Positions 1 through 64,000 of a stretch of DNA of 64,000 bases are shown in pieces. The DNA comes from an uncultured Gammaproteobacteria bacterium. GTDB taxonomy: Bacteria; Pseudomonadota; Gammaproteobacteria; UBA6429; Thiohalophilaceae. Positions within the stretch are counted from its first letter, which is position 1; each line of letters starts with the position of its first letter. The DNA lies in NCBI GenBank assembly GCA_913064945.1, contig CAJYAN010000006.1, positions 124,001 to 188,000 of the forward strand. The letters run 5' to 3'. A program made the position numbers and the translations under genes. A model generated the notes under the pieces. It saw only the letters and a list, made by a program, of their open reading frames with translations, did not search any database and was not told where the DNA came from.

Positions 1-1
1 C

Positions 2-148
2 CAGGACGTCCAGCATCGTAAACCGAGTATTCGTAATGCCAAGCGCCTGCTGGACTGGGAGCCGGTAGTTTCAACCAGAGATTCCATTAGCATGACGCTG
101 GATTATTTTCTCGAGGACTATGTCGCGGAAAAGCAGGCAGAGAAATAG
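2..148 (+). CDS. arnA: ArnA C-terminal fragment (UDP-glucuronate decarboxylase domain), 5' end outside window
   Basis: Only the last 48 codons are inside the window; the frame is open from base 2 and ends in TAG at 146-148. The segment [17 protein letters not shown] followed by TLDYFL matches the extreme C-terminus of the bifunctional enzyme ArnA, whose C-terminal domain oxidatively decarboxylates UDP-glucuronate to UDP-4-ketopentose for L-Ara4N synthesis. The next gene is arnD, in the same order as enterobacterial arnBCADTEF, which supports the call. Whether the N-terminal formyltransferase domain is present cannot be seen. Confidence 0.9.
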
Positions 149-193
149 ACATGCCGCGATTAATAATGGACTGGCAACGTTTGCGCGTTAGGA

Positions 194-1105
194 ATGTCTG
201 ACAAAACCATCAAAGTCGGCCTGCGGGTTGATGTCGATACCTTTCGTGGCACACGTCTCGGTGTGCCACGTCTGCTGGATATTTTTGCCCGGCATCAGAT
301 TGCGGCAAGCTTTTTTTTCAGTCTCGGCCCGGACAATATGGGACGACACCTGTGGCGGCTATTGAAGCCGGCTTTTCTAATCAAAATGTTGCGCTCCAAT
401 GCTGCCAGTCTTTATGGCTGGGATATTCTGCTTGCCGGGACATTCTGGCCGGGGCGTAATATCGGTCGACACCTGGGTAGCATCATCCAGGCTACCGAGT
501 CGGCGGGCCATGAAGTCGGTCTGCATGCCTGGGACCACCATAAATGGCAAAAGTATGTCGAACACATGTCCGGCCCGCAATGCCGACGAGAAATTGCAAA
601 GGGCTTTGCGGCCCTGCAAAGCACCATCGGTCATCGTCCCGCCTGTTCCGCCGCGGCAGGCTGGAAGTGTACGGAACAGGTGCTACTGGAAAAAGAGTCC
701 TTTGGCTTTCGCTACAATAGTGACTGTCGTGGCACCTCTATTTTCCGGCCCGTCATAAATCAGCAACACTGCGCCCCCCAAATTCCCGTGACTCTGCCGA
801 CATACGATGAGTTGATCGGTCAGAATGGTGTGAGCAACGAAAATTATAATGAAACCATCCTGTCAATGATTAAGCCGAACCAGCTGAATGTACTAACGAT
901 TCATGCCGAAGTAGAGGGGATTATTTGTGCCGAACTATTTGACGACTTTTTAACACAGGCGCGACAACGAAATATTGAATTTGTCTGCCTACATGAGCTG
1001 TTACCGCCTGACGAAGAAATTGCCGAAGGAACAATCCGTCTTGGTAATCTACCTGGCCGTCAGGGCAGCATGTGTCTACAAGATACGGTATCGTCACTAT
1101 GTTAA
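194..1105 (+). CDS. arnD: ArnD, undecaprenyl-phosphate 4-deoxy-4-formamido-L-arabinose deformylase
   Basis: Polysaccharide deacetylase (NodB) family protein of 303 aa, close to the E. coli length of about 296. It removes the formyl group from undecaprenyl-linked Ara4FN at the inner membrane. Hallmarks: KVGLRVDVDTFRGTR at the start, GPDNMGRHLWRL, SNAASLYGWDILLAGT, the histidine-rich GLHAWDHHKW, RYNSDCRG and TIHAEVEG. These are nearly identical in sequence and order to known ArnD. It follows arnA by 45 bases and its stop lies just past the arnT start, so translational coupling is likely. Confidence 0.96.
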   Translation: MSDKTIKVGLRVDVDTFRGTRLGVPRLLDIFARHQIAASFFFSLGPDNMGRHLWRLLKPAFLIKMLRSNAASLYGWDILLAGTFWPGRNIGRHLGSIIQATESAGHEVGLHAWDHHKWQKYVEHMSGPQCRREIAKGFAALQSTIGHRPACSAAAGWKCTEQVLLEKESFGFRYNSDCRGTSIFRPVINQQHCAPQIPVTLPTYDELIGQNGVSNENYNETILSMIKPNQLNVLTIHAEVEGIICAELFDDFLTQARQRNIEFVCLHELLPPDEEIAEGTIRLGNLPGRQGSMCLQDTVSSLC

Positions 1106-2841
1106 ACAATCTTTTTAAATTTCAACATCCGGATTCAACGTCAACATCAGGCGCACCGCCCACTGGAGCAGAGCATATGCGTGTGGCGATGATATTACTC
1201 TTCCTGGCCTACACCATGGTTTATATATTACCCCTCGGGGTTCGCCCCATGGCCACGCCGGATGAGTCACGCTATGCGGAAATACCACGCGAAATGTTGC
1301 AATCAGGTAACTGGGCTGTACCGCATCTGATCGACCTGCGCTACTTCGAAAAGCCTCCAATGGGTTACTGGCTAAATGCTATCTCGATAAAACTACTTGG
1401 TGAAAATAATTTTGCCGTGCGCCTGCCCAGTGCCCTGGCAACCGGCCTGACGGCCTGGTTTATCTGGCTATTATTAAGCCGTGCCGGATATGGACAGCGC
1501 ACCGCATTGACAGCGGCGATGGTGTTTCTCAGTATTGCCGAGGTCCTCATCGTGGGTAATCTCGCTGTGCTGGATAATGCGTTTTCACTTTTTTTAAGTG
1601 CCGGCATGATGTTGTTTTACCTCGCTGCCAGGACGAAGGAAAAGACCGTCACTCAGCGTAACTACCTGCTGGCCAGTGGCCTGCTGTTCGGTCTGGCCTT
1701 TTTATCGAAAGGTTTTCTGGCGATCGCCCTGCCGGGGCTGATCCTGTTACCCTATTGTCTGATACAAAAACGTTTCCGGCTTCTCTTGCAGTCCTCCTGG
1801 TGGGTGGTATTGAGTACCGTGCTCACGGTAATGCCCTGGGCAATCATTATTCATCATCGAGAAGCGGATTTTTGGCATTATTTTATCTGGGAAGAGCATA
1901 TCCGGCGTTTTCTTTCACCCACCGCCCAGCACGCGGCGCCAAACTATGCCTATGTCATGATGCTACCCGCTGCAATGTTTCCATGGCTGGCCTTTATCCC
2001 TGCCGCCATTGCCGGTTTTCGACTCAATAAAGAACATCGCGACCTGTTTCTTTATCTGCTGCTATGGTTTTTGCTACCCTTTATATTTTTCTCAATTTCC
2101 AAAGGTAAATTGGCTACCTACATTCTACCCTGCATGATTCCGGCCGCGATCCTGGTCGCGGTGGGCGTATTAGATTACTTTAAAGCCGGCAGGAAACGAT
2201 TGCTTGTGCTGGGCGTTGTTATTAATAGTCTACTCTTACTCACTGGCCTCGGCCTTCTGCTGTATAACCAGTACCTCAGCAATGACCCACTATATTCCGC
2301 TACGGAATCGATAAAGATTTACAGCATGATAGCAAGCCTGTTTGTCGCCCTGGCATTGAACATTGCTGCCGGATTTTTCAGTCTGCCCCGAAAATCAGTC
2401 ATGGCCATTGCCGCCTCCTCGGTAGTGCTGTTTCTGATGTTAATCATCTCGCTGCCAACCTCCATGCTGGATGGTAAGTCTCCCAATGCCTTGTTTGAGC
2501 AGGTAAAACATCGAATAAAACCGGATACTATCTTTGTTACTGATGGTAATGTGGTACGTGCCGTTGCCTGGGTCTTTAAACGGACGAATATTTTTCTGGT
2601 CTATTATGGCGAACTCAACTATGGACTTAGCTATCCCGAGCATAAAGATCGCAAGCTTGGTGTCGAAGGATTGAAAAGACTAGTTGCCAAACAAGACCGG
2701 GGTGAACTCAAGCATGATATCGCTCTATTTTGTGAAAATCCATGTATCCCGAATACCCGTGCTATTCTGGGCAAAGACGCACAACATTATTCGACCGAGA
2801 TGTTCTCTGTGTGGTTGAAACCCTATGTGCCTGCAAAATAA
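1099..2841 (+). CDS. arnT: ArnT, lipid A 4-amino-4-deoxy-L-arabinose transferase
   Basis: Integral inner-membrane glycosyltransferase (GT83) that moves L-Ara4N from undecaprenyl phosphate to lipid A, giving resistance to polymyxin and cationic peptides in characterised species. I chose the ATG at 1099, which overlaps the arnD stop; an in-frame ATG at 1072 would add nine residues. The product is about 580 aa with many hydrophobic helices and a C-terminal periplasmic domain. Family motifs: PDESRYAEIPREML, LRYFEKPPMGYW, a conserved FLSKGFLA stretch, FWHYFIWEEHI and SKGKLATYILPC. It is slightly longer than the 550 aa E. coli protein. Confidence 0.95.
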   Translation: MLNNLFKFQHPDSTSTSGAPPTGAEHMRVAMILLFLAYTMVYILPLGVRPMATPDESRYAEIPREMLQSGNWAVPHLIDLRYFEKPPMGYWLNAISIKLLGENNFAVRLPSALATGLTAWFIWLLLSRAGYGQRTALTAAMVFLSIAEVLIVGNLAVLDNAFSLFLSAGMMLFYLAARTKEKTVTQRNYLLASGLLFGLAFLSKGFLAIALPGLILLPYCLIQKRFRLLLQSSWWVVLSTVLTVMPWAIIIHHREADFWHYFIWEEHIRRFLSPTAQHAAPNYAYVMMLPAAMFPWLAFIPAAIAGFRLNKEHRDLFLYLLLWFLLPFIFFSISKGKLATYILPCMIPAAILVAVGVLDYFKAGRKRLLVLGVVINSLLLLTGLGLLLYNQYLSNDPLYSATESIKIYSMIASLFVALALNIAAGFFSLPRKSVMAIAASSVVLFLMLIISLPTSMLDGKSPNALFEQVKHRIKPDTIFVTDGNVVRAVAWVFKRTNIFLVYYGELNYGLSYPEHKDRKLGVEGLKRLVAKQDRGELKHDIALFCENPCIPNTRAILGKDAQHYSTEMFSVWLKPYVPAK

Positions 2842-2888
2842 TTCAACACAAAAAATTCGACGCCTGTCTACATCAGGGATATTCATTA

Positions 2889-3242
2889 ATGAATAATTAT
2901 CTGTTGATCATGCTCGCCCTGGTCTTCACCACCAGCGGGCAATTGTTACAGAAAATGGCCACGATGCGAGTCGTGACCAAGGCGGACAGCCCCGGATTTA
3001 TTTCACAGGTCCTGGTCTTTAAAGAGACCTATCTGGCCATTGCCTGTCTGGCGAGCGGCATGCTGGTCTGGCTTGTTGTGCTCTATCACATGGAAGTCAG
3101 TAAGGCGACGCCATTTCTCAGTCTTGGCTTTATTCTAGTCACGCTGGTTTCGCGATACCAGCTAAAAGAAACCGTCACCGCCAGCCGCTGGCTCGGCGTC
3201 ATCCTGGTTACCATCGGCTTATGGATGGTATCCCTGTCATGA
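2889..3242 (+). CDS. arnE: ArnE, subunit of undecaprenyl-phosphate-Ara4N flippase
   Basis: Small multidrug resistance/EamA-like membrane protein of 117 aa with four predicted transmembrane helices. It begins MNNYLLIMLALVFTTSGQLL; the frame is open further upstream but this ATG gives the normal ArnE length (about 111 aa) and places the first helix at the N-terminus. With ArnF it is proposed to flip undecaprenyl-phosphate-L-Ara4N across the inner membrane. Its TGA overlaps the ATG of the next gene (ATGA). Confidence 0.88.
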   Translation: MNNYLLIMLALVFTTSGQLLQKMATMRVVTKADSPGFISQVLVFKETYLAIACLASGMLVWLVVLYHMEVSKATPFLSLGFILVTLVSRYQLKETVTASRWLGVILVTIGLWMVSLS

Positions 3243-3685
3243 CTTCACGCCGTAATGCCTATCTGTGCATGACGAGCAGCATCCTGCTGTCCACCGCCGC
3301 ACAGCTCTGTATGAAGGCCTCGATGCTGCTGATTGCACAACACCACGGCGAGGGACTTGAATTTTTCGATCGACTGTTTGATCCAGTGGTATTCGGCTGG
3401 TTGTTTGTCGGTTTGGTCAGTTATGCCATGTCCATGTTATTCTGGTTGTTTGCGATCGCCCGCCTCGAACTCAGTCTCGCCTATCCGATGTTGAGTCTGA
3501 GCTATGTGCTTGTCTATGTCGTCGCTGTGAACTGGCCGTTACTCAACGAAACCGTGTCATGGACACGCAGTTTCGGGATTCTCGTTGTCGTTGCTGGGGT
3601 CATTCTAATCGTACACTCGGAGCATCATCGGCGTAAGCGCGATGAAAAAATGACCCCCACAACTGTCAATACATCGCAAAAATAA
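3239..3685 (+). CDS. arnF: ArnF, subunit of undecaprenyl-phosphate-Ara4N flippase
   Basis: Second EamA/SMR-type membrane protein, 148 aa, starting at the ATG that overlaps the arnE stop codon. Four hydrophobic helices are visible, with SSILLSTAAQLCMKASM in the first and LAYPMLSLSYVLVYVVA in the third, both typical of ArnF. The C-terminal tail after the last helix is polar (HHRRKRDEK) and somewhat longer than in E. coli (128 aa). It is the last gene of the arn run; no clear terminator hairpin is visible in the 140 bases after it. Confidence 0.87.
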   Translation: MTSRRNAYLCMTSSILLSTAAQLCMKASMLLIAQHHGEGLEFFDRLFDPVVFGWLFVGLVSYAMSMLFWLFAIARLELSLAYPMLSLSYVLVYVVAVNWPLLNETVSWTRSFGILVVVAGVILIVHSEHHRRKRDEKMTPTTVNTSQK

Positions 3686-3825
3686 CTGTTCTACTCGCTG
3701 CTTACTTCGGAGTGATAAAACCTGAGTCGTGAGATTTCTGCAGTGACATCGCGTCGAGCATCATTATGAATCGATAATGCATCTCGGGATTGATCAGACC
3801 AGTTACGATTGGAGTCCCCCTAACA

Positions 3826-4383
3826 CTACTGGTTCAAACCTGCCTCGATAGCACGGACGACATCCTGTTCTATCTCCAGCGCCAACTTTTCTGCCTTACT
3901 ACCCCTGGCCACCTGACTTGGGCGAATATAGAGGATCGTGACGATTCCCTGCTTTTCGGTAAAGGTAATATGCATCGGACAAAGCGCGAGCAAGGTCGGG
4001 TCCTGATTACTGACTTCATTGGCATACCAGGTATTACAAAAAACCATACTGCGGATACTTTCAAGTTGGTTTTTATTATAATTATCACCCCAGCGTTGCT
4101 TAAAACGTTCCAGCTGTTTGCCAATATTCGGCTCGAAGACGATGAAGTAACTGTTATTTTCCAGTGAAGTAAATACCTGTTGATAAATTTTATTTAAATC
4201 GCCTTTCACTGTCCTGATATAGATTGGAGAAACCGCCTGCGTCGCAGTTTTCACCTCTGCCGTCGATGTCGGCGGGTTGCTGAGCGCTGCGTTTGGCGCA
4301 ATCACAGCACCGACTTCTTCTGCATAGATACTATGGATCAGCAGTGAACACATTAGTAGCATCAAAAGCTGTATTCGACGCAT
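3826..4383 (-). CDS. Exported DUF302-like protein
   Basis: A 185 aa protein with an N-terminal signal peptide (MRRIQLLMLLMCSLLIHSIYA). I chose the ATG at 4383 because AAGGA lies nine bases upstream; an ATG at 4404 directly after the tsaB stop is possible. The mature part, with LNKIYQQVFTSLENNSYFIV, then LCPMHITFTEKQGIVTILYIRP, resembles the DUF302 fold, small proteins that often have an exported form and an unknown function. It directly follows tsaB and is probably co-transcribed with it. The family assignment is by motif memory only; no catalytic residues can be argued. Confidence 0.6.
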   Translation of the reverse strand: MRRIQLLMLLMCSLLIHSIYAEEVGAVIAPNAALSNPPTSTAEVKTATQAVSPIYIRTVKGDLNKIYQQVFTSLENNSYFIVFEPNIGKQLERFKQRWGDNYNKNQLESIRSMVFCNTWYANEVSNQDPTLLALCPMHITFTEKQGIVTILYIRPSQVARGSKAEKLALEIEQDVVRAIEAGLNQ

Positions 4384-4404
4384 GGCGCTATTCCTTGTAA
4401 TCAT

Positions 4405-5091
4405 TTAATTACGATCCACCTGCTGCTTGCTGGCGACATTATGCCGAAGATAGACCGGCAGTGCCTGATTTGGTTCCACCCCACCCTGGCTTTCCCATAC
4501 GCCAGCCGCCAGTTCTGCAAGATCGGCCGCCCGTGGTAGTGCCTCAGGCAGCGTTTCACACCAATCAATAATGGTGTGCTGCTGTAAAAGACTGCCATAG
4601 GCACCCCATCCCGTACCGACAGCGGCCCATTTTCCTGCCGGTAAAATAAGTTTATCCGGTGTCGAGAGTTGTTCCTCGCCTTGCAAGATAAACTTACCCT
4701 CCTGGCGCCGAAACACTGCCCAGTAAATCTCATCCATACGGGCGTCTAACATGGCAACCATGTCAGGCGTCTCAACGCCAGCACAGGCAGTTTGTGCCAG
4801 AATCACAAGGCTGGAAATAGGTATTACACCGATATCGGCACCAAAGGCCAGTCCCTGGACCACACTGGTGCCAATGCGGATGCCGGTAAATGAACCGGGG
4901 CCACGGTCAAAGGCAATCGCATCCATTGCTGTCAGCACCAGGCCCGCCTCCGCCAGTAGTTCATCGACCATCGGCAGTACCTGACTGGCATGGCTACGCG
5001 GTTCAATGGTATAACGTTCAATAATCTCACCATCGATATTGAGCGCCACGGAACAGGCCTCGGTTGCCGTATCAATCGCCAGTAATTTCAT
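4405..5091 (-). CDS. tsaB: TsaB, tRNA N6-threonylcarbamoyladenosine biosynthesis protein
   Basis: Actin-like fold ATPase homologue of 228 aa (E. coli TsaB is 231). It is the scaffold partner of TsaD and TsaE in making t6A at position 37 of ANN-decoding tRNAs in the cytoplasm. Typical signatures are MKLLAIDTATEACSVAL at the start, RSHASQVLPMVDELL, and FDRGPGSFTGIRIGTSVVQGLAF near residues 60-85. Its start overlaps the end of the upstream yoaA gene by four bases, as in many gammaproteobacteria where the two are adjacent. Confidence 0.95.
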   Translation of the reverse strand: MKLLAIDTATEACSVALNIDGEIIERYTIEPRSHASQVLPMVDELLAEAGLVLTAMDAIAFDRGPGSFTGIRIGTSVVQGLAFGADIGVIPISSLVILAQTACAGVETPDMVAMLDARMDEIYWAVFRRQEGKFILQGEEQLSTPDKLILPAGKWAAVGTGWGAYGSLLQQHTIIDWCETLPEALPRAADLAELAAGVWESQGGVEPNQALPVYLRHNVASKQQVDRN

Positions 5092-7028
5092 GATTCAAGC
5101 ATTACCTCTGTGCCGGGATTAACCACGGTATAGAAATTTCTAACCTCATCAATGCTACGCACAATCGGTGCCGGCGGCAGACTTTTTAAAATGCGTTTGC
5201 CGTAGAATTTTTTTAGCAGACGCGGGTCGGCAATCATTATCACACCACTATCGTTATAATCGCGAATTAGTCTACCCACGCCCTGTTTCAATGTGATGAC
5301 GGCCTGTGGCACCTGGTAATCCATAAAAGGGTTACCGCCACGGTCCTTCAACATCGCCAGACGTGCCTGCAAAATAGGGTCATCCGGTGAGGCAAACGGC
5401 AGTTTATCAATAATCACGCAGGAGAGTGCTTCACCCCGGACATCAACCCCCTCCCAGAAACTTTGGCAGCCCAGCAAAATCGCATTCGGCGTTTCGCGGA
5501 AACGATTAAGTAATTGATCACGTGGCGCATCACCCTGTTTAAAAATCGGATAATCTAGCCGCGCCTCGAAAGACGGCGCGCAGGCCTCCATGGCACGATG
5601 GCTGGTAAACAGGACAAAGGCCCGACCACGACTGGCCTGTAACACCGGCAGGGCAGCATCAATAAACGCATCCGTATACTGTGGTGTATTAGGTTCGGGC
5701 ATGTGATTGGGTAAATACAGTAGTGCCTGGGAGCGAAAATCAAACGGGCTGGCCCAGCAATAGCTTTGCGCCTTCGCAATCCCCAGTTGCCTGGCAAAAT
5801 AATTCAGGTCTTCACCAATGGCCAGTGTTGCTGAAGTAAAGATCCAGCTGCCCCCCATACTTTCCTGATGCTGATGAAAGACCTCATCAATCTGCAATGG
5901 CGTCCGATGCAGGCTAAACGATCGCCGGTGAGCATCCAGCCAGTAAATATTTTCCTTATCTGTAAAATTCCTTAACAGGCTCAGGCGACTGGTCAGTTCG
6001 ACGGCGCGATTGTGACAGTTTTCCAGACCTTTGCTGCGTTCGCAGAGTGGTTCCAGCGATTGAATAAGGGATTCAAGCAAATCCATTATGTTGGCGAGGG
6101 CATCGTTCACTTGCTCAATATTCTGTAACTGTTGCCATGACTGGCGCGAGACTCTTGTTCCTAGTGCCAGACGTGCCGTCTTGACTAAGGTCTCCAGTTT
6201 GTCGGTCTGCACAAGCAGGTCATCACTCTCGTTAATGTCTTTACGATACTCGGCGCGGATATCGTTTGCCAGTTCCGTTAATTGAAAGCTACTCAGGCGC
6301 TGACCAAAGAAACCGTTCGCGACTTCCGACAACTGATGCGCCTCATCAATAATATAGACATCGGCCTTAGGCAGTAACTCGCCGTGTCCTTCATCACGCA
6401 GGGCCATATCTGCCAGTAACAGATGATGATTTATCACCACAATATCGGCGGCCTGTGCCTCGCGGCGTGCCTGAGTTAAAAAACAGTTTTGAAAATCATC
6501 ACAATCCTGCCCCAGACAATTGTCCACTGTCGAGGTCACCATGGGCCAGATCGAATTACTCTCAGATAATTGATTACATTCAGCCAGGTCACCACCACGT
6601 GTCAGCGCTGACCATTTCTGAACAATCTGGATATCTTTCCATTGTTGATGATTGCTATGTTTGATTTCTTCTTCATGGACACGCAGCCGGTGCAGACAAA
6701 GATAATTGCTACGGCCTTTTAGCAACGCCACACTTACCGGCACGGTAAGCGCATCACGAATGAGCGGCAGGTCACGGCCAAAGAGCTGGTCCTGTAGATT
6801 CTTCGTGCCGGTAGAAATGATGGTCTTACGGCCGGAGAGAATTGCCGGTACCAGATAGGCAAAGGTCTTACCGGTACCGGTACCTGCCTCGGCAATCAGG
6901 TGCTGTCCCGATTCAATAACATCCAGAACCTTTTCGGCCATTTGTTGTTGTGAGAGACGAGGTGAGAAACCTTTTATATGTTTTGCTAAGGCCCCACCCT
7001 CACCCAGGATGTCTTTTGGTGAATACAT
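5088..7028 (-). CDS. yoaA: YoaA, DinG-family ATP-dependent DNA helicase with Fe-S cluster
   Basis: Superfamily 2 helicase of the XPD/DinG group, 646 aa (E. coli YoaA 636). The Walker A loop is AGTGTGKT near residue 50 and the DEAH box is in IIDEAHQLSEVANGF. Four cysteines between them (NYLCLHR, then CLGQDCDDFQNC) are placed like the Fe-S ligands of XPD. C-terminal helicase motifs include SATL, FTSHRAM, GCQSFWEGVDVRGE and QGVGRLIRD. E. coli YoaA works with the HolC subunit of DNA polymerase III in repair of stalled forks. It is coupled to tsaB by a four-base overlap. Confidence 0.93.
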   Translation of the reverse strand: MYSPKDILGEGGALAKHIKGFSPRLSQQQMAEKVLDVIESGQHLIAEAGTGTGKTFAYLVPAILSGRKTIISTGTKNLQDQLFGRDLPLIRDALTVPVSVALLKGRSNYLCLHRLRVHEEEIKHSNHQQWKDIQIVQKWSALTRGGDLAECNQLSESNSIWPMVTSTVDNCLGQDCDDFQNCFLTQARREAQAADIVVINHHLLLADMALRDEGHGELLPKADVYIIDEAHQLSEVANGFFGQRLSSFQLTELANDIRAEYRKDINESDDLLVQTDKLETLVKTARLALGTRVSRQSWQQLQNIEQVNDALANIMDLLESLIQSLEPLCERSKGLENCHNRAVELTSRLSLLRNFTDKENIYWLDAHRRSFSLHRTPLQIDEVFHQHQESMGGSWIFTSATLAIGEDLNYFARQLGIAKAQSYCWASPFDFRSQALLYLPNHMPEPNTPQYTDAFIDAALPVLQASRGRAFVLFTSHRAMEACAPSFEARLDYPIFKQGDAPRDQLLNRFRETPNAILLGCQSFWEGVDVRGEALSCVIIDKLPFASPDDPILQARLAMLKDRGGNPFMDYQVPQAVITLKQGVGRLIRDYNDSGVIMIADPRLLKKFYGKRILKSLPPAPIVRSIDEVRNFYTVVNPGTEVMLES

Positions 7029-7063
7029 TTGCGATTCGCAGAATTAACGTTTATTAAAGTGGC

Positions 7064-7573
7064 TTATGGCACACTGGCCTGATTATCCCAGATCTCATTG
7101 CTGACCACACCTTCGTCCTGAGACCAGACTAAACTCGCAATGTGTTTAAAGCGAGAGACCGAAATTGCACCACGTTTTTTTCGAGCACTATTGCCGGCAC
7201 TCTCTAACGCCTCAAGAATAACCTCGCGTTCGGCCTCGTAGATTTCTTCGGTTTCAAAATCGGCATTCATTAGCACCAATAGAACGCTGTCCCAGGACTG
7301 CTCTAATTTTAGCTGGCCAATGCGCTGACCACTTTTGGCCTCATTAAAAATTACACGACCTTTTACCTGCAGGCGCTTACCCTCGCGCTCGCCATGGCCC
7401 ATCGCATCATAACCCGCATTCGGGTTATCACAGGCCTCCAGCCCAAGCAGGCTACAGGCATCATGCACGGCAATCTCACCACTGATGGGCAGGGACTTTC
7501 CGGTGGCGCGTCGGTAGTCCGCCGCCAACCGGCGGGCCTGAGCAATCAGTTTATCGACGGCATAGAGATTCAT
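7064..7573 (-). CDS. Conserved hypothetical protein
   Basis: A 169 aa soluble protein with no signal peptide. The order of elements is a helical N-terminus (AVDKLIAQARRLAADYRRATGKSLPI), a central segment VKGRVIFNEAKSGQRIGQL, the strand-rich WDSVLLVLMNADFETEEIYEAER, and a lysine/arginine-rich end (ARKKRGAISVSRFKHIASLVW). The layout resembles a DUF6998-like fold, in which the region around VKGR could hold a nuclease-like beta strand, but I cannot confirm that. It lies 35 bases upstream of yoaA on the same strand, suggesting co-transcription with a DNA repair helicase. Confidence 0.75.
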   Translation of the reverse strand: MNLYAVDKLIAQARRLAADYRRATGKSLPISGEIAVHDACSLLGLEACDNPNAGYDAMGHGEREGKRLQVKGRVIFNEAKSGQRIGQLKLEQSWDSVLLVLMNADFETEEIYEAEREVILEALESAGNSARKKRGAISVSRFKHIASLVWSQDEGVVSNEIWDNQASVP

Positions 7574-7698
7574 GAAGACCTTCTGTTATTTGCCATGAAA
7601 ATCGGCGAGTTTCCCTTAAAATAGCGTCCAGTTAAGGTGAATATTTAATCAGAGTCTACTCTACTGCGCCCGTGCTGGAAATGCCTTATGGAATTTTC

Positions 7699-8181
7699 TT
7701 AATGATTACCGCTAGATAGCGCGCTCGCCCGTGCCTCGGCCTTCTGCGCGCCCGCCGTATCCCCCAGAAACTGGCGGGCATGGGCAATGATTCGCCAATT
7801 ATCGGCGCGTAAGCGGTCATTGGGTGATTTTTGAATTAGCGTTGACGATTTCGTCGCCAGCCCCTCGGCACGCTGGTAATGGCCCTGAAACAAATGCAGC
7901 CGGGCGAGATAATGCCATAACAGCGGACTCTTCGGTTCAATACGAATGGCGCGTTCCAGGAGCGACTCTGCCTGACTCATTTGCCCCTGTTGCGAGGCCT
8001 GACGCGCATTCTCAACCAGGCGTCTGATCGCCGGTGATGTCGCCGCATCCGGCCGGATTTGTTGCTCCGCCGGGATGATACTATCGGACTCGCCACCTGG
8101 CACACGGGGACCGAGTGAGCACGCCGTCAGCAGCATCGCCCCTAGCCCGAGAATACCAATATTTTTGACAAACACGTTCAT
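7699..8181 (-). CDS. TPR-repeat outer-membrane lipoprotein
   Basis: A 160 aa lipoprotein precursor: the signal peptide ends in LLTACSLGP, a good lipobox, so Cys21 would be lipidated. After a linker there are two tetratricopeptide-type repeats, ALVENARQASQQGQMSQAESLLERAI-like and the following PKSPLLWHYLARLHLFQGHYQRAEGLA. It follows mrcB by 22 bases in the same direction, so it may help peptidoglycan synthesis as TPR and LpoB-type lipoproteins do, but that role is inferred from position only. Confidence 0.85.
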   Translation of the reverse strand: MNVFVKNIGILGLGAMLLTACSLGPRVPGGESDSIIPAEQQIRPDAATSPAIRRLVENARQASQQGQMSQAESLLERAIRIEPKSPLLWHYLARLHLFQGHYQRAEGLATKSSTLIQKSPNDRLRADNWRIIAHARQFLGDTAGAQKAEARASALSSGNH

Positions 8182-8203
8182 AGAGGAAGCACCTTATTAA
8201 TTT

Positions 8204-10504
8204 TTAATGACACTCCGACACTTTCGTCGGCGCTTGCCCGGGGAAAAATGGCATGCGTACCGCACGCTGACAAGCCTTGTCGACTAATAGACCATTCGTA
8301 TAATCGATATCGGCATATTCAAGACCCGGCTGGTCCGCCAGACTCAAATCCTGTGTGTCGATATTTTTAAACAGATTTGCCCACACCCGCATCGCGCCCT
8401 GTGAACCGGTCAGACCGGTAGGCCGATTTTGATCATCTCCCATCCAGACCACGGCAAGATGACTACCACTAAAGCCCGCAAACCAGCTATCGCGTAAATC
8501 ATTGGTCGTACCGGTCTTACCTGCCACAATGGTGTTCTTCTGCATCCAGCCTGCCAACTGGTGTGCCGTACCATTCGTCACAACACGGCGTAGCATCATA
8601 TTTAACTGGTGAATGTAGGTGCCATTCACAACCTGCTTTACCTGTAGCGGAAAACGTTGCAGGGGTTTGCCGTCAGCCGTCATTACCGATTGAATGGAGC
8701 GTAATGGTGAATGAAATCCACCTGTGGCATAGGTGTGATACATTTGCATAACATCGAGTGGCGACATGCCAACCGCCCCCAACAACATGGAAGGATAAGA
8801 AGGTATCTCACGTTCGACACCTAAGCGTTGCAGTGTTTTTTGTATTGATTCAAATCCTACCTGCAGGCCAAGATGCACTGTTGCCAGATTGTATGAATGG
8901 GTAAGCGCTTCAAATAAAGGTACCTTGCCGTGCGAGATATGATCGTAGTTGTCTGGTATCCAGGTCTTTTTATCCTGGCCCATCAGACGAATCGTCTCAT
9001 CATCCAGCATAGTGGCTGGAGAATATTCATGTCGCCGCAATAGCGCCGTTAAATAAATCGCCGGTTTAATCAGAGAACCAACAGGTCTGACGGCATCCAG
9101 AGCGCGATTAAAGCCAGCCGCGTGTGGTTTCCGATCACCGACCATGGCATAAATTTCACCATCGGTCGTACTGCTCACTAGCACCGCCCCCTGCAAAGCC
9201 GCTGATTTTTTTGCAATCGAATCAAGTTGCGTTGCTGTATTTTGCAGTGCCTTCTCAGCTTGATCCTGTATCCAGGGGTCCAGGGTCGTAAAAATCCTCA
9301 ATCCTTCTGACTGTAAATCTTTCTCATCATATTCAGTGCGTAACTGACGGCGAACCAGTTCAATAAAGGCCGGATAGTAATTGGCACCACGATGATTATT
9401 GCTCTGTATACCCAAGCCTTTCTGGCTCGCCAGACGTGCTTGCCAGGGTTGAATAATTTTTTTATCTGCTAGTTCTTCGAGTATCAGGTTGCGTCTTGCT
9501 AGCAGTCGTTTAGGCGCTTTTTGTGGATGGTAATAGTTTGGCCCACGTATTAAGGCAACCAGTGTCGCAATTTCAGAGAGATTGAGTTTTTCGACGTTTT
9601 TGTCAAAATAAAACTGACTGGCCAGACCAAAACCATGTATCGCCCGGCCACCGTCCTGTCCGAGATAAATTTCATTGAGGTAGGCTTCAAGGATTTCATT
9701 TTTCTGATAATGAATCTCCAGCAATACGGACATAATGGCTTCATTAAGCTTGCGCCATAGCGTTCGCTCATTGCTTAAAAAAAAGTTTTTCACCAATTGC
9801 TGTGTCAGAGTGCTGCCGCCCTGAATGGTTCTACCGGCACGCAGATTGGCCCACAATGCGCGGCCAACTGCCCTTGGATCAATGCCGTGGTGTTCATAAA
9901 AACGTCGATCCTCAACCAGGATAAGTGTCTTCAGCAAGTTCATCGGTGCCTGGGAAAGCTTGATCAGTATGCGGTCCTCTTTATGTGACGGGTAGATACC
10001 GCCGATATGCATGGGTTCCAGACGCAGTAAATCAATAGCGGTATGACTGGCCTGGTCGGTCAAAGAGACAACGCCCTGCTTATCGAGGATTACCTCGATG
10101 AGACGTTTTGGCTCTACCCCATCCCAAAATTGAAATCCACGACTATAAATAACAAAGTGTCCCCCATCACGGCTATAACTACCGGCTTCCTTCGGGCGGT
10201 ATTCAATTCGATATCCCATCAAGTCCAGATAACGTTCGAGCTGCGAAATCGACAGGACCTTACCCTGATACAACTCCAGTGGCCGGGCATAGACACGTGC
10301 GGGAATCGCCCAACGCTTTCCTTCAAACTGGCTCCGTACCTGATGGTCAAGGTAAACAACATACAATGTAAAAATACCCAGGCTGAATAAAAACGACCAC
10401 AGCAGACGTTGACGCCAGCGGAAGAGGAACGTGGGCACCCTGGGGGACGTTTTTCGAGAGCGTTTGGAAGGGACGCGTGCGGCGCGTTTTTTTCGCGGTG
10501 GCAT
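8204..10504 (-). CDS. mrcB: Penicillin-binding protein 1B, bifunctional glycosyltransferase/transpeptidase
   Basis: Class A PBP of about 766 aa that polymerises and cross-links peptidoglycan in the periplasm. The order is a basic cytoplasmic tail, one membrane helix (LLWSFLFSLGIFTLYVVYL), a UB2H-like region, the GT51 domain (LVEDRRFYEHHGIDP, GGSTLTQQLVKNFFL), and the transpeptidase with catalytic SxxK in PVGSLIKPAIYL, SYN, and KTGTTNDLRDSWFAG. I chose the ATG at 10504; a TTG at 10513 is also in frame. A TPR lipoprotein gene follows immediately. Confidence 0.95.
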   Translation of the reverse strand: MPPRKKRAARVPSKRSRKTSPRVPTFLFRWRQRLLWSFLFSLGIFTLYVVYLDHQVRSQFEGKRWAIPARVYARPLELYQGKVLSISQLERYLDLMGYRIEYRPKEAGSYSRDGGHFVIYSRGFQFWDGVEPKRLIEVILDKQGVVSLTDQASHTAIDLLRLEPMHIGGIYPSHKEDRILIKLSQAPMNLLKTLILVEDRRFYEHHGIDPRAVGRALWANLRAGRTIQGGSTLTQQLVKNFFLSNERTLWRKLNEAIMSVLLEIHYQKNEILEAYLNEIYLGQDGGRAIHGFGLASQFYFDKNVEKLNLSEIATLVALIRGPNYYHPQKAPKRLLARRNLILEELADKKIIQPWQARLASQKGLGIQSNNHRGANYYPAFIELVRRQLRTEYDEKDLQSEGLRIFTTLDPWIQDQAEKALQNTATQLDSIAKKSAALQGAVLVSSTTDGEIYAMVGDRKPHAAGFNRALDAVRPVGSLIKPAIYLTALLRRHEYSPATMLDDETIRLMGQDKKTWIPDNYDHISHGKVPLFEALTHSYNLATVHLGLQVGFESIQKTLQRLGVEREIPSYPSMLLGAVGMSPLDVMQMYHTYATGGFHSPLRSIQSVMTADGKPLQRFPLQVKQVVNGTYIHQLNMMLRRVVTNGTAHQLAGWMQKNTIVAGKTGTTNDLRDSWFAGFSGSHLAVVWMGDDQNRPTGLTGSQGAMRVWANLFKNIDTQDLSLADQPGLEYADIDYTNGLLVDKACQRAVRMPFFPGQAPTKVSECH

Positions 10505-10610
10505 GAATATCAATGTCTCGGGCGGTATCGGTTAGCAGGAATCACGGCATCAGTCATAAAGACCCGGATTCTACAGGAAATTGCCGCCGAGACCGTATTC
10601 TATCGCCTAC

Positions 10611-11042
10611 CTAGATCACAAAATCGACCAGCGAAGTTTCTGTGTCAGGCTTTTCCGCCTGATGATAGGCCGCGAGGCGATAATCCGTACTGGCCGGTTG
10701 CGGAGGATCGGCCTGCCGTTCCTGGTCAAAATATGTCCGCTGCAAGCGGTACCGCTGGTTAGCCGCTTCTGCCGGTACCATCGGTTGCTCACCGGCCTGA
10801 TAAGCCACCTGTCGCGCCGCCCCCATCAGGCGCAGCCACTTTTCCTGTGCCGACGGTGGATCCGCGTGTTGTAAGACCAGTCCCTGTCGCTGTGGTGCCT
10901 CCCGTTCACTGGCCTCCCGATTGGCTGGCCGCGTTTGCAGGTTGAATAGCGAACCAGGATTCCGCTCACGCCGTGGTTGCCCATCCGCCGTGATACGCAT
11001 GGGTCGTGGATAACTTGTTGATGGGACGGGAGAAAATTCCAT
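10611..11042 (-). CDS. Hypothetical protein, proline- and glutamine-rich, short C-terminal motif
   Basis: A 143 aa protein without recognisable domain. It is rich in Gln, Pro, Arg and Ala and probably largely disordered, with one helical part (AQEKWLRLMGAARQVAYQAGEQ) and a terminal LVDFVI. Codon use (frequent CAG, CGG, GCG) looks like that of neighbouring true genes, which is why I accept it. Only a poor ribosome binding site lies before the ATG (AAGG one base upstream), so the start is uncertain. It is divergent from the NlpC/P60 gene and upstream of mrcB on the same strand. Confidence 0.6.
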   Translation of the reverse strand: MEFSPVPSTSYPRPMRITADGQPRRERNPGSLFNLQTRPANREASEREAPQRQGLVLQHADPPSAQEKWLRLMGAARQVAYQAGEQPMVPAEAANQRYRLQRTYFDQERQADPPQPASTDYRLAAYHQAEKPDTETSLVDFVI

Positions 11043-11161
11043 ACCTTCATTTTAGAGCAACAACTGTCGATAATATAGCCATATTGCTTGTATAAAGGAA
11101 TTATAATGTTCTATAGTTATTAAAATACTTTATAAATAAATATTATCTATATGTTTTTATT
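11043..11161. promoter_or_regulatory. AT-rich divergent intergenic region
   Basis: This 119-base spacer separates the divergent hypothetical gene and NlpC/P60 lipoprotein gene. Its right half is strikingly AT-rich, with TATAAAG near 11090 and TATAAT near 11101 as possible -10 elements on the + strand. No convincing -35 box is paired with either. It probably carries promoters for both directions. Confidence 0.35.
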
Positions 11162-11632
11162 ATGAATTTTAGATTTACACAACTCAGTCTAATAACACTC
11201 GTTCTGGCCCTGTATGGGTGTCAGGCCAACCCGGTACGTCCTGTGCCCCCGTCAGCATTTGCCACGAAGATCGTGCAAGGGGCACGCGCCCAGATAGGTC
11301 GACCCTATCATTATGGCGGGGAGAGCCCACGAGCCGGGTTTGATTGCAGTGGCCTGGTGTTCTACAGCCTGGCAAGAACAGGGCATCGCGTACCACGCAC
11401 CACCGGAGGACAATATCGGGCGAGCACGCCTATTGCGCGTAAAAATCTTCGTCCCGGAGACCTGGTCTTTTTCAGATTTCGGCGTAGCCGCGCCGTCAGC
11501 CACGTAGGTATCTATCTTGGCAAAGGGCGTTTTATACATGCCCCGGCCACTGACAGGCATGTCACGATAGCCAATTTAAACAGTCCATTCTGGACACGGC
11601 ACTTTGTCCGTGGCGGACGGTTTCGACGCTGA
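11162..11632 (+). CDS. NlpC/P60 family lipoprotein peptidase
   Basis: A 156 aa precursor with signal peptide ending in ALYGC, so Cys20 is the likely lipidation site. The rest is one NlpC/P60 (C40) domain: catalytic Cys62 in GFDCSGLV, a second active residue in SHVGIYLG, and a third His in RFIHAPAT. The family cleaves D-Glu-meso-DAP bonds in peptidoglycan peptides (E. coli Spr/MepS, NlpC). It is a stand-alone gene about 95 bases upstream of the kinase operon and may be separate from it. Confidence 0.93.
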   Translation: MNFRFTQLSLITLVLALYGCQANPVRPVPPSAFATKIVQGARAQIGRPYHYGGESPRAGFDCSGLVFYSLARTGHRVPRTTGGQYRASTPIARKNLRPGDLVFFRFRRSRAVSHVGIYLGKGRFIHAPATDRHVTIANLNSPFWTRHFVRGGRFRR

Positions 11633-11682
11633 CTCCATAATTTAGATTAATTCTAAAACTCGCGGTAAGTCACTAACAAGGG

Positions 11683-11688
11683 TATAAT
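11683..11688 (+). promoter_or_regulatory. Candidate -10 element upstream of the kinase/PilT-like run
   Basis: A perfect TATAAT lies 38 bases before the ATG at 11727, a normal position for a -10 box. No TTGACA-like hexamer is found 16-18 bases upstream, so the promoter would be weak or activator-dependent. It is the only promoter-like element I see before the five-gene run 11727-17524. Confidence 0.35.
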
Positions 11689-11726
11689 TTCACTCTGCGC
11701 AAAAAGGATATGGTAGGGAAACGCAT

Positions 11727-12200
11727 ATGACGGACGGTTCATTAAAAATCAATAAAACACCGCATCAGGTCCGCCTTTGGGTCCATCCCGAGGGATTAGT
11801 AACAGGCTCTCTTTTTCTACGCCACGAGCAAACAGGTCTACCACCAACTGAGTCGGCTTACGAGGTCATTAATCAGGCCGATCCCTTCGTCGTACTCAAA
11901 CGAGAGCAAACGGACGACGTCCGCTTTTATAATCGAAACTCGATAATCCGGGTCGAATATGCGGCAGAGAGTTTTCACATCGAAGACAAGGCGACAACGC
12001 TACACTGTCGTTTGATGATGATGGATGGTTCGATCCTGGAAGGGGCAATATCTGAAATCCTGCCTGCGGATCAATCGCGTCTGTATGACTACCTCAACAA
12101 AAACAATGTACGTTTTATTCGGCTCCACCTGAATGAAAAAGAAATCTGTCTGGTCAATAAATCCTACATCATCCAGGTATCACCACTGGCTAATGACTAA
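11727..12200 (+). CDS. Conserved hypothetical protein, first gene of kinase/PilT-like run
   Basis: A 157 aa soluble protein with no signal peptide. Two similar beta-rich halves are visible: one around VRLWVHPEGLVTGSLFL through DPFVVLKRE, and one around LHCRLMMMDGSILEGAISEILP through VRFIRLHLNEKEICLVNKSYIIQV. The pattern of a short strand pair, a loop, then FV/FI plus VNKSxII resembles the small DUF6812-type domain, function unknown. It lies 36 bases before the HEAT/kinase gene and is presumably part of that operon. It could be an adaptor or ligand-binding partner, which is inference. Confidence 0.75.
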   Translation: MTDGSLKINKTPHQVRLWVHPEGLVTGSLFLRHEQTGLPPTESAYEVINQADPFVVLKREQTDDVRFYNRNSIIRVEYAAESFHIEDKATTLHCRLMMMDGSILEGAISEILPADQSRLYDYLNKNNVRFIRLHLNEKEICLVNKSYIIQVSPLAND

Positions 12201-12236
12201 CTTGAGTAAAAATCAACAGATAATGAAAAGGTTGTC

Positions 12237-14630
12237 ATGAGTCTGCTCAAAGGTTTTAAGGCCAACAAAGCGATAAATGTCCTGCTGGAATCCAGTTCCG
12301 TGCATACGCCGGAATGTCGGGATGCTGTCAGTACTATAAAAAAAATTGGCCCCTCCGCCATAAACAAACTCATCGATAACCTTGCCGAAGCGCCCAGGGG
12401 ATCGGCAGTAGAAGAACTGCTCGTCGATTTACTCAATGACAAAACGCTAAGCATTTACATAGACGGGCTCACTGACCCTGATAAAAATGTCGTCGCCGGG
12501 ATAATGCGTATTCTGGCCACCGCTAATGGTTATGACGCCAACCGACTTTATGAATTGTTCGACGACCCTGAAATCCCAAAGAATGTTCTCGTACAGATAC
12601 TGCTGAGTAAGAAAAAATCACTAAAGGCCAATACTTTACTTGGCATGCTGGAAAAGGTATCGAAAAATGTCCGCCAGCTACTCTTTCGTGTCCTTGAAGA
12701 AATTGCCACCGAGGACTCACTACCACATTTGCTCAAATATATTAATAATGATGATCCCTCCGTACGGCTACATATTATTCGCACCATGGGACGCTTTTCC
12801 CACCCCAGGGCCGGCGAAGCATTGGTCAGCGCATTAAAAGATTCACATAAATTAATTCGTCAATCAGCCCTCGAAGGGCTAACGCATAGCAAGGCAGAAG
12901 TTTCACCTCGACATATTACAGCACTGCTACGCGATCCCGATCTTACTGTACAGTCCAAGGCCATTGAGGCACTTATCCAGCGCCGTCACCCTGAAACGAT
13001 CAAGTACCTTATCGATATTCTACAGGATGAGTCTGAATATGTGCGTCGTGCCGCTGTTGAAGTACTAAATGAAGTCGGCGACACCGGTGCCATTAAAGAC
13101 CTCTTGACCGCCATGAAAGATAAGGACTGGTGGGTCAAGGTCCGTGCCGCCGATGCACTCGGTTCCATTGGCGGACCAAAAGTGGTAGAGGCAGTTCTCT
13201 CCTTAATCAAAGATAAGGACGAATTTCTACGCCGTTCTGCCATCGAAATACTCAATGCCATTAAAGACGAACGCGCCTATGATTACCTGGTCGAGGCCTT
13301 AAGTGATTCTGACTGGTGGGTTCGTGAACGCGCCGCTGATGCCCTCGCAAGCCTCGGTGATAAGCGTGCCATAGGACCACTCATCGAACTCATTAAATCC
13401 CATCCGGAATCATGCAGCGTCGCCGTTCAGGCCGTTATACAGCTGGATGATAAAAATGCGATACGTCCCTTACTCGATCAACTACAGAGTGCTGACCCCT
13501 CTGCACAAAAAGATATTCTCAATGCCCTTGGCTCTCTGGCGGATGACAGTCATCAAAGTTCAATAGAAGGTGCAGTAACACAGTTAATACAAACAACTAA
13601 AAATGAAGATGTGCGAGAAGCGGCTGAGGCAACCATGCAGACAATGATTGCCAATATCCATCCGAGTCAGCAATCACAACATAATGAGCAGCCTTCTATC
13701 AGCGAAAGCAATGATGAAATGATGCTCGACCTTTCTGGAAATGTTAAATCCAATACAACCCAGCACGAAGTCACCTTAATTGACCCTGAAGCACTGACAG
13801 CAGGAGAAATACTTGCCGGGCGATATCGTATTATAAAGAAAGTTGGCAAGGGTGCCTTCGGAGTTGTGCTGCTTGTAGAAGATCAGATGGTTAATGAAGA
13901 AATTATTCTTAAATTTCTTAACCCTCATATGGCCTCAGATGAAAGTGTTATTAAGCGGTTTATACACGAACTTCGTTATGCACGTCGGATTACTCATGAA
14001 AATGTGATTCGTATTTATGACTTTATTACCTTTGGACGTTCAAGTGCAATATCCATGGAATACTTTAAGAGTCATTCCCTGTCCTATGAGATGCACAGCA
14101 ATAAGTCCTGGAATTTAAAACGTGCAATAAAAATTTTTATTGAAATTTGTAAGGGATTACGTGTCGCCCATTCTGTTGATGTTGTCCATCGTGATATTAA
14201 GCCAGCAAATATCCTCATTGGCCCCAATGATGTTGTCAAGGTGGTTGATTTTGGACTTGCCGCCGCAGCCTCACAAACCGACTCCCGCATTACGAAGAGT
14301 GGTTTGCTTGTAGGTACCCCTACCTATATGGCCCCTGAGCAAATACGCGCCAAAAAGATCGATAGCCGTACAGACATCTACAGTATGGGCGTAATGATGT
14401 ATGAATTATTTACTGACAGTCCGCCCTATAAAGGCGAAGATCATATGGCCACTCTGTTCCAGCATATTGAAGGTAAAGCAATCCCAGCCAATGAGAAAAA
14501 TCCCAAAATCACTGCGGCACTCAATATTATTATAATGAAGGCGATGGCCAAAAAACCGGAAGACCGTTATCAAAAAGTCGAAGACCTTGAAAAGGACTTA
14601 CAGGCACTATTTGACAGTGGAGGTGATTAA
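12237..14630 (+). CDS. HEAT-repeat protein fused to Hanks-type Ser/Thr protein kinase
   Basis: A 797 aa soluble protein. Residues about 1-450 are a run of HEAT/PBS-lyase-like repeats, seen in VRRAAVEVLNEVGDTGAI and in WWVKVRAADALGSIGG and its near copy WWVRERAADALASLGD. After a polar linker the kinase begins near residue 523: glycine loop GKGAFGVV, Lys559 in ILKFL, HRDIKPANIL (His651), DFGL (Asp671) and the APEQ motif near 699, so all catalytic residues are present. There is no transmembrane segment, unlike most bacterial PASTA kinases. AAAGG precedes the ATG by five bases. The repeats are probably the substrate or partner surface; the next genes encode PilU/PilT-like ATPases and an FHA protein that would read phosphothreonine. 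Confidence 0.92.
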   Translation: MSLLKGFKANKAINVLLESSSVHTPECRDAVSTIKKIGPSAINKLIDNLAEAPRGSAVEELLVDLLNDKTLSIYIDGLTDPDKNVVAGIMRILATANGYDANRLYELFDDPEIPKNVLVQILLSKKKSLKANTLLGMLEKVSKNVRQLLFRVLEEIATEDSLPHLLKYINNDDPSVRLHIIRTMGRFSHPRAGEALVSALKDSHKLIRQSALEGLTHSKAEVSPRHITALLRDPDLTVQSKAIEALIQRRHPETIKYLIDILQDESEYVRRAAVEVLNEVGDTGAIKDLLTAMKDKDWWVKVRAADALGSIGGPKVVEAVLSLIKDKDEFLRRSAIEILNAIKDERAYDYLVEALSDSDWWVRERAADALASLGDKRAIGPLIELIKSHPESCSVAVQAVIQLDDKNAIRPLLDQLQSADPSAQKDILNALGSLADDSHQSSIEGAVTQLIQTTKNEDVREAAEATMQTMIANIHPSQQSQHNEQPSISESNDEMMLDLSGNVKSNTTQHEVTLIDPEALTAGEILAGRYRIIKKVGKGAFGVVLLVEDQMVNEEIILKFLNPHMASDESVIKRFIHELRYARRITHENVIRIYDFITFGRSSAISMEYFKSHSLSYEMHSNKSWNLKRAIKIFIEICKGLRVAHSVDVVHRDIKPANILIGPNDVVKVVDFGLAAAASQTDSRITKSGLLVGTPTYMAPEQIRAKKIDSRTDIYSMGVMMYELFTDSPPYKGEDHMATLFQHIEGKAIPANEKNPKITAALNIIIMKAMAKKPEDRYQKVEDLEKDLQALFDSGGD

Positions 14631-15728
14631 GTGTCTGCTCGTATAAATGCATTTTTAAAACTTGCACGTGAGCAGGGTGCATCTGATATTCACCTGTCAG
14701 TCGGTATGCCCCCGCAAATTCGTATGCATGGCGAGCTAACCACTATCAAATACCGTGAGCTCAATAAAACTGAGTTGGAAGACTTACTAAAAGAGATCCT
14801 CTCTGCAGAGGAACTAAATAAGTTCAACAATGGAGAAGATCTAGATATTTCATATGATGACGTGGAAGTCGGACGCTTCCGTGTCAATTTATTTCGCAAG
14901 CTGACGGGGCCCGGTGCTGCCTTTCGCGCAATCGCACCTAGAATACCCTCATTAAAAGATTTATTACTGCCACCCGTTGTGGAAAAGTTACTCTCCTATC
15001 ACCAGGGGCTGATACTTGTTACCGGAGCAACCGGCACAGGCAAGACAACAACACTTGCAGCGATGATTGATTATATCAATAGTCAACGAAAACTTAATAT
15101 TATTACACTCGAAGACCCGATAGAGTTTATTCACAAAAGCAAAGAATCGCTTATTATTCAACGCGGTGTCGGTACACATGTCCGTAGTTTTGCCGAGGGC
15201 TTACGAGCTGCACTACGTGAGGACCCTGATGTCATTCTGGTTGGCGAATTACGTGACCCTGAGACTATTTCGATGGCGATGACAGCCGCTGAGACAGGTC
15301 ACCTTGTCCTCGGTACACTACATACGAGTTCAGCAGTAAAAACACTAGATAGGATCATTGATGCAATGCCAACAGTGCAGAAGCCATTGGCCTCGATGTT
15401 TCTCGCCCAGCATTTGAAAGGTGTCATAAGCCAGAAGCTGGTCCGCTCAGTCGATGGTCGTTCTCGTCGAGCCATGGTTGAGGTCATGCTCAATACCTCC
15501 AGCATTGCAAACCTAATCCTCAATAAAAAAATATTTCAAATTCCCTCCGTATTACAAACCAGCCGGGATATAGGGATGCAGCTAATGGACCAGGCACTCC
15601 TGTCCGCTATTGAACAAAAGTTGATTGACCCTGATGATGCTTACATTCACGCTACGGAGAAGAAGCTCTTCCAGCGTTTTGTTACCAACCCTGATCTTCT
15701 TCCACAAATTAATCTGGCTGTGAGTTAG
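14631..15728 (+). CDS. PilU-like twitching motility ATPase paralogue
   Basis: Type II/IV secretion superfamily ATPase of 365 aa. Start is GTG, directly after the kinase stop, with GGAGG inside the end of the kinase gene. It shows the Walker A loop GATGTGKTT (residues 132-140), Asp box (TLEDPIEF), Walker B-type LREDPDVILVGELRDPET and the His box TLHTSSA. The C-terminus (DIGMQLMDQALL) resembles PilU (GMQTFDQAL), the accessory retraction ATPase, rather than PilT. No pilus structural genes are nearby, so a dedicated pilus or another filament/envelope machine is possible. Confidence 0.9.
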   Translation: MSARINAFLKLAREQGASDIHLSVGMPPQIRMHGELTTIKYRELNKTELEDLLKEILSAEELNKFNNGEDLDISYDDVEVGRFRVNLFRKLTGPGAAFRAIAPRIPSLKDLLLPPVVEKLLSYHQGLILVTGATGTGKTTTLAAMIDYINSQRKLNIITLEDPIEFIHKSKESLIIQRGVGTHVRSFAEGLRAALREDPDVILVGELRDPETISMAMTAAETGHLVLGTLHTSSAVKTLDRIIDAMPTVQKPLASMFLAQHLKGVISQKLVRSVDGRSRRAMVEVMLNTSSIANLILNKKIFQIPSVLQTSRDIGMQLMDQALLSAIEQKLIDPDDAYIHATEKKLFQRFVTNPDLLPQINLAVS

Positions 15729-15736
15729 CGTTTGTT

Positions 15737-16816
15737 ATGGCAAGAATAGATGTTTTTCTCGATCTGGTCGTCAAACAGGGTGGTTCCGATCTACACCTGG
15801 TGGCCGGTAACCCTCCGCGCATCCGTCTGAATGGGGACAGCTATACTGTAAAATATCGCGAGTTAGGCACCAAAGAGACACAGGAGTTAATTGATGAAAT
15901 AACTCCTGGCCATGTTTTAGAATATTTTGAAGAAGCTGGCAATGCTGACTTTGCTTATGAACTGGAAGGAATCTCACGATTTCGCGTTAATATTTTTAAG
16001 CACCAGGGTGGCATGGGAGCTATATTAAGAGCAATCCCAACAGATATAAAATCTATGCAGCAACTTGGTCTGCCTCCCATTTTAAAAAATCTTTCCCGTC
16101 AGCGAAAAGGTCTAATCCTGATTACCGGTCCGACTGGTTCCGGTAAGTCTACGACCCTGGCGGCGGTAGTTGATTCAATAAACCAGGAGCGCAAGGGGCA
16201 CATTATTACGATTGAGGACCCCGTTGAGTTTATCCACAGGAATAAGAACTGTCTCGTAAGTCAGCGTGAAGTTGGCTATCACACAAAAACATTCTCCCAG
16301 GCATTACACTCTGCCATGCGCGAAGACCCGGATGTAATTCTTGTTGGTGAAATGCGTGACCTGGAAACAGTCCATCTTGCCCTGACAGCTGCAGAAATGG
16401 GCGTTCTTGTCATTGCGACTCTACACACAAATAGTGCGTCAGCCTCGGTCGATCGCATTATTAATGTCTTTCCGCCTGGGGAAGAGCCCTTTGTCCGTAC
16501 AATGTTATCGACATCCCTATGCGGTATTATTTCGCAACAGCTAATTAGGCGGGCAGACGGAAAGGGACGCATTGCGGCGTTAGAAATTATGGTGAACAGT
16601 TCCGCAGTATCAAATGCAATACGTGAAGGCAAAACAGATCAATTAGAAAATATAATTCAGGGAGGTGGCATGCAAGGCATGCAACTAATGGACACCGCTC
16701 TGCTTCGCCTGGTCGATGCAAAAATGATTTCTGGCGATCAAGCTTACTTACATTGCAAAAATAAGTCACAGTTTGCACATCTACGTGATGACCTTGAAAT
16801 ATCAGGTGAGGCATAA
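15737..16816 (+). CDS. PilT-like twitching motility ATPase paralogue
   Basis: 359 aa hexameric-type ATPase closely related to the preceding protein. Walker A is GPTGSGKST (131-139); TIEDPVEF, MREDPDVILVGEMRDLET and TLHTNSA follow. The C-terminal VSNAIREGKTDQL resembles the AIRNLIRE-type motif that is needed for PilT retraction, so this copy is the PilT-like partner of the PilU-like copy. The eight-base gap and parallel domain order suggest an ancient tandem duplication. Cytoplasmic; expected to act on an inner-membrane platform protein that is not encoded in this window. Confidence 0.9.
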   Translation: MARIDVFLDLVVKQGGSDLHLVAGNPPRIRLNGDSYTVKYRELGTKETQELIDEITPGHVLEYFEEAGNADFAYELEGISRFRVNIFKHQGGMGAILRAIPTDIKSMQQLGLPPILKNLSRQRKGLILITGPTGSGKSTTLAAVVDSINQERKGHIITIEDPVEFIHRNKNCLVSQREVGYHTKTFSQALHSAMREDPDVILVGEMRDLETVHLALTAAEMGVLVIATLHTNSASASVDRIINVFPPGEEPFVRTMLSTSLCGIISQQLIRRADGKGRIAALEIMVNSSAVSNAIREGKTDQLENIIQGGGMQGMQLMDTALLRLVDAKMISGDQAYLHCKNKSQFAHLRDDLEISGEA

Positions 16817-16855
16817 GTCAACGGATGATAAATATCATCAGCATAGAGGTATAAA

Positions 16856-17524
16856 ATGTCAAAGTTAATTTTAACATTGGATGGTACCGTAATACGGGAA
16901 TTTAAAATCGATAAAGATTCGATTAGTATTGGGCGTAAACATGGTAACGATGTACAGCTTAATGATTTAACTGTGAGTGGTCGCCATGCTCTCGTCAGTA
17001 CAATGGGGGAGAACACTTATATCGATGACCTCGGTAGCACCAATGGTACTTTGCTTAACGGTGCGCGAGTTTCAAAATCGATTCTTAAACATGGCGATAC
17101 AATTCAAACCGGTAATTATCAATTTACCTATTTCCGCGAAGATACCGAGGAGTTTGAACCGACGATGTTTCTGCGTGCAGAAATTGAAGACACTCAGGTT
17201 ATTAGCGGCGCATTTTCACCAGGCAACGATACCCGCGGACAGCCTCTCGCCGGGGTCAGGATCATTAATGGACCATTGGCAAAGAAGGTACTTGAATTGC
17301 GTAAGTCATTCAATACGCTTGGCTTCAATGGGGTCAAGCTTGCAGTGATTACTCGTAATAACGATGGATACACCATTGCCGCTCTAAAGACCAGCAAAAA
17401 TCGTCGTACCAATGACTCTCCTTCCGTTAATGGCAAGCCCATCGCAACCGAACCTAGCAGGTTGAACGATCATGATATGCTTGAATTGGCTGGTACTCAG
17501 ATGGAGTTCTTTTATTTTAAATAA
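16856..17524 (+). CDS. FHA-domain protein with a second, degenerate FHA-like half
   Basis: A 222 aa soluble protein. Residues about 20-90 form a clear forkhead-associated domain that binds phosphothreonine: SIGRKHGNDVQL, VSGRHALV, STNGTLLNG. The second half (LGFNGVKLAVITRNNDGYTI to SVNGKPI and LNDHDMLELAG) has a similar strand pattern but lacks the conserved Arg and Ser-x-x-His residues, so it is probably a non-binding repeat. AGAGGT precedes the ATG. It ends the kinase operon and its 3' end overlaps the convergent RND gene by eight bases. Confidence 0.9.
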   Translation: MSKLILTLDGTVIREFKIDKDSISIGRKHGNDVQLNDLTVSGRHALVSTMGENTYIDDLGSTNGTLLNGARVSKSILKHGDTIQTGNYQFTYFREDTEEFEPTMFLRAEIEDTQVISGAFSPGNDTRGQPLAGVRIINGPLAKKVLELRKSFNTLGFNGVKLAVITRNNDGYTIAALKTSKNRRTNDSPSVNGKPIATEPSRLNDHDMLELAGTQMEFFYFK

Positions 17525-20500
17525 TCCGACGGGAAAATAGGCGACGTATTTTATAGCCTAGTGGGGAAAAGAAACTGGATTGTGCCGTCATGCCAGCACT
17601 CATTACTGCTGGTATCAGGAACAGAGTAACACCCGTTGAAAATGCCAGACCCCACGATAGTGCCAGCGCCATTGGCGAAACAAACGGGTCTAAGCCCCCC
17701 CAACCATACGCCGTAGGCAACAGACCGACCACCGTAGTACTCGCTGTCAGTATTACAGCACGCAGGCGGCGGCGGCCAGCTTCAATAATTGCCTGACTCA
17801 CTTCAACCCCCTCATTGATCTGTCTCTGAATAAAAACAATCAGTATCAAGGCACTATTCACCACCACCCCCGTCAGCGCCACCATTCCCATGGTGGAAAA
17901 AAAGGATAATGGCATAGGCTTCCAAAATAGACTATGGAGATAGAAGCTAAAAATGATGCCCACAATACCAAAGGGAATAGCCACCATAACCGCTAAGGGG
18001 TAAAGAATATTATTAAATTGAATTGCTAGAATAAAGAAAATTCCCAGCAAGGCATACATCATTGACTTGGCCAGCCCGGCGAAGGATTCCTGATTTTTTT
18101 CATTTTCGCCACCATAATTAATACTCACGAGGTCTTTGTCTTTACCGACCCACTTCGTCTCATTTTCTCGAACAAGCTGATTAAGTTTTAGGCTCGTCAT
18201 TTCCTTGTTATCAACATTTGCTACAACCCGGACAACACGTACACCAGCTTTATGATGAATTGTGCTATAGCCTTTATGTTCAACAAATGATGATATTGCC
18301 GTTAACTTCACAAGTTGATTTTGCCGATTTGGCACATATAACTGTCGCAATGCCGCTAATTTGTTTTCCTTTTCGGGGAGTCGGATAGTAACGTCAACTT
18401 CTTCCTGCCCTCGCCGAGTCGTCGTGACGCGCAAGCCATCGACGGCAGCACGTATGTGATTTGCAACTGTCACCAAATCTACTCCAGTATAAGCAGCCAG
18501 GCGCTTATCAAGGACAATATTAATTTCTTGATCGCCTGATGTTATCCCTGTTTCTACACTGGTTATTCCTTTCGTTTTATTAAGATAATTTATAAGACGA
18601 TACGCAACCCTCTCACTAAGGTCGGCATGAGCTCCGGAAATTTCCACTTCGAGAGGACGTCCTGTAGGTGGACCAGGTTTGATTTCGCTGCCAGCAAATA
18701 TATAAGTGCTAAACTTCTCAGGTAGCTCTGCCACTATATTGTTCATTTCGATAACAGCATTATGCTCTGGACGGAGTACCGCCGGGGTGTAAATTATCCT
18801 AACCTGACCGAAACGACTACCTCTTTGCATTAGAGGGTCATTCCCATCAAGTGCTATTTGACCTGTCGTCGTAATTGTTGTTTCCAGATATTCGGCTGGA
18901 ATCTTATCGCGAATAAATTTTTCGACCTTCAACATGGTGCGACGCATCTGTTCTAGTCCAGTACCAGGTTTTCCAGTCACACGAACCACATATTGATCGA
19001 CTCCAGTTGAGGGAAACAACTCGAAGGAGAGTTTATTTTTTGCAAGGATTATTGAAGACAGTAAAATAAGTATTGATATTAAAATTGTCTTCCATTTGTG
19101 CTTTATGGATAAAGTAAGTCCTGCGATATACCAACGTTCAAGTCGCAACAACCAGGCACGTTCCACCGGATGAGCAGACGGCCGGGCAAAATAGGCAACA
19201 TGGCTAGGGAGAATCAAAAATGATTCTAACCACGAGAACAATAATAGTGTGATCACAACGGTAGGGATGGCGACAATAAATTTACCTATGACACCTGACA
19301 TAAACATAAGTGGAAGAAAGGCAGCTACTGTCGTAAAGACGGTTGCTGTCACAGGTCCAACTAACTCGATCGCGCCCATTGAGGCAGCTTTACGCGGTGG
19401 AATACCCTTTTCCATATGATAGGTTATATTTTCTCCTATAATGATGGCATCATCCACTAACATTCCCAGTACCATAATAAAACCCAGCATTGAAATCAGG
19501 TTCAGCGTCACACCGGTGAGGTACAAAAAATATAGCCCTGTTAAAAACACGATGGGCAAACCAATTGTAGTTGTCAGCGCCACTGAAGGCCGCAAAAAAA
19601 CTATCAATGTAACAAAAACGAGTATCAGGCCGACGAAGCCATTATTTGTTAACACGCCCAGACGCAATCGTGTGAAATGTGAGAAATCCTGAAAAGTATC
19701 GACGCGAACTTCTTTACCATATCTGGCAGGTACTGTCTTTAAGTAGGACTTTACAGAATTTACAGTATCAATAATGTCGGCATCAGATTTCTTTAATACA
19801 ATCAGATTAAGCGCTGGCCGCCCTTCAACATCATAATAGCGATCAGCCTTTTCCAGGGTTTCTTTGACTTCGGCAACATCGCTAATCCGCAAGGCACTAC
19901 CGCGTTCATTGGCACGCAAGACTAATGTTTTTACATCACTCACATTGCGAAATTGGCCTGCGATGCGTACAACTTTCTGTCCGTCTTCGGTTTGAACTTC
20001 TCCACCAGGTGCATTGATATTCCAGCCTTTTAGCAATTGACTTATATCACCGATTGTAATTCGATTGTGCCGCAACTTAGCCATATCGGGTATGATGCGA
20101 ATTTCGGCCTTACGATCACCCTGTATTTGAATACGCGCAACACCAGGGATAGACAGTAAATCATCTTCAATTTTGTCGCCAAGGCGTTTTAACTTCAATG
20201 CGGAAATAGGCGCAGATACAGCGAGCTGTATCACTGGAAATACCCTACCATCGATCTCCAGCACCATTGGCTTGAATGGCATATCCGCAGGCAGGTCCGC
20301 ACGTTCAACAGCCAGCTGAATTTCGCTTGTAATACGAGCTCGATTGGGCGCATCCGGATCGACTTCGAGTTCTATTTTTCCAGAACCAGGAAACGAAACT
20401 GAATTCATGGTATCGATTCCATCGATCGATTTTAATTCCTGTTCGATTGGCGTGATAATTAGACGTTCGATTTCTTCAGGTGTTGCTCCTGGTTGCGCAA

Positions 20501-20651
20501 CGTTAATTTGAACCTTATCAAGATTTACATTAGGGAATGCCTCCCGATTCATTTCATAAAATGCGGTAAACCCGCCCAGGACAATCAGAAATATGGAAAC
20601 TAGATTTACGATTAAATCGCGATGCACTAAAAATTCTATAAGTTTACGCAT
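17517..20651 (-). CDS. RND-family (AcrB-like) efflux transporter
   Basis: A 1044 aa inner-membrane proton antiporter of the resistance-nodulation-division family, with 12 expected helices and two large periplasmic loops. Seen: an N-terminal MRKLIEFLVHRDLIVNLVSIF helix, PGATPEEIERLIITPIE, the fourth-helix GMLVDDAIIIGENI with paired Asp typical of proton relay, and a C-terminal half repeating the pattern (ALTGVVVNSALILI). A GTG at 20657 is also possible, but ATG at 20651 gives the normal MRKL start. It lies directly after the TolC-like gene. No periplasmic adaptor gene is present nearby, which is unusual. Confidence 0.93.
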   Translation of the reverse strand: MRKLIEFLVHRDLIVNLVSIFLIVLGGFTAFYEMNREAFPNVNLDKVQINVAQPGATPEEIERLIITPIEQELKSIDGIDTMNSVSFPGSGKIELEVDPDAPNRARITSEIQLAVERADLPADMPFKPMVLEIDGRVFPVIQLAVSAPISALKLKRLGDKIEDDLLSIPGVARIQIQGDRKAEIRIIPDMAKLRHNRITIGDISQLLKGWNINAPGGEVQTEDGQKVVRIAGQFRNVSDVKTLVLRANERGSALRISDVAEVKETLEKADRYYDVEGRPALNLIVLKKSDADIIDTVNSVKSYLKTVPARYGKEVRVDTFQDFSHFTRLRLGVLTNNGFVGLILVFVTLIVFLRPSVALTTTIGLPIVFLTGLYFLYLTGVTLNLISMLGFIMVLGMLVDDAIIIGENITYHMEKGIPPRKAASMGAIELVGPVTATVFTTVAAFLPLMFMSGVIGKFIVAIPTVVITLLLFSWLESFLILPSHVAYFARPSAHPVERAWLLRLERWYIAGLTLSIKHKWKTILISILILLSSIILAKNKLSFELFPSTGVDQYVVRVTGKPGTGLEQMRRTMLKVEKFIRDKIPAEYLETTITTTGQIALDGNDPLMQRGSRFGQVRIIYTPAVLRPEHNAVIEMNNIVAELPEKFSTYIFAGSEIKPGPPTGRPLEVEISGAHADLSERVAYRLINYLNKTKGITSVETGITSGDQEINIVLDKRLAAYTGVDLVTVANHIRAAVDGLRVTTTRRGQEEVDVTIRLPEKENKLAALRQLYVPNRQNQLVKLTAISSFVEHKGYSTIHHKAGVRVVRVVANVDNKEMTSLKLNQLVRENETKWVGKDKDLVSINYGGENEKNQESFAGLAKSMMYALLGIFFILAIQFNNILYPLAVMVAIPFGIVGIIFSFYLHSLFWKPMPLSFFSTMGMVALTGVVVNSALILIVFIQRQINEGVEVSQAIIEAGRRRLRAVILTASTTVVGLLPTAYGWGGLDPFVSPMALALSWGLAFSTGVTLFLIPAVMSAGMTAQSSFFSPLGYKIRRLFSRRII

Positions 20652-20656
20652 TATCA

Positions 20657-22120
20657 CTACTCAGGGTTAACGGCGAAACGACCAATTCGATTGGATAGAA
20701 GCGCTAAAACCAGTGAACGTCTAGCCTCCTCTCTGGCAAGCAATTTTTCTGCTGTACTTAATGACTCCTCTGCATCCAGCATTTCCCGTATATCCGTACG
20801 ACCCTGCAAGTAGCGACTTTTTACCTCTTTATACCTTAAATCTTCAATCGATTTACGGTGTCGATACTGTTTGATCGTTGCAGTCGTGATTCTCCACTCC
20901 TGGAACCATTGCTTCAGGAGATTTTTGAGGTCAGCTTCGTAACCACGGTTATCAAGCCTGATTTTATCAAGCTCTATCAGGTCCTGACGCGTACGGGCAT
21001 CGGCACCACGACGATCCAGTGGTAGCTGGTATTCCAGACGCAGGCCGCCTACCCACTCGTTTCGGTCTAAGACACCACTTGTGTTTTGCCCCCGGCGCGT
21101 TTCATTACCAACAGATACGACCAGATCCAGCTGATCTTTTTGTTTATCCCTGTTAAGCTGTAATAGACTTTCGGCTGCTGAGAATTTTGCATTATTGCTG
21201 GCAATAACAGCATCGCGACTCATTACCTGTCGTATCACGGCCGTTAATGTCGATGGCAACCCCACAATATTATCGTAGTCCTTTACCTTTACGGTATCGC
21301 GTATATTCCCCACCATTCTTTCCAATTCTAAAAATTGTGTTCGCCATTCACGCTGTAACAACATCTCATCTGCATGTTGAGCTGCCATTCTCGCTTGTAC
21401 CGATAAGCGATCCCTTTTTTCAGCCATTCCCAGACGGCTATTCTCCTGGATGAATTCCTCCAGTTTTCGTGTGCGCTCAATTGCATGCTGGAGTTCTAAT
21501 CTCTGGATTTGAAGGTCTAGAAGATGATGATAGATTGAAATAACCTGTTCGCCAATTCGCTCGGCAGAAGCTCGTTGCTGCGCTGCCGATATCGCAATTG
21601 ACATTTTCGACTGCGCCTCTGCATAACCATATGCAAGATTGTCGCTGCCTTTCTGCAATGGGATACGATAATCCAGACTCATGCCATAACTTTCCACAGG
21701 ATTCGGAAACAAGCTTACACCGGTGGCATCACTATGATCCTTTTGGTAACTCGTCTGTAAACTGATTTCATTCCCATTTCTCTGCTGCTTAACCATCCCG
21801 GCAGATAGACTTTCCTGGGCAGTTGGCTGACCGAATAGGTCCAGGCTATTTTTCCATCCCGCGCTGGCATTTGCCTGCCAGCCAAGCTGACTTTCTGTGA
21901 GAGACAAACCAAGCTCAGCCCTCTCGCTACTCAGTTTTGCACTCTGTATCTCGCTACGGTATTGTAGGGCCATCTGAATTGCCTGTGGCAGGCTTAGAAT
22001 CTCTTCTGCATTCAAGGGCGCACACACTATCTCTAGTAGTACCAGCAATAATAAATTATGTCGATTCACGTTTTCTGTAAACCTCGCAAAAATTTTCCGT
22101 GTAAAAATATATAACAACAT
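20657..22120 (-). CDS. TolC-like outer membrane efflux protein
   Basis: An outer membrane factor of about 487 aa that would form the trimeric channel for the adjacent RND pump. The start is unsure: ATG at 22120, TTG at 22150, or the GTG before NRHNLLLLVLLEIV, which would give a neat signal peptide ending at PLNA. The mature part has two OEP repeats rich in long helices (LPQAIQMALQYRSEIQSAKLS, later LDAEESLSTAEKLLAREEARR). Its stop is six bases before the RND start, so the two are coupled. Confidence 0.88.
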   Translation of the reverse strand: MLLYIFTRKIFARFTENVNRHNLLLLVLLEIVCAPLNAEEILSLPQAIQMALQYRSEIQSAKLSSERAELGLSLTESQLGWQANASAGWKNSLDLFGQPTAQESLSAGMVKQQRNGNEISLQTSYQKDHSDATGVSLFPNPVESYGMSLDYRIPLQKGSDNLAYGYAEAQSKMSIAISAAQQRASAERIGEQVISIYHHLLDLQIQRLELQHAIERTRKLEEFIQENSRLGMAEKRDRLSVQARMAAQHADEMLLQREWRTQFLELERMVGNIRDTVKVKDYDNIVGLPSTLTAVIRQVMSRDAVIASNNAKFSAAESLLQLNRDKQKDQLDLVVSVGNETRRGQNTSGVLDRNEWVGGLRLEYQLPLDRRGADARTRQDLIELDKIRLDNRGYEADLKNLLKQWFQEWRITTATIKQYRHRKSIEDLRYKEVKSRYLQGRTDIREMLDAEESLSTAEKLLAREEARRSLVLALLSNRIGRFAVNPE

Positions 22121-22136
22121 CTGAATCAGGGAGGAA

Positions 22137-22337
22137 CTAATCAACCGCAAAAAATGTATACTGCAAGGTGAGAATGGAATCAGCTTTCAAGGTAAAAAGC
22201 GCTGCCATTCCTGGAATACTCACAAAAGTCCCCGGCCCACCTCTAGAGTGCTCACCTGTCTGCAGAACATAGGTCTCCCCCAACTTTGATGCAACGGCAT
22301 GTGTCGCAAGGACATTGCTTTGTATCGCCGCGAAGTC
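22137..22337 (-). pseudogene. Open-frame remnant with beta-rich C-terminal-like sequence
   Basis: A stop-to-stop frame of 66 codons ends in TAG just upstream of the TolC-like gene. It lacks any good start codon except an internal ATG, yet reads like a real beta-rich C-terminus (VLATHAVASKLGETYVLQT, then FVSIPGMAALFTLKADSI, then TLQYTFFAVD). I read it as the tail of a decayed gene. Upstream sequence has no matching frame, so most of the gene would be lost. I do not recognise the family. Confidence 0.3.
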
Positions 22338-22517
22338 TTATGCTAATTAGGTCACTACAGCTTCAACCATCTTCCCTGGCTGGTCGTCTTTACCTCTTGC
22401 ATCGTAATTTTTTTATAATCCAGCATGACTATTCCATAAGTCAGCTATTAACACTGCCAATCATTATAGAGAATTATCGGGAAATGAGAATATTAGTAAT
22501 TTTTTAAAAGCCAGCGC
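22338..22517. other. Intergenic, nothing supportable
   Basis: This stretch, between the frame remnant and the end of the ATPase-FHA gene, shows no gene, hairpin or clear promoter. It is AT-rich and may hold the promoter of the TolC/RND pair. Confidence 0.4.
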
Positions 22518-23765
22518 TTAACCGCTGACATGCGAAGATTTTAATTTTGGTTTGTACTTCAAAATCTTACCAAACTCACTCGCTTCATCATCACCAATGT
22601 TAACATGGTGTGCTTCAGTAACATATGTAAAGGAGTAACTACCAATTTTAAAGGTTACCCCATCACGTAGTTGTTGCAGATCAACTTGATCATCTAAAAT
22701 ATAGGTGCCATTGGTGCTATTTAGATCACGTAGAAATGAGTTAGCATTATTAGTAAATATTTGTGCGTGGTAACGACTGACTAATTTGTCATCGACGGCT
22801 ATATCATTATCTGCTTTACGACCAATATTCAAAAATTCTTTGTCTAGCGGAAATTTACCAATAATCTTGTCATCGTGTCGCATAATAATTTTGGCTACTT
22901 TTATTTCAGCTGTCGATGATAAAGTTTGATTGCGCGATGAGGTATATTTTTGTGCATACGGCACCCACTGTAATTCATCAACGGCCGTCGCAATCGTTGA
23001 TTCTGTAATTGTTTTTTGTTTTTCTACAAACGCTGTAGTCAGGGCATAGTCGCATAGGATATTAATCAAACGCGGCCGCCCGCCGGAATATTCATGAATA
23101 AGTGGTATTGCACGCGCCGTAAATGTGTCGGCACTTGAGCAACCAGCCACTCTCATACGGTGTTGAATATAAGCCTGCGTCTCTTCTACCGTTAACGCAT
23201 TTATATGGAACCGCAGGCGTACGCGTTGCATCAGATTTTCCATTTCAGGCGAATCCAGGACGTCATTCAATTCTGGCTGGCCAAGCAGAATAACATTGAG
23301 AAGCTTTTTGTTATTGCGTTCGAGATCAGACAATAAACGGATTTCTTCAAGCACCCGTTTAGTTAGGTTCTGCGCTTCATCGACAATAAGCAGAACTTTC
23401 TTACCCTGATTGTTCTGCTCAATAAAAAATCTGCATAGTTCCTCGAGCAAGGCAACTTTATCCAGGTTATACGGCTGATAACCAAATTCGACGAGAACCG
23501 CCTGTAGAAATTCATTTTCAGTTAATTGTGTTTGATGAATCTTGGCAACAACAATCTCATCAGGCATTCGCCCCACGGCATCCTGTATCAGTGTCGTTTT
23601 TCCAGAACCAATTTCTCCAGTAAATATGACAAAGCTATCCTGAATATGGGTCGCATAATCTATGTAGGCTTTCACACGGGCATGCGATTCACTCAGATAG
23701 AGAAATCTTGGATCAGAAGTCAGTCTAAAAGGTTGGTCCGTTAACCCGAAGTGCTCCAAATACAT
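22518..23765 (-). CDS. ExeA/GspA-type AAA ATPase fused to FHA domain
   Basis: 415 aa protein starting MYLEHFGLTDQPFRLTSDPRF, the hallmark N-terminus of the ExeA/general secretion ATPase family. Walker A is GEIGSGKTT (50-58), Walker B LLIVDEAQNL, followed by LLSDLERNNKKLLNVILLGQPEL and the sensor-like GGRPRLINILCDYAL. After residue about 290 an FHA domain follows: LNIGRKADNDIAVDD, VSRYHAQIF, LNSTNGTYI. In Aeromonas, ExeA has a peptidoglycan-binding domain and a membrane segment instead and places the secretin; here FHA replaces them. It could bind a phosphothreonine made by the kinase encoded at 12.2-14.6 kb. Confidence 0.92.
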   Translation of the reverse strand: MYLEHFGLTDQPFRLTSDPRFLYLSESHARVKAYIDYATHIQDSFVIFTGEIGSGKTTLIQDAVGRMPDEIVVAKIHQTQLTENEFLQAVLVEFGYQPYNLDKVALLEELCRFFIEQNNQGKKVLLIVDEAQNLTKRVLEEIRLLSDLERNNKKLLNVILLGQPELNDVLDSPEMENLMQRVRLRFHINALTVEETQAYIQHRMRVAGCSSADTFTARAIPLIHEYSGGRPRLINILCDYALTTAFVEKQKTITESTIATAVDELQWVPYAQKYTSSRNQTLSSTAEIKVAKIIMRHDDKIIGKFPLDKEFLNIGRKADNDIAVDDKLVSRYHAQIFTNNANSFLRDLNSTNGTYILDDQVDLQQLRDGVTFKIGSYSFTYVTEAHHVNIGDDEASEFGKILKYKPKLKSSHVSG

Positions 23766-24310
23766 AGTGGTCTTCCTGCTCGTTTATACACATCAATTGC
23801 GAATTTGTAATACGACCGAGCACGCCTGTTTTGAAATCCTTTCGCCAAGACGCAAAAACCCAATCACGGTCTATTTTATCATGCTTTAATCGATAGCTGC
23901 CATTTTATAAAACAATGGGTTAGGAGTACCACGACCGGAGACGTCAATATTTTGACGAATATCGATGCAATAAGGGTTATTCTGTCTCAAAAATAACGAT
24001 TTGAGCATAAATGGAGCGCTCTTCAAGGCTAGCAGCATAACCATATTGCCATTTTTTTGGCAACCCCTTCTGCTACTCCGCGGATTACATTGCCCACGGC
24101 ATCCAATTGTGGCGCTCGGCATGATTCAGCAACACAAGACCCACAAATGAGGTTAGTGAGATTCGTTTTGTGATATACCCCATGAAAACCAAGAAAGGTG
24201 GTGCAAAATATCAGACAGGACAAAGCGTAATATCGCATCTCGAGTAACAACCACATCGCCGCCTATGCTGTATTTTATCCTGACATCAGTGTCGATGACC
24301 CTGACAGGGC
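23766..24310. other. 545-base intergenic region without a supportable gene
   Basis: Two overlapping weak reading frames lie on the minus strand (24029-24256, with a signal-peptide-like start, and 23886-24122). Neither has a good ribosome binding site. They could be two halves of one frameshifted exported protein, but I recognise no family and do not call a gene. No terminator hairpin is obvious. Confidence 0.4.
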
Positions 24311-24784
24311 TTACGCCTTGTCAGCGTCCAACCGCGATGGGCGTAGAATTTTCTCACGGCTTGCTTCTCTGGCAATAAGTTGATCAATATCCATTAATTG
24401 TTCCGTGATGACATCGAGGATATCATCAACAGATAGTATGCCAACCAGCCCACCATGCGGGTTGACAATAGGTAACCGACGAATTCCATTTGTTCGCATA
24501 CGCTTGATGGTCGACATAAGGTCGTCATCATCTTGTGCAGTTATCAACTTGCGACTCATCACATCTTCAATAATAACGGAGCGAATATCCATATCTTCTG
24601 CAATGACACCGATAACGATATCACGATCCGTTAATATCCCGACAGGAACACGCTCTCCATCTTTTGCAGTTACTACGAGCACATCACCAACATGGTACTG
24701 GCGCATTAGTTTCGCAGCCTTACCAATACTATCGGTTTTACCAACAATGGTCACATTACGACTACAATATTCACCCGCCAACAT
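24311..24784 (-). CDS. CBS-domain pair protein
   Basis: A 157 aa cytoplasmic protein made of two CBS motifs (a Bateman module), which sense adenosine nucleotides in other proteins. First repeat: SIGKAAKLMRQYHVGDVLVV then PVGILTDRDI; second: DLMSTIKRMRTNGIRRLPIVN then LVGILSVDDILDVI. I chose the ATG at 24784 because TTGAGG stands six bases before it; an upstream ATG would add 14 unlikely residues. It is downstream of the response regulator in the same direction, and stand-alone CBS proteins often serve as cofactors of regulators or enzymes. Confidence 0.9.
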   Translation of the reverse strand: MLAGEYCSRNVTIVGKTDSIGKAAKLMRQYHVGDVLVVTAKDGERVPVGILTDRDIVIGVIAEDMDIRSVIIEDVMSRKLITAQDDDDLMSTIKRMRTNGIRRLPIVNPHGGLVGILSVDDILDVITEQLMDIDQLIAREASREKILRPSRLDADKA

Positions 24785-24926
24785 GTCGACCTCAACAATT
24801 TTTGCATGCCGCCCAGGTGCCCTCAAAGCTCAACAAACCATCAAGACATAGACACATCAAGGCTTTGTCTCTGGAATTTAGTGGATAAACAGAAGTTATT
24901 AAATACGTAGTTGTACGAATTGAAGC

Positions 24927-25541
24927 TTAACTACGCTGATTTGCCGTCATTGCTGTCCGAACAACATCTGACAACGAATTGGCACAGAGCTTACTCATCA
25001 CTTTTGCACGATGTAATTCAACTGTCCTTGGGCTGATACCAAGCTCCTGAGCAATCACTTTATTTTGTTTTCCCTCCACCAGCAAATCCATTACTTGTCG
25101 TTCACGATTAGTCAAAAGAGAAAGCTTTTCTCCTGCCTCATCTTGATGATCCTTCAAACTACTAAGCGTTATGGATTCTGACAATCCTTTACGAACACTG
25201 TTCAACAACCTGTCATTATCAAATGGCTTTTCGATAAAATCAGCAGCACCAGATTTCATTGCCTGCACGGCCATCGCAACATCACCGTGCCCAGTGATAA
25301 AAATAACGGGCATTTCGATATTTTTTGATTTTAATATTTCCATAAGCTGTAAACCATTCATGCCGGGCATTCTCACGTCAAGAAGCAGGCACTCAGGTTT
25401 TGACGGGGAGTACTTTTCAATAAATTCTTCTGCCGACACATAAGTCATCGCAGGAATATCTTCAGATTGCATTAAAAAATATAATGCATTACGTACTGCA
25501 TCATCATCATCAACAACGTGAACAATATTTTTAGATTGCAT
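24927..25541 (-). CDS. FixJ/TtrR-type response regulator
   Basis: 204 aa two-component regulator. The receiver domain starts MQSKNIVHVVDDDDAVRNAL; the phospho-acceptor is Asp55 in LLLDVRMPGMNG, with Thr in FITGHGDVAMAVQAMKSGA and Lys in DFIEKPF, the FixJ-type pattern. The C-terminal LuxR helix-turn-helix is LTNRERQVMDLLVEGKQNKVIA to ISPRTVELHRAKVM. It should be activated by the kinase encoded upstream, whose stop lies 11 bases inside this gene. The target promoters are not shown by the sequence. Confidence 0.93.
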   Translation of the reverse strand: MQSKNIVHVVDDDDAVRNALYFLMQSEDIPAMTYVSAEEFIEKYSPSKPECLLLDVRMPGMNGLQLMEILKSKNIEMPVIFITGHGDVAMAVQAMKSGAADFIEKPFDNDRLLNSVRKGLSESITLSSLKDHQDEAGEKLSLLTNRERQVMDLLVEGKQNKVIAQELGISPRTVELHRAKVMSKLCANSLSDVVRTAMTANQRS

Positions 25542-27204
25542 TGTATTCACCTTCAGTAAATAGTGGAAGCGTAAAACTAAATGTTGTGCCATAAAATTCA
25601 TTTCTGGCTGCCCATAATCGACCGTGATGCGCCGCGATAATTGTTTGACATATCGTCAAGCCCATACCCATGCCAGTTTTTTTTGTTGTGTGGAATGGTT
25701 CAAATATTTTCTTCAGTTGCCCCCCCGTGAGTCCTGGACCAGCATCAATAATATTGACTTCAACTTCTTTTGTCTTTAGCGCCACAGTTTGTATAGTCAG
25801 AAATCGTTTTGTCATATCAATTTCTTCCATTGCATCAATTGCATTACGCGAAAGATTCAGAATGACTTGCTCAATCAAAATTCTATCTGCCATGATGTCA
25901 GGCAAACCACTCCCAAAATCAAGCCGCAACTCAACATTATGTGCTTTAAGCTCTATCGTGATTAAATGTAACGCTTCCCGGACAATATTATTAATGGAGG
26001 TCAGAGTAAATTTTAATTCTTTTTTGCTCGTAAACTCCCTGATTCGACGAATCACCTCCCCCGCTCGTTCAGCCTGCTCGCCAATATCATTTAATGATTG
26101 CATGAGGTCATTTCGACGTGCTTTGCCTGACAGTATAATCCGCCTACAGGCATCACTATAGATAGAGATCGCAGCCAGCGGTTGATTCAGCTCATGTGCG
26201 ATTTCGCTTGCCATTTCACCCATCGTACAGAGCCTCGAAAAGTGCACCGACTCAAGTAGACGTTTTCGGTCAATCATTTCAGACGCCAATTTATCTGTAA
26301 CGTCACCCATGAGTACAATTATGCCACATACGAAATTATCATCACTTACATCAGGTATAAGTATTGTGTTGATGTGTTTCTTTTTACCATCCGATGAATC
26401 TAACTCCATATCAAAACTTCTCTGCTCTCCAGAAAAACAATTTGTGATAAACCGATTGACATTTGAATAGGCCTGCTCACCCCATATTTCTCTGATAGAT
26501 TTTCCGATAATTTGATCCGCCGATGTGGAGAACCAGCTGGCGTAGGTTTTATTAATGAATATATGCTGCTCCGCGTTATTAATATAAGCGATCAATGCTG
26601 GGAGGCTATCAGATATAAGCTTTAGCTGTCTTGTCTGCAGCGTGGTCTCGCGCCTGATTTTATTATCCTCAGTAATATCGAAAAGTATACTCCTACATAA
26701 GTATTTTCCCGTCACAACATCTTTACTACGAATACTATCCATTCTAAGATCGTAAATCTTGCTGTTTTTTCCTTGTATTTGAATCTCTCCATATTTATGC
26801 GTATCAGACTGTAGTACGGCACGAATATGACTAAAAAATTTACCTACATCGTTTTTAACGAGCCAACGGGAGAATGGTGTATCAATAACTTTTATTCTGT
26901 CGCAGCCCAGCATGGTCACACCAGTAAGATTGATATTAATTACAGCTCCATTCTCATCAAACGACGCATAAGTCACCGGGGCGAGGTCATAGAGATCAGC
27001 AAAACGATTCCGAGCCTCTTCAAGCTTCTGCTGTGTCTCGCGTAATTCACGATTTTGAATTTCAAATTCAAGTTGATTTTTCTGGATGTTGGTGTTGATT
27101 TTTGAAAAACTATTTACTGCTGATGCAGCAGGCATCGGAGCTTGCAGCAAACGTAGCTTTTCTAGTAGTTGCTTCTTGCTCATCTTTTCAATTTCTAATC
27201 TCAT
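25531..27204 (-). CDS. PAS-domain sensor histidine kinase, FixL/TtrS-like
   Basis: 557 aa soluble kinase with no transmembrane helix, so it senses something in the cytoplasm. An N-terminal coiled coil (FEIQNRELRETQQKLEEARNRF) leads into a first PAS (DLYDLAPVTYASFDENG) and a second PAS (LKLISDSLPALIAYINN). The dimerisation helix carries His337 in EIAHELNQPLAAISIY, of the HPK4 type shared with FixL. The ATPase domain has NLSRNAIDAMEE, IDAGPGL and GMGMGLTICQTII. The conserved haem-binding features of FixL cannot be confirmed. It overlaps and pairs with the FixJ-like gene. Confidence 0.92.
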   Translation of the reverse strand: MRLEIEKMSKKQLLEKLRLLQAPMPAASAVNSFSKINTNIQKNQLEFEIQNRELRETQQKLEEARNRFADLYDLAPVTYASFDENGAVININLTGVTMLGCDRIKVIDTPFSRWLVKNDVGKFFSHIRAVLQSDTHKYGEIQIQGKNSKIYDLRMDSIRSKDVVTGKYLCRSILFDITEDNKIRRETTLQTRQLKLISDSLPALIAYINNAEQHIFINKTYASWFSTSADQIIGKSIREIWGEQAYSNVNRFITNCFSGEQRSFDMELDSSDGKKKHINTILIPDVSDDNFVCGIIVLMGDVTDKLASEMIDRKRLLESVHFSRLCTMGEMASEIAHELNQPLAAISIYSDACRRIILSGKARRNDLMQSLNDIGEQAERAGEVIRRIREFTSKKELKFTLTSINNIVREALHLITIELKAHNVELRLDFGSGLPDIMADRILIEQVILNLSRNAIDAMEEIDMTKRFLTIQTVALKTKEVEVNIIDAGPGLTGGQLKKIFEPFHTTKKTGMGMGLTICQTIIAAHHGRLWAARNEFYGTTFSFTLPLFTEGEYNAI

Positions 27205-28450
27205 ATATGTCCACCTCAGAATTTATCTTCCACTGATTTTTCTGCATGACCAACTAGCTTTGTCAATTTCAATTAGACACATCAATCCCGGAAACTTCTG
27301 ATATAGATCATAGCACCAACCCTATAACCAGAAAAACTCATACCGATGGACTGTTCACTACATCACATTGAAACCAGAGCGCTCGCCTGTCAATCGCTGA
27401 TGTTTCTGAGGTCGATGGACTTCATGACAATCTCACGTATGCCAATATTGATATCGACAGCACAATATAGCAGGCCTTGCGCTTGGTCTGTTCGTCGGTC
27501 GTGCCGGAGGTACCGTTGCCTCCGCAGGAGACTACTGTCTACCAGACGAGGCTCACACAAAGTCATTTACCTGTGAGCGCTGTTGTAAGACTCCTCCGCT
27601 TGCCAAAGGACTAAGCTTCGCTCCTTCTTCAACTGACGGTTAAATTTCACTGGATTTTTAACCTGTTAGTCAGTCCCTACACAGCACCAGGCTGGCAAAC
27701 CAGTGATCGTATTATCCATATTCTAGTATAGGTGCTTTTACCTATATAATCGATAAACGTCCAGCGGCATGCCAGTGTCTTTCCTGGTATTGCGCGATAC
27801 TAGCAGGCTATTCTATATACGCCTGATTTTGTACGGGTAATACGAGGCATTGAAATTTATGACAATCGCTACCGGAAGACGTTCTGCTGACTAATAGGAC
27901 ATTGGCAAAAAAGCCACGGAACGAGCCTGACATCACACGGTTAATAGCAATTCAGCGACACACTAAACCACCTCAGTGTGGTATTTGTTACGGAAATAAT
28001 CACCGAGAGTATACAGCCTACTATACAGCTCCCACTCCCCGCTTGAGTCTCGGTACCGGCACAACGGATTTGCAACAGGTGGCACAAAAATGGCCTCGAA
28101 TGGTGCTTTTCCTGCCATCCTAACGACATGGCAATAAGCAATCCCCCTCATCCCTGAATCAACGATTTTATAGGTTTGCTCCAGACCACGGCAAATTTAA
28201 TATTTTTCACCCACGATAGTTTATTGATCACCCGGACAAATGCGGCTTAATCTACGATATCTGGACTACACTCGTTAGATTGGCTTCATCGGGGACTGTT
28301 ATTAATGACGCGAGTTGATGCAGAATTGATAAATCCACCATGCCTGCACTTGTGTAACTTAACAACACAAACCATCGAAAGCATTAACATCGTCGTCAGG
28401 TATTCAGCGGTTTAACGTTATGCTTCACATTCACTGACAATATGACACAC
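27205..28450. other. Long intergenic region without a supportable gene
   Basis: About 1.25 kb between the kinase gene and the aldolase promoter. Short frames are present on both strands but none has a ribosome binding site plus gene-like composition. One segment at about 27400-27640 reads like two adjacent fragments in different frames (DVSEVDGLHDNLTYANIDID, then GLALGLFVGRAGGTVASAGD), which may be a decayed gene. The unit is unusually long for this compact chromosome. Confidence 0.45.
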
Positions 28451-28456
28451 TATACT
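28451..28456 (+). promoter_or_regulatory. Candidate -10 element of the aldolase promoter
   Basis: TATACT at this position has a weak upstream partner (ATTCAC about 16 bases before). It would start transcription near 28463 and give an untranslated leader of about 150 bases before the aldolase ATG. The leader contains the 12-codon frame described separately. Confidence 0.3.
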
Positions 28457-28472
28457 GAGCCAGGAAGGAGAC

Positions 28473-28511
28473 ATGTTTATTGCACGTAATATTACCTATA
28501 TCGATCTATAA
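28473..28511 (+). CDS. Possible 12-aa leader peptide upstream of the aldolase
   Basis: ATG at 28473 is preceded by GGAAGGAG at ideal spacing, a better ribosome binding site than that of the aldolase itself. It encodes MFIARNITYIDL followed by TAA. Such a short frame could be a translated leader affecting the downstream gene, or chance. There is no run of one amino acid as in attenuators. Confidence 0.25.
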   Translation: MFIARNITYIDL

Positions 28512-28610
28512 CCGCATTAACCTGAGCTCTAACCACTACTTGTAGTGAAAAACACCATCGTACCGAACTGACTAAAACGACGCTTTGCCAACCATTCAAT
28601 GAGGATTGCC

Positions 28611-29633
28611 ATGACGAACAAAGTAGAAATGCAGGAAACGATAGAGGCCATGGTACAAAAGGGAAAAGGTATTATCGCTATTGATGAAAGTCAGCCTACC
28701 ATCGCCAAACGCTTTAAACCCATTGACGTCGACTCTACGGAAGAAAACCGTCGTGCCTGGCGAAGTCTATTGCTGTCGACAGCGCATCTCGGTAATTACA
28801 TTAGTGGTGCGATTCTATTTGAAGAAACCCTGTTACAAAAAGACGAGCATGGTAATTCGCTCCCTGAAGTTGCGACGTCCAATGGCATCGTCACCGGCAT
28901 TAAAGTCGACAAAGGCAAAATCCCACTGGTTAATACCCCTGGTGACATGATTACGCAGGGGCTCGATGGCCTGGCTGACCGCCTGCAAGCCTACAAGACA
29001 CAGGGGGCACGCTTTGCAAAATGGCGCGAAGTCTATCCCATCAGCCCGGGCAACCCGACAACGCTTGGTATTGAGGCGAATGCCGAGGTGCTGGCACGCT
29101 ACGCCGCCATCTGTCAATCGGTCGGTATTGTGCCCATTGTCGAACCCGAAGTCCTCATCGATGGTGACCATACGATTGAACGCTGTGCAGAGGTCATCGA
29201 GCTGGTTCAGCATGCGGTCTACCATGCCCTGCATCGTCACAAGGTCATTCTCGAATATACCATTCTCAAACCCAGCATGGTGACACCCGGCAAGGAATCC
29301 ACCAGCAAGGCCAGTCCAGAGGAAGTGGCCCGCCACACCGTCAAAGTCTTGCGCCGCACAGTACCTGCGGCGGTACCCAGCATCAATTTTCTCTCCGGTG
29401 GTCAAACAGATGAGGAGGCAACGGCCAATCTCAACGCCATGAATTCCCTCTACTCTGGTGAACCCTGGGAACTGTCCTTTTCCTATGGCCGCGCCCTGCA
29501 ACAAGCCGCGTTAAAGGCATGGCAGGGTAAAACTGAAAAGGTTCAGCAGGCCCAGGACGCTCTCTTAAAGCGTGCCCGGTTAAACGGGGCAGCAAGATAC
29601 GGGACATACCAGAAGGCGATGGAAAAAGATTAA
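28611..29633 (+). CDS. Class I fructose-bisphosphate aldolase
   Basis: 340 aa Schiff-base aldolase, cleaving fructose 1,6-bisphosphate to dihydroxyacetone phosphate and glyceraldehyde 3-phosphate in glycolysis, gluconeogenesis or the Calvin cycle. It is of the eukaryote-like class I type: GIIAIDESQPTIAKRF, RRAWRSLLL, ISGAILFEETLLQ, IVPIVEPEVLIDG, the catalytic Lys220 in YTILKPSMVTPG, and SINFLSGGQTDEEAT with AYG-like FSYGRALQQAALKAW. I chose the ATG at 28611 because GAGGA lies about six bases upstream; an ATG at 28599 overlaps that site. Confidence 0.95.
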   Translation: MTNKVEMQETIEAMVQKGKGIIAIDESQPTIAKRFKPIDVDSTEENRRAWRSLLLSTAHLGNYISGAILFEETLLQKDEHGNSLPEVATSNGIVTGIKVDKGKIPLVNTPGDMITQGLDGLADRLQAYKTQGARFAKWREVYPISPGNPTTLGIEANAEVLARYAAICQSVGIVPIVEPEVLIDGDHTIERCAEVIELVQHAVYHALHRHKVILEYTILKPSMVTPGKESTSKASPEEVARHTVKVLRRTVPAAVPSINFLSGGQTDEEATANLNAMNSLYSGEPWELSFSYGRALQQAALKAWQGKTEKVQQAQDALLKRARLNGAARYGTYQKAMEKD

Positions 29634-29749
29634 GACGTCGACAAATTTCCCGATGCGCTGTAGCGACCATCAGGGATGCACCTAGGCGTACAACTTTACC
29701 CGCAGCAAGCTGGTCAGCACTGTTAAGACTAAGCTGCTTTACTGCAGGC

Positions 29750-29776
29750 AAAAAAAGGGGGCAGTAAAACTGCCCC
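29750..29776 (-). terminator. Rho-independent terminator for leftward transcription
   Basis: A perfect 8-bp stem (GGGGCAGT / ACTGCCCC, three-base loop) is followed on the minus strand by seven T residues. On the plus strand no T run follows it. It therefore ends transcripts coming from the modABC direction, some 420 bases past modC, and implies that the region between was once or is still transcribed with modABC. Confidence 0.8.
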
Positions 29777-29844
29777 AATTAACCTAAGGAAATTGATAGA
29801 GGAGTTACCAATTCACAGATAATACCTAGCAAGCGTTGTGCCAA

Positions 29845-30169
29845 TTATGAAGTTATAGCGTGGATGGGTAATTTCAATTTGTCGACAAGATAATAGATGG
29901 TGTCCCTGACCGCTTTTGGCGCAAAATAAATACCCTCAAGCCCATCACGCACCAAATTATAACGCACTTCTCACCGTTTAATTCTATGCCCCTGGTGTCT
30001 GTCGCCGGCCGCCAGATTCGTCTCGTCGGTAATTGTAAACGTCGCACCTGGTGTGCGTGATAGCAATCCGTCACACACGCGCAAATAATGGTCTATCGGT
30101 GGCTCGCTGCCAGGGTGGATCACCAATCACATCATCTAGCGATGCAGGGCGTACACTATAGACAGTCAT
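29845..30169 (-). pseudogene. Decayed gene downstream of modC
   Basis: On the minus strand a frame starts MTVYSVRPASLDDVIGDPPW at 30169 and stops early; a shift gives LRVCDGLLSRTPGATFTITD and ETNLAAGDRHQGHRIKR, then one in-frame TGA, then RYNLVRDGLEGIYFAPKAV, RDTIYYLVDKLKLPIHAITS and TAA. Put together this looks like a protein of about 105 aa broken by a frameshift and a nonsense codon. I do not recognise the family. It lies between modC and the minus-strand terminator, so it was probably the last gene of the mod operon. Confidence 0.35.
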
Positions 30170-30194
30170 CTTGTACACAGAGAATCGTGACCCT

Positions 30195-31298
30195 TCAGGC
30201 AGTTGTCCTGGAGGTTAGATTATTATTCTCATGGCTTGCGGTAATCGGTTTATGTGCCTGACCGGCGTCAGCCAAAGCGCGTAAAAATGCCTGTGGAAAA
30301 TAAAGATGTGTCGTTTCACCCGCTGCTGGCACCGGTTCGTCCCAGGGGCGGTGAACAACAAGACAGTTACCATCCGGTAAGCGACAATAAAGTATCCTTA
30401 CTGCCCCGTTCACAATACTTTCGACAATACTGACCTCCAGGCTATCACTGCTGGAATTCTGACGAGTCAGGCGGATATGCTCGGGACGTATCGTAAGCCA
30501 GTCCGTGTCTGGTGATATCTCGCGGTCGAGCTTCAAGCGACCCCATTTCCCTGAAACTGAATCACTGGAAATGCTCTGTACGGCAAGAAAATTTTGCCAC
30601 CCAAGTGCCTGCGCCGCCTGTCGGGTTGTAGGATTGTTAAAGACGTCCGTCAAAGTTCCAAACTCGTATAATTCACCACGCACAATGACACCGACATGGT
30701 CTGCAAGATAATGGATGTCATCCAGATCATGAGTCACCATCACTACCGGTATATTTAACGATTGCACAACCGCCTTAAGCTGCTGACGCAAATGAACTCG
30801 CAGAGTCGGGTCTGCAGCGGAGAAGGGTTCGTCAAGCAATAAGACATCGGGTTCATGCGCCAACGCCCTGGCCAGGGCGACACGCTGTTTTTGCCCGCCA
30901 GACAGTTGTGCAGGATAGTCGTGTGCATAGTTCTGTAGTTCCAGACGTTGCAGCCAGTGTCGAACCAAAGCCTTTCGTATTGAGCGATGAACCCCATAAC
31001 CGATATTCGCACTGACCGTCATGTGGCCAAATAGGGCGTACTCCTGAAAGACGAGGCCAACGCGTCGTTGTTGAGGACCGCGCATTATCTTTTTTTGTGA
31101 GTCATACCAGATATGGCTATCACTAGAGAGCAGACCACGATCCGGTTTTTCCAGGCCAGCGATGATCCGAAGCAGTGTCGACTTACCACTTCCGGAGGGG
31201 CCAAGCAATGCGGTCACGCCTTTTTTAGGAATGGTACAGTTCACCGAAAAATGAAATGCGTTACGCTGTAGCTCGACATTTACCGAAAGCTGACTCAT
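30195..31298 (-). CDS. modC: ModC, molybdate ABC transporter ATP-binding protein
   Basis: 367 aa cytoplasmic ATPase of the molybdate importer. Walker A is LLGPSGSGKSTLLRII, the signature is LSGGQKQRVALARALAHEP, Walker B LLLDEPFSAAD and the H-loop VMVTHDLDDIHYLAD. The C-terminal part from about residue 280 (WLTIRPEHIRL to the end) fits the Mop/TOBE molybdate-binding domain. Its start overlaps the modB stop by four bases. Confidence 0.94.
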   Translation of the reverse strand: MSQLSVNVELQRNAFHFSVNCTIPKKGVTALLGPSGSGKSTLLRIIAGLEKPDRGLLSSDSHIWYDSQKKIMRGPQQRRVGLVFQEYALFGHMTVSANIGYGVHRSIRKALVRHWLQRLELQNYAHDYPAQLSGGQKQRVALARALAHEPDVLLLDEPFSAADPTLRVHLRQQLKAVVQSLNIPVVMVTHDLDDIHYLADHVGVIVRGELYEFGTLTDVFNNPTTRQAAQALGWQNFLAVQSISSDSVSGKWGRLKLDREISPDTDWLTIRPEHIRLTRQNSSSDSLEVSIVESIVNGAVRILYCRLPDGNCLVVHRPWDEPVPAAGETTHLYFPQAFLRALADAGQAHKPITASHENNNLTSRTTA

Positions 31299-31975
31299 GC
31301 TGCCACCCCACTATACCAGCGACGGTTGATCGCATAGACAATGAATAATACAACAAATGAAAATGCCAGCAAAATAAGAGAGAGGTTATTGGCGGCGGTA
31401 TAATTAAAACTCTCTACGTGTTCATATATTGCGATCGAGACAACCTGAGTTTTACCCGGAATATTACCTCCAACCATTAGCACAACACCAAACTCACCCA
31501 GGGTATGGGCAAATCCCAGCACAATTGCCGTAAGAAAACCACGACGTCCCTGCGGTAAAATAATAGTAAGAAATGTCCACCATGGTGATGCACCTAATGT
31601 CCATGCCGCTTCGATGGCGCGACGATCCAGACGTTCAAAGGCGTTCTGCAACGGTTGCACAACAAATGGCAAGGAGTACAGACAGGAAGCGATCACTAGA
31701 CCGCCAAAACTAAAGGCCAATGGCGCCCCAGTGAAGGATTGCCAAAAGCCCCCAAGAGGTCCATGTGCACCGAGGAGCACTAACAGATAGAAACCCAACA
31801 CGGTGGGTGGTAACACTAGCGGTAGCGCAGTAACCGTTTCAACGACAACCTTGAAACGATGTCGCGTTTGAGAAAGCCACCATGCCAATGGCGTACCTAA
31901 AGCAAGCAGAATTATCACCGTCAACGTTGCCAGTTGCAGTGTTAGACTCATCGCTTGCCAGTCGTTCATTGTCAT
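31295..31975 (-). CDS. modB: ModB, molybdate ABC transporter permease
   Basis: About 226 aa inner-membrane permease with five or six helices. Diagnostic: TLQLATLTVIILLALGTPLAWW, LPLVLPPTVLGFYLL, and the EAA loop AIEAAWTLGASPWWTFLTIILP followed by GFAHTLGEFGVVLMVGGNIPG. I chose the ATG at 31975 (a further ATG is at 31969); a start at 32017 would overlap modA by 26 bases and add a non-hydrophobic tail. No strong ribosome binding site marks any choice. Confidence 0.93.
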   Translation of the reverse strand: MTMNDWQAMSLTLQLATLTVIILLALGTPLAWWLSQTRHRFKVVVETVTALPLVLPPTVLGFYLLVLLGAHGPLGGFWQSFTGAPLAFSFGGLVIASCLYSLPFVVQPLQNAFERLDRRAIEAAWTLGASPWWTFLTIILPQGRRGFLTAIVLGFAHTLGEFGVVLMVGGNIPGKTQVVSIAIYEHVESFNYTAANNLSLILLAFSFVVLFIVYAINRRWYSGVAA

Positions 31976-31991
31976 AATAAAACCGTTAGTG

Positions 31992-32804
31992 CTATTTTCC
32001 CAGGCCCCCGTAGCCATATTTTTCTATCAACAGCTGCATAACTGCCGGGCTGTGTAAAAACTCCAGAAATGCTCTGGCTTCGATTTTGATTCGACTACGG
32101 GATAATATCACCGCCTGTTGCTCAATTGGCTGGTACCAGCCTCGCGGGATAGTGACGTACTGAAGTTTAGCCGAATTTTCCTGTGATTTCACCTGCGACA
32201 AGGCAACCAAGCCAAGCGCCACGTTACCACTGCGTGCGAAATAAAAAGTCTGACCAATATTTTCACCTTTTATTAAACGCGGTTGAACCTTCCGCCAAAT
32301 ACCGAGATGCTGGAGGACTTCTCGGGCGGCTACTCCATAAGGTGCGATCGTCGGATTAGCAATGGCAAGGTGATCCCAATGGTTAGATTTGAGTATGAAA
32401 TCCGCCTGTTTCCCAGCTAGGATTATACGGCTTGAGTACAATGCCAGTCGGCCCACGGCGTAGGTCAGGCGACTGTCTGCCAATGCCAAGCCTCCTTTTA
32501 CCAAACGTCCCGGCTCACGTGCATTTGCTGCCATAAAAACATCATAGGGAGCGCCATTGATAATTTGCGCGTAGAGCTTCCCGGTAGAACCACTGCTAAT
32601 CGAAACGCTAATACCGCTGATTGCTTGAAATTGCAGTGCAAGTGCCTTACTCGCCGCCAGAAAATTACTTGCCACCGCGACATGCAACGTTACAGCATAG
32701 ACAGCCTTACCTAACCCCGGCAGAAAATAGATCATCCCGATAATGGCTGCACGTAATATCGGAGAATTCACCAGTTTACGCCTGGTCTTTACATCGTTTA
32801 ACAT
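31992..32804 (-). CDS. modA: ModA, periplasmic molybdate-binding protein
   Basis: 270 aa precursor with a signal peptide (AAIIGMIYFLPGLGKAVYA) after a basic start. The mature part begins VTLHVAVASNFLAASKALALQFQ and contains ISSGSTGKLYAQIINGAPYDVFMAAN, the segment with Ser and Tyr residues that bind the oxyanion in ModA. GGAGAG precedes the ATG at good spacing. It is the first gene of modABC; I see no ModE-type palindrome in the 250 bases upstream. Confidence 0.93.
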   Translation of the reverse strand: MLNDVKTRRKLVNSPILRAAIIGMIYFLPGLGKAVYAVTLHVAVASNFLAASKALALQFQAISGISVSISSGSTGKLYAQIINGAPYDVFMAANAREPGRLVKGGLALADSRLTYAVGRLALYSSRIILAGKQADFILKSNHWDHLAIANPTIAPYGVAAREVLQHLGIWRKVQPRLIKGENIGQTFYFARSGNVALGLVALSQVKSQENSAKLQYVTIPRGWYQPIEQQAVILSRSRIKIEARAFLEFLHSPAVMQLLIEKYGYGGLGK

Positions 32805-33064
32805 TCTTACTCTCCAGTAATCGCACTGTAAACGTATCGTAACAACACAATCTCGCTGGATATCGCCACCAGCACCTCGTAATTGAAATAAATTTTTTCA
32901 CAAGTTCAGCGGACTCAGGAAGTGGGCAGTGGCATTTAATCTGGGTGTACAAACAGTCAGCAAACCACCGGCACCATCAATACAATTACCAAAATCGACG
33001 TCCATTTTGTTATTATACTCTGCGCCCCAAATCACTGGGAAAATATTTTTTAGATAATAACGTG

Positions 33065-33333
33065 CTAATTGACATGGTCAACATAGCATCGACCAACTGA
33101 TTGCATAATCTGCGACAAACTATATTCCAGATTCGGTGTTGCCAGCAGATGTATATGAGTGGTCATAAGGACATAGGCATGGATTGCATAAGCATACTTA
33201 TCAGTCGCATCAGCGAGATACTTCAGATAAAAGTGCAGTCCTCTTCGGCATAAAAGCATGCCTAGCGGTCATTACCTCTTTGTACCACATGCTGCGGCAC
33301 ACCTACCAATGTAAATCGTTGCTTTCTTGCCAA
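33065..33333 (-). pseudogene. Broken RAYT (REP-associated tyrosine transposase, Y1/IS200-like)
   Basis: Reading the minus strand from a TTG at 33333 with GGAGG before it gives ARKQRFTLVGVPQHVVQRGNDR, a stop (TAG where the family has CAG), ACFYAEED, a one-base frameshift, then FYLKYLADATDKYAYAIHAY, VLMTTHIHLLATP, and LSQIMQSVGRCYVDHVN. The HIH metal-binding motif of HUH/Y1 enzymes is clear. The rest, including the catalytic Tyr region and C-terminus, is missing, so the element is dead. RAYTs mobilise REP palindromes; a REP-like palindrome lies about 200 bases away. Confidence 0.85.
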
Positions 33334-33393
33334 TACAACCTCCATGTTTATCACTCGGATTCTCTTTCTATGAGAATCATCTTCACTTTCAAT

Positions 33394-33483
33394 CTATATT
33401 AGTGTTAATTGTTCTCCGGCTCCATTTTTTCGATTCAGGCTATAGAGATTTGCACGTGCTTCGGTTGCTTTTACAATAGTCAT
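33394..33483 (-). pseudogene. Truncated Phd/YefM-type antitoxin remnant
   Basis: A 29-codon frame with an excellent ribosome binding site (AGGAGG seven bases before ATG). It begins MTIVKATEARANLYSL, the typical N-terminus of Phd/YefM antitoxins (a DNA-binding fold of about 80 aa), then diverges (NRKNGAGEQLTLI) and stops. No toxin gene follows; the broken RAYT starts about 60 bases further on. I read it as the stump of a lost toxin-antitoxin pair. It could still be expressed as a short peptide. Confidence 0.7.
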
Positions 33484-33530
33484 ATTGGTTACCTCCTATA
33501 AGGACAGATTTATTTAACCCCCTCACCCTG

Positions 33531-33553
33531 CCCTCTCCCTCAAGGGTAGAGGG
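33531..33553. repeat. REP-like palindrome
   Basis: CCCTCTCCCT CA AGGG T AGAGGG forms a ten-base-pair hairpin with one bulge, preceded by CCCCCTCACCCTG. Short GC-rich palindromes of this CCCTCWCCC style recur between genes in many gammaproteobacteria. It lies just after the MFS stop and near the broken RAYT. It could also act as a transcription terminator without a T run. Confidence 0.6.
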
Positions 33554-33565
33554 ACTAGCATCTGA

Positions 33566-34699
33566 TTATTTTTCGACGACCACCCATTTCCAGGCCACGA
33601 TAAACGCCACCAGGCTAATTCCCGCCGCCATTAAATAGGTCGCCTCTGCACCAAATAACTCCCAGCTATATCCTGAGTACAAACTCCCGACAGCGCCGCC
33701 GGCACCGAAGCTCAAGCTACTGTATAGCGCCTGGCCCTTGCCCTGATGACGGCCGGCAAAGTGATGGTGAATTAACTGAATCGCCGTGGCGTGGTAAACA
33801 CCAAAGGTGGCGGCATGTAATGTCTGCGCCAGGATCATCAGCATTACATTCTCTGGAAACAGGCCGGTCAGGACCCAGCGTAGTGTTGCCAACGCCAAAC
33901 TGACGAGTAATAAATTGCGTATGCCAAACTTTGGTACCCACCGAGGCATGAGTAGAAAAACAATAATCTCGGCGATCACACCCAGCGCCCACAGGCTGCC
34001 GATCCATTCCAGGCTGTAGTGATGCTCCTGCATATATATGGAATAGAAGGTGTAGTACGGCCCATGACTGGCCTGCATCAGAAAACAGGCCAGCAACAAA
34101 CCCAGCACTTGCGGGCGACGTAAAACACTTTTCAGTGATTCGTGATTCAGGGGTAGGTGACCGGCGGCCTCTTCCGGTACCATCAGGCTACTTAGCCAGA
34201 TTCCCGCGTAAAGCATCAGCAGGACAATCGGCAGCAGGACAATGCCCTGACCTTCGAGTAACAACCCCAATCCCCATACTGATAAGACAAAGCCAATGGA
34301 GCCCCACAGGCGAATGCTACTGTAACGATGCACGTCTTCACGCAAATGCGTAAAGGTGGTGGCCTCGAATTGTGGCAGGGCCGCGTTCCAGAAAAAACTG
34401 AATAGCAACATCACCAGTGCCAGCCACCAGTAACTCTGTACCCAAAAAATGCAGGCAAAGGTCATGGCGGCGAGTAGACTACCCAGTCGAACAATGGCCA
34501 TACGCTTGCCGGTGTGGTCGGCAATCCAGCCCCAGATATTGGGCGAGATAACTTTGGTCGCCATGATTATCGCCATCAGCGTACCAATATCAGCGATATT
34601 AAAACCGAGGTGTTTAAGGTACAGACTCCAGTACGGAATCAGGGCGCCAAGACTGGCGAAGTAGAATAAATAAAAAGAAGATAGCCGCCAGTAAGGCAT
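33566..34699 (-). CDS. MFS transporter, HcaT/MFS_1-like family
   Basis: About 377 aa inner-membrane carrier with twelve hydrophobic helices. The start MPYWRLSSFYLFYFASLGALIPYW is typical of the MFS_1-like family that includes E. coli HcaT (3-phenylpropionate) and related nucleoside or sugar carriers; the loop SPNIWGWIADHTGKRM matches the conserved motif A. I chose ATG 34699; an ATG at 34744 adds 15 residues. The substrate cannot be told. It follows aroC by about 80 bases in the same direction. Confidence 0.88.
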   Translation of the reverse strand: MPYWRLSSFYLFYFASLGALIPYWSLYLKHLGFNIADIGTLMAIIMATKVISPNIWGWIADHTGKRMAIVRLGSLLAAMTFACIFWVQSYWWLALVMLLFSFFWNAALPQFEATTFTHLREDVHRYSSIRLWGSIGFVLSVWGLGLLLEGQGIVLLPIVLLMLYAGIWLSSLMVPEEAAGHLPLNHESLKSVLRRPQVLGLLLACFLMQASHGPYYTFYSIYMQEHHYSLEWIGSLWALGVIAEIIVFLLMPRWVPKFGIRNLLLVSLALATLRWVLTGLFPENVMLMILAQTLHAATFGVYHATAIQLIHHHFAGRHQGKGQALYSSLSFGAGGAVGSLYSGYSWELFGAEATYLMAAGISLVAFIVAWKWVVVEK

Positions 34700-34776
34700 C
34701 TGCTCAGGGACGAGGATCCAGGTTCGAGGCGCGAGGAAAACCATCCTTTAGTTTAGCGTGATCACTCAGCATGAGA

Positions 34777-35883
34777 TCACTCATGTTTTATTGTGGCGGG
34801 AATGGCCGGGGTATCGACTTGCACATCCGCATTTTGCGCTCGGTGACGCAGCATGTGGTCCATCAGGGTAATGGCCAGCATGGCCTCGGCGATGGGGGTA
34901 GCGCGAATACCGACGCAGGGATCATGCCGTCCCTTTGTCACCACCTCTACGGCCTCACCTTTGACATTGATGCTCCTGCCGGGAATGCGAATACTGGAGG
35001 TGGGCTTGAGTGCCATACTGACCACAATATCCTGTCCCGAGGAGATGCCACCCAGGACTCCACCGGCATGGTTGCTTAAAAAGCCATCAGGGGTCATTTC
35101 ATCACGATGTTCGGTGCCCTTCTGCTCGATGCAGTCAAAACCGGCCCCAATCTCGACGCCCTTGACGGCGTTGATGCTCATCATGCTATGGGCAATATCC
35201 GCATCCAGGCGGTCATAAATGGGCTCACCCCAACCCGGTGGCACACCAGTGGCCACCACGTTGATACGCGCACCGACCGAATTGCCCTCTTTACGCAGCG
35301 CATCCATATAGGCCTCCAGCTCGGGGACCCTGGCGGCATCGGGGAAAAAGAAGGGGTTTTGTTCGACGGCGTCCCAGTCAAACTGTGTATAGTGAATAGG
35401 GCCGAGCTGTGCCATGTAACCGCGAATCCGGATACCAAATTTCTCGGCCAGGTACTTCTTGGCAATCCCGCCGGCGGCCACCCGCATCGCCGTTTCACGC
35501 GCCGAGGAGCGACCGCCACCACGATAGTCGCGCAGGCCGTACTTGTGCAGGTACGTGTAATCGGCATGGCCTGGGCGAAACCTGTCCATTATCTCGCCAT
35601 AGTCCTTGGAGCGCTGGTCTGTATTGTGGATGATCAGGGCAATCGGGGTACCCGTGGTCCGACCCTCAAAGACCCCGGAGAGGATCTGAACTTCATCGCC
35701 CTCACGGCGCTGGGTCGTGTGACGTGTCTTACCGGGTCGACGCCGTTCCAGGTCACCCTGTAGATCGGCCTCACAGATCGCCAGTCCCGGCGGACAGCCA
35801 TCGACGATGCAGCCAATTGCCGCGCCATGGCTCTCACCAAAACCGGTTACGCTAAACAGTTTTCCAATGCTATTTCCTGACAT
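34777..35883 (-). CDS. aroC: Chorismate synthase
   Basis: 368 aa FMN-dependent enzyme that makes chorismate from 5-enolpyruvylshikimate 3-phosphate, the last common step of the aromatic pathway. Signatures are [19 protein letters not shown] at the start, [24 protein letters not shown] with [17 protein letters not shown], and [20 protein letters not shown]. The length matches the family. Standing near prmB is usual in gammaproteobacteria, but here a GGDEF/EAL gene and hemN separate them. Confidence 0.97.
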
Positions 35884-36046
35884 AAGTCGCTATTTTATAT
35901 CAAAAAATTAAATACAGCGACCAAAAATTTACCGTTCTGGCCATTTGCCTGGCAAACTTCAGAATCGGATGTAGACTGCCGCTATAGAAGAGACATCGAT
36001 ATCATTAGCTTCTTCACACAATAAGTAGAGTGTCAGCCGCCCTCGA

Positions 36047-38479
36047 ATGTTATCCCCAGCCCCCAAAAAGCCTGCCGCGACGCATATGAGCCCGAGCAAG
36101 GATCGCCCTAATGTGAACGGCGCATTAAAAACACGACGACGCCTCTATAGCAGTTTTACTGCACTTGTCATTCTGTTTATTCTGCCAATTAGCATCGGCC
36201 TGATGCTGCTACAACGCGCCGAAAAAAACATCTCCACCATTGTCAATGAACACAACGTCAAAATGGAGCTGGTCGCCAGCATGGTGAATGATGCGCGCGC
36301 ACGGAGTCTGTTGTTGTTTGAGATGATGAATAACCGTGACCCCTTCGAGCGAGACGAGATCTTTCAGAGAATTCGGGCACACGGGGCAAGTTTTGCCTAT
36401 GCCCGATCAAAAATGCTCGATATGAAGCTTACCAGGATGGAGTTAAGTCTCATGCAGCAACAGGCCAGGCTGTCCGGCATTGCCGTGCCGTTACAGCGTC
36501 AGGCGATTGACATGTCGGTTGAAGAGCATCTTACGGATGCCATGCAACTTCTGATCACAAAGGCTGTGCCCGCACAAAACAACGTCATGAAAGTTTTAGC
36601 GCAGCTTCAGGATCTACAGCATCTCGCCGCGCGCAATATCGCACAGTTAAATCAGCATGAACTACAAAATGCATACTATATAATATCGGTCCTTGGCAGC
36701 CTCACCCTGCTCACCGGTATTCTCATCGCAATCTATGTCACACGTTATAGTGCCCGTACCGAGCATCATTTATTTCTGGAAAAGGAACTGGCCCAAATTA
36801 CACTACACTCGATTGCCGATGCGATTATTACGACAGATGAGCATGGCAATATAAAGCATATGAATCAAAACGCCGAAAAGCTTACCGGCTGGCCCCTCAC
36901 CAAGGCACAGGACCAAGAAATCGCTACGGTTTTTAGAGTGAGCAACGGCAACTCTCACACACAAGAGTTCAATCCCATTAAGAGAACACTCGCTGATGGA
37001 AAAATTTCCATCAATCAGAATAAAAGCACATTATTTAACAGTACAGGTGATGAATATGCCATTGAATATTCTTCTGCACCCATCATCGACCCTGAAAAAA
37101 ATATCCACGGTGCTGTCGTCATCTTCCGCGATGTTACTGAAATCCGCACGCTCACACGTCAACTTTCCTTTCAAGCCACTCATGACTCTTTAACCGGGCT
37201 GGTCAATCGTCGGGAATTTGAACGTCGTTTGAATCAGGCCCTGCATAATGCCAGGGTGGAACATCAACAACATGTTTTACTGTATCTTGATCTGGATCTC
37301 TTTAAGGTCATTAATGATACCTGCGGACATGCCGCAGGTGATGAGCTGCTCAAGCAACTCTCCGGAAACTTACGGGAAATACTACGTGATAGCGACATAC
37401 TTGCCCGTCTGGGCGGCGATGAATTTGGTGTCCTGCTGGAAGCCTGCCCGCTCAATAAAGCCACACTGATTGCCGAAACCTTGCGTCAGCGAGTCCATGA
37501 CACCCGCTTTATCTGGGATGACAAATCTTTTGAGATTGGCGTCAGCATAGGGCTAGTGCCAATTCTTGCCACCTCCGGCACATTATCAGATATTTTAAGC
37601 GAGGCCGATACTGCCTGTTATGAGGCCAAAGACCAGGGACGCAATCGTATTCATATCTATCACCAGGATGATTCCAACCTACAAAAACGACGTGGAGAGA
37701 TGCACTGGGTGCATCGAATTAACGATGCGCTGGATAAAAACCAGTTCATACTCTATTGTCATGACATTCACTCAATCAATTCCAGCCACCACAATCCTCT
37801 GACAAGTACCGATGTGCGGCAAGTTGAAATACTGATTCGACTTCAGGCAGAGAATGGTCGAGTCATTCCCCCGATGGCATTTATCCCGGCGGCCGAGCGA
37901 TATAATCTGATGCCGGCGATTGATAAATACATTATTCGAAAAACCTTTGAATATATTAACCAGCATCCAAAAGATAATAATTTTCGATTTTTTATTAACC
38001 TTTCCGGCCAGTCTCTGTGTGACGAAAACTTTATGGATTTCCTCTGCACCGAATTCAAAACCAATAACATCGATCCGAAGCGTTTTACCTTTGAAATTAC
38101 CGAGACCGCCGCTATCGCCAATTTTACACGTGCAGTAAAATTTATTAACACATTAAAAGTTCTGGGATGTCAGTTTGCCCTGGATGACTTTGGCAGTGGC
38201 CTGTCATCATTTGCCTATCTGAAAAATATGCCCGTCAACTACATCAAAATTGATGGCACCTTTGTTCGCGGCATGACGAGTGACAGTACCGATGCAGCCT
38301 TTATTGAGGCTATACACCAGATTGGCAGTATTATGGGGATTGATACCATTGCCGAGTATGTCGAGAACGAACACATTCTGGAACAAATCCATAAGATTGG
38401 CATCAACTACGCCCAGGGCTTTCACCTCGACCAGCCTCGGCCTTTACAGGATGTTTTACAGGAAAGCACTCGCCCCTAG
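36047..38479 (+). CDS. PAS-GGDEF-EAL membrane protein (c-di-GMP synthesis/degradation)
   Basis: 810 aa signalling protein. A helix at about 35-55 and another at about 210-230 flank a periplasmic sensor region of helices; a PAS domain follows (ITLHSIADAIITTDEHGNIKHM). The GGDEF domain has an intact GGDEF at 456-460 with an RxxD inhibition site (RDSD) five residues before, so it can make c-di-GMP. The EAL domain shows VEILIRL in place of EAL-L, but keeps the catalytic glutamates (FEITETAA, AEYVEN), the LDDFGSG loop and KIDGTFV. Activity of both halves is plausible. It is a single gene convergent with hemN. Confidence 0.93.
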   Translation: MLSPAPKKPAATHMSPSKDRPNVNGALKTRRRLYSSFTALVILFILPISIGLMLLQRAEKNISTIVNEHNVKMELVASMVNDARARSLLLFEMMNNRDPFERDEIFQRIRAHGASFAYARSKMLDMKLTRMELSLMQQQARLSGIAVPLQRQAIDMSVEEHLTDAMQLLITKAVPAQNNVMKVLAQLQDLQHLAARNIAQLNQHELQNAYYIISVLGSLTLLTGILIAIYVTRYSARTEHHLFLEKELAQITLHSIADAIITTDEHGNIKHMNQNAEKLTGWPLTKAQDQEIATVFRVSNGNSHTQEFNPIKRTLADGKISINQNKSTLFNSTGDEYAIEYSSAPIIDPEKNIHGAVVIFRDVTEIRTLTRQLSFQATHDSLTGLVNRREFERRLNQALHNARVEHQQHVLLYLDLDLFKVINDTCGHAAGDELLKQLSGNLREILRDSDILARLGGDEFGVLLEACPLNKATLIAETLRQRVHDTRFIWDDKSFEIGVSIGLVPILATSGTLSDILSEADTACYEAKDQGRNRIHIYHQDDSNLQKRRGEMHWVHRINDALDKNQFILYCHDIHSINSSHHNPLTSTDVRQVEILIRLQAENGRVIPPMAFIPAAERYNLMPAIDKYIIRKTFEYINQHPKDNNFRFFINLSGQSLCDENFMDFLCTEFKTNNIDPKRFTFEITETAAIANFTRAVKFINTLKVLGCQFALDDFGSGLSSFAYLKNMPVNYIKIDGTFVRGMTSDSTDAAFIEAIHQIGSIMGIDTIAEYVENEHILEQIHKIGINYAQGFHLDQPRPLQDVLQESTRP

Positions 38480-38520
38480 GCTTCTTATTGCCAGGTCATG
38501 CTTGTTTCCAGGCACCCATA

Positions 38521-39906
38521 CTAAATGACTTTTGAATAACGTTGTGTGGTGTCGCCCGACAAATAGCGATCAAAAATCATACAAATATTTCGTATCAACA
38601 GTTTTCCGGCCGGAGCTACCTGAATCGCATCCTTTGATAAAATAACCAGACCATCGCTCTGTAACGCCTGCAGCCGCGATAATTCGCCTGCAAAGGTCTC
38701 GTCAAAGACAATGTTAAAGGCTTGTTCGATTACCTTCTTCGACAAATAAAAATGGCAGATTAATTGCGTAATCACTTCACGGCGCAATTTATCTTCAGCC
38801 GTCAAAACCAGGCCACGATAGATCGGTAATTGATTTTGTTCGATTAACGGATAATAGCTATCCAGTGTCTTAAGACTCTGCACATAGCAATCCGCCACCA
38901 TACCAATAGACGTAACACCAAAGCCAATCAGGTCACAATCTGCATGCGTGGAATAGCCCTGAAAATTACGATAAAGCGTACCTTCACGCTGCGCCCGGGC
39001 GAGTTCATCATCGGGTTTGGCGAAGTGATCCATACCAATATAGACGTAACCGGCCTGAGTCAGCACATCGATCGCCATTTTCAGGATGGCCAGTTTCACA
39101 TCTGGACCGGGAAGGTCCTCGACATTAATTCGCCGCTGCGGTTTAAAGACTTCGGGTAAATGCGCATAATTGAAAACGGATATACGGTCCGGTGATAGCT
39201 CCAGAACCTTATCCAGGGTTCGTGCAAAGGTATCGCTTGTTTGATGTGGTAGTCCATAGATAAGGTCAAAACTTACAGAGTAAAAACCTGCATCGCGTGC
39301 TGCTTTAATCGCATTTCGAGTCTGCGCCTCACTCTGAACCCGGTTAACCGCCTTTTGTACATCATGCTCAAAGTCCTGCACACCGAGACTCATGCGATTA
39401 AAACCCAGCTCACGTAGAAATGCGATAGTGTCAGCACCAATTTCTCGAGGATCGATCTCTATAGAGTATTCACCTTCATTATCAGGGGCAAGATTGAATT
39501 GCTGGCGCGTTTTCGCCATCAAGGCCGCCATTTGCTCATGCGAAATAAAAGTTGGTGTACCTCCGCCCCAGTGAAGTTGCGTTACCTGCTTGTCACGGTT
39601 GAAGAGTTTGGCTTGCAATTCGATTTCACCAAACACGTGTTCTAGATAGGGGCCTGCCTTAGTGCGGTCCTTGGTGGCAATTTTATTACAGCCGCAATAA
39701 AAACAGACTGTATCGCAAAAGGGAATATGAAAATATAATGACAGGGGATGCTTGTTGGTGTTGCTCATTTCAACCTGGCGCAGGTAATCATCAGTGCCAA
39801 ACTGCTCGTTAAACTGTATTGCCGTTGGGTAAGAGGTATACCTCGGACCTGACTGGTTATAGCGTCGTATTAAATCTTCGTCAAAAATTAAGCTTTGGTC
39901 AGTCAC
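38521..39906 (-). CDS. hemN: Oxygen-independent coproporphyrinogen III oxidase
   Basis: 461 aa radical SAM enzyme of haem synthesis that works without oxygen, decarboxylating two propionates of coproporphyrinogen III. The Fe-S motif CDTVCFYCGCNK has Cys64, Cys68 and Cys71 (CxxxCxxC) plus Cys73, the HemN pattern. RYTSYPTAIQF, LHWGGGTPTF, LGVQDFEHDVQKAVNR and FDLIYGLPHQT are also typical of true HemN rather than HemW. Facultatively anaerobic or microaerobic life is suggested. A single gene with an 88-base gap to prmB. Confidence 0.96.
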   Translation of the reverse strand: MTDQSLIFDEDLIRRYNQSGPRYTSYPTAIQFNEQFGTDDYLRQVEMSNTNKHPLSLYFHIPFCDTVCFYCGCNKIATKDRTKAGPYLEHVFGEIELQAKLFNRDKQVTQLHWGGGTPTFISHEQMAALMAKTRQQFNLAPDNEGEYSIEIDPREIGADTIAFLRELGFNRMSLGVQDFEHDVQKAVNRVQSEAQTRNAIKAARDAGFYSVSFDLIYGLPHQTSDTFARTLDKVLELSPDRISVFNYAHLPEVFKPQRRINVEDLPGPDVKLAILKMAIDVLTQAGYVYIGMDHFAKPDDELARAQREGTLYRNFQGYSTHADCDLIGFGVTSIGMVADCYVQSLKTLDSYYPLIEQNQLPIYRGLVLTAEDKLRREVITQLICHFYLSKKVIEQAFNIVFDETFAGELSRLQALQSDGLVILSKDAIQVAPAGKLLIRNICMIFDRYLSGDTTQRYSKVI

Positions 39907-39994
39907 GAAATTTCCAAAATTGTCTGCGTCTGTAAATCAATTTTATTCAATAGAAGCCGGGCCATAATGGTTTGTGGCTTCATTATCGTTTGCT

Positions 39995-40912
39995 TTAACA
40001 TTCATTATCAAATTCATTCTGATATTCTTTGAGAGTTTGCGTATCAAGCAGGAAGACGCCTTCACCACCGCGCGAAAACTCCATCCAGGTAAAGGGTACG
40101 TTGGGAAAACGTTCTTCCAGTGCCGCTTCACTCTCGCCGACTTCCACAATCAACAGGCCGTCCGGATGTAAAAAACGGCTCGCCTGCTGCAACATAGGAA
40201 TCACCAGGTCCAGACCTTTATCGCCAGCCGCCAACCCCAGTTCCGGTTCCCTGCGATACTCCTCCGGTAGATGACTCATGGTCTCGGCACCCACATAGGG
40301 TGGATTGCTGACAATAATGTCATAACGCTGATCGGTGAGGCTGGCAAATAAATCAGACTCGATTACCTTTATACGGTCATTCAAACCATGTCGATCAATA
40401 TTGATTTGCGCGACCGTCAGTGCCGCATGTGAGATATCGACCGCATCAATAATCGCATTTGGAAACACATTGGCGCAAGCGATGGCGATACAGCCGCTGC
40501 CGGTACACAAATCCAGCACGCGCTTGACCGGGCGTCCACCGCGCCAGGGTTCAAATCCGACCTCAATCAACTCGGCGATGGGTGAGCGTGGTACCAGCAC
40601 GCGCGCGTCGACATAAAATGGCAGCCCGGCAAACCAGGCCTCATGCGTCAGATATGCCGCAGGGACGCGACGCTCAATCCTGGCCTGTAACAGGGCGTAT
40701 GCCTTAAGCTTGTCATCCAGTTCGAGTGGTTGATCGACATCGACCCCCTCGTAATCCAGTGGGATATCCAGTGCATGGCCAACCAGATAGGCGGATTCGT
40801 CCAGTGCCGTGTCCATGCCGTGGCCAAACCACAGACCGCTATTCGTAAAATGGGTTTCACCCCACAAAACGAGATCACGCAGGGTTTTTACGTCAGGTAT
40901 TGGGTCTTGCAT
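39995..40912 (-). CDS. prmB: PrmB, 50S ribosomal protein L3 glutamine methyltransferase
   Basis: 305 aa class I SAM-dependent methyltransferase modifying a glutamine of ribosomal protein L3. Seen: an N-terminal helical domain, LVPRSPIAELIE, the SAM-binding VLDLCTGSGCIAIACA and the NPPY catalytic motif in DIIVSNPPYVGAE. FVDAR-like YVDARVLVPRSP distinguishes PrmB from PrmC. It begins nine bases after the mogA stop, so the two are probably one operon. Confidence 0.95.
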   Translation of the reverse strand: MQDPIPDVKTLRDLVLWGETHFTNSGLWFGHGMDTALDESAYLVGHALDIPLDYEGVDVDQPLELDDKLKAYALLQARIERRVPAAYLTHEAWFAGLPFYVDARVLVPRSPIAELIEVGFEPWRGGRPVKRVLDLCTGSGCIAIACANVFPNAIIDAVDISHAALTVAQINIDRHGLNDRIKVIESDLFASLTDQRYDIIVSNPPYVGAETMSHLPEEYRREPELGLAAGDKGLDLVIPMLQQASRFLHPDGLLIVEVGESEAALEERFPNVPFTWMEFSRGGEGVFLLDTQTLKEYQNEFDNEC

Positions 40913-40921
40913 TTCAGGTTC

Positions 40922-41476
40922 TCAAGAAGGTTTTTTCGCATGCTTGGGTCGAAAGGCCTTGATGACACTTTCATCGGTTTCCAAATAGGGGCCATCAATT
41001 AAATCAATACAGTATGGTACCGCCGGAAATACCGCATCTAAACAGTCGGCAATTGCCGAGGGTTTGCCCGGCAGGTTGATAATTAAGCTCTCGCCGCGAA
41101 TTCCGGCAATCTGCCGCGACAATATGGCGGTTGGTACAAATTTGAGTGACACGGCTCGCATTTGCTCCCCAAAGCCGTCAAGAATTTTATCACAGACAGC
41201 CTCGGTTGCCTCCGGGGTAATATCGCGCTTTGCCGGACCGGTACCACCGGTCGTTACTATTAAACAACAATTTTCATTATCGGCCAGGTCTTTTAATACC
41301 GCCTCGACTTCCGCCTGCTCGTCTGCCACCAGCCGGGGCACGGCCTCCCATGGGCTGCTGAGGGCCTTTTCAAACCAGGTCTGCATAGCGGGACCACCCA
41401 GGTCTTCGTATTCACCACGACTGGCACGATCGGAAACCGTCACTATTCCGATTCGTGCAGGACTCGATTGCGTCAT
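40922..41476 (-). CDS. mogA: MogA-type molybdopterin adenylyltransferase
   Basis: 184 aa protein of the MoaB/MogA family, which adenylates molybdopterin before molybdenum insertion. Start ATG 41476 gives MTQSSPARIGIVTVSDRAS; the frame is open upstream but this is the normal N-terminus. The active loop CLIVTTGGTGPAKRDITPEAT and the NLPGKPSAI motif are intact. The window also carries modABC for molybdate uptake, 9 kb away and not in the same operon. Confidence 0.93.
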   Translation of the reverse strand: MTQSSPARIGIVTVSDRASRGEYEDLGGPAMQTWFEKALSSPWEAVPRLVADEQAEVEAVLKDLADNENCCLIVTTGGTGPAKRDITPEATEAVCDKILDGFGEQMRAVSLKFVPTAILSRQIAGIRGESLIINLPGKPSAIADCLDAVFPAVPYCIDLIDGPYLETDESVIKAFRPKHAKKPS

Positions 41477-41598
41477 TATTTCAACTCCGTATTCGTCTAT
41501 TATGTAACTGGCTCCGCTATTGCGAGGGTGAACAGCCAACCGACAGGGCTCGCATTATACCTGTGCAGGCTGACCGGATTCACTAACAGGAAAAATTT

Positions 41599-42696
41599 TT
41601 ATACCGAATTGGCCTGCAGTTGTAACGGCTGGCGTTTCGCACCCCAGTCACCGGCAGGCCCCTGAAAGACGCCCGCACAGACCGCGCCACAGGACAGGCA
41701 GTGGCCATCATCAGATAAATTCCAGTCAGAGAGGATATACCCGTCACGGCCAATCAGCTTTATTCCACATTGATGACAATAAGTACTCCCCCCTGCCTCA
41801 TCGCGGACGTTGCCCGTATAGGCATAGCGCACACCATTTTGCATGGCAATTTGCCGTGCTCGCGTCAGGCTCGAGACAGGTGTTGCAGGCACATCCCTCA
41901 TTTTCCAGTCCGGGTGAAAGGCGGTGAAATGCATGGGGACATCGGGGCCCAGCTCCTCAACGACCCACTGAGTCATGGCATTGATTTCCTGCTCAGAATC
42001 GTTTTGACCCGGAATCAATAGTGTCGTCAGTTCCAGCCAGACATTGGTCTCGTGTTTGATGTATTCCAGCGTTTCCAGAACCGGTTGCAAATGACCACCG
42101 GTGAGCTTGTGATAAAACGTCTCGCTAAAGCCCTTCAGGTCGACATTGGCGGCGTCCATGTCACGATAAAATTCAAAGCGCGGCTCTGCACAGACGTAAC
42201 CCGCCGTGACCGCGACCGAACGCACCCCCACAGCATGGCAGGCCCTGGCCACATCAATGGCATACTCATGGAAAATCACCGGGTCATTATAGGTATAGGC
42301 AACACTCTTACAGCCCCGTTGCTGCACTACGTCGGCGATGGTCTCGGGGCTCGCCTCATCGGCCAGGGTATCGATCTCGCGCGATTTACTGATATCCCAG
42401 TTCTGGCAAAATTTGCAGGCCAGGTTACAACCCGCCGTGCCAAACGAGAGTACCGGGCTGCCCGGTAAAAAGTGATTAAACGGTTTTTTCTCAATAGGAT
42501 CAATACAATAACCGCTGGAGCGGCCATACGTAGTCAAGACCATCGTATTACCCTGTCGACCGCGTACAAAACACAGGCCACGTTGGCCATCGTGCAGTTT
42601 ACAAAAGCGCGGGCAAAGATCGCATTGCAATCGACCATCATCCAGACGGTGCCAATAACCAACCGGGAAACCTGCTTCAATCGGGCAATCGCTCAT
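41599..42696 (-). CDS. amrS: AmmeMemoRadiSam system radical SAM enzyme
   Basis: About 365 aa radical SAM protein. An N-terminal cysteine cluster (LQCDLCPRFCKL, GLCFVRG) precedes the SAM-binding motif in TAGCNLACKFCQNWDISKSR, and a C-terminal zinc-ribbon-like CHQCG plus CLSCGA follow. This is the radical enzyme of the three-part AMMECR1/Memo system, whose reaction is still not established. ATG 42696 is chosen over a TTG at 42717. It is transcribed away from the other two members, with about 97 bases between. Confidence 0.93.
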   Translation of the reverse strand: MSDCPIEAGFPVGYWHRLDDGRLQCDLCPRFCKLHDGQRGLCFVRGRQGNTMVLTTYGRSSGYCIDPIEKKPFNHFLPGSPVLSFGTAGCNLACKFCQNWDISKSREIDTLADEASPETIADVVQQRGCKSVAYTYNDPVIFHEYAIDVARACHAVGVRSVAVTAGYVCAEPRFEFYRDMDAANVDLKGFSETFYHKLTGGHLQPVLETLEYIKHETNVWLELTTLLIPGQNDSEQEINAMTQWVVEELGPDVPMHFTAFHPDWKMRDVPATPVSSLTRARQIAMQNGVRYAYTGNVRDEAGGSTYCHQCGIKLIGRDGYILSDWNLSDDGHCLSCGAVCAGVFQGPAGDWGAKRQPLQLQANSV

Positions 42697-42793
42697 GAGG
42701 GGTTTATTCCCGTTCAATAGGTGAGTAAGGTGAGACTATACTAATATATGGGGGTGCTTATGCATCGATTCAATCATTCAGGATAAATCGCAC

Positions 42794-43594
42794 ATGATGA
42801 CCCGTATCCGCCAACCCGCCGTCGCCGGTATGTTCTACCCTGCCGATGCCCATGAACTGCAGGACACAATCAACGGCTTTATGCAGGCCAGTCAGCCAGT
42901 CGCCGGACCTGTCCCCATAGCGATTATTGTGCCCCATGCCGGTTATATCTATTCAGGACCTGTAGCCGCCAGCGCCTATATCCAACTGAAACCGCTGCGC
43001 GATGTTATCCAGCGTGTCATCCTGCTGGGGCCATCACATCGCGTCCCCTTCGCCGGGCTGGCCGCCACCAGCGATGATTATTTTCATACCCCGCTGGGTG
43101 ATATTCCAATCGATCAGCCTGCCATTGACAGCCTCATGGATCTACCACAGGTAAGACGCTATGACGCCGCGCATACCCTGGAGCATAGTCTCGAAGTCCA
43201 CCTGCCATTTTTACAAACCGTCCTGTCAGCATTCAAGCTGGTGCCACTGGTCGTCGGTGAGGCCTCGGCACACGAAGTGGCTGAGATCCTGGAGCGCTTC
43301 TGGGGACAGGACGATACGCTAATCGTGATCAGCTCAGACCTCAGTCATTATCTCGATTACGCTGCTGCACAGAAACGGGATCGCCGCACCTCAACTGCCA
43401 TTGAAGAACTCGATTATGAGTCTCTTGACTATGAAGATGCCTGTGGTCGTAATCCTGTGAACGGACTTTTATATCTGGCCAGACAAAAACACCTGCATAT
43501 TAAAACCCTCGACCTGCGCAATTCCGGCGACACAGCGGGGCCGCAGGATCAGGTCGTCGGCTACGGTGCCTATGTGGCGACTTTGGAGGAATAA
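42794..43594 (+). CDS. amrB: AmmeMemoRadiSam system protein B (Memo family)
   Basis: 266 aa protein of the Memo/extradiol dioxygenase-like fold. Start MMTRIRQPAVAGMFYPAD is the family hallmark; IIVPHAGYIYSGPVAASAY and LLGPSHRVPFAGLA hold the conserved histidines. EHSLEVHLPFLQ and VVISSDLSHYLDY complete the metal-site motifs. Proteins of this family contain a metal centre; the biological reaction in bacteria is unknown. amrA follows five bases after the stop. Confidence 0.95.
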   Translation: MMTRIRQPAVAGMFYPADAHELQDTINGFMQASQPVAGPVPIAIIVPHAGYIYSGPVAASAYIQLKPLRDVIQRVILLGPSHRVPFAGLAATSDDYFHTPLGDIPIDQPAIDSLMDLPQVRRYDAAHTLEHSLEVHLPFLQTVLSAFKLVPLVVGEASAHEVAEILERFWGQDDTLIVISSDLSHYLDYAAAQKRDRRTSTAIEELDYESLDYEDACGRNPVNGLLYLARQKHLHIKTLDLRNSGDTAGPQDQVVGYGAYVATLEE

Positions 43595-43599
43595 CCAAC

Positions 43600-44163
43600 G
43601 TGTTCAATGCAGCAGACAAAAAACAACTCCTGGACCTGGCCAGGGCCTCTGTTCAGTATGGCCTGGAAAACGGTAACGTCATTACCGTAACGCTGGGCAA
43701 CTATCCAGTACATTTACAGGAGGCCCATGCCAGTTTTGTAACCTTACTCCTCAATAACGAACTTCGTGGTTGTATCGGTTCACTCGATGCCCATAAGCCC
43801 CTGGTGCTCGACGTGGCCGACAATGCCTATGCCGCCGCCTATCGCGACCCGCGGTTTGCACCCGTCAGTGAAGCGGAATATCCCCAACTGCAATATCACA
43901 TCTCCGTACTCAGTCCAACGGAACCCATATCGTTCACCTCGGAGCAGGAACTATTGAGGCAACTCCGTCCTGGTATCGATGGACTGATACTTTCTGAGCA
44001 GGGTCATCGTGGGACATTTTTGCCCTCGGTATGGGAAAGCTTACCAACAGCAAAAGAATTCCTCTCGCAGCTAAAACAAAAAGCAGGTCTACCCGGCGAT
44101 TACTGGTCGGACACCCTAAGCGTTGATCGGTATACCGTGGAAAGCATTGAAGAAGAAAGCTGA
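43600..44163 (+). CDS. amrA: AmmeMemoRadiSam system protein A (AMMECR1 family)
   Basis: 187 aa protein with GTG start preceded by GGAGGA in the end of amrB. The AMMECR1 hallmark is LRGCIGSLDAHKPLVLDVADNAYAAAYRD with the six-residue RGCIGS core. IDGLILSEQGHRGTFLPSVWE follows. Function unknown; in animals the orthologue is AMMECR1. The coupling of amrB and amrA supports the system call. Confidence 0.94.
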   Translation: MFNAADKKQLLDLARASVQYGLENGNVITVTLGNYPVHLQEAHASFVTLLLNNELRGCIGSLDAHKPLVLDVADNAYAAAYRDPRFAPVSEAEYPQLQYHISVLSPTEPISFTSEQELLRQLRPGIDGLILSEQGHRGTFLPSVWESLPTAKEFLSQLKQKAGLPGDYWSDTLSVDRYTVESIEEES

Positions 44164-44219
44164 CATAGACGTACAACGGGCTTTTTTCCAGGACAGGGTC
44201 TATTACCTTGCTTCATGGA

Positions 44220-45095
44220 CTATCGACACTGGCCAAGGGATCCCGTTTGACACTCCCTGCCATCGATCCAGATGGCATGATCCAGTTTGGCCTGGCTGAA
44301 ATCCGCCTGTTCGATCGTGGCCCCGGTTAAATCTGCATAACTTAAATCGGCCTGGTTAAAAATGGCCTGGCTCAAATCCGCATTACGGAGCGAGGCGCCT
44401 TTCAAGCTCGCCTGACTAAAGTCCACCAGACGCAGGTGCGCCCCACCGAGGTCGGCATAGGAGAGTTTGGCCCCTTGCAGATTGGAGGCATATAAATTCG
44501 CGCCACTGAGGTCGCTGCTCTCCATGATGGCGGCGGTAAAATTCTGATTCAGTTTTTGCAGGCCCGCCATGCGACAGTGGCTCCAGTTGACATTCGGTGC
44601 CGCGGGGGCCTCACAGTTGGCCACCGGGGCTACCGGGTCCGGTTGCCATGAAAGTGCGGCATAGATAATGATACCGATAAGCAAGACCAGGCTACCGAGC
44701 GCAGTCCACTGATTATTGCGTCGTGCGCGGACATCCCGCATGGTGATCTCACGATTGAAGCGATACTCAACCGATTCATACGGTTCACCCTCTCGCCGTT
44801 CCCGACCTTCGGTCTCTCCTCTGGCATCGGCGCGACGTTCAGTGCGCCGTTCATCCGCCCAGCGACGGGCGGCGGCGATACGCTCTTTGCGATCGGGGTC
44901 ATCCCTGGCCGCCAGCAATACCTCGGGGATCAGGCTGCGTACGGCGCGAAGCTTTTGCCAGGTCTCTTTATCATGACTGACCTCATCATCCGGTTTATAG
45001 CGCCCCAGGAGCAGCTCCTGCTTGATCTGACCTGCTGGGAAGGGGCCCTCAATCTCACCATTATGTCGGATATACCAGGCATGGGGGGTACTCAT
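44220..45095 (-). CDS. GYF-domain/pentapeptide-repeat membrane protein
   Basis: 291 aa. N-terminal GYF_2 domain (WYIRHNGEIEGPFPAGQIKQ, then PDDEVSHDKETWQKLR), an Arg/Glu-rich charged linker, one membrane helix (WTALGSLVLLIGIIIYAALSW), and a C-terminal quadrilateral of pentapeptide repeats of the A(D/N)LxX form: LSGANLYASNLQGAKLSYAD, LKGASLRNADLSQAIFNQAD. The C-terminal cysteine pair around ECQTGSLGQC may cap the helix. GYF domains read proline-rich peptides; the function here is unknown. It is convergent with amrA. Confidence 0.9.
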   Translation of the reverse strand: MSTPHAWYIRHNGEIEGPFPAGQIKQELLLGRYKPDDEVSHDKETWQKLRAVRSLIPEVLLAARDDPDRKERIAAARRWADERRTERRADARGETEGRERREGEPYESVEYRFNREITMRDVRARRNNQWTALGSLVLLIGIIIYAALSWQPDPVAPVANCEAPAAPNVNWSHCRMAGLQKLNQNFTAAIMESSDLSGANLYASNLQGAKLSYADLGGAHLRLVDFSQASLKGASLRNADLSQAIFNQADLSYADLTGATIEQADFSQAKLDHAIWIDGRECQTGSLGQCR

Positions 45096-45135
45096 TGAAT
45101 CTTGTGCCTCTATGATTATTCTTTATTTCTGGCTA

Positions 45136-45162
45136 TAAACTACCGGCCATTTCAGACGATAA
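45136..45162 (+). promoter_or_regulatory. Sigma-28 (FliA) promoter candidate before fliK-like gene
   Basis: TAAACTAC, 11 bases, then GACGATAA. The sigma-28 consensus is TAAAGTTT-N11-GCCGATAA: the -10 matches seven of eight and the -35 keeps TAAA, at exact spacing. It lies 48 bases before the ATG at 45210. FliA itself is encoded in this window. Confidence 0.65.
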
Positions 45163-45209
45163 CATTAATATCTATGTTTAATATCGGCAAATTATTAATT
45201 TAGTTCAAT

Positions 45210-46595
45210 ATGGATATAAAAGGACTCCTGGGTATTCCCATCGAGAATCCCCCGGCAACCAGCCGGATGGATACCTCGACCATACACCCGACACTGCCGA
45301 CGACGGCTACCAGCCCCACCGGTGCGCAGGGGCTGAGTCGTGTCTGGCAGGTGGGCGCAATATTGCAGCTGCTGGTGACGCAGGTGGAAGGCAAAAACGT
45401 CAGCCTGGCCCTGCAGCAACTAGGGGCTGACCTTCCCTTGCTACTGACAACCACGAACCTGCCACTAACAGCCGGCCAGCAAATTGTTGCTCGGGTGACA
45501 GGGGGCCTGCAAAATCCCAGCCTGCAGCTGGTCCAGCTCAACCAATCGCCACAGGATATCCTCTCTCAGACCCTGCGCCTGCAATTGCCACAACAGCAAG
45601 CGCTATCGCCAATGCTGGCCAACATCAATTGGGCCGCCAGGCAATTGCCCATGCAACAGACCGGACTCAGTTCACCGCTGCCACCCCAGGTAATGGAACT
45701 TGCCAATCGACTGGTCGAAAGTCTACCCAACAGCCAGCAGTTGCGTGATCCAAACCAGCTCTTCAAGGCCATGCATCTGAGCGGACAGTTTCTCGAACAC
45801 AGCCTGATGAACCGACTCACGGGGCAACCCCATTTTAACCCGGAGCAGGATGTCCGCGCCCAGTTACTGCGTCTGGCACAGGCCCTGCGCTTGCAAGTCG
45901 GTCTGCCGCCAGGCCCTGGCAGGCCCGCGACGCAACCTGGCCATGCGACAACTCCCCCTCTGGCCACGGCCACTGCCCCGCAGGCAGTGGCCAGTCCGGA
46001 GACTAATAAAGCAACTATTAGCACATCGACAACAACTGCCTCCACCACCGTGCCCTCGGCTGAATCTCGACAGACCGCCCAGTCAGAGGCCGCCCGCCAC
46101 GCCAGTCTCTCGACACTGACAGATACCAAACTAATGCCGGATGAACTCTTAAAACAGGTAGATGGCGTATTGGCACGAATGCAAAGCCAGCAATTACAGT
46201 CACTACAGGCGGAGCAACAGGGGCGTCATATGTGGATGATGGAACTCCCCGTCAAGCATGAAAATGGCATCGATCTCTTTGACCTGCGGCTGCAGCGTGA
46301 CGGGCACAACGGACAACCGCGCGAGCAGGAACAAAGCTGGTCGATGACCCTGGCCTTTGATCTGGAGGGACTCGGCCCAATACGGGTCAAAGTCAGTCTG
46401 ACCGGAGAGGCGATTACGGCAAATTTCTGGACCGAGTTACCCGATACCCGACGTCTCTTTCATGAGCATATTGAACACTTACGGCACCGCCTGAATCATT
46501 CCGGTCTGGAGGTAAATGAACTCAGCTGCAAGTGTGGTATCCCGCCAGAACCCGGCCCCTTGCGTGACTCACGACTGCTGGATGAACGTGCATGA
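45210..46595 (+). CDS. FliK-like flagellar hook-length control protein
   Basis: 461 aa. A long low-complexity region rich in Gln, Pro, Thr and Ala (about residues 20-300) is followed by a compact C-terminal domain with DGHNGQPREQEQSWSMTLAF, LEGLGPIRVKVSLTGEAITANFW and LRHRLNHSGLEVNELSCKCG, the layout of the Flg_hook domain (FliK C-domain). FliK acts as a ruler and switches export from hook to filament proteins through FlhB. This copy is separate from the fliP-R/flhBA block and paired with a FlhB C-domain homologue. Confidence 0.8.
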   Translation: MDIKGLLGIPIENPPATSRMDTSTIHPTLPTTATSPTGAQGLSRVWQVGAILQLLVTQVEGKNVSLALQQLGADLPLLLTTTNLPLTAGQQIVARVTGGLQNPSLQLVQLNQSPQDILSQTLRLQLPQQQALSPMLANINWAARQLPMQQTGLSSPLPPQVMELANRLVESLPNSQQLRDPNQLFKAMHLSGQFLEHSLMNRLTGQPHFNPEQDVRAQLLRLAQALRLQVGLPPGPGRPATQPGHATTPPLATATAPQAVASPETNKATISTSTTTASTTVPSAESRQTAQSEAARHASLSTLTDTKLMPDELLKQVDGVLARMQSQQLQSLQAEQQGRHMWMMELPVKHENGIDLFDLRLQRDGHNGQPREQEQSWSMTLAFDLEGLGPIRVKVSLTGEAITANFWTELPDTRRLFHEHIEHLRHRLNHSGLEVNELSCKCGIPPEPGPLRDSRLLDERA

Positions 46596-46882
46596 ATGAC
46601 AAAAACCTGACACAACCGACCCTCGCCGTTGCCCTGCACTATGACGAGGAACACGCGCCACGTGTCACCGCCAAGGGTGCCGGTGACCTGGCCGAACAGA
46701 TCCTGGCCGTCGCTCGTGCGAATAATATACCGTTGAAGGAAAGCCCCGAACTGGTACAGGTACTTTCGCACCTGGAGCTTGGACAGGAGATCCCGCCCGC
46801 CCTCTATCTGGCGGTCGCCGAAATCATTGCCTTTGCCTATCTGCTAAAGGGTAAAGTACCCAAAAACTATCAACAGGAATAA
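46592..46882 (+). CDS. FlhB C-terminal-domain homologue (FlhX/EscU-like)
   Basis: 96 aa soluble protein homologous to the cytoplasmic domain of FlhB: TLAVALHYDEEHAPRVTAKG, then ILAVARANNIPLKESPELVQVLSHLELGQEIPPALYLAVAEIIAFAYLLKGK. It starts after the NPTH cleavage site of FlhB, so it equals the C-terminal fragment produced by self-cleavage. In other bacteria such FlhX proteins can substitute for the cleaved domain. It overlaps the fliK-like gene by four bases (ATGA), which supports a joint role in substrate switching. Confidence 0.92.
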   Translation: MNDKNLTQPTLAVALHYDEEHAPRVTAKGAGDLAEQILAVARANNIPLKESPELVQVLSHLELGQEIPPALYLAVAEIIAFAYLLKGKVPKNYQQE

Positions 46883-46906
46883 TACCATCAGACCACGGAG
46901 CAGGTT

Positions 46907-47365
46907 TTGAGACTGGATAGCACCCCATATAGCCCTGAAGCAAGACGCCGCCTGATTCGATTGCTGAAAAAGCTGTCCTTATTCTCTGGTTTGCACGATC
47001 ATGAGTTTGTGCATCTCTGTGAGCTTTGTAACGGCAAGAGCTATGTAAAGGACGATTATGTTTTTCATCAGGGCGATCACAGCCATAGCCTGTTTATTCT
47101 GCTCTCCGGAAAAGTGCAACTTTCCATCGACGACGATGTAATGCTTTATGCCGCCTTGCCGGGAGATTTTTTTGGCGAAATTGGCTTTATCACGCAGGGG
47201 CTACGAGCGGCATCCGCACAGGTCATCACTGACAGTGTCATCATGGAAATTTATAACGGGGACTACAATTTGTTACTGGGCCAGCAACCGCGTATTAGCG
47301 CCATCATGATGCAGCATATTGCCGAAAACCTGGCGCAGCATCTTATACGCCGTAATAAGTCATAA
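46907..47365 (+). CDS. Cyclic-nucleotide-binding-domain protein, no DNA-binding domain
   Basis: 152 aa. TTG start at 46907 (GGAG 13 bases before). One cNMP-binding beta barrel: FLGL-like LFSGLHDHEFVHLCELCNGK, DDYVFHQGDHSHSLFILLSGKVQLSI, and LPGDFFGEIGFITQGLRAASAQ. The phosphate-binding cassette (FFGEIGFITQGLRAAS) has Glu and an Arg-Ala pattern, so ligand binding is plausible. There is no helix-turn-helix after it, unlike Crp. It follows the FlhB-like gene by 24 bases and may be in the same operon. Confidence 0.88.
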   Translation: MRLDSTPYSPEARRRLIRLLKKLSLFSGLHDHEFVHLCELCNGKSYVKDDYVFHQGDHSHSLFILLSGKVQLSIDDDVMLYAALPGDFFGEIGFITQGLRAASAQVITDSVIMEIYNGDYNLLLGQQPRISAIMMQHIAENLAQHLIRRNKS

Positions 47366-47527
47366 ATACATCGCCAAGGCACCAGGAGGCGACGCTGAGT
47401 TATAAAAATCTTTAAACTTGCCAAGGTAACGTGTAACGCTGTTGTCGCTACTCGTTACTTGTGAAGCAGACGTGAACGTAAATTGAAAATGCAAAGATTT
47501 TTTTACGTGGCAGAGAACCTTCCGGGC
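47366..47527. other. Convergent intergenic spacer
   Basis: Between the cNMP-binding gene and the DUF2802 gene. ACGTAAA and TTTACGT form a possible weak hairpin around 47475-47516 with a large loop. No clear terminator. Confidence 0.3.
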
Positions 47528-47932
47528 TCAACTGGCTTTATCCAGCCTGCTCATGAGATCAATAAGATGGGCCTCATTTTCACTGACACCACAACTCTCC
47601 ACCAGGTCTTCTATGCTGGCACCGTGTTCTGCCATACGAATTGCCTGTTCATATGGCTGATTGGCGGACTCGTAGATATGCACCTGTTCCTGGCGCTCAG
47701 ACAGGTGCTTCTGTCGGCGTTCCATCTCCAGAACACGTTCACCCATACCCAGTGCTGCCGAAGTCAGGGCACGCATTTGCTTGCGTAAATCGTTATGCCG
47801 TATTTGTTGCTGGTGTAACCTGGCCGATAACCGCCACAACAAAAAAAATGACACGACAACGGCCAGACACAACAGGCTAACGATGAGAGTCAAATCACGG
47901 TGCTGTAGAAAGGTGATCAGGTTATTTTCCAT
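47528..47932 (-). CDS. DUF2802 membrane-anchored protein
   Basis: 134 aa. One N-terminal transmembrane helix (LTLIVSLLCLAVVVSFFLLWRL), a coiled coil (LHQQQIRHNDLRKQMRALTS, then VLEMERRQKHLSERQEQV), and a C-terminal helical piece (YEQAIRMAEHGASIEDLVESCG) that resembles a helix-turn-helix-like DUF2802 unit. It is the last gene of the che run; such proteins are regularly found after cheW in polar flagellar clusters. Function unknown; a scaffold at the pole is possible. Confidence 0.88.
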   Translation of the reverse strand: MENNLITFLQHRDLTLIVSLLCLAVVVSFFLLWRLSARLHQQQIRHNDLRKQMRALTSAALGMGERVLEMERRQKHLSERQEQVHIYESANQPYEQAIRMAEHGASIEDLVESCGVSENEAHLIDLMSRLDKAS

Positions 47933-48115
47933 TTATACATACTCATCAATATGCGAGGGATCGTCATGACCCTCATCACTATTCGCTTCGTCGTTATTGT
48001 CCTGACCTGGCCGGTGTCGCGGCATTTGTCGGCGGCCATCTCCCGGCTTAATGGGCCGCGTCTCCCCCGTTGGCCATACCGGCACCTGGGGACGTATCTC
48101 ACCAATTCCAGCCAT
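47933..48115 (-). CDS. Small hydrophilic protein between cheW and DUF2802 gene
   Basis: 60 aa, starting ATG at 48115 with GGGAGG eight bases upstream and ending in a stop directly abutting the next ATG. Sequence: MAGIGEIRPQVPVWPTGETRP then a basic middle and an acidic tail ending SHIDEYV. It is disordered, with a conserved-looking C-terminal IDEYV motif that resembles small proteins in the same place of other chemotaxis clusters. The strong ribosome binding site and exact spacing make it real. Function unknown. Confidence 0.7.
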   Translation of the reverse strand: MAGIGEIRPQVPVWPTGETRPIKPGDGRRQMPRHRPGQDNNDEANSDEGHDDPSHIDEYV

Positions 48116-48148
48116 CGTATTGCCTCCCTGGCATACAGGGTCGCCGTC

Positions 48149-48628
48149 TTATAAGGCGGCCACCTCCTGCCACTGTTCATCAGACAACAATTTGTTAACG
48201 TCCACCAGGATCAATAATTCCTCTCCCTGATTGGAGACACCCTGAATATACTTGGAGCTTTCATCATTACCAACGTTGGGGGCAACTTCAATATCGGAAC
48301 CACGCAGGTCTGCTACTTCGGCGACACTATCAACCAGGATACCAATCACCTGGTTCTGCGATTCAATGATCACAATTCGGGTAGCATCGTCCGGTTCCTG
48401 TGGGACCAGACCAAAGCGCTTACGTGAATCGATCACCGTGACGACATTGCCACGCAAATTAATTATCCCCAGGACATAATCCGGCGCACCGGGCACCGGG
48501 GCGATCTCCGTCATTCGCAGGACTTCCTGGACCTGCATGACCTCAATACCGTACTTTTCATTATCAAGAAAAAAGGTCACCCACTGTGTAATGGGATCGT
48601 TGCTGGTTTCCACCGCATGCTTACTCAT
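48149..48628 (-). CDS. cheW: CheW, chemotaxis coupling protein
   Basis: 159 aa, start ATG 48628 with AGAGGAG eight bases before. The CheW domain is complete: WVTFFLDNEKYGIEVMQVQEVLR, VPGAPDYVLGIINLRGNVVTVID, and VGILVDSVAEVADL. CheW links chemoreceptors to the CheA kinase at the pole. A sigma-28 promoter candidate lies 39 bases upstream, so cheW with the 60-aa gene and DUF2802 gene may be a separate transcript. Confidence 0.95.
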   Translation of the reverse strand: MSKHAVETSNDPITQWVTFFLDNEKYGIEVMQVQEVLRMTEIAPVPGAPDYVLGIINLRGNVVTVIDSRKRFGLVPQEPDDATRIVIIESQNQVIGILVDSVAEVADLRGSDIEVAPNVGNDESSKYIQGVSNQGEELLILVDVNKLLSDEQWQEVAAL

Positions 48629-48666
48629 ACCCGCGTCTCCTCTGGGTGTCATTCCGTAGTGTCAAA

Positions 48667-48694
48667 ATATCGGCAAATTCGGTCAATATCTTTA
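48667..48694 (-). promoter_or_regulatory. Sigma-28 (FliA) promoter candidate before cheW
   Basis: Read on the minus strand: TAAAGATA, 12 bases, GCCGATAT. The consensus is TAAAGTTT-N11-GCCGATAA, so the -10 matches seven and the -35 six of eight, with one extra base of spacing. It is 39 bases before the cheW start. Confidence 0.6.
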
Positions 48695-48724
48695 GTTTTT
48701 GCATGATTTATGCCAATTTGTTTA

Positions 48725-49480
48725 TTAACGCCGGTGAGAACCATCTTTGAGCATGGCGGAGAAAGCCTCGCCATCGATTAGGGCGCACATGTGATCGACC
48801 ACTGTACCGGCCAGCCAGGCCCGCTTGGTACGGGAGGTTCGCCAGCGCACCTGATCTGGTTGCAGGGTGATGACCTCGTTGACCTCATCACAGGCCAGTC
48901 CCCAGCGATGTTCATCGATTAATACCACTCGCTTGACCCGCGCCCTGGGGTCGTCACCGGTCAATTGACCCAGCTTTTCTACTGGTAACACCAGGCGAGC
49001 GGTATCAATGACCGGAATACTCTTTTCCAGATGCTGCATTAAACCCATATAAAAGTCGGCATGCCCCGGCATTTCGGTGACGTCATCTTTCCACTCCACC
49101 ACGCCATTCAACTCTATCAGGGGCACCGCCAGCGACAGGCCGGCGACCTTGAACAACATGGCCTGAAACGGACCTCTGGCCCATTCAGGTCGCCCGCCGC
49201 TAATCTCGGCCTCGTCCACCTCTGTGGCCGCGACGGCTGTCTGCGGGATGACCTCGACCGGCGTTTCAACGACCGGCGCTGGCGTGACCTCTGGAACGCT
49301 ACGGCTTTCTTTTGCCGGGCTCAAATCAACAACGATTTCGGCCGGTGTCAGCACTGGAGGTGTAATCACTGGTAACGTTGGTGCGACGACGGGCGGTGAT
49401 GCATCGGGTTCCCGCATCAGTGATTCAAGAAACATTGAAACCGCGACTTTTTGATCGGCGAGGGGGGAATGTTCAGCCAT
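48725..49480 (-). CDS. ParP-like CheW-domain protein (chemotaxis array localisation)
   Basis: 251 aa. A Pro/Val-rich N-terminal half (repeated VTPAPVVETPVEVIPQTA-like segments) joins a CheW-like C-terminal domain (FQAMLFKVAGLSLAVPLIEL, LGQLT, RWRTSRTKRAWLAGTVVDHM). Its ATG overlaps the stop of the ParA-type gene. This arrangement, ParA-like ATPase plus disordered-CheW protein next to cheW, is that of ParC/ParP of Vibrio, where ParP joins the CheA array and tethers it to ParC at the pole. The identification is by context and architecture. Confidence 0.8.
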   Translation of the reverse strand: MAEHSPLADQKVAVSMFLESLMREPDASPPVVAPTLPVITPPVLTPAEIVVDLSPAKESRSVPEVTPAPVVETPVEVIPQTAVAATEVDEAEISGGRPEWARGPFQAMLFKVAGLSLAVPLIELNGVVEWKDDVTEMPGHADFYMGLMQHLEKSIPVIDTARLVLPVEKLGQLTGDDPRARVKRVVLIDEHRWGLACDEVNEVITLQPDQVRWRTSRTKRAWLAGTVVDHMCALIDGEAFSAMLKDGSHRR

Positions 49481-50268
49481 CAGGAGGTTACCAATTGTAA
49501 GTGTCGAACATTATCGGCCTGCCCAAGCAGGCGATCCAGGAGTGCCTCATAGGCACGTGACCCCCGTGACGAGGGGACCATGATCGAGAGTGGCTTACCG
49601 ACTCTGCTGGCTTCACGAAACTGAGTGTCAATAGGGATGACGGAGTCCCAGAGTTCCGTGCCAAACTGCTCGCGCATGGAGCGAAGCGCTTCCAGTGAGG
49701 CCCGCGTACGGCGGTCAAACATCGTCGGGACAATGGTGTAGATAAAGTGATGCTTACGGGCATTCAGGATCATCGCGATTGTTCTGAGCATGCGCTCCAG
49801 GCCCTTTAAGGCCAGGAACTCTGTCTGCACCGGTAGTAACAGGTGCTCACATGCCGCTAAGGCGTTCACCATTAATATGCCTAGTAAAGGTGGACAATCG
49901 AGAATGACATATTCATAACGTGCCTCGAGTGACCGCAGACCGTTTTTCAACACCAGTCCCTTACCCTCCTGGGTACCGAGCTGTCGATCCAGCGTTGCCA
50001 ACGCCGTCGAGGCCGGTAACAGGCTCAGATTTTCAAAACCGGTTGGTATGATCACATCCATAACTCGCTCGACATCCTGAAACAGCGTGTAGAGGCTTTG
50101 ATCCAGGCTATCCGGGTCATGACCAAAATAGGTGGTCATTGAGCCATGGGGGTCCATATCAACGAGCAAAACCGTCTTGCCTCGCCGGGCAAGATGCCCT
50201 GCAAGTGTTACAGCGGTAGTCGTCTTGCCGACACCACCCTTCTGATTGGCGACTGCCCAAATATGCAT
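49480..50268 (-). CDS. ParC-like ParA-family ATPase
   Basis: 262 aa. Deviant Walker A MHIWAVANQKGGVGKTTTAVTLAGHLA, then VLLVDMDPHGSMT and the Walker B-like YVILDCPPLLGILMVN. This ParA/Soj family forms polar assemblies; in chemotaxis clusters it is ParC, which directs inheritance of the array. It lies between motD and the ParP-like gene. It is distinct from flhG, also a MinD/ParA-type protein, 8 kb away. Confidence 0.88.
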   Translation of the reverse strand: MHIWAVANQKGGVGKTTTAVTLAGHLARRGKTVLLVDMDPHGSMTTYFGHDPDSLDQSLYTLFQDVERVMDVIIPTGFENLSLLPASTALATLDRQLGTQEGKGLVLKNGLRSLEARYEYVILDCPPLLGILMVNALAACEHLLLPVQTEFLALKGLERMLRTIAMILNARKHHFIYTIVPTMFDRRTRASLEALRSMREQFGTELWDSVIPIDTQFREASRVGKPLSIMVPSSRGSRAYEALLDRLLGQADNVRHLQLVTS

Positions 50269-50380
50269 ATTTATAACTATTTGTTCTGTAGGGTTATTTG
50301 TGGAGTATCTGATCGGACTACTCTGCCAGTAATAGCGGCCACAATGCCGGATTTCTGAAGGGTATGGACACAGGTATAGT

Positions 50381-51169
50381 TTACTTGAGTTCCTCTGTCA
50401 TCCGCCGGGCATGCTTATCCGCCAATATCACCACCACGACACGACGATTCGCACGACGCCCTGCCAGCGTGTCATTGGAGACTTTAGGCCGAAATTCAGC
50501 AAAGCCAATCGCGGCCATGCGTTCAGGTGCCACGCCATTATTGCTGAACAAATGCACCACACTCGCCGCCCGGGCAGCCGATAGCTCCCAGTTAGAGGGA
50601 AAAATTTTCGTACTTATTGGCACATTATCCGTATGTCCTTCGACATCAATATAATTTGGTAGTGTACGTAACACGCCGGCCAGGTCACGCAAAGGGCCGT
50701 TGGCCTCATCTTCCAGATCAGAACTACCGCTGCCAAATAAAATATTGCTGTTCATTTCGACTTCTACCCACAAGCGATTATGGTTGACGGTAATCAGTCC
50801 TTTATCGATCAGCGGCTGCATCACGGCCTCGACCCGGTCGGCAATTTCTTTCATGCGGGTTTCATTGATGCTTGGCTTGGGAGGGGCGATCACCGGTTGT
50901 GGCTTACCGATCGCCTCCGTCTTTGTTTTCGCTGTGGTTACCTGTGACGCAGGTTCACCCAGCTGTATAGGCTTATTCGCTTTGGGCGGTGTACTGAATG
51001 CATCGACCAGGGTGTCGGATAAGACGCGATACTTACCTTCATTCACAGAAGATATTGCATACATCACGACAAAAAACGCAAATAACAGGGTTATAAAATC
51101 GGCATATGAAATTAACCAGCGTTCGTGATTATCCGTATATTCAACTCTGGATTTGCGCCGTCGTGCCAT
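50381..51169 (-). CDS. motD: MotD, flagellar stator protein (MotB family)
   Basis: 262 aa. One N-terminal helix (WLISYADFITLLFAFFVVMYAIS) bears the proton-channel Asp in YADFITLL; after a linker the OmpA-type peptidoglycan-binding domain follows (VEGHTDNVPI, WELSAARAASVVHLF, GFAEFRP). It pairs with MotC as a stator unit anchored to the wall. The gap to motC is nine bases. A proton- or sodium-driven type is not decided. Confidence 0.92.
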   Translation of the reverse strand: MARRRKSRVEYTDNHERWLISYADFITLLFAFFVVMYAISSVNEGKYRVLSDTLVDAFSTPPKANKPIQLGEPASQVTTAKTKTEAIGKPQPVIAPPKPSINETRMKEIADRVEAVMQPLIDKGLITVNHNRLWVEVEMNSNILFGSGSSDLEDEANGPLRDLAGVLRTLPNYIDVEGHTDNVPISTKIFPSNWELSAARAASVVHLFSNNGVAPERMAAIGFAEFRPKVSNDTLAGRRANRRVVVVILADKHARRMTEELK

Positions 51170-51178
51170 CGGCCTGCC

Positions 51179-51919
51179 TTAACGCAGAAAACCCATTAGT
51201 TTTGTTTCGATATTGCGTGGGTTTTCACCCTCGGCAATGGCGACCATGCCCTCGACGATCATCTCGCGGTTGAGTGATTGCAAGTGCACCAAGTTTCTCA
51301 GTTTATTCGCAATGGGAATAAAAATCAGATTTGCCAGCCCTACTCCATAAATCGTTGCGACAAAGGCGACGGCGATACCACTACCGAGCTTACTGGGGTC
51401 AGACAGGTTACCCATCACCTGGATCAATCCCAGTACGGCACCAATAATACCAATGGTTGGACTATAGCCCCCCATACTTTCATAGATGCGCGCCGCCTGA
51501 ATATCAAAGTGTTCCCGGGTACTGATATCGACTTCCATGACAGCACGAATATTTTCGGGTTCACTACCATCGATTAATAATTGCAGTCCCTTTCGTGCAA
51601 ACAAATCCTTTTCCGCTTCTTCGATGTTCTCCAGTCCCAGCAAACCTTCTTTGCGGGCGATATGGCTCCAGGCAATAATTTTTTCGATAAGGGCTTCGTT
51701 TTCAATTTTCGGAGGTACGAAGGTCCAACTAAGCAGGCGCATACCACGCACGAAGGTGGCGAGTGGCGATTGCAGCATCACCGCACCAATCGTACCGCCA
51801 AAAACGATCAATAAAGCCGGCCCATTGACCAGCGCACTCATATGGCCACCTTCCAGGTGCTGGCCTACGAGGATGGCACTAATCCCGAGAATTATTCCAA
51901 CTATACTCAATACATCCAT
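51179..51919 (-). CDS. motC: MotC, flagellar stator protein (MotA/PomA family)
   Basis: 246 aa inner-membrane stator subunit with four helices. It starts MDVLSIVGIILGISAILVGQHLEGG; the cytoplasmic loop (ARKEGLLGLENIEEAEKDLF) contains charged residues that meet FliG, and the pore helices include GGYSPTIGIIGAVLGLIQVM and GIAVAFVATIYGVGLANLIFIP. It starts just after the cheB stop and is the upstream partner of motD. Confidence 0.94.
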   Translation of the reverse strand: MDVLSIVGIILGISAILVGQHLEGGHMSALVNGPALLIVFGGTIGAVMLQSPLATFVRGMRLLSWTFVPPKIENEALIEKIIAWSHIARKEGLLGLENIEEAEKDLFARKGLQLLIDGSEPENIRAVMEVDISTREHFDIQAARIYESMGGYSPTIGIIGAVLGLIQVMGNLSDPSKLGSGIAVAFVATIYGVGLANLIFIPIANKLRNLVHLQSLNREMIVEGMVAIAEGENPRNIETKLMGFLR

Positions 51920-51922
51920 GCA

Positions 51923-53026
51923 TCATACTCGCTGCGTAATACTGTTTCCCATGTGTTCCAGGCTAATCACTTCCTCTGCCAGCCCCGCATCCACAATGGC
52001 CGCTGGCATACCATAAACAACACAGGAGGCTTCATCCTGCGCCCAGATCGTTGAACCACCCTGTTTTAAAACTCGCGCGCCCTCCCGGCCATCGGCCCCC
52101 ATGCCTGTTAACACGACGGCTAGTGTTTCCTTAGGATATATTTTCGTAATAGAACGAAAGGTAATATCCACAGATGGCTTGTAAGTTAAATTCGGTTCAC
52201 TCTCTACCACTTTTATAGTTGGATTACCCGCGCGACCTTCGAGCAACATTTGTTTCCCACCCGGTGCCAGATAGGCCACACCCGGTTTGAGAACATCACC
52301 ATTCTCTGCATGCCGCACTTCGATGGCACAGGCCTGATTGAGACGTTGTGCAAATGCCGGGGTGAAGGTCCCTGGCATATGTTGTACTAATAAAATCGGT
52401 ACAGGAAAATTCGCCGGTAATACCGTCAGGACTTTTTGCAAGGCAACGGGGCCACCTGTCGATGTGCCTATCGCAAGCAGTTTGATGCCCCCTTTTGCCA
52501 TACCACGACGTGGCATGCCCGCTGGTCTGGCCACCGGTGAAGTCGGTTTATGCGATGACGTTATCCCTGGCGCGCTACCGGATGGTGCGGGTGCCCTCGC
52601 CGTTGGTCGTGACGAAATACGGCTGACCGGTTGCCGAGCCAACGAACGCACACGCTCACAGAGGAGTTTTTTTGCCTCCTCTTTATCTTTGGCGATATCT
52701 TCAAAACGCTTAGGTAAAAAATCGAGTGCGCCCGCATCAAGGGCATCGAGCGTCGCCCTGGCACCATCGGTCGTCAGTGATGAAAACATGATAATCGGCG
52801 TCGGTGTCGAAGCCATTATTTTACGTGTTGCTGAAATACCATCCAGTACCGGCATTTCAATATCCATGGTAATAACATCAGGCTTGAGTTTGGCAGTTTG
52901 TGCTACGGCCTCCTCACCATTTTGTGCCGAACCTATAACCTCAATCAGTGGATCGGAATCAAGAATTTCTGTGACACGGCGGCGAAAGAAACCGGAATCA
53001 TCAACCACCAGGACACGAACTGCCAT
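51923..53026 (-). CDS. cheB: CheB, chemoreceptor glutamate methylesterase
   Basis: 367 aa. An N-terminal receiver (Asp55 in [13 protein letters not shown]) joins through a Pro/Ser-rich linker to the methylesterase domain with catalytic Ser in [12 protein letters not shown], His in [15 protein letters not shown] and Asp in [11 protein letters not shown]. It removes methyl groups from receptors for adaptation. No cheR is present in the window, so the methyltransferase is encoded elsewhere. Confidence 0.96.
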
Positions 53027-53087
53027 GCATTATTCTCCTTAAACCTCATTAATTGCGAAACAAACGATCAGACAGTGACGGGCTATT

Positions 53088-55181
53088 TTAATGTTGCATC
53101 CTTGCATAGCTATGCATTAGACCTGGCACATCCAGAATAATGGCGATGCCGCCGTCGCCAGTAATGGTCGCTCCAGCCAGCCCCTCCGTGCCGTGCAGGA
53201 GGGCTCCCAGCGGCTTAATAACCACTTCTTCCTGACCGATTAATTCATCAACAAGAAAGCCGACCTTTTGCGTACCGACATGCACTATCACAACGTGCCC
53301 CTCTTTAGGTAGTGGTACGTTGGCATTTCCTTTGACTAACCAGCGATTCAGATAATATAACGGGATCGTACGCTCACGCACAACCACGACCAGCTGGCCA
53401 TCGATAATATTCGTCCGTGTCAAATCAAGATGAAAAATTTCATTGACGTTTACAAGTGGTAAGGCAAAAAGTTGATCTTTCAGCTGCACCATTAACGTTG
53501 GCATAATCGCCAGAGTTAACGGTAGCTTAATACTCAGTTTACTGCCTTTACCTAACTCCGAATCTATTTCAACAGAACCGTTGAGCTGTGCGATTCGAGT
53601 TTTGACCACATCCATGCCAACACCACGACCGGAGATGTCCGATATTTCCTTTTTGGTGGAGAACCCTGCTGCAAATATAAGATTGTAGCAATCCTTATTC
53701 TCAAGACGCGCCGCGGCATCCGCATCCATGATGCCCTTCTCAACCGCGATGCCACGCAGGATGTCCGGGTCCATACCCTTTCCATCATCTTCGATTGTCA
53801 GAAGTATGTGATCACCTTCCTGTGCTGCCGTCAGTAGTACCGTACCTTCACGTGGTTTACCCGCCTGTTCGCGGTCATCCGGCATTTCGATGCCATGATC
53901 AACAGAGTTACGCACCAGATGGACCAATGGATCGGCCAGGGCATCGACCAGATTTTTATCCAGATCGGTTTCTTCGCCAAGCATCTCCAGGCGGATCTCC
54001 TTTTTGAGAGTGCGCGCCAGGTCACGCACCACACGCGGAAAACGACCAAAGACTTTTTTGATCGGTTGCATGCGGGTTTTCATAACAGCCATTTGTAAAT
54101 CGGTCGTAACCAAATCCAGATTGGCGACTGCCTTCACCATTTCCTCATTTCCCGAGCTTGCGCCTAGACGGTCGATACGATTTCGGACGAGAACCAGCTC
54201 TCCGACCATATTCATAATGTCATCCAGACGTTTGGTATCAACCCGCACAGTGGTCTCTGCCTGTGGCTGGGCCTTGTCTTTTTGCGCGCCGGCATCTTTC
54301 TCAATCGCGGCTGGTGGCGCAACGGCTTTCGGGCCAGGGGCTGCAGATTTTGGGGCGGCTGAGGCTTTTGCCACGGGGGCGGCTGAGGCTTTTGCCACGG
54401 GGGCAGCGGGTTTTGCCGCGGGGGCATCTTGTGCAACGGTCGCGTTGAACTTACCTTTACCATGCAAATTATCGAGCAATGCTTCAAACTCATCATCACT
54501 GATGTCATCCGAACCATTCGCGGTCACCGGTGCAGCTGGCTTGACATCCTGGGAACCACTGGCTGTGGCTGCATTAAACTTACCCTTACCGTGCAGGTTA
54601 TCCAGCAACGCCTCAAACTCATCATCACTGATGTCGTCGCTGGCAGGTGCCGAGGTATTTTCGGCAGGTTTGTTCAAGGCATCGAGCAGGTTTTCAAATT
54701 CTTCATCGGTGATGTCATCACTATTTTCAGCATTTGATGCCGGACTGGCCTGAGTTTCTACCCCCGGCTCGGCTGCCGCAGCAGGCGGAGTATCTGTAAC
54801 AGGCTCGCCGGCCAGGATCCGCTCAAGTCCAGAAATAATTTCTGGTGCAGCGGCTTCAGGTTCTTCACCAGCGCGAAGTGCATCAAATTGGCCATTCAAT
54901 ACATCCAGCACCGGCAGCATGGTATCCATCAGAGCAGCATCAACCGTGCGTTCACCATTACGCAACAGGTTAAAGATATCCTCCGCGCGATGACAAACAA
55001 CCACCATAGGATCCAGGCCCAGAAATCCAGCACCACCTTTTATGGTGTGGAAGCCACGGAATACGGCATTTAATAAATCTTTATCCTCAGGACGTTGTTC
55101 CAGGTCAACAAGCTGCTCATTGAGCAATTCAAGAATCTCACCTGCCTCGACCAGAAAGTCCTGGAGTAGTTCGTCGTCCAC
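53088..55181 (-). CDS. cheA: CheA, chemotaxis histidine kinase
   Basis: 697 aa, GTG start. Domains: P1 phosphotransfer with His45 in FHTIKGGAGFLG; an acidic, Ala/Pro-rich linker with three EFExLLD-type repeats; P3 dimer (LDDIMNMVGELVLVRNRI); P4 ATPase (LVRNSVDHGIE, DDGKGMD, GRGVGMDVV); P5 CheW-like regulatory domain. The typical P2 CheY-docking domain is not evident; the linker repeats take its place and could carry the ParP- or CheY-binding sites. Phosphorylates CheY and CheB. Confidence 0.96.
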   Translation of the reverse strand: MDDELLQDFLVEAGEILELLNEQLVDLEQRPEDKDLLNAVFRGFHTIKGGAGFLGLDPMVVVCHRAEDIFNLLRNGERTVDAALMDTMLPVLDVLNGQFDALRAGEEPEAAAPEIISGLERILAGEPVTDTPPAAAAEPGVETQASPASNAENSDDITDEEFENLLDALNKPAENTSAPASDDISDDEFEALLDNLHGKGKFNAATASGSQDVKPAAPVTANGSDDISDDEFEALLDNLHGKGKFNATVAQDAPAAKPAAPVAKASAAPVAKASAAPKSAAPGPKAVAPPAAIEKDAGAQKDKAQPQAETTVRVDTKRLDDIMNMVGELVLVRNRIDRLGASSGNEEMVKAVANLDLVTTDLQMAVMKTRMQPIKKVFGRFPRVVRDLARTLKKEIRLEMLGEETDLDKNLVDALADPLVHLVRNSVDHGIEMPDDREQAGKPREGTVLLTAAQEGDHILLTIEDDGKGMDPDILRGIAVEKGIMDADAAARLENKDCYNLIFAAGFSTKKEISDISGRGVGMDVVKTRIAQLNGSVEIDSELGKGSKLSIKLPLTLAIMPTLMVQLKDQLFALPLVNVNEIFHLDLTRTNIIDGQLVVVVRERTIPLYYLNRWLVKGNANVPLPKEGHVVIVHVGTQKVGFLVDELIGQEEVVIKPLGALLHGTEGLAGATITGDGGIAIILDVPGLMHSYARMQH
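54354..54401. repeat. Perfect tandem repeat (2 x 24 bases) in the cheA linker
   Basis: Two identical 24-base units sit side by side and encode two copies of an eight-residue Ala-Pro-Val-Ala-Lys-Ala-Ser-Ala unit in the disordered CheA linker. Perfect identity suggests recent expansion, probably by slipped-strand replication. Confidence 0.9.
54444..54510. repeat. First copy of EFEALLDNLHGKGKFNA-coding repeat in cheA
   Basis: This segment and its partner at 54573-54639 encode DDISDDEFEALLDNLHGKGKFNA. A third, diverged copy (DDITDEEFENLLDALNKP) lies near 54672-54720. All are in the linker between P1 and P3. They look like short binding motifs in a flexible chain, repeated to raise avidity. Confidence 0.85.
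54573..54639. repeat. Second copy of EFEALLDNLHGKGKFNA-coding repeat in cheA
   Basis: Encodes the same 23 residues as the copy at 54444-54510 but with several synonymous base changes. Protein conservation despite DNA drift indicates selection on the peptide. Confidence 0.85.
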
Positions 55182-55217
55182 TGTGTGATCCCTCTATCCT
55201 ACTTCGCTCTTTAGTCC

Positions 55218-55961
55218 CTAGAATCCCAGGCTGGAGAGTAAGTCATCGACCTCATCCTGTCCGGAAACAACAGCCGCATCATCCAGTCCTGGCACGGCAG
55301 GACCGGTCGCTTCCAGGCCATCTTCGTGTTTACGCTCAGATGGCTTGGCAAACTGCTCACCCGTGAGGGACACCAGGCCGATTAATTTATCCTCTACCTG
55401 TTCAACCAGTGAGATAACACGCTTGATAATCTGTGAGGTGAGATCCTGAAAATCCTGTGCCATCAGCACATCATTTAAGGATGCTCGAACCTTGCCCGCA
55501 TCGCTTGTGTTTTCTTCAAGGAATGTATCTAATTGCTGTGCCAGGACACGGAATTCATTGACATCCATATCCCGTTGTCTAAACCTTTTCCAGGAGTCGT
55601 GCAGGTCTGATGAACGCGATACCATCCCTTCACAAATCGGTAAGGATTCTTCGACTGCATCCATCGTACGATTGGCTGCCTTATCGGTCATCTCAATAAC
55701 ATGCTTGAGTCGAGCCCGGGCATCAGGAATTTCATGTTCGGCGATAGTAGCGATCTGATCATCCATACCGAACGTTTTGATTGCGTCATGTAATTCGCGA
55801 GTCAGTTTACCCATTTCCTGATAGATATCACTTTCGCGAATATGGGCAAGCTCATCAAGCACCTCTTTGGCGCCAGCTTCATCACCAGCTTCCATTGTCG
55901 CCAGCAGGTCTTTAACTCTGGCAAGATTATCTTCGGTTATGAGACCTTCCGTTTCCAACAT
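55218..55961 (-). CDS. cheZ: CheZ, CheY-P phosphatase
   Basis: 247 aa, mostly helical. The helix with DVLMAQDFQDLTSQIIKRVI contains the catalytic Gln in the QDFQDLTSQ motif, and the C-terminal DEVDDLLSSLGF is the conserved CheY-binding tail. It removes phosphate from CheY to end the tumble signal. 36 bases before cheA. Confidence 0.96.
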   Translation of the reverse strand: MLETEGLITEDNLARVKDLLATMEAGDEAGAKEVLDELAHIRESDIYQEMGKLTRELHDAIKTFGMDDQIATIAEHEIPDARARLKHVIEMTDKAANRTMDAVEESLPICEGMVSRSSDLHDSWKRFRQRDMDVNEFRVLAQQLDTFLEENTSDAGKVRASLNDVLMAQDFQDLTSQIIKRVISLVEQVEDKLIGLVSLTGEQFAKPSERKHEDGLEATGPAVPGLDDAAVVSGQDEVDDLLSSLGF

Positions 55962-55989
55962 CGTCTCTGCTCTCCAAAATTATGTTTGC

Positions 55990-56373
55990 TTAATCGATGC
56001 GCTCAAAGATTTTTTCGAGCTTTTCTTTCAGCGTCTGAGCAGTAAAAGGTTTAACAATATATCCATTAACACCTGCCTGAGCCGCCTCAACAATTTGCTC
56101 CCGTTTCTGTTCGGCGGTTACCATCAGCACCGGCATACTGGCCAGTTTGGCATCGGCACGTACAGCCTTGAGCAAGTCAATGCCCTGCATACCCGGCATA
56201 TTCCAGTCGGTCACCAGAAAATCAAAGTCACCATTCTGTAACATGGGGAGTGCTGTCGTACCGTCATCAGCCTCTGCCGTATTGGTAAAGCCGAGGTCGC
56301 GTAACAGATTTTTGATAATTCGCCTCATGGTGGAAAAATCATCCACAACAAGGATCTTCATATTTTTATCCAC
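55990..56373 (-). CDS. cheY: CheY, chemotaxis response regulator
   Basis: 127 aa single receiver domain. GTG at 56373 has GGAGG six bases before it, better than the internal ATG, so this start is chosen. Phospho-acceptor Asp56 is in [26 protein letters not shown] and VTAEQKRE (Thr) and IVKPF (Lys) complete the active site. Phospho-CheY binds FliM to reverse the motor. The first gene downstream of a FliA promoter candidate. Confidence 0.97.
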
Positions 56374-56472
56374 GCCTTTCCTCCAAAAAAGGTCCTATGC
56401 ATAACCATGGACCCCCAACGGTAAACCAGGATGCCCTAGTACTGAGGGGAATCCTCATGTGTTCCAATACTA

Positions 56473-56499
56473 CTATCGGACAGTTTCAGAAAAAATTTA
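56473..56499 (-). promoter_or_regulatory. Sigma-28 (FliA) promoter candidate before cheY
   Basis: Read on the minus strand: TAAATTTT, 11 bases, TCCGATAG. The consensus is TAAAGTTT-N11-GCCGATAA: seven of eight at -35, six of eight at -10, exact spacing. It lies about 100 bases before the cheY start and overlaps the last codon of fliA. cheYZ-AB-motCD would be its transcript. Confidence 0.7.
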
Positions 56500-57231
56500 A
56501 TTCTCTTCTTCGAGACGATTACCCATACGCGCCTGCAGGCGAATCACGGCCTGACTATGAATCTGGCTAACACGGGACTCACTCACACCAAGAACAGCAC
56601 CAATCTCGCGCAAATTGAGTTCTTCGTCATAATAGAGGGCCATTACCAGACGTTCGCGTTCCGGCAAACTGGCAATTGCTTCAGAGAGGATGCGCTGCAG
56701 ATCTTCCCGTTGCAGGCCATCAAGGATACCCGGGGCATTATCCGACATATTCTCCAGAATGGAGTCATCGCCGATGCCCAGGTCTTCAAAGCTCAGGACT
56801 TTATGATAGCTATTGTCCTGAAGAATTTTGTAGTATTCCTGAAGTGGCAGCTCCAGGGCCTCTGCGATTTCGGTATCACGGGCATCACGCCCCTGATTAT
56901 GTTCGATTCCGCGAACCGCCTCGGCAACCATACGCGCTTTACGATGTACGGAACGTGGTGCCCAGTCATTCTTTCGAATCTCATCCAGCATCGCACCGCG
57001 GATTCGAATCCCTGCGTAGGTTTCAAAACTGGCCCCCTGGCATTCATCATAATTACGCGAGGCTTCCAGTAGACCAATCATACCCGCCTGTATCAGATCT
57101 TCCAGCTGGACACTGGCAGGCAACCTGTTAATCAGATGGCAGGCGATGCGTTTGACTAAGGATGCGTGTTTTTCGACCATATTTTCGTGTGTGGCTGGCT
57201 TCTCAGCCGCGTACATGGCTACGCCGTTCAT
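56497..57231 (-). CDS. fliA: FliA, flagellar sigma-28 factor
   Basis: 244 aa RNA polymerase sigma factor for late flagellar and chemotaxis genes. Region 2: HASLVKRIACHLINRLPASVQLEDLIQAGMIGLLEA, YAGIRIRGAMLDEIRKNDWAPRSV; region 4: ASLPERERLVMALYYDEELNLREIGAVLGVSESRVSQ. The ATG overlaps the flhG stop (ATGA). Its predicted sites are annotated at 45136, 48667 and 56473. Confidence 0.97.
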   Translation of the reverse strand: MNGVAMYAAEKPATHENMVEKHASLVKRIACHLINRLPASVQLEDLIQAGMIGLLEASRNYDECQGASFETYAGIRIRGAMLDEIRKNDWAPRSVHRKARMVAEAVRGIEHNQGRDARDTEIAEALELPLQEYYKILQDNSYHKVLSFEDLGIGDDSILENMSDNAPGILDGLQREDLQRILSEAIASLPERERLVMALYYDEELNLREIGAVLGVSESRVSQIHSQAVIRLQARMGNRLEEEN

Positions 57232-58112
57232 GGCATTACCTCCGCGTTATAATGATTTCCCTGGATGAGACGTTCAACAAAAAATTCAAGATGGCCACCA
57301 GCCGTTGTCGGCACGGGCCATTTACTGACTTTTTCCGCAAGGGTTTTAAACGCGATAGCAGCCTTGCTGCGAGGATAGGCCTCGACGACGGCGCGTTGTT
57401 TACGAATCGCTTTAATAAGGTATTCGTCATGCGGAATAGAACCAATATATTCCATGGCAACGTCGAGAAAGCGATCCGTGACCTTGACCATTTTTTCATA
57501 GACTTCCCGACCCTGTTGAGCGCTCTGGGTCATATTCGCCAGTACGCGGAAGCGAAATAAGCCATGTTCCCGGTTTAATAGCTTAATCATAGCATAGGCA
57601 TCCGTGATAGATGCCGGCTCATCACAGACGACGACGATGACTTCCTGCGCGGCACGTGTAAAGGTCACAACACTGTCAGAGATGCCTGCCGCCGTATCGA
57701 TAATCAGAACGTCAAGCTTGTGGTTGAGTTCACTAAAGGCGCGTACCAGGCCAGCATGTTGGCTGGGTGAGAGTTCTGCCATATCCTTAATGCCAGATGA
57801 AGCAGGGACAACTTTTACACCGGCCGGACCTTCGACAATGACCTCTTCGAGAGTGCGTTCACCGCGGATGACATGCTGTAAATTGTATTTGGGGTGTAAG
57901 CCAAGGAGGACATCGATATTCGCCAGTCCCAGGTCGGCGTCCATCACCATCACTTCCTTGTCCATACTGGCCATGGCGATTGCCATATTCAATGAGACAT
58001 TGGTCTTACCAACGCCGCCTTTGCCGCCAGTAATGGCGATCACTCTTACGGGGTGTGGTTGTGCCATACGTCGCAATCCTGATGCTTGGTCAATTGGGTG
58101 AACATTATCCAT
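57228..58112 (-). CDS. flhG: FlhG (FleN), flagellar number regulator
   Basis: About 294 aa MinD-type ATPase. The Walker A VIAITGGKGGVGKTNVSLNMA and Walker B VMVMDADLGLANIDVLLGL are intact. An N-terminal DQASGLRRM is the motif that activates FlhF GTPase. FlhG with FlhF limits flagella to one at the pole. Several starts (58136, 58118, 58112) overlap flhF; 58112 gives the usual short N-terminus. Confidence 0.95.
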   Translation of the reverse strand: MDNVHPIDQASGLRRMAQPHPVRVIAITGGKGGVGKTNVSLNMAIAMASMDKEVMVMDADLGLANIDVLLGLHPKYNLQHVIRGERTLEEVIVEGPAGVKVVPASSGIKDMAELSPSQHAGLVRAFSELNHKLDVLIIDTAAGISDSVVTFTRAAQEVIVVVCDEPASITDAYAMIKLLNREHGLFRFRVLANMTQSAQQGREVYEKMVKVTDRFLDVAMEYIGSIPHDEYLIKAIRKQRAVVEAYPRSKAAIAFKTLAEKVSKWPVPTTAGGHLEFFVERLIQGNHYNAEVMP

Positions 58113-59400
58113 GTGCATGGGCTGCCATCCCGCCAATGGTGGTTAATAAACTATCGTCACGTGTACCGACACCGACCTGTTGCATAATGGTGACGGCACG
58201 ACTGACCAGAGTATGTGCCCTCGCAGGATGCAGGTCTTCTGGCACCTGTTGTCCATCACTCAGGTAGGCCAGCGGCAGGTCATGTTCAATGGCGATCGAT
58301 AAGGCACCGCCCAGACTAATGGTCTCGTCCACCTTGGAAAGAATAACCCCGCTAAGTTTGACCTGCTTGAAGGCCTTAACCGACTCCTGCAATACACCAC
58401 GTTGGGTATTGGTTGCCATGACCATATAAGATTTAATTTCGCGTCCGGCGGCACTCAGCAATGCAAACTGTTCATTGAGGCGCATATCGCGCTGTCCCAT
58501 ACCCGCCGTATCAATCAGAATCAGGTCTTTATCACGAAAATGTTGCAAGGCATCGCGCAGCGATTCTGCATCACTGGCAACGCGCATCGGCGCGCCCATA
58601 ATCCGTGCGTAGCTGCGCAGTTGTTCATGGGCGGCGACTCGATAATTATCCGTGGTAATCAATCCGACCCGCTTGGGGCCGTGACGCAGAATGTAGCGTG
58701 CTGCCAGTTTGGCAACCGTGGTGGTCTTGCCCACACCCGTTGCACCGACCAGGGCAATGACACCGCCCTGATTCAAAATATCATCGTCAGATACAGAAAT
58801 ACGATGTGCCAGTACACCCAGCGCCATACGCCAGTTGTGTTCAAAATCATCCTGCTCGTTGACCTTAGAGGTAATCTCTTTTGCCAGTACCGGACTCAGA
58901 CCAAGGGCGATGAGGCGTTGCAGAAGACGGGCACGCAAAGGATGGTATTGAGTCTCCTGCCCCCAGGCGAGGCCCGAGAGTTGATTGACCAACAGGCCAC
59001 GTAATGACTTGAGTTCGTTCTGCACCTGACGCATGGCCGGGTCCGGCAGTTCCATGCCAGCACCCGCATCCTGATAGAAATCTGTCATCGGGCGTTCGCT
59101 GATGGATTTCGCCTGACTAGCCGGTTTTGCGCTGGCCTGTTTGGGAGCTGGTTTGGGGATGTTGCGACCGAAGCGCACATCGTTCCAGATGTCTTCACGA
59201 TCCATGGCATTTTCATTGCCACTGGGAAGCTTGCCCTGGCTTTCTTCAAACAGGGATTCGTCGTAATCAATAGCGGCCACGACTTCAATGCCACCTTCAA
59301 CCCGTTTGTTGGACAGAATCACGGCATCGGCACCCAGGGTCTCGCGCACCTGGCGAATTGTCTGGCGCATATCCGGGGCAATGAAACGTTTGATTTTCAT
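58105..59400 (-). CDS. flhF: FlhF, SRP-type GTPase for polar flagellum placement
   Basis: 431 aa. Start MKIKRFIAPDMRQTIRQVRETLG is typical; a variable linker leads to the NG GTPase domain: VIALVGATGVGKTTTVAKLAARYIL (G1), DNYRVAAHEQL, LILIDTAGMGQRD (G3) and ILSKVDETISLGGAL (G4/G5). Related to Ffh and FtsY; it puts the basal body at the cell pole. GAGG precedes the ATG. Confidence 0.96.
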   Translation of the reverse strand: MKIKRFIAPDMRQTIRQVRETLGADAVILSNKRVEGGIEVVAAIDYDESLFEESQGKLPSGNENAMDREDIWNDVRFGRNIPKPAPKQASAKPASQAKSISERPMTDFYQDAGAGMELPDPAMRQVQNELKSLRGLLVNQLSGLAWGQETQYHPLRARLLQRLIALGLSPVLAKEITSKVNEQDDFEHNWRMALGVLAHRISVSDDDILNQGGVIALVGATGVGKTTTVAKLAARYILRHGPKRVGLITTDNYRVAAHEQLRSYARIMGAPMRVASDAESLRDALQHFRDKDLILIDTAGMGQRDMRLNEQFALLSAAGREIKSYMVMATNTQRGVLQESVKAFKQVKLSGVILSKVDETISLGGALSIAIEHDLPLAYLSDGQQVPEDLHPARAHTLVSRAVTIMQQVGVGTRDDSLLTTIGGMAAHAHG

Positions 59401-59432
59401 GGTCTACCTCTATCCTCTCCAGCCATTTCTTC

Positions 59433-61538
59433 TTAATTCGCTGCCGTCATTGAAGGTTGCTGTCCAACCGTCGCTACAATACGAATCTGTTTGTCGGTCG
59501 GTATTTCGTTATACGAGAGCACATGCAATGTGGTAATCGTATGTCGAACAAAACGAGACAACATGCTTCTCAACGGCGCTGATACCAGCAAGACCGCCGG
59601 CTGACCGGCCAACTCCTGTGCCTGGGCACTTTCGAGCAGGGCGGTGTGTAATCGTTCCGCCAGCCCTGGTTCAACACCGGCACCACCATCGCCGCCTTGA
59701 ATTGATTGATGCAACAACTGTTCCAGATTTGGATCCAGGGTGATCACCGGTAATTCTGCCGCCATCCCATTGATTTGCTGAACAATTGATCGTCCAAGGG
59801 CGATGCGGACAGCGGCCGTCAGAACGTCAGGGTCTTGACTCCTGCCCCCATGTTCCGCCAATGTTTCGGCGATTGAGCGGATATCCCGAATCGGCACACT
59901 CTCCTCCAGCAGGTTTTGCAATACCTTGACCACAACCCCCAGGCTCAACGTATCGGGGACCAGATTCTCCACCAGTTTTGGTGCCGATTTGGCCAGCATA
60001 TCGAGCAGGTGCTGTACCTCTTCATGACCCAGTAACTGATGAGCATGGGTCTTGATCAGCTGACTCAGATGGGTCGCCACCACGGTATTGGCATCTACAA
60101 CGGTGTAACCCATGGTCTGGGCATTTTCCCGTTGATCGGCGGTGATCCAGAAGGCCTGCAATCCAAAGGCCGGGTCACGCGTCTCGGCACCTTCAATTGT
60201 GCCAAAGACCTGTCCCGGATTTATCGCCAACTCGCGCTCCGGGTGTATGGTCGCCTCCCCCACCGTCACCCCCATCAGACTGATTCGGTACGTCGTGGGT
60301 GATAGCTCCAGGTTGTCACGTATATGAACCGAAGGCACCAGAAATCCCAGTTCCTGCGAGAGCTTTTTACGCACACCTTTTATACGGGCCATGAGTTGTC
60401 CGTCTTGCGCCTTATCCACCATCGGTATCAACCGATAACCGACTTCCAGTCCCACGGCATCCAGTGGGGTGACGTCATCCCAACTCAGGTCGCGTGCCTC
60501 TGCAGGTGCCGTCGCCGCCTTGTCTGTTTCCTCGATGGCCTCAGTCTGCTTACGCTTTTGCTGCCGGGTAATCCAGTAGGCACCGCCACCGGCAATTGCT
60601 GCCAACGTCAGGAAAGGCACATTGGGCATACCGGGAATCATGCCCATCACCGCGAGTACTCCCGCGGTAACACCGAGTGACCGTGGATTACTAAATAATT
60701 GCGTCAGCACCTGCTCGCCCATATTTTGCGAACTGGAGACCCGGGTAATAATAATGCCCGCCGCCGTTGAAAGCAGGAGTGCCGGAATTTGTGCGACCAG
60801 ACCATCACCAATGGTCAACAGTGCATAGTTGTGTGCCGCCTGACTAAAGCTCAGGTCATGTTGCAGCATACCGATGGCAAGACCACCAATGATATTGACC
60901 ACCAGGATCAGAATACCGGCAATGGCATCACCACGCACAAACTTGCTCGCCCCATCCATGGAGCCATAGAACTCGGCCTCGTCACTGACTTCCTGACGAC
61001 GTTTGCGCGCGGTGTCCTGATCAATAAGACCGGCATTGAGATCTGCATCAATCGCCATTTGCTTACCCGGCATGGCATCCAGTGTAAAACGTGCACTGAC
61101 TTCTGAAATACGGGTCGCACCCTTGGTGATAACGACGAAGTTAATGATCACCAGGATCGTAAATACCACCAGACCCACGGCATAATTTCCACCAACGACA
61201 AAGTCACCAAAGGCCTCGATGACCCGACCCGCGGCACCGGTACCGGTATGACCTTCTAACAGGACAACACGTGTTGAGGCCACATTCAGCGCCAGACGCA
61301 AAAGGGTGGTGATCAACAGCACCATGGGAAATAAGGTGAAGTCCAGTGGGCGCAGGGAATATACGGTCACCAGCAGGATGACCAGGGCCAGGGAAATATT
61401 AAAACTGAAGAGTGCATCCAGCATGAACGGTGCCAACGGCACGATGATCATGGCCATCATCATCATCATGAGGACCGGCGCACCCAGACCACTGCGGCCA
61501 AAACCACGCAATGTATTCATAACAGCTAATTGAGCCAT
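59433..61538 (-). CDS. flhA: FlhA, flagellar export apparatus protein
   Basis: About 701 aa. Eight hydrophobic helices at the N-terminus (MMAMIIVPLAPFMLDALFSF, then FPMVLLITTLLRLALNVAST) and the FHIPEP signature region (GDFVVGGNYAVGLVVFTILV, SEVSARFTLDAMPGKQMAIDADLNAGLI). The cytoplasmic C-domain receives chaperone-substrate complexes. I chose ATG 61538 with GAGG ten bases upstream; an ATG at 61553 is alternative. Confidence 0.96.
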   Translation of the reverse strand: MAQLAVMNTLRGFGRSGLGAPVLMMMMMAMIIVPLAPFMLDALFSFNISLALVILLVTVYSLRPLDFTLFPMVLLITTLLRLALNVASTRVVLLEGHTGTGAAGRVIEAFGDFVVGGNYAVGLVVFTILVIINFVVITKGATRISEVSARFTLDAMPGKQMAIDADLNAGLIDQDTARKRRQEVSDEAEFYGSMDGASKFVRGDAIAGILILVVNIIGGLAIGMLQHDLSFSQAAHNYALLTIGDGLVAQIPALLLSTAAGIIITRVSSSQNMGEQVLTQLFSNPRSLGVTAGVLAVMGMIPGMPNVPFLTLAAIAGGGAYWITRQQKRKQTEAIEETDKAATAPAEARDLSWDDVTPLDAVGLEVGYRLIPMVDKAQDGQLMARIKGVRKKLSQELGFLVPSVHIRDNLELSPTTYRISLMGVTVGEATIHPERELAINPGQVFGTIEGAETRDPAFGLQAFWITADQRENAQTMGYTVVDANTVVATHLSQLIKTHAHQLLGHEEVQHLLDMLAKSAPKLVENLVPDTLSLGVVVKVLQNLLEESVPIRDIRSIAETLAEHGGRSQDPDVLTAAVRIALGRSIVQQINGMAAELPVITLDPNLEQLLHQSIQGGDGGAGVEPGLAERLHTALLESAQAQELAGQPAVLLVSAPLRSMLSRFVRHTITTLHVLSYNEIPTDKQIRIVATVGQQPSMTAAN

Positions 61539-61559
61539 TTTAATTAACCTCACTCATGG

Positions 61560-62690
61560 TTAGTCATACTGCAAATCATCAGGGATCGGCAGGTCACCGA
61601 TCTTGTGTTCCTGGGTAGCCGCATAGCCCTTACGTTGTTTGAGCTGGTAGACATAGGCCAGCACCTGCGCCACAGCAAGATAGAGTCCAGCCGGAATTTC
61701 GTGATTTAGTTTCGTGGTGTGATGTAAGGCACGCGCCAATGGCGGGGCCTGCACAATAGGAATATTATTCTCAATGGCTATATTTCGAATCTGGAAGGCA
61801 ATAAGGTCAAGGCCCTTCGCCACCAGTACCGGTGCACCCATCTTGCCACCTTCGTAGCGCAAGGCCACTGAATAATGTTCCGGGTTGGTAATCACGACAT
61901 CGGCCTTCGGCACTTCCTGCATCATGCGTTGCTGGGCAATGTTACGCTGCATCTGGCGCACGCGGCCGCGAACTTCAGGGTTGCCTTCCGTGTCCTTGTT
62001 TTCGTCTTTGACTTCCTGAAAGGTCATCCGCAATTGTTTATGGTGGTCCCATAACTGAAAAGGCACATCCACCATCGCAATCAGAATCATGGTCGAGGCC
62101 ATGGCAAGAAAACCCCAGATCAACAGATGACCGGCATGGGCAATCGCCTGGTGCAGTGGCTCTGCACCCAGGCCAAGATATTCACCAATATGATTATACA
62201 GGTAGGCAATCGCGACACTGGCAATGACAATAAATTTCACCAGCGCCTTGAGTAATTCCACTAGACCGCGAACGGCAAAAATTCGTTGCAGACCCTTGAT
62301 GGGATCGAGCTTTTCCCATTTAAAGGACAGCGCCTGCGTACTGAAATTGAAGCCACCCATCGAGAGCGGTCCCGCCAACGCGGCAAGCACCACAATTATA
62401 AAAAACGGCACCAGGGCGTTGACGGCCTCAAGGATCGCTGTCTCAAAGATGGCAGGCATCGCCATAGGAGTGAAAATTGTCTGCCGATCAATATGCAGAT
62501 GTTCTTTAAATAATAACTGCATTTCATTGGCCGTATGGGGGCCAATAATAAATAAGGCTGCCCCGGAAATCATCAGCATCAGAACTGTGTTCAATTCGCG
62601 TGAACTGGCAATCTGACCCTTTTCGCGCGCCTGTTGTTTACGGCGCGGAGTCGCGTCCTCGGTACGTTCCTGACCGGTCTCTTCTGCCAT
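61560..62690 (-). CDS. flhB: FlhB, flagellar export switch protein
   Basis: 376 aa. Four membrane helices then a cytoplasmic domain. The self-cleavage site reads N269-P270-E271-H272 in VVITNPEHYSVAL; the family norm is NPTH at the same position, so Thr is replaced by Glu. Cleavage happens between Asn and Pro, both kept. FlhB switches export from rod/hook to filament parts with FliK. It overlaps fliR by one base. Confidence 0.95.
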   Translation of the reverse strand: MAEETGQERTEDATPRRKQQAREKGQIASSRELNTVLMLMISGAALFIIGPHTANEMQLLFKEHLHIDRQTIFTPMAMPAIFETAILEAVNALVPFFIIVVLAALAGPLSMGGFNFSTQALSFKWEKLDPIKGLQRIFAVRGLVELLKALVKFIVIASVAIAYLYNHIGEYLGLGAEPLHQAIAHAGHLLIWGFLAMASTMILIAMVDVPFQLWDHHKQLRMTFQEVKDENKDTEGNPEVRGRVRQMQRNIAQQRMMQEVPKADVVITNPEHYSVALRYEGGKMGAPVLVAKGLDLIAFQIRNIAIENNIPIVQAPPLARALHHTTKLNHEIPAGLYLAVAQVLAYVYQLKQRKGYAATQEHKIGDLPIPDDLQYD

Positions 62691-63466
62691 TATGGTACGC
62701 CTGCGAGAAGTTGCTTGATCAGGTGATAGGCTTCATTAAACATACTATTGGCGTGTGGGATGACGCTCGGCAGGGTAAACAACACAAGTGCAAACCCCAG
62801 GCTCAGGGTAATCGGAAAACCAATCGCAAAAATATTTAATTGCGGTGCCGCACGAGTCATCACGCCAAAGGCAATATTAATAATCAGGAGCGAGGCAATG
62901 GCCGGTAAGGCGATAGCAACACCGCCTGAAAATATCAGACCCGCCCAGTTCACCAGCTGCCAAAGACTTTCAGGTAGCAAGCTGTGGCCAATAGGCAAAA
63001 TGGTAAAGCTGTCGACAATCACCTGGATAAGTACCAGATGACCATTCAACGACAGGTAGACCAACAGCACCAGCATAATATAAAACTGACTTAGCACCGG
63101 CACCTGAACACCATTTTGCGGGTCAACCATGAGTGAAAAACCCAGCCCCATCTGCAACGCAATCGCCTGACCACCGGTGATTACAGCACTCATGACAAGC
63201 TGTAGAGTGAATCCCATCACCACGCCAATCAGGAGCTGTTGAGCCACAATTAATAATGACAGGGGGTTAAAAATATCGACCACGGGAACGGCGGGCAGAG
63301 CTGGTGCCACCATCATGGTTAGTAGAAGTGCAAACACCAACCGTATGCGGCGTGGAATCGTTCTGGCACCAAACACCGGCGCCGCCATGACCGCACCGGC
63401 AATGCGAAACAGTGGCCACAGAAAACTGCCTACCCATGCTGTTATTTCTGCACCCGTGAAGTTCAT
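62690..63466 (-). CDS. fliR: FliR, flagellar export membrane protein
   Basis: 258 aa integral membrane protein of the export gate. Family motifs: WPLFRIAGAVMAAPVFGARTIPRRIRL at the start, LLIGVVMGFTLQLVMSAVITGGQAIALQMGLGF. It forms a complex with FliP and FliQ. Its start is two bases after the fliQ stop. Confidence 0.95.
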   Translation of the reverse strand: MNFTGAEITAWVGSFLWPLFRIAGAVMAAPVFGARTIPRRIRLVFALLLTMMVAPALPAVPVVDIFNPLSLLIVAQQLLIGVVMGFTLQLVMSAVITGGQAIALQMGLGFSLMVDPQNGVQVPVLSQFYIMLVLLVYLSLNGHLVLIQVIVDSFTILPIGHSLLPESLWQLVNWAGLIFSGGVAIALPAIASLLIINIAFGVMTRAAPQLNIFAIGFPITLSLGFALVLFTLPSVIPHANSMFNEAYHLIKQLLAGVP

Positions 63467-63468
63467 AG

Positions 63469-63738
63469 TCAGCCAATCAGATAAGGAATATTCCGGATGA
63501 GACCCTGGGTGTAATCCATAATCAGACGCAACATCCAGGGGCCCGCCACCATCAGAGTAACAATCGTGACAATCAGTTTTGGAATAAAGCTCAGTGTCAT
63601 TTCATTTATCTGTGTCGCTGCCTGAAACATACTAACCAGCAAACCAACCACCAGCGCGGGGATCAGGGTGATCATCAGCAGCATCAGGACGACTTCAAGC
63701 GCGTGTTGAAAGAGACTAAGAATTGTATCGGGTGTCAT
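63469..63738 (-). CDS. fliQ: FliQ, flagellar export membrane protein
   Basis: 89 aa with two helices (ALEVVLMLLMITLIPALVVGLLVS and LIVTIVTLMVAGPWMLRLIM), and the family motif FQAATQINEMTLSFIPKL. Forms the export gate with FliP and FliR. Full length and in the normal order. Confidence 0.95.
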   Translation of the reverse strand: MTPDTILSLFQHALEVVLMLLMITLIPALVVGLLVSMFQAATQINEMTLSFIPKLIVTIVTLMVAGPWMLRLIMDYTQGLIRNIPYLIG

Positions 63739-63750
63739 CGCAATCTCCTG

Positions 63751-63999
63751 TCACACATAAAAACTTGATGCCAGCGTGCCCATAACAATATTCCAGCCAT
63801 CCACCAGCACAAACAGCATTATTTTAAAAGGCAGGGATATGATCATCGGTGATAACATCATCATCCCCATGGACATCAGGACACTGGCGACGACCAGATC
63901 AATAATAAGAAAAGGGATGAATAACAAAAATCCGATCTGAAAAGCAGTTTTTAATTCACTGGTTACAAACGCCGGTACAAGAATGGTCAATGGTACATC
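63751..63999 (-). CDS. fliP: FliP, flagellar export membrane protein (5' end beyond window)
   Basis: The C-terminal 82 residues only; the frame stays open to the window edge. [20 protein letters not shown], then [20 protein letters not shown] and [25 protein letters not shown], is the FliP signature. An apparent start near 63990 is an internal Leu codon. The stop is twelve bases before fliQ. Confidence 0.96.
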
Positions 64000-64000
64000 T

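Follow-up and report, generated by a model that had tools for sequence, protein, structure and literature searches.

A HEAT-repeat Ser/Thr kinase co-inherited with two PilT-family ATPases in Gammaproteobacteria

Results

A HEAT-repeat Ser/Thr kinase and two PilT-family ATPases are inherited as one block across gammaproteobacterial genomes, forming the constant core of a unit whose other members, a small protein and an FHA reader, vary. From the sequence, we suggest with a probability of about 0.5 that the unit gives the type IVa pilus an additional, accessory pair of retraction motors, which a Ser/Thr phosphorylation circuit encoded alongside them most likely controls. The DNA analyzed (“the window”) is a 64,000-nt stretch of contig CAJYAN010000006.1 (assembly GCA_913064945.1), in which the unit occupies positions 11,727-17,524 (Table 1).

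Table 1. Features of the five-gene unit (window coordinates)
Feature	Position	Strand	Basis
g1, small protein, 157 aa	11727..12200	+	weak DUF6812; predicted tandem Sm-like barrels
g2, 797 aa, HEAT repeats and Hanks-type Ser/Thr kinase domain (about residues 523-792)	12237..14630	+	Pfam
g2/g3 junction, Shine-Dalgarno-like GGAGGTGA within the last codons of g2; TAA then GTG (reads TAAGTG)	14619..14633	+	sequence
g3, 365 aa, PilT-side ATPase paralogue without AIRNLIRE motif	14631..15728	+	TIGR01420, 420 bits; tree
g4, 359 aa, PilT-side ATPase paralogue, AIRNLIRE-like motif present	15737..16816	+	TIGR01420, 448 bits; tree
g5, 222 aa, intact FHA, disordered linker (T103, T113), second degenerate FHA-like domain	16856..17524	+	Pfam FHA; model
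FHA1 domain of g5, residues 3-93 in model	16862..17134	+	Pfam; predicted structure

Organization of the unit

The five ORFs (g1 to g5) are co-directional, and the intergenic gaps in the ORF listing are 36, 0, 8, and 39 bases. A first-pass annotation of this DNA had described a tight same-strand five-gene unit with gaps of 0-40 bases, and both its coordinates and its spacing are right. Because the stop codon of g2 directly abuts the start codon of g3, there is no room for a terminator or promoter at this junction. A scan for promoters and terminators returned 13 promoter-like sites (shuffled mean 12.9) and 8 terminator-like sites (5.7), numbers that are not informative. In agreement with the same annotation, no pilin, platform, or secretin gene was seen by eye among the ORFs of the first 34 kb of the window (at least 120 aa in length, or at least 80 aa at 8-22 kb). 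A standard pilus locus at the unit is ruled out, the canonical pilus genes being elsewhere in the genome.

Inheritance of the block

Among 274 sampled genomes of the class, the profiles of the HEAT-kinase and of g3 each match 35 genomes and both match 34; in 32 of these the two genes are adjacent, and in the other two they lie on separate contigs. Across the 22 families covered, 36 genomes have the kinase or g3, and just two of them have one without the other: G189 has a kinase-like match with an internal stop and lacks g3, and G244 has g3 and no kinase match. The first-pass annotation had staked its proposal on the five genes not being together merely by chance in one strain; kinase and g3 occur together in 34/274 genomes, and the co-inheritance of kinase, g3, g4, and g1 across genomes rules out a chance cluster. 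When a subset of 162 genomes was scored for g4, 20 reached 556-655 bits, every one of them a carrier, and non-carriers never exceeded 473. Within the related loci the kinase is found in 79/80 and g4 in 77/80, with the misses at contig edges; this g4 figure is a separate count, as the g4 query also matches g3 and inflates the g4 counts of 34/34, 46/46, and 20/20.

The remaining two genes are less constant. The g1 profile matches 28/274 genomes, all of which also have g3, and g1 was not seen away from the unit in the sample. Among the 46 loci that are more distantly related (L075-L120), none has g5 and one has g1, and the kinase and motors are kept except in contig-edge cases; thus, the FHA protein is not indispensable. 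The fixed core therefore comprises three genes (the kinase and two motors) rather than the five first put forward as the set. A phylum sample of 299 genomes yielded the window's own genome as the sole match at E ≤ 1e-120; the 20 hit-less rows listed are all from the same class, and the sample gives nothing firm on other classes.

The two motors belong to the PilT side of the family

Both g3 (420.1 bits) and g4 (448.1 bits) exceed the cut-off of TIGR01420 (PilT/PilU; 319.1 bits). To place them, a tree was computed from the g3 and g4 proteins of 16 of the 80 related loci and of the window, together with all 46 PilT-family ORFs of 20 canonical loci, where “canonical PilT” denotes ORFs with AIRNLIRE (19) or AIRSLIRE (1) and “PilU side” denotes every other ORF. 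The g3 and g4 proteins form sister clades (98/86) on the PilT side, the PilU side is separate (100/100), and canonical PilT forms its own clade (100/100) distinct from both. The g3 protein of the window shares 42-46% identity with the 20 canonical PilT proteins vs. 34-39% with the 26 PilU-side proteins. The first motor had initially been labeled PilU-like; the tree (sister to g4, on the PilT side) and the identities rule this out. Neither protein is canonical PilT, as the AIRNLIRE motif is altered in g4 and absent in g3 and the canonical PilT clade is separate.

Motifs were counted in full-length ORFs only (75 for g3, 75 for g4, 65 for g2, and 30 for g5). Walker A, Walker B/Glu, and the His box are each present in 75/75 g3 homologues, and an AIRNLIRE-type motif in 0/75; the g4 homologues have Walker A in 75/75, Walker B in 72/75, the His box in 75/75, and an altered, AIRNLIRE-like motif in 72/75. 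The retained Walker A, Walker B/Glu, and His box argue for ATP hydrolysis by both predicted motors. Thus g3 and g4 share family membership and ATPase motifs with PilT and PilU, but form clades outside canonical PilT and PilU and are in fixed linkage to a HEAT-kinase. At least four TIGR01420 matches at E ≤ 1e-60 occur in 34 of 35 carriers vs. 32 of 239 non-carriers (counted from a table that scores at most seven candidates per genome), and by sequence g3 and g4 come in addition to the canonical PilT/PilU pair of the carriers. Extra PilT paralogues are known, for example PilT2 in Neisseria (PMC10790696, consulted in part).

Kinase, FHA protein, and small protein

The g2 protein matches the Pfam kinase domain PF00069 (3.7e-51) and HEAT_2 (2.2e-57), and by pattern count its full-length homologues retain HRDxKPxN (65/65), DFG (65/65), and the glycine loop (64/65). 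With its catalytic motifs and Pfam Pkinase domain, g2 is a predicted Hanks-type Ser/Thr kinase, and its description as a complete kinase of this type with HEAT repeats agrees with these results. In a comparison with PADLOC, the g2 matches listed (25 of 37) all fall over the kinase domain or the HEAT repeats, the matches of g3 and g4 are confined to part of mad8, and g1 and g5 have no match. The matches listed are domain-level only and do not single out a particular defense system (PD-T4-6 or another anti-phage kinase system).

The g5 protein contains an FHA domain (Pfam, 3.4e-21) in which R27, S41, R43, H44, and N63 are invariant in 30 sequences. We take the conserved Arg, Ser, and His/Asn positions of the FHA domain to be those that bind phosphothreonine, and FHA1, an FHA domain with conserved binding positions, is thus a putative phosphothreonine reader. 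For a second FHA-like domain, Pfam gives nothing at E ≤ 0.001 and reports a second FHA stretch only with a limit of 10; the structure model predicts another beta-sandwich, and reading of the alignment suggests that this domain lacks the phosphothreonine-binding residues. Of the double FHA originally proposed, the first domain therefore stands and the second is a predicted, degenerate beta-sandwich. The model (pLDDT 75, pTM 0.43) has a disordered linker in which EPTMF T103 and T113 are invariant (30-sequence alignment; 30/30 full-length homologues by pattern). The nearest FHA structures are those of GarA, OdhI, and DgcB, which are described as recognizing their own tail peptide, located N-terminally (PMC6733907, consulted in part). 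In g5 a conserved threonine motif likewise adjoins the FHA domain, but it lies on the C-terminal side of FHA1 (FHA1 starts at residue 3), and there is an additional degenerate FHA-like domain. In this g5 departs from the GarA/OdhI switch, whose threonine motif is N-terminal to the FHA domain.

The match of g1 to Pfam DUF6812 (E 0.0012, 19.2 bits) lies below the 27.1-bit cut-off, and a homologue in locus L169 scores 27.2 bits. Foldseek found no match to the g1 model (pLDDT 82.7) at E ≤ 0.001, and a sequence search for a solved relative gave none, its single match having an E-value of 0.94. In a second structural look, the best matches of either half were Hfq chains at weak scores (Z 3.4-3.7), a lead according to which g1 may consist of tandem Sm-like barrels. 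One g1 sequence (L051) was left out of the alignment (A7) due to a stop in the frame taken.

Genomic context

PP2C phosphatase genes lie near 7/34, 0/46, and 7/20 loci in three locus sets, and cyclase-FHA genes near 0/34, 1/46, and 5/20. Some copies of the unit are flanked by PP2C, cyclase-FHA, or FHA-GAF-HD-GYP genes (domains taken from one example each), and PP2C was found near a minority of loci. The idea of a phospho-controlled motor gains from these PP2C and FHA-fused second-messenger enzymes near some other copies and loses the PilU label that had been part of it.

The window's genome encodes pilMNOPQ, pilBCD, and canonical PilT and PilU away from the unit (names assigned partly by eye). 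Among the 35 carriers, PilQ is found at E ≤ 1e-150 in 33 and PilM at E ≤ 1e-20 in 31 (over the cut-off in 30). The four carriers without a PilM match (G071, G121, G278, and G307) are drafts of 160-300 contigs, and the PilQ matches of G071 and G307, if any, do not go beyond about 1e-52. PilQ is over the cut-off in 233/274 sampled genomes; type IV pili are thus near-universal in the sample, and their co-occurrence with the unit says little. The window's genome also contains T2SS, MSHA-like, and Tad loci (names by eye), and the ATPase of the Tad locus carries an FHA domain.

Discussion

We infer the substrates and the direction of control of the putative accessory motor pair as follows. The HEAT part of g2 would anchor the protein or sense a signal, and the kinase could phosphorylate g5 at the EPTMF linker and possibly also a motor. 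In the off state FHA1 would then bind its own phosphorylated linker, and in the on state a motor or platform protein that has been phosphorylated. Rings of g3 and g4 docking at PilC would change the frequency or strength of pilus retraction, and PP2C would reset the switch. Cyclase or HD-GYP enzymes fused to FHA may relay the same signal to cAMP or c-di-GMP in other families. More specifically, and tentatively, the unit might be a phosphothreonine-gated gearbox, in which the HEAT-kinase switches a heteromeric pair of PilT-derived motors on and off the type IVa pilus, only one of the two carrying an AIRNLIRE-like motif. The phosphothreonine linker of g5 would be the clutch, and a branch of the signal would reach cAMP and c-di-GMP by way of the FHA-fused cyclase and HD-GYP enzymes.

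The motors could instead serve another type IV filament machine, adding a kinase-controlled retraction step to an MSHA-like system, a T2SS pseudopilus, or a Tad system. Loci of all three kinds, named by eye, are present in the window's genome, the Tad ATPase having its FHA domain, and Msh pilus extension in Vibrio cholerae is reported to need PilT (PMC11656802, consulted in part); the type IVa PilQ and PilM in 33 and 31 of 35 carriers speak against this reading, which we consider unlikely. It seems to us similarly improbable that g3 and g4 are hexameric signaling scaffolds rather than force generators, with the ring informing the kinase of surface contact or of tension on the pilus, and with FHA-fused cyclase and HD-GYP enzymes as outputs. 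Such enzymes do adjoin part of the copies, the AIRNLIRE motif is absent from all 75 g3 proteins, and the part of PMC11656802 drawn on here mentions retraction ATPases as transducers of surface contact, but the retention of Walker A, Walker B/Glu, and the His box (all 75 g3 proteins; 75, 72, and 75 of 75 for g4) points to ATP hydrolysis and thus speaks against this reading.

An operon of convenience, in which the motors simply share a transcript with a kinase and an FHA protein that have another regulatory target, would fit the distant loci that keep the motors, with g5 absent from all 46 and g1 present in one only. We regard it as very unlikely, given that the kinase and g3 are apart in just two of 36 genomes (G189 and G244) across 22 families and that no non-carrier among 162 genomes has a g4-like gene.

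The accessory motor pair that we favor resembles known kinase-FHA systems in part. In type VI secretion, PpkA phosphorylates TssL and Fha binds TssL (PMC3953482, consulted in part). Like the PpkA/PppA/Fha pathway, the unit ties a Ser/Thr kinase and an FHA reader to envelope-machine ATPases, and some copies have PP2C nearby; it differs in that its ATPases belong to the PilT family of motors and its kinase is fused to HEAT repeats. No type VI genes were seen by eye among the ORFs of the first 34 kb of the window. The archaellum network of ArnA/ArnB, which repress archaellum expression, and ArnC/ArnD is another case of a type IV filament machine acted on by Ser/Thr kinases and an FHA protein, but the part of that source drawn on here describes no motor gene as linked to the ArnC/ArnD kinases (PMC4307647). 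We found no description of a kinase-PilT motor gene set in the titles and abstract beginnings of the open-access PMC papers listed.

Pilus motor control is told, in the part of PMC11656802 drawn on here, via cAMP, c-di-GMP, histidine kinases, and partner proteins. The conserved unit suggests that protein phosphorylation governs pilus retraction in some bacteria, and the gearbox, if true, would be the pilus-retraction counterpart of the type VI PpkA-Fha pathway. With dedicated PilT paralogues tied to second-messenger enzymes, FHA readers, and a Ser/Thr kinase, it would become directly testable why retraction ATPases number more than two in many bacteria, and the unit would name the kinase-substrate pairs to examine first.

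Inheritance of the Five-Gene Unit

The five same-direction open reading frames (g1 to g5) are separated by gaps of 36, 0, 8, and 39 bases; the g2 stop abuts the g3 start, and a Shine-Dalgarno-like sequence lies within g2. An NlpC/P60 gene is located upstream on the same strand, and an RND transporter-like gene (named by eye) lies downstream in convergent orientation, overlapping g5 by 8 bases. The window also encodes, ~5 kb from the unit, an AAA ATPase-FHA fusion that is presumably of the ExeA/GspA type; a similar gene (411 aa in locus L044) occurs in a cluster drawn from five related loci.

Location and content of the unit and of other genes discussed
Feature	Location	Strand	Content
Unit (g1-g5)	11727-17524		
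g1			157 aa; sole domain match a weak DUF6812
g2			797 aa; HEAT repeats, then Ser/Thr kinase domain
g3			Above TIGR01420 (PilT/PilU model) cut-off
g4			Above TIGR01420 cut-off
g5			FHA domain (FHA1), linker, second FHA-like domain
AAA ATPase-FHA gene	22518-23765	-	
Operon, own genome (C9)	L202:7935-12377		CHASE2 Ser/Thr kinase, PP2C, two-domain FHA protein, single FHA protein
Tad-type ATPase (name by eye), own genome (C5)	L205:5594-7246		N-terminal FHA domain
Kinase-like gene, genome G189	G189:C90:12167-14059		Internal stop
Protease gene after g4	L160:9891-10556		Retropepsin-like aspartic protease (Pfam)

A g3 scan of the genome_contigs collection recovered 386 relatives, the best 80 of which were retained as loci. 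Among these best 80 of 386, the kinase lies upstream of g3 in 79, the exception (L108) beginning 278 bases before g3, and g4 follows g3 in 77 (two partial); the three loci without g4 (L071, L105, and L118) all end at contig edges. We also counted matches by hand in an even class sample of 274 genomes, where the kinase (E<=1e-150) and g3 profiles each matched 35 genomes, 34 of them in common. The two genes are adjacent in 32 of the 34 and on separate contigs in two (chance co-occurrence p ~4e-41, relatedness ignored), and the 35 g3 carriers span 22 families by printed labels. All 28 genomes matched by the g1 profile are carriers (p ~5e-32, relatedness likewise ignored). When a subset of 162 genomes was searched with the g4 profile, 20 matches scored 556-655 bits, every one of them in a carrier, and the best non-carrier match reached 473 bits; the 21st carrier of this subset, G166, has a partial g4 (442 bits). 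G189 lacks g3, and its kinase-like gene is possibly a decayed copy; G244 encodes g3 and g1 with no match to the kinase profile.

Within the window's own family, g3 (E<1e-190) was detected in 25 of 37 genomes. Of the 12 genomes without this g3 match, two (G004 and G009) retain g5 on short contigs. G001, which is 100% complete, lacks kinase and g3 but retains two PilT-family genes and PilQ. The unit is therefore accessory.

Descent of the Paired Motors

We compared the window g3 and g4 with PilT-family genes at the canonical loci of 20 genomes. Identity to canonical PilT (n=20) is 42-46% for g3 and 47-51% for g4, vs. 34-39% and 34-43%, respectively, to the PilU side (n=26). A midpoint-rooted tree of 80 proteins pairs g3 (n=17) with g4 (n=17) as sister clades, supported at 98/86 and both lying on the PilT side; the canonical PilT clade and the PilU side are each supported at 100/100. 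By eye, the branching order of loci is much alike within the two clades, as expected if both motors travelled together. Both retain the ATPase motifs, and an AIRNLIRE-like motif is present in 72/75 g4 and 0/75 g3 sequences. At least four TIGR01420 matches (E<=1e-60) were found in 34 of 35 carriers (G222 has three) and, by hand count, in 32 of 239 non-carriers. In six of the 20 fetched loci (L173, L178, L179, L181, L183, and L184), canonical pilT-pilU is followed by a third gene of the PilT family, which clusters with the PilU side.

Genomic Neighbors and Pilus Genes

Loci with each gene; counts cover fetched stretches and, as many contig ends cut loci, "at least" marks lower bounds
Gene	Close clade (34; L041-L074)	Far clade (46; L075-L120)	Class sample (20; L151-L170)
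g1	at least 25	at least 1	at least 17
g5	at least 32	at least 0	at least 10
PP2C	at least 7	at least 0	at least 7
Cyclase-FHA	at least 0	at least 1	at least 5
FHA-GAF-HD-GYP, >45 bits	19	0	6
FHA-GAF-HD-GYP, >=500 bits	at least 10	at least 0	at least 5

Domains of the last three gene types were verified on one example apiece. Weak FHA-to-FHA matches, nearly all to g5 itself, account for nine of the 19 close-clade and one of the six class-sample FHA-GAF-HD-GYP scores above 45 bits. Class-sample counts are not additive with those of the g3 scan, L152/L066 and L154/L058 apparently being the same contigs, judging by their lengths. Core neighbors in the far clade often include a metG-like gene (17/46) and another shared gene, perhaps mrp (25/46), both named by eye. 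The protease gene follows g4 in three of 20 class-sample loci (L160, L166, and L167).

PilQ (E<=1e-150) was found in 33 of 35 carriers, with G071 and G307 at about 1e-52; across all 274 genomes, 233 have a PilQ match above its cut-off. PilM was detected in 31 of the 35 carriers searched (30 above cut-off), with no match in G071, G121, G278, and G307. Since pili are very common in the sample, these genes indicate compatibility with the unit, not linkage. ORF sequences of the window's genome include pilMNOPQ, pilBCD, canonical PilT/PilU, type II secretion, MSHA-like, and Tad loci, named by eye except for ATPase, PilM, PilQ, and FHA matches.

A Candidate Phosphorylation Switch

Residues 98-123 of g5 are disordered in the predicted model (pLDDT<50), whose pTM of 0.43 gives no reliable relative placement of the two domains. 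P102, T103, M104, F105, A108, E109, and T113 are invariant across 30 aligned sequences, and the linker motif was matched by pattern in 30/30 full-length homologues. These conserved residues in a disordered stretch beside an FHA domain suggest that the linker holds a phosphosite. The closest FHA structures to g5 include GarA, OdhI, and DgcB, proteins that bind their own tail peptide (PMC6733907). Both FHA proteins of the separate C9 operon carry a threonine at a position like that of the g5 linker (ERT and ETT), and the single FHA protein ends in ETTAIYLPD.

Among known systems, the one nearest in logic is the PpkA-Fha pathway of type VI secretion (PMC3953482); the archaellum Arn network (PMC4307647) is another. 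The sequences show the inheritance, domain content, and motif conservation of the unit, which most likely encodes accessory PilT-derived motors controlled by threonine phosphorylation. The kinase would act on g5 or on a motor, FHA1 would read the resulting phosphorylation, and the g3 and g4 motors would dock on the type IVa platform; phosphorylation would either promote or block retraction.
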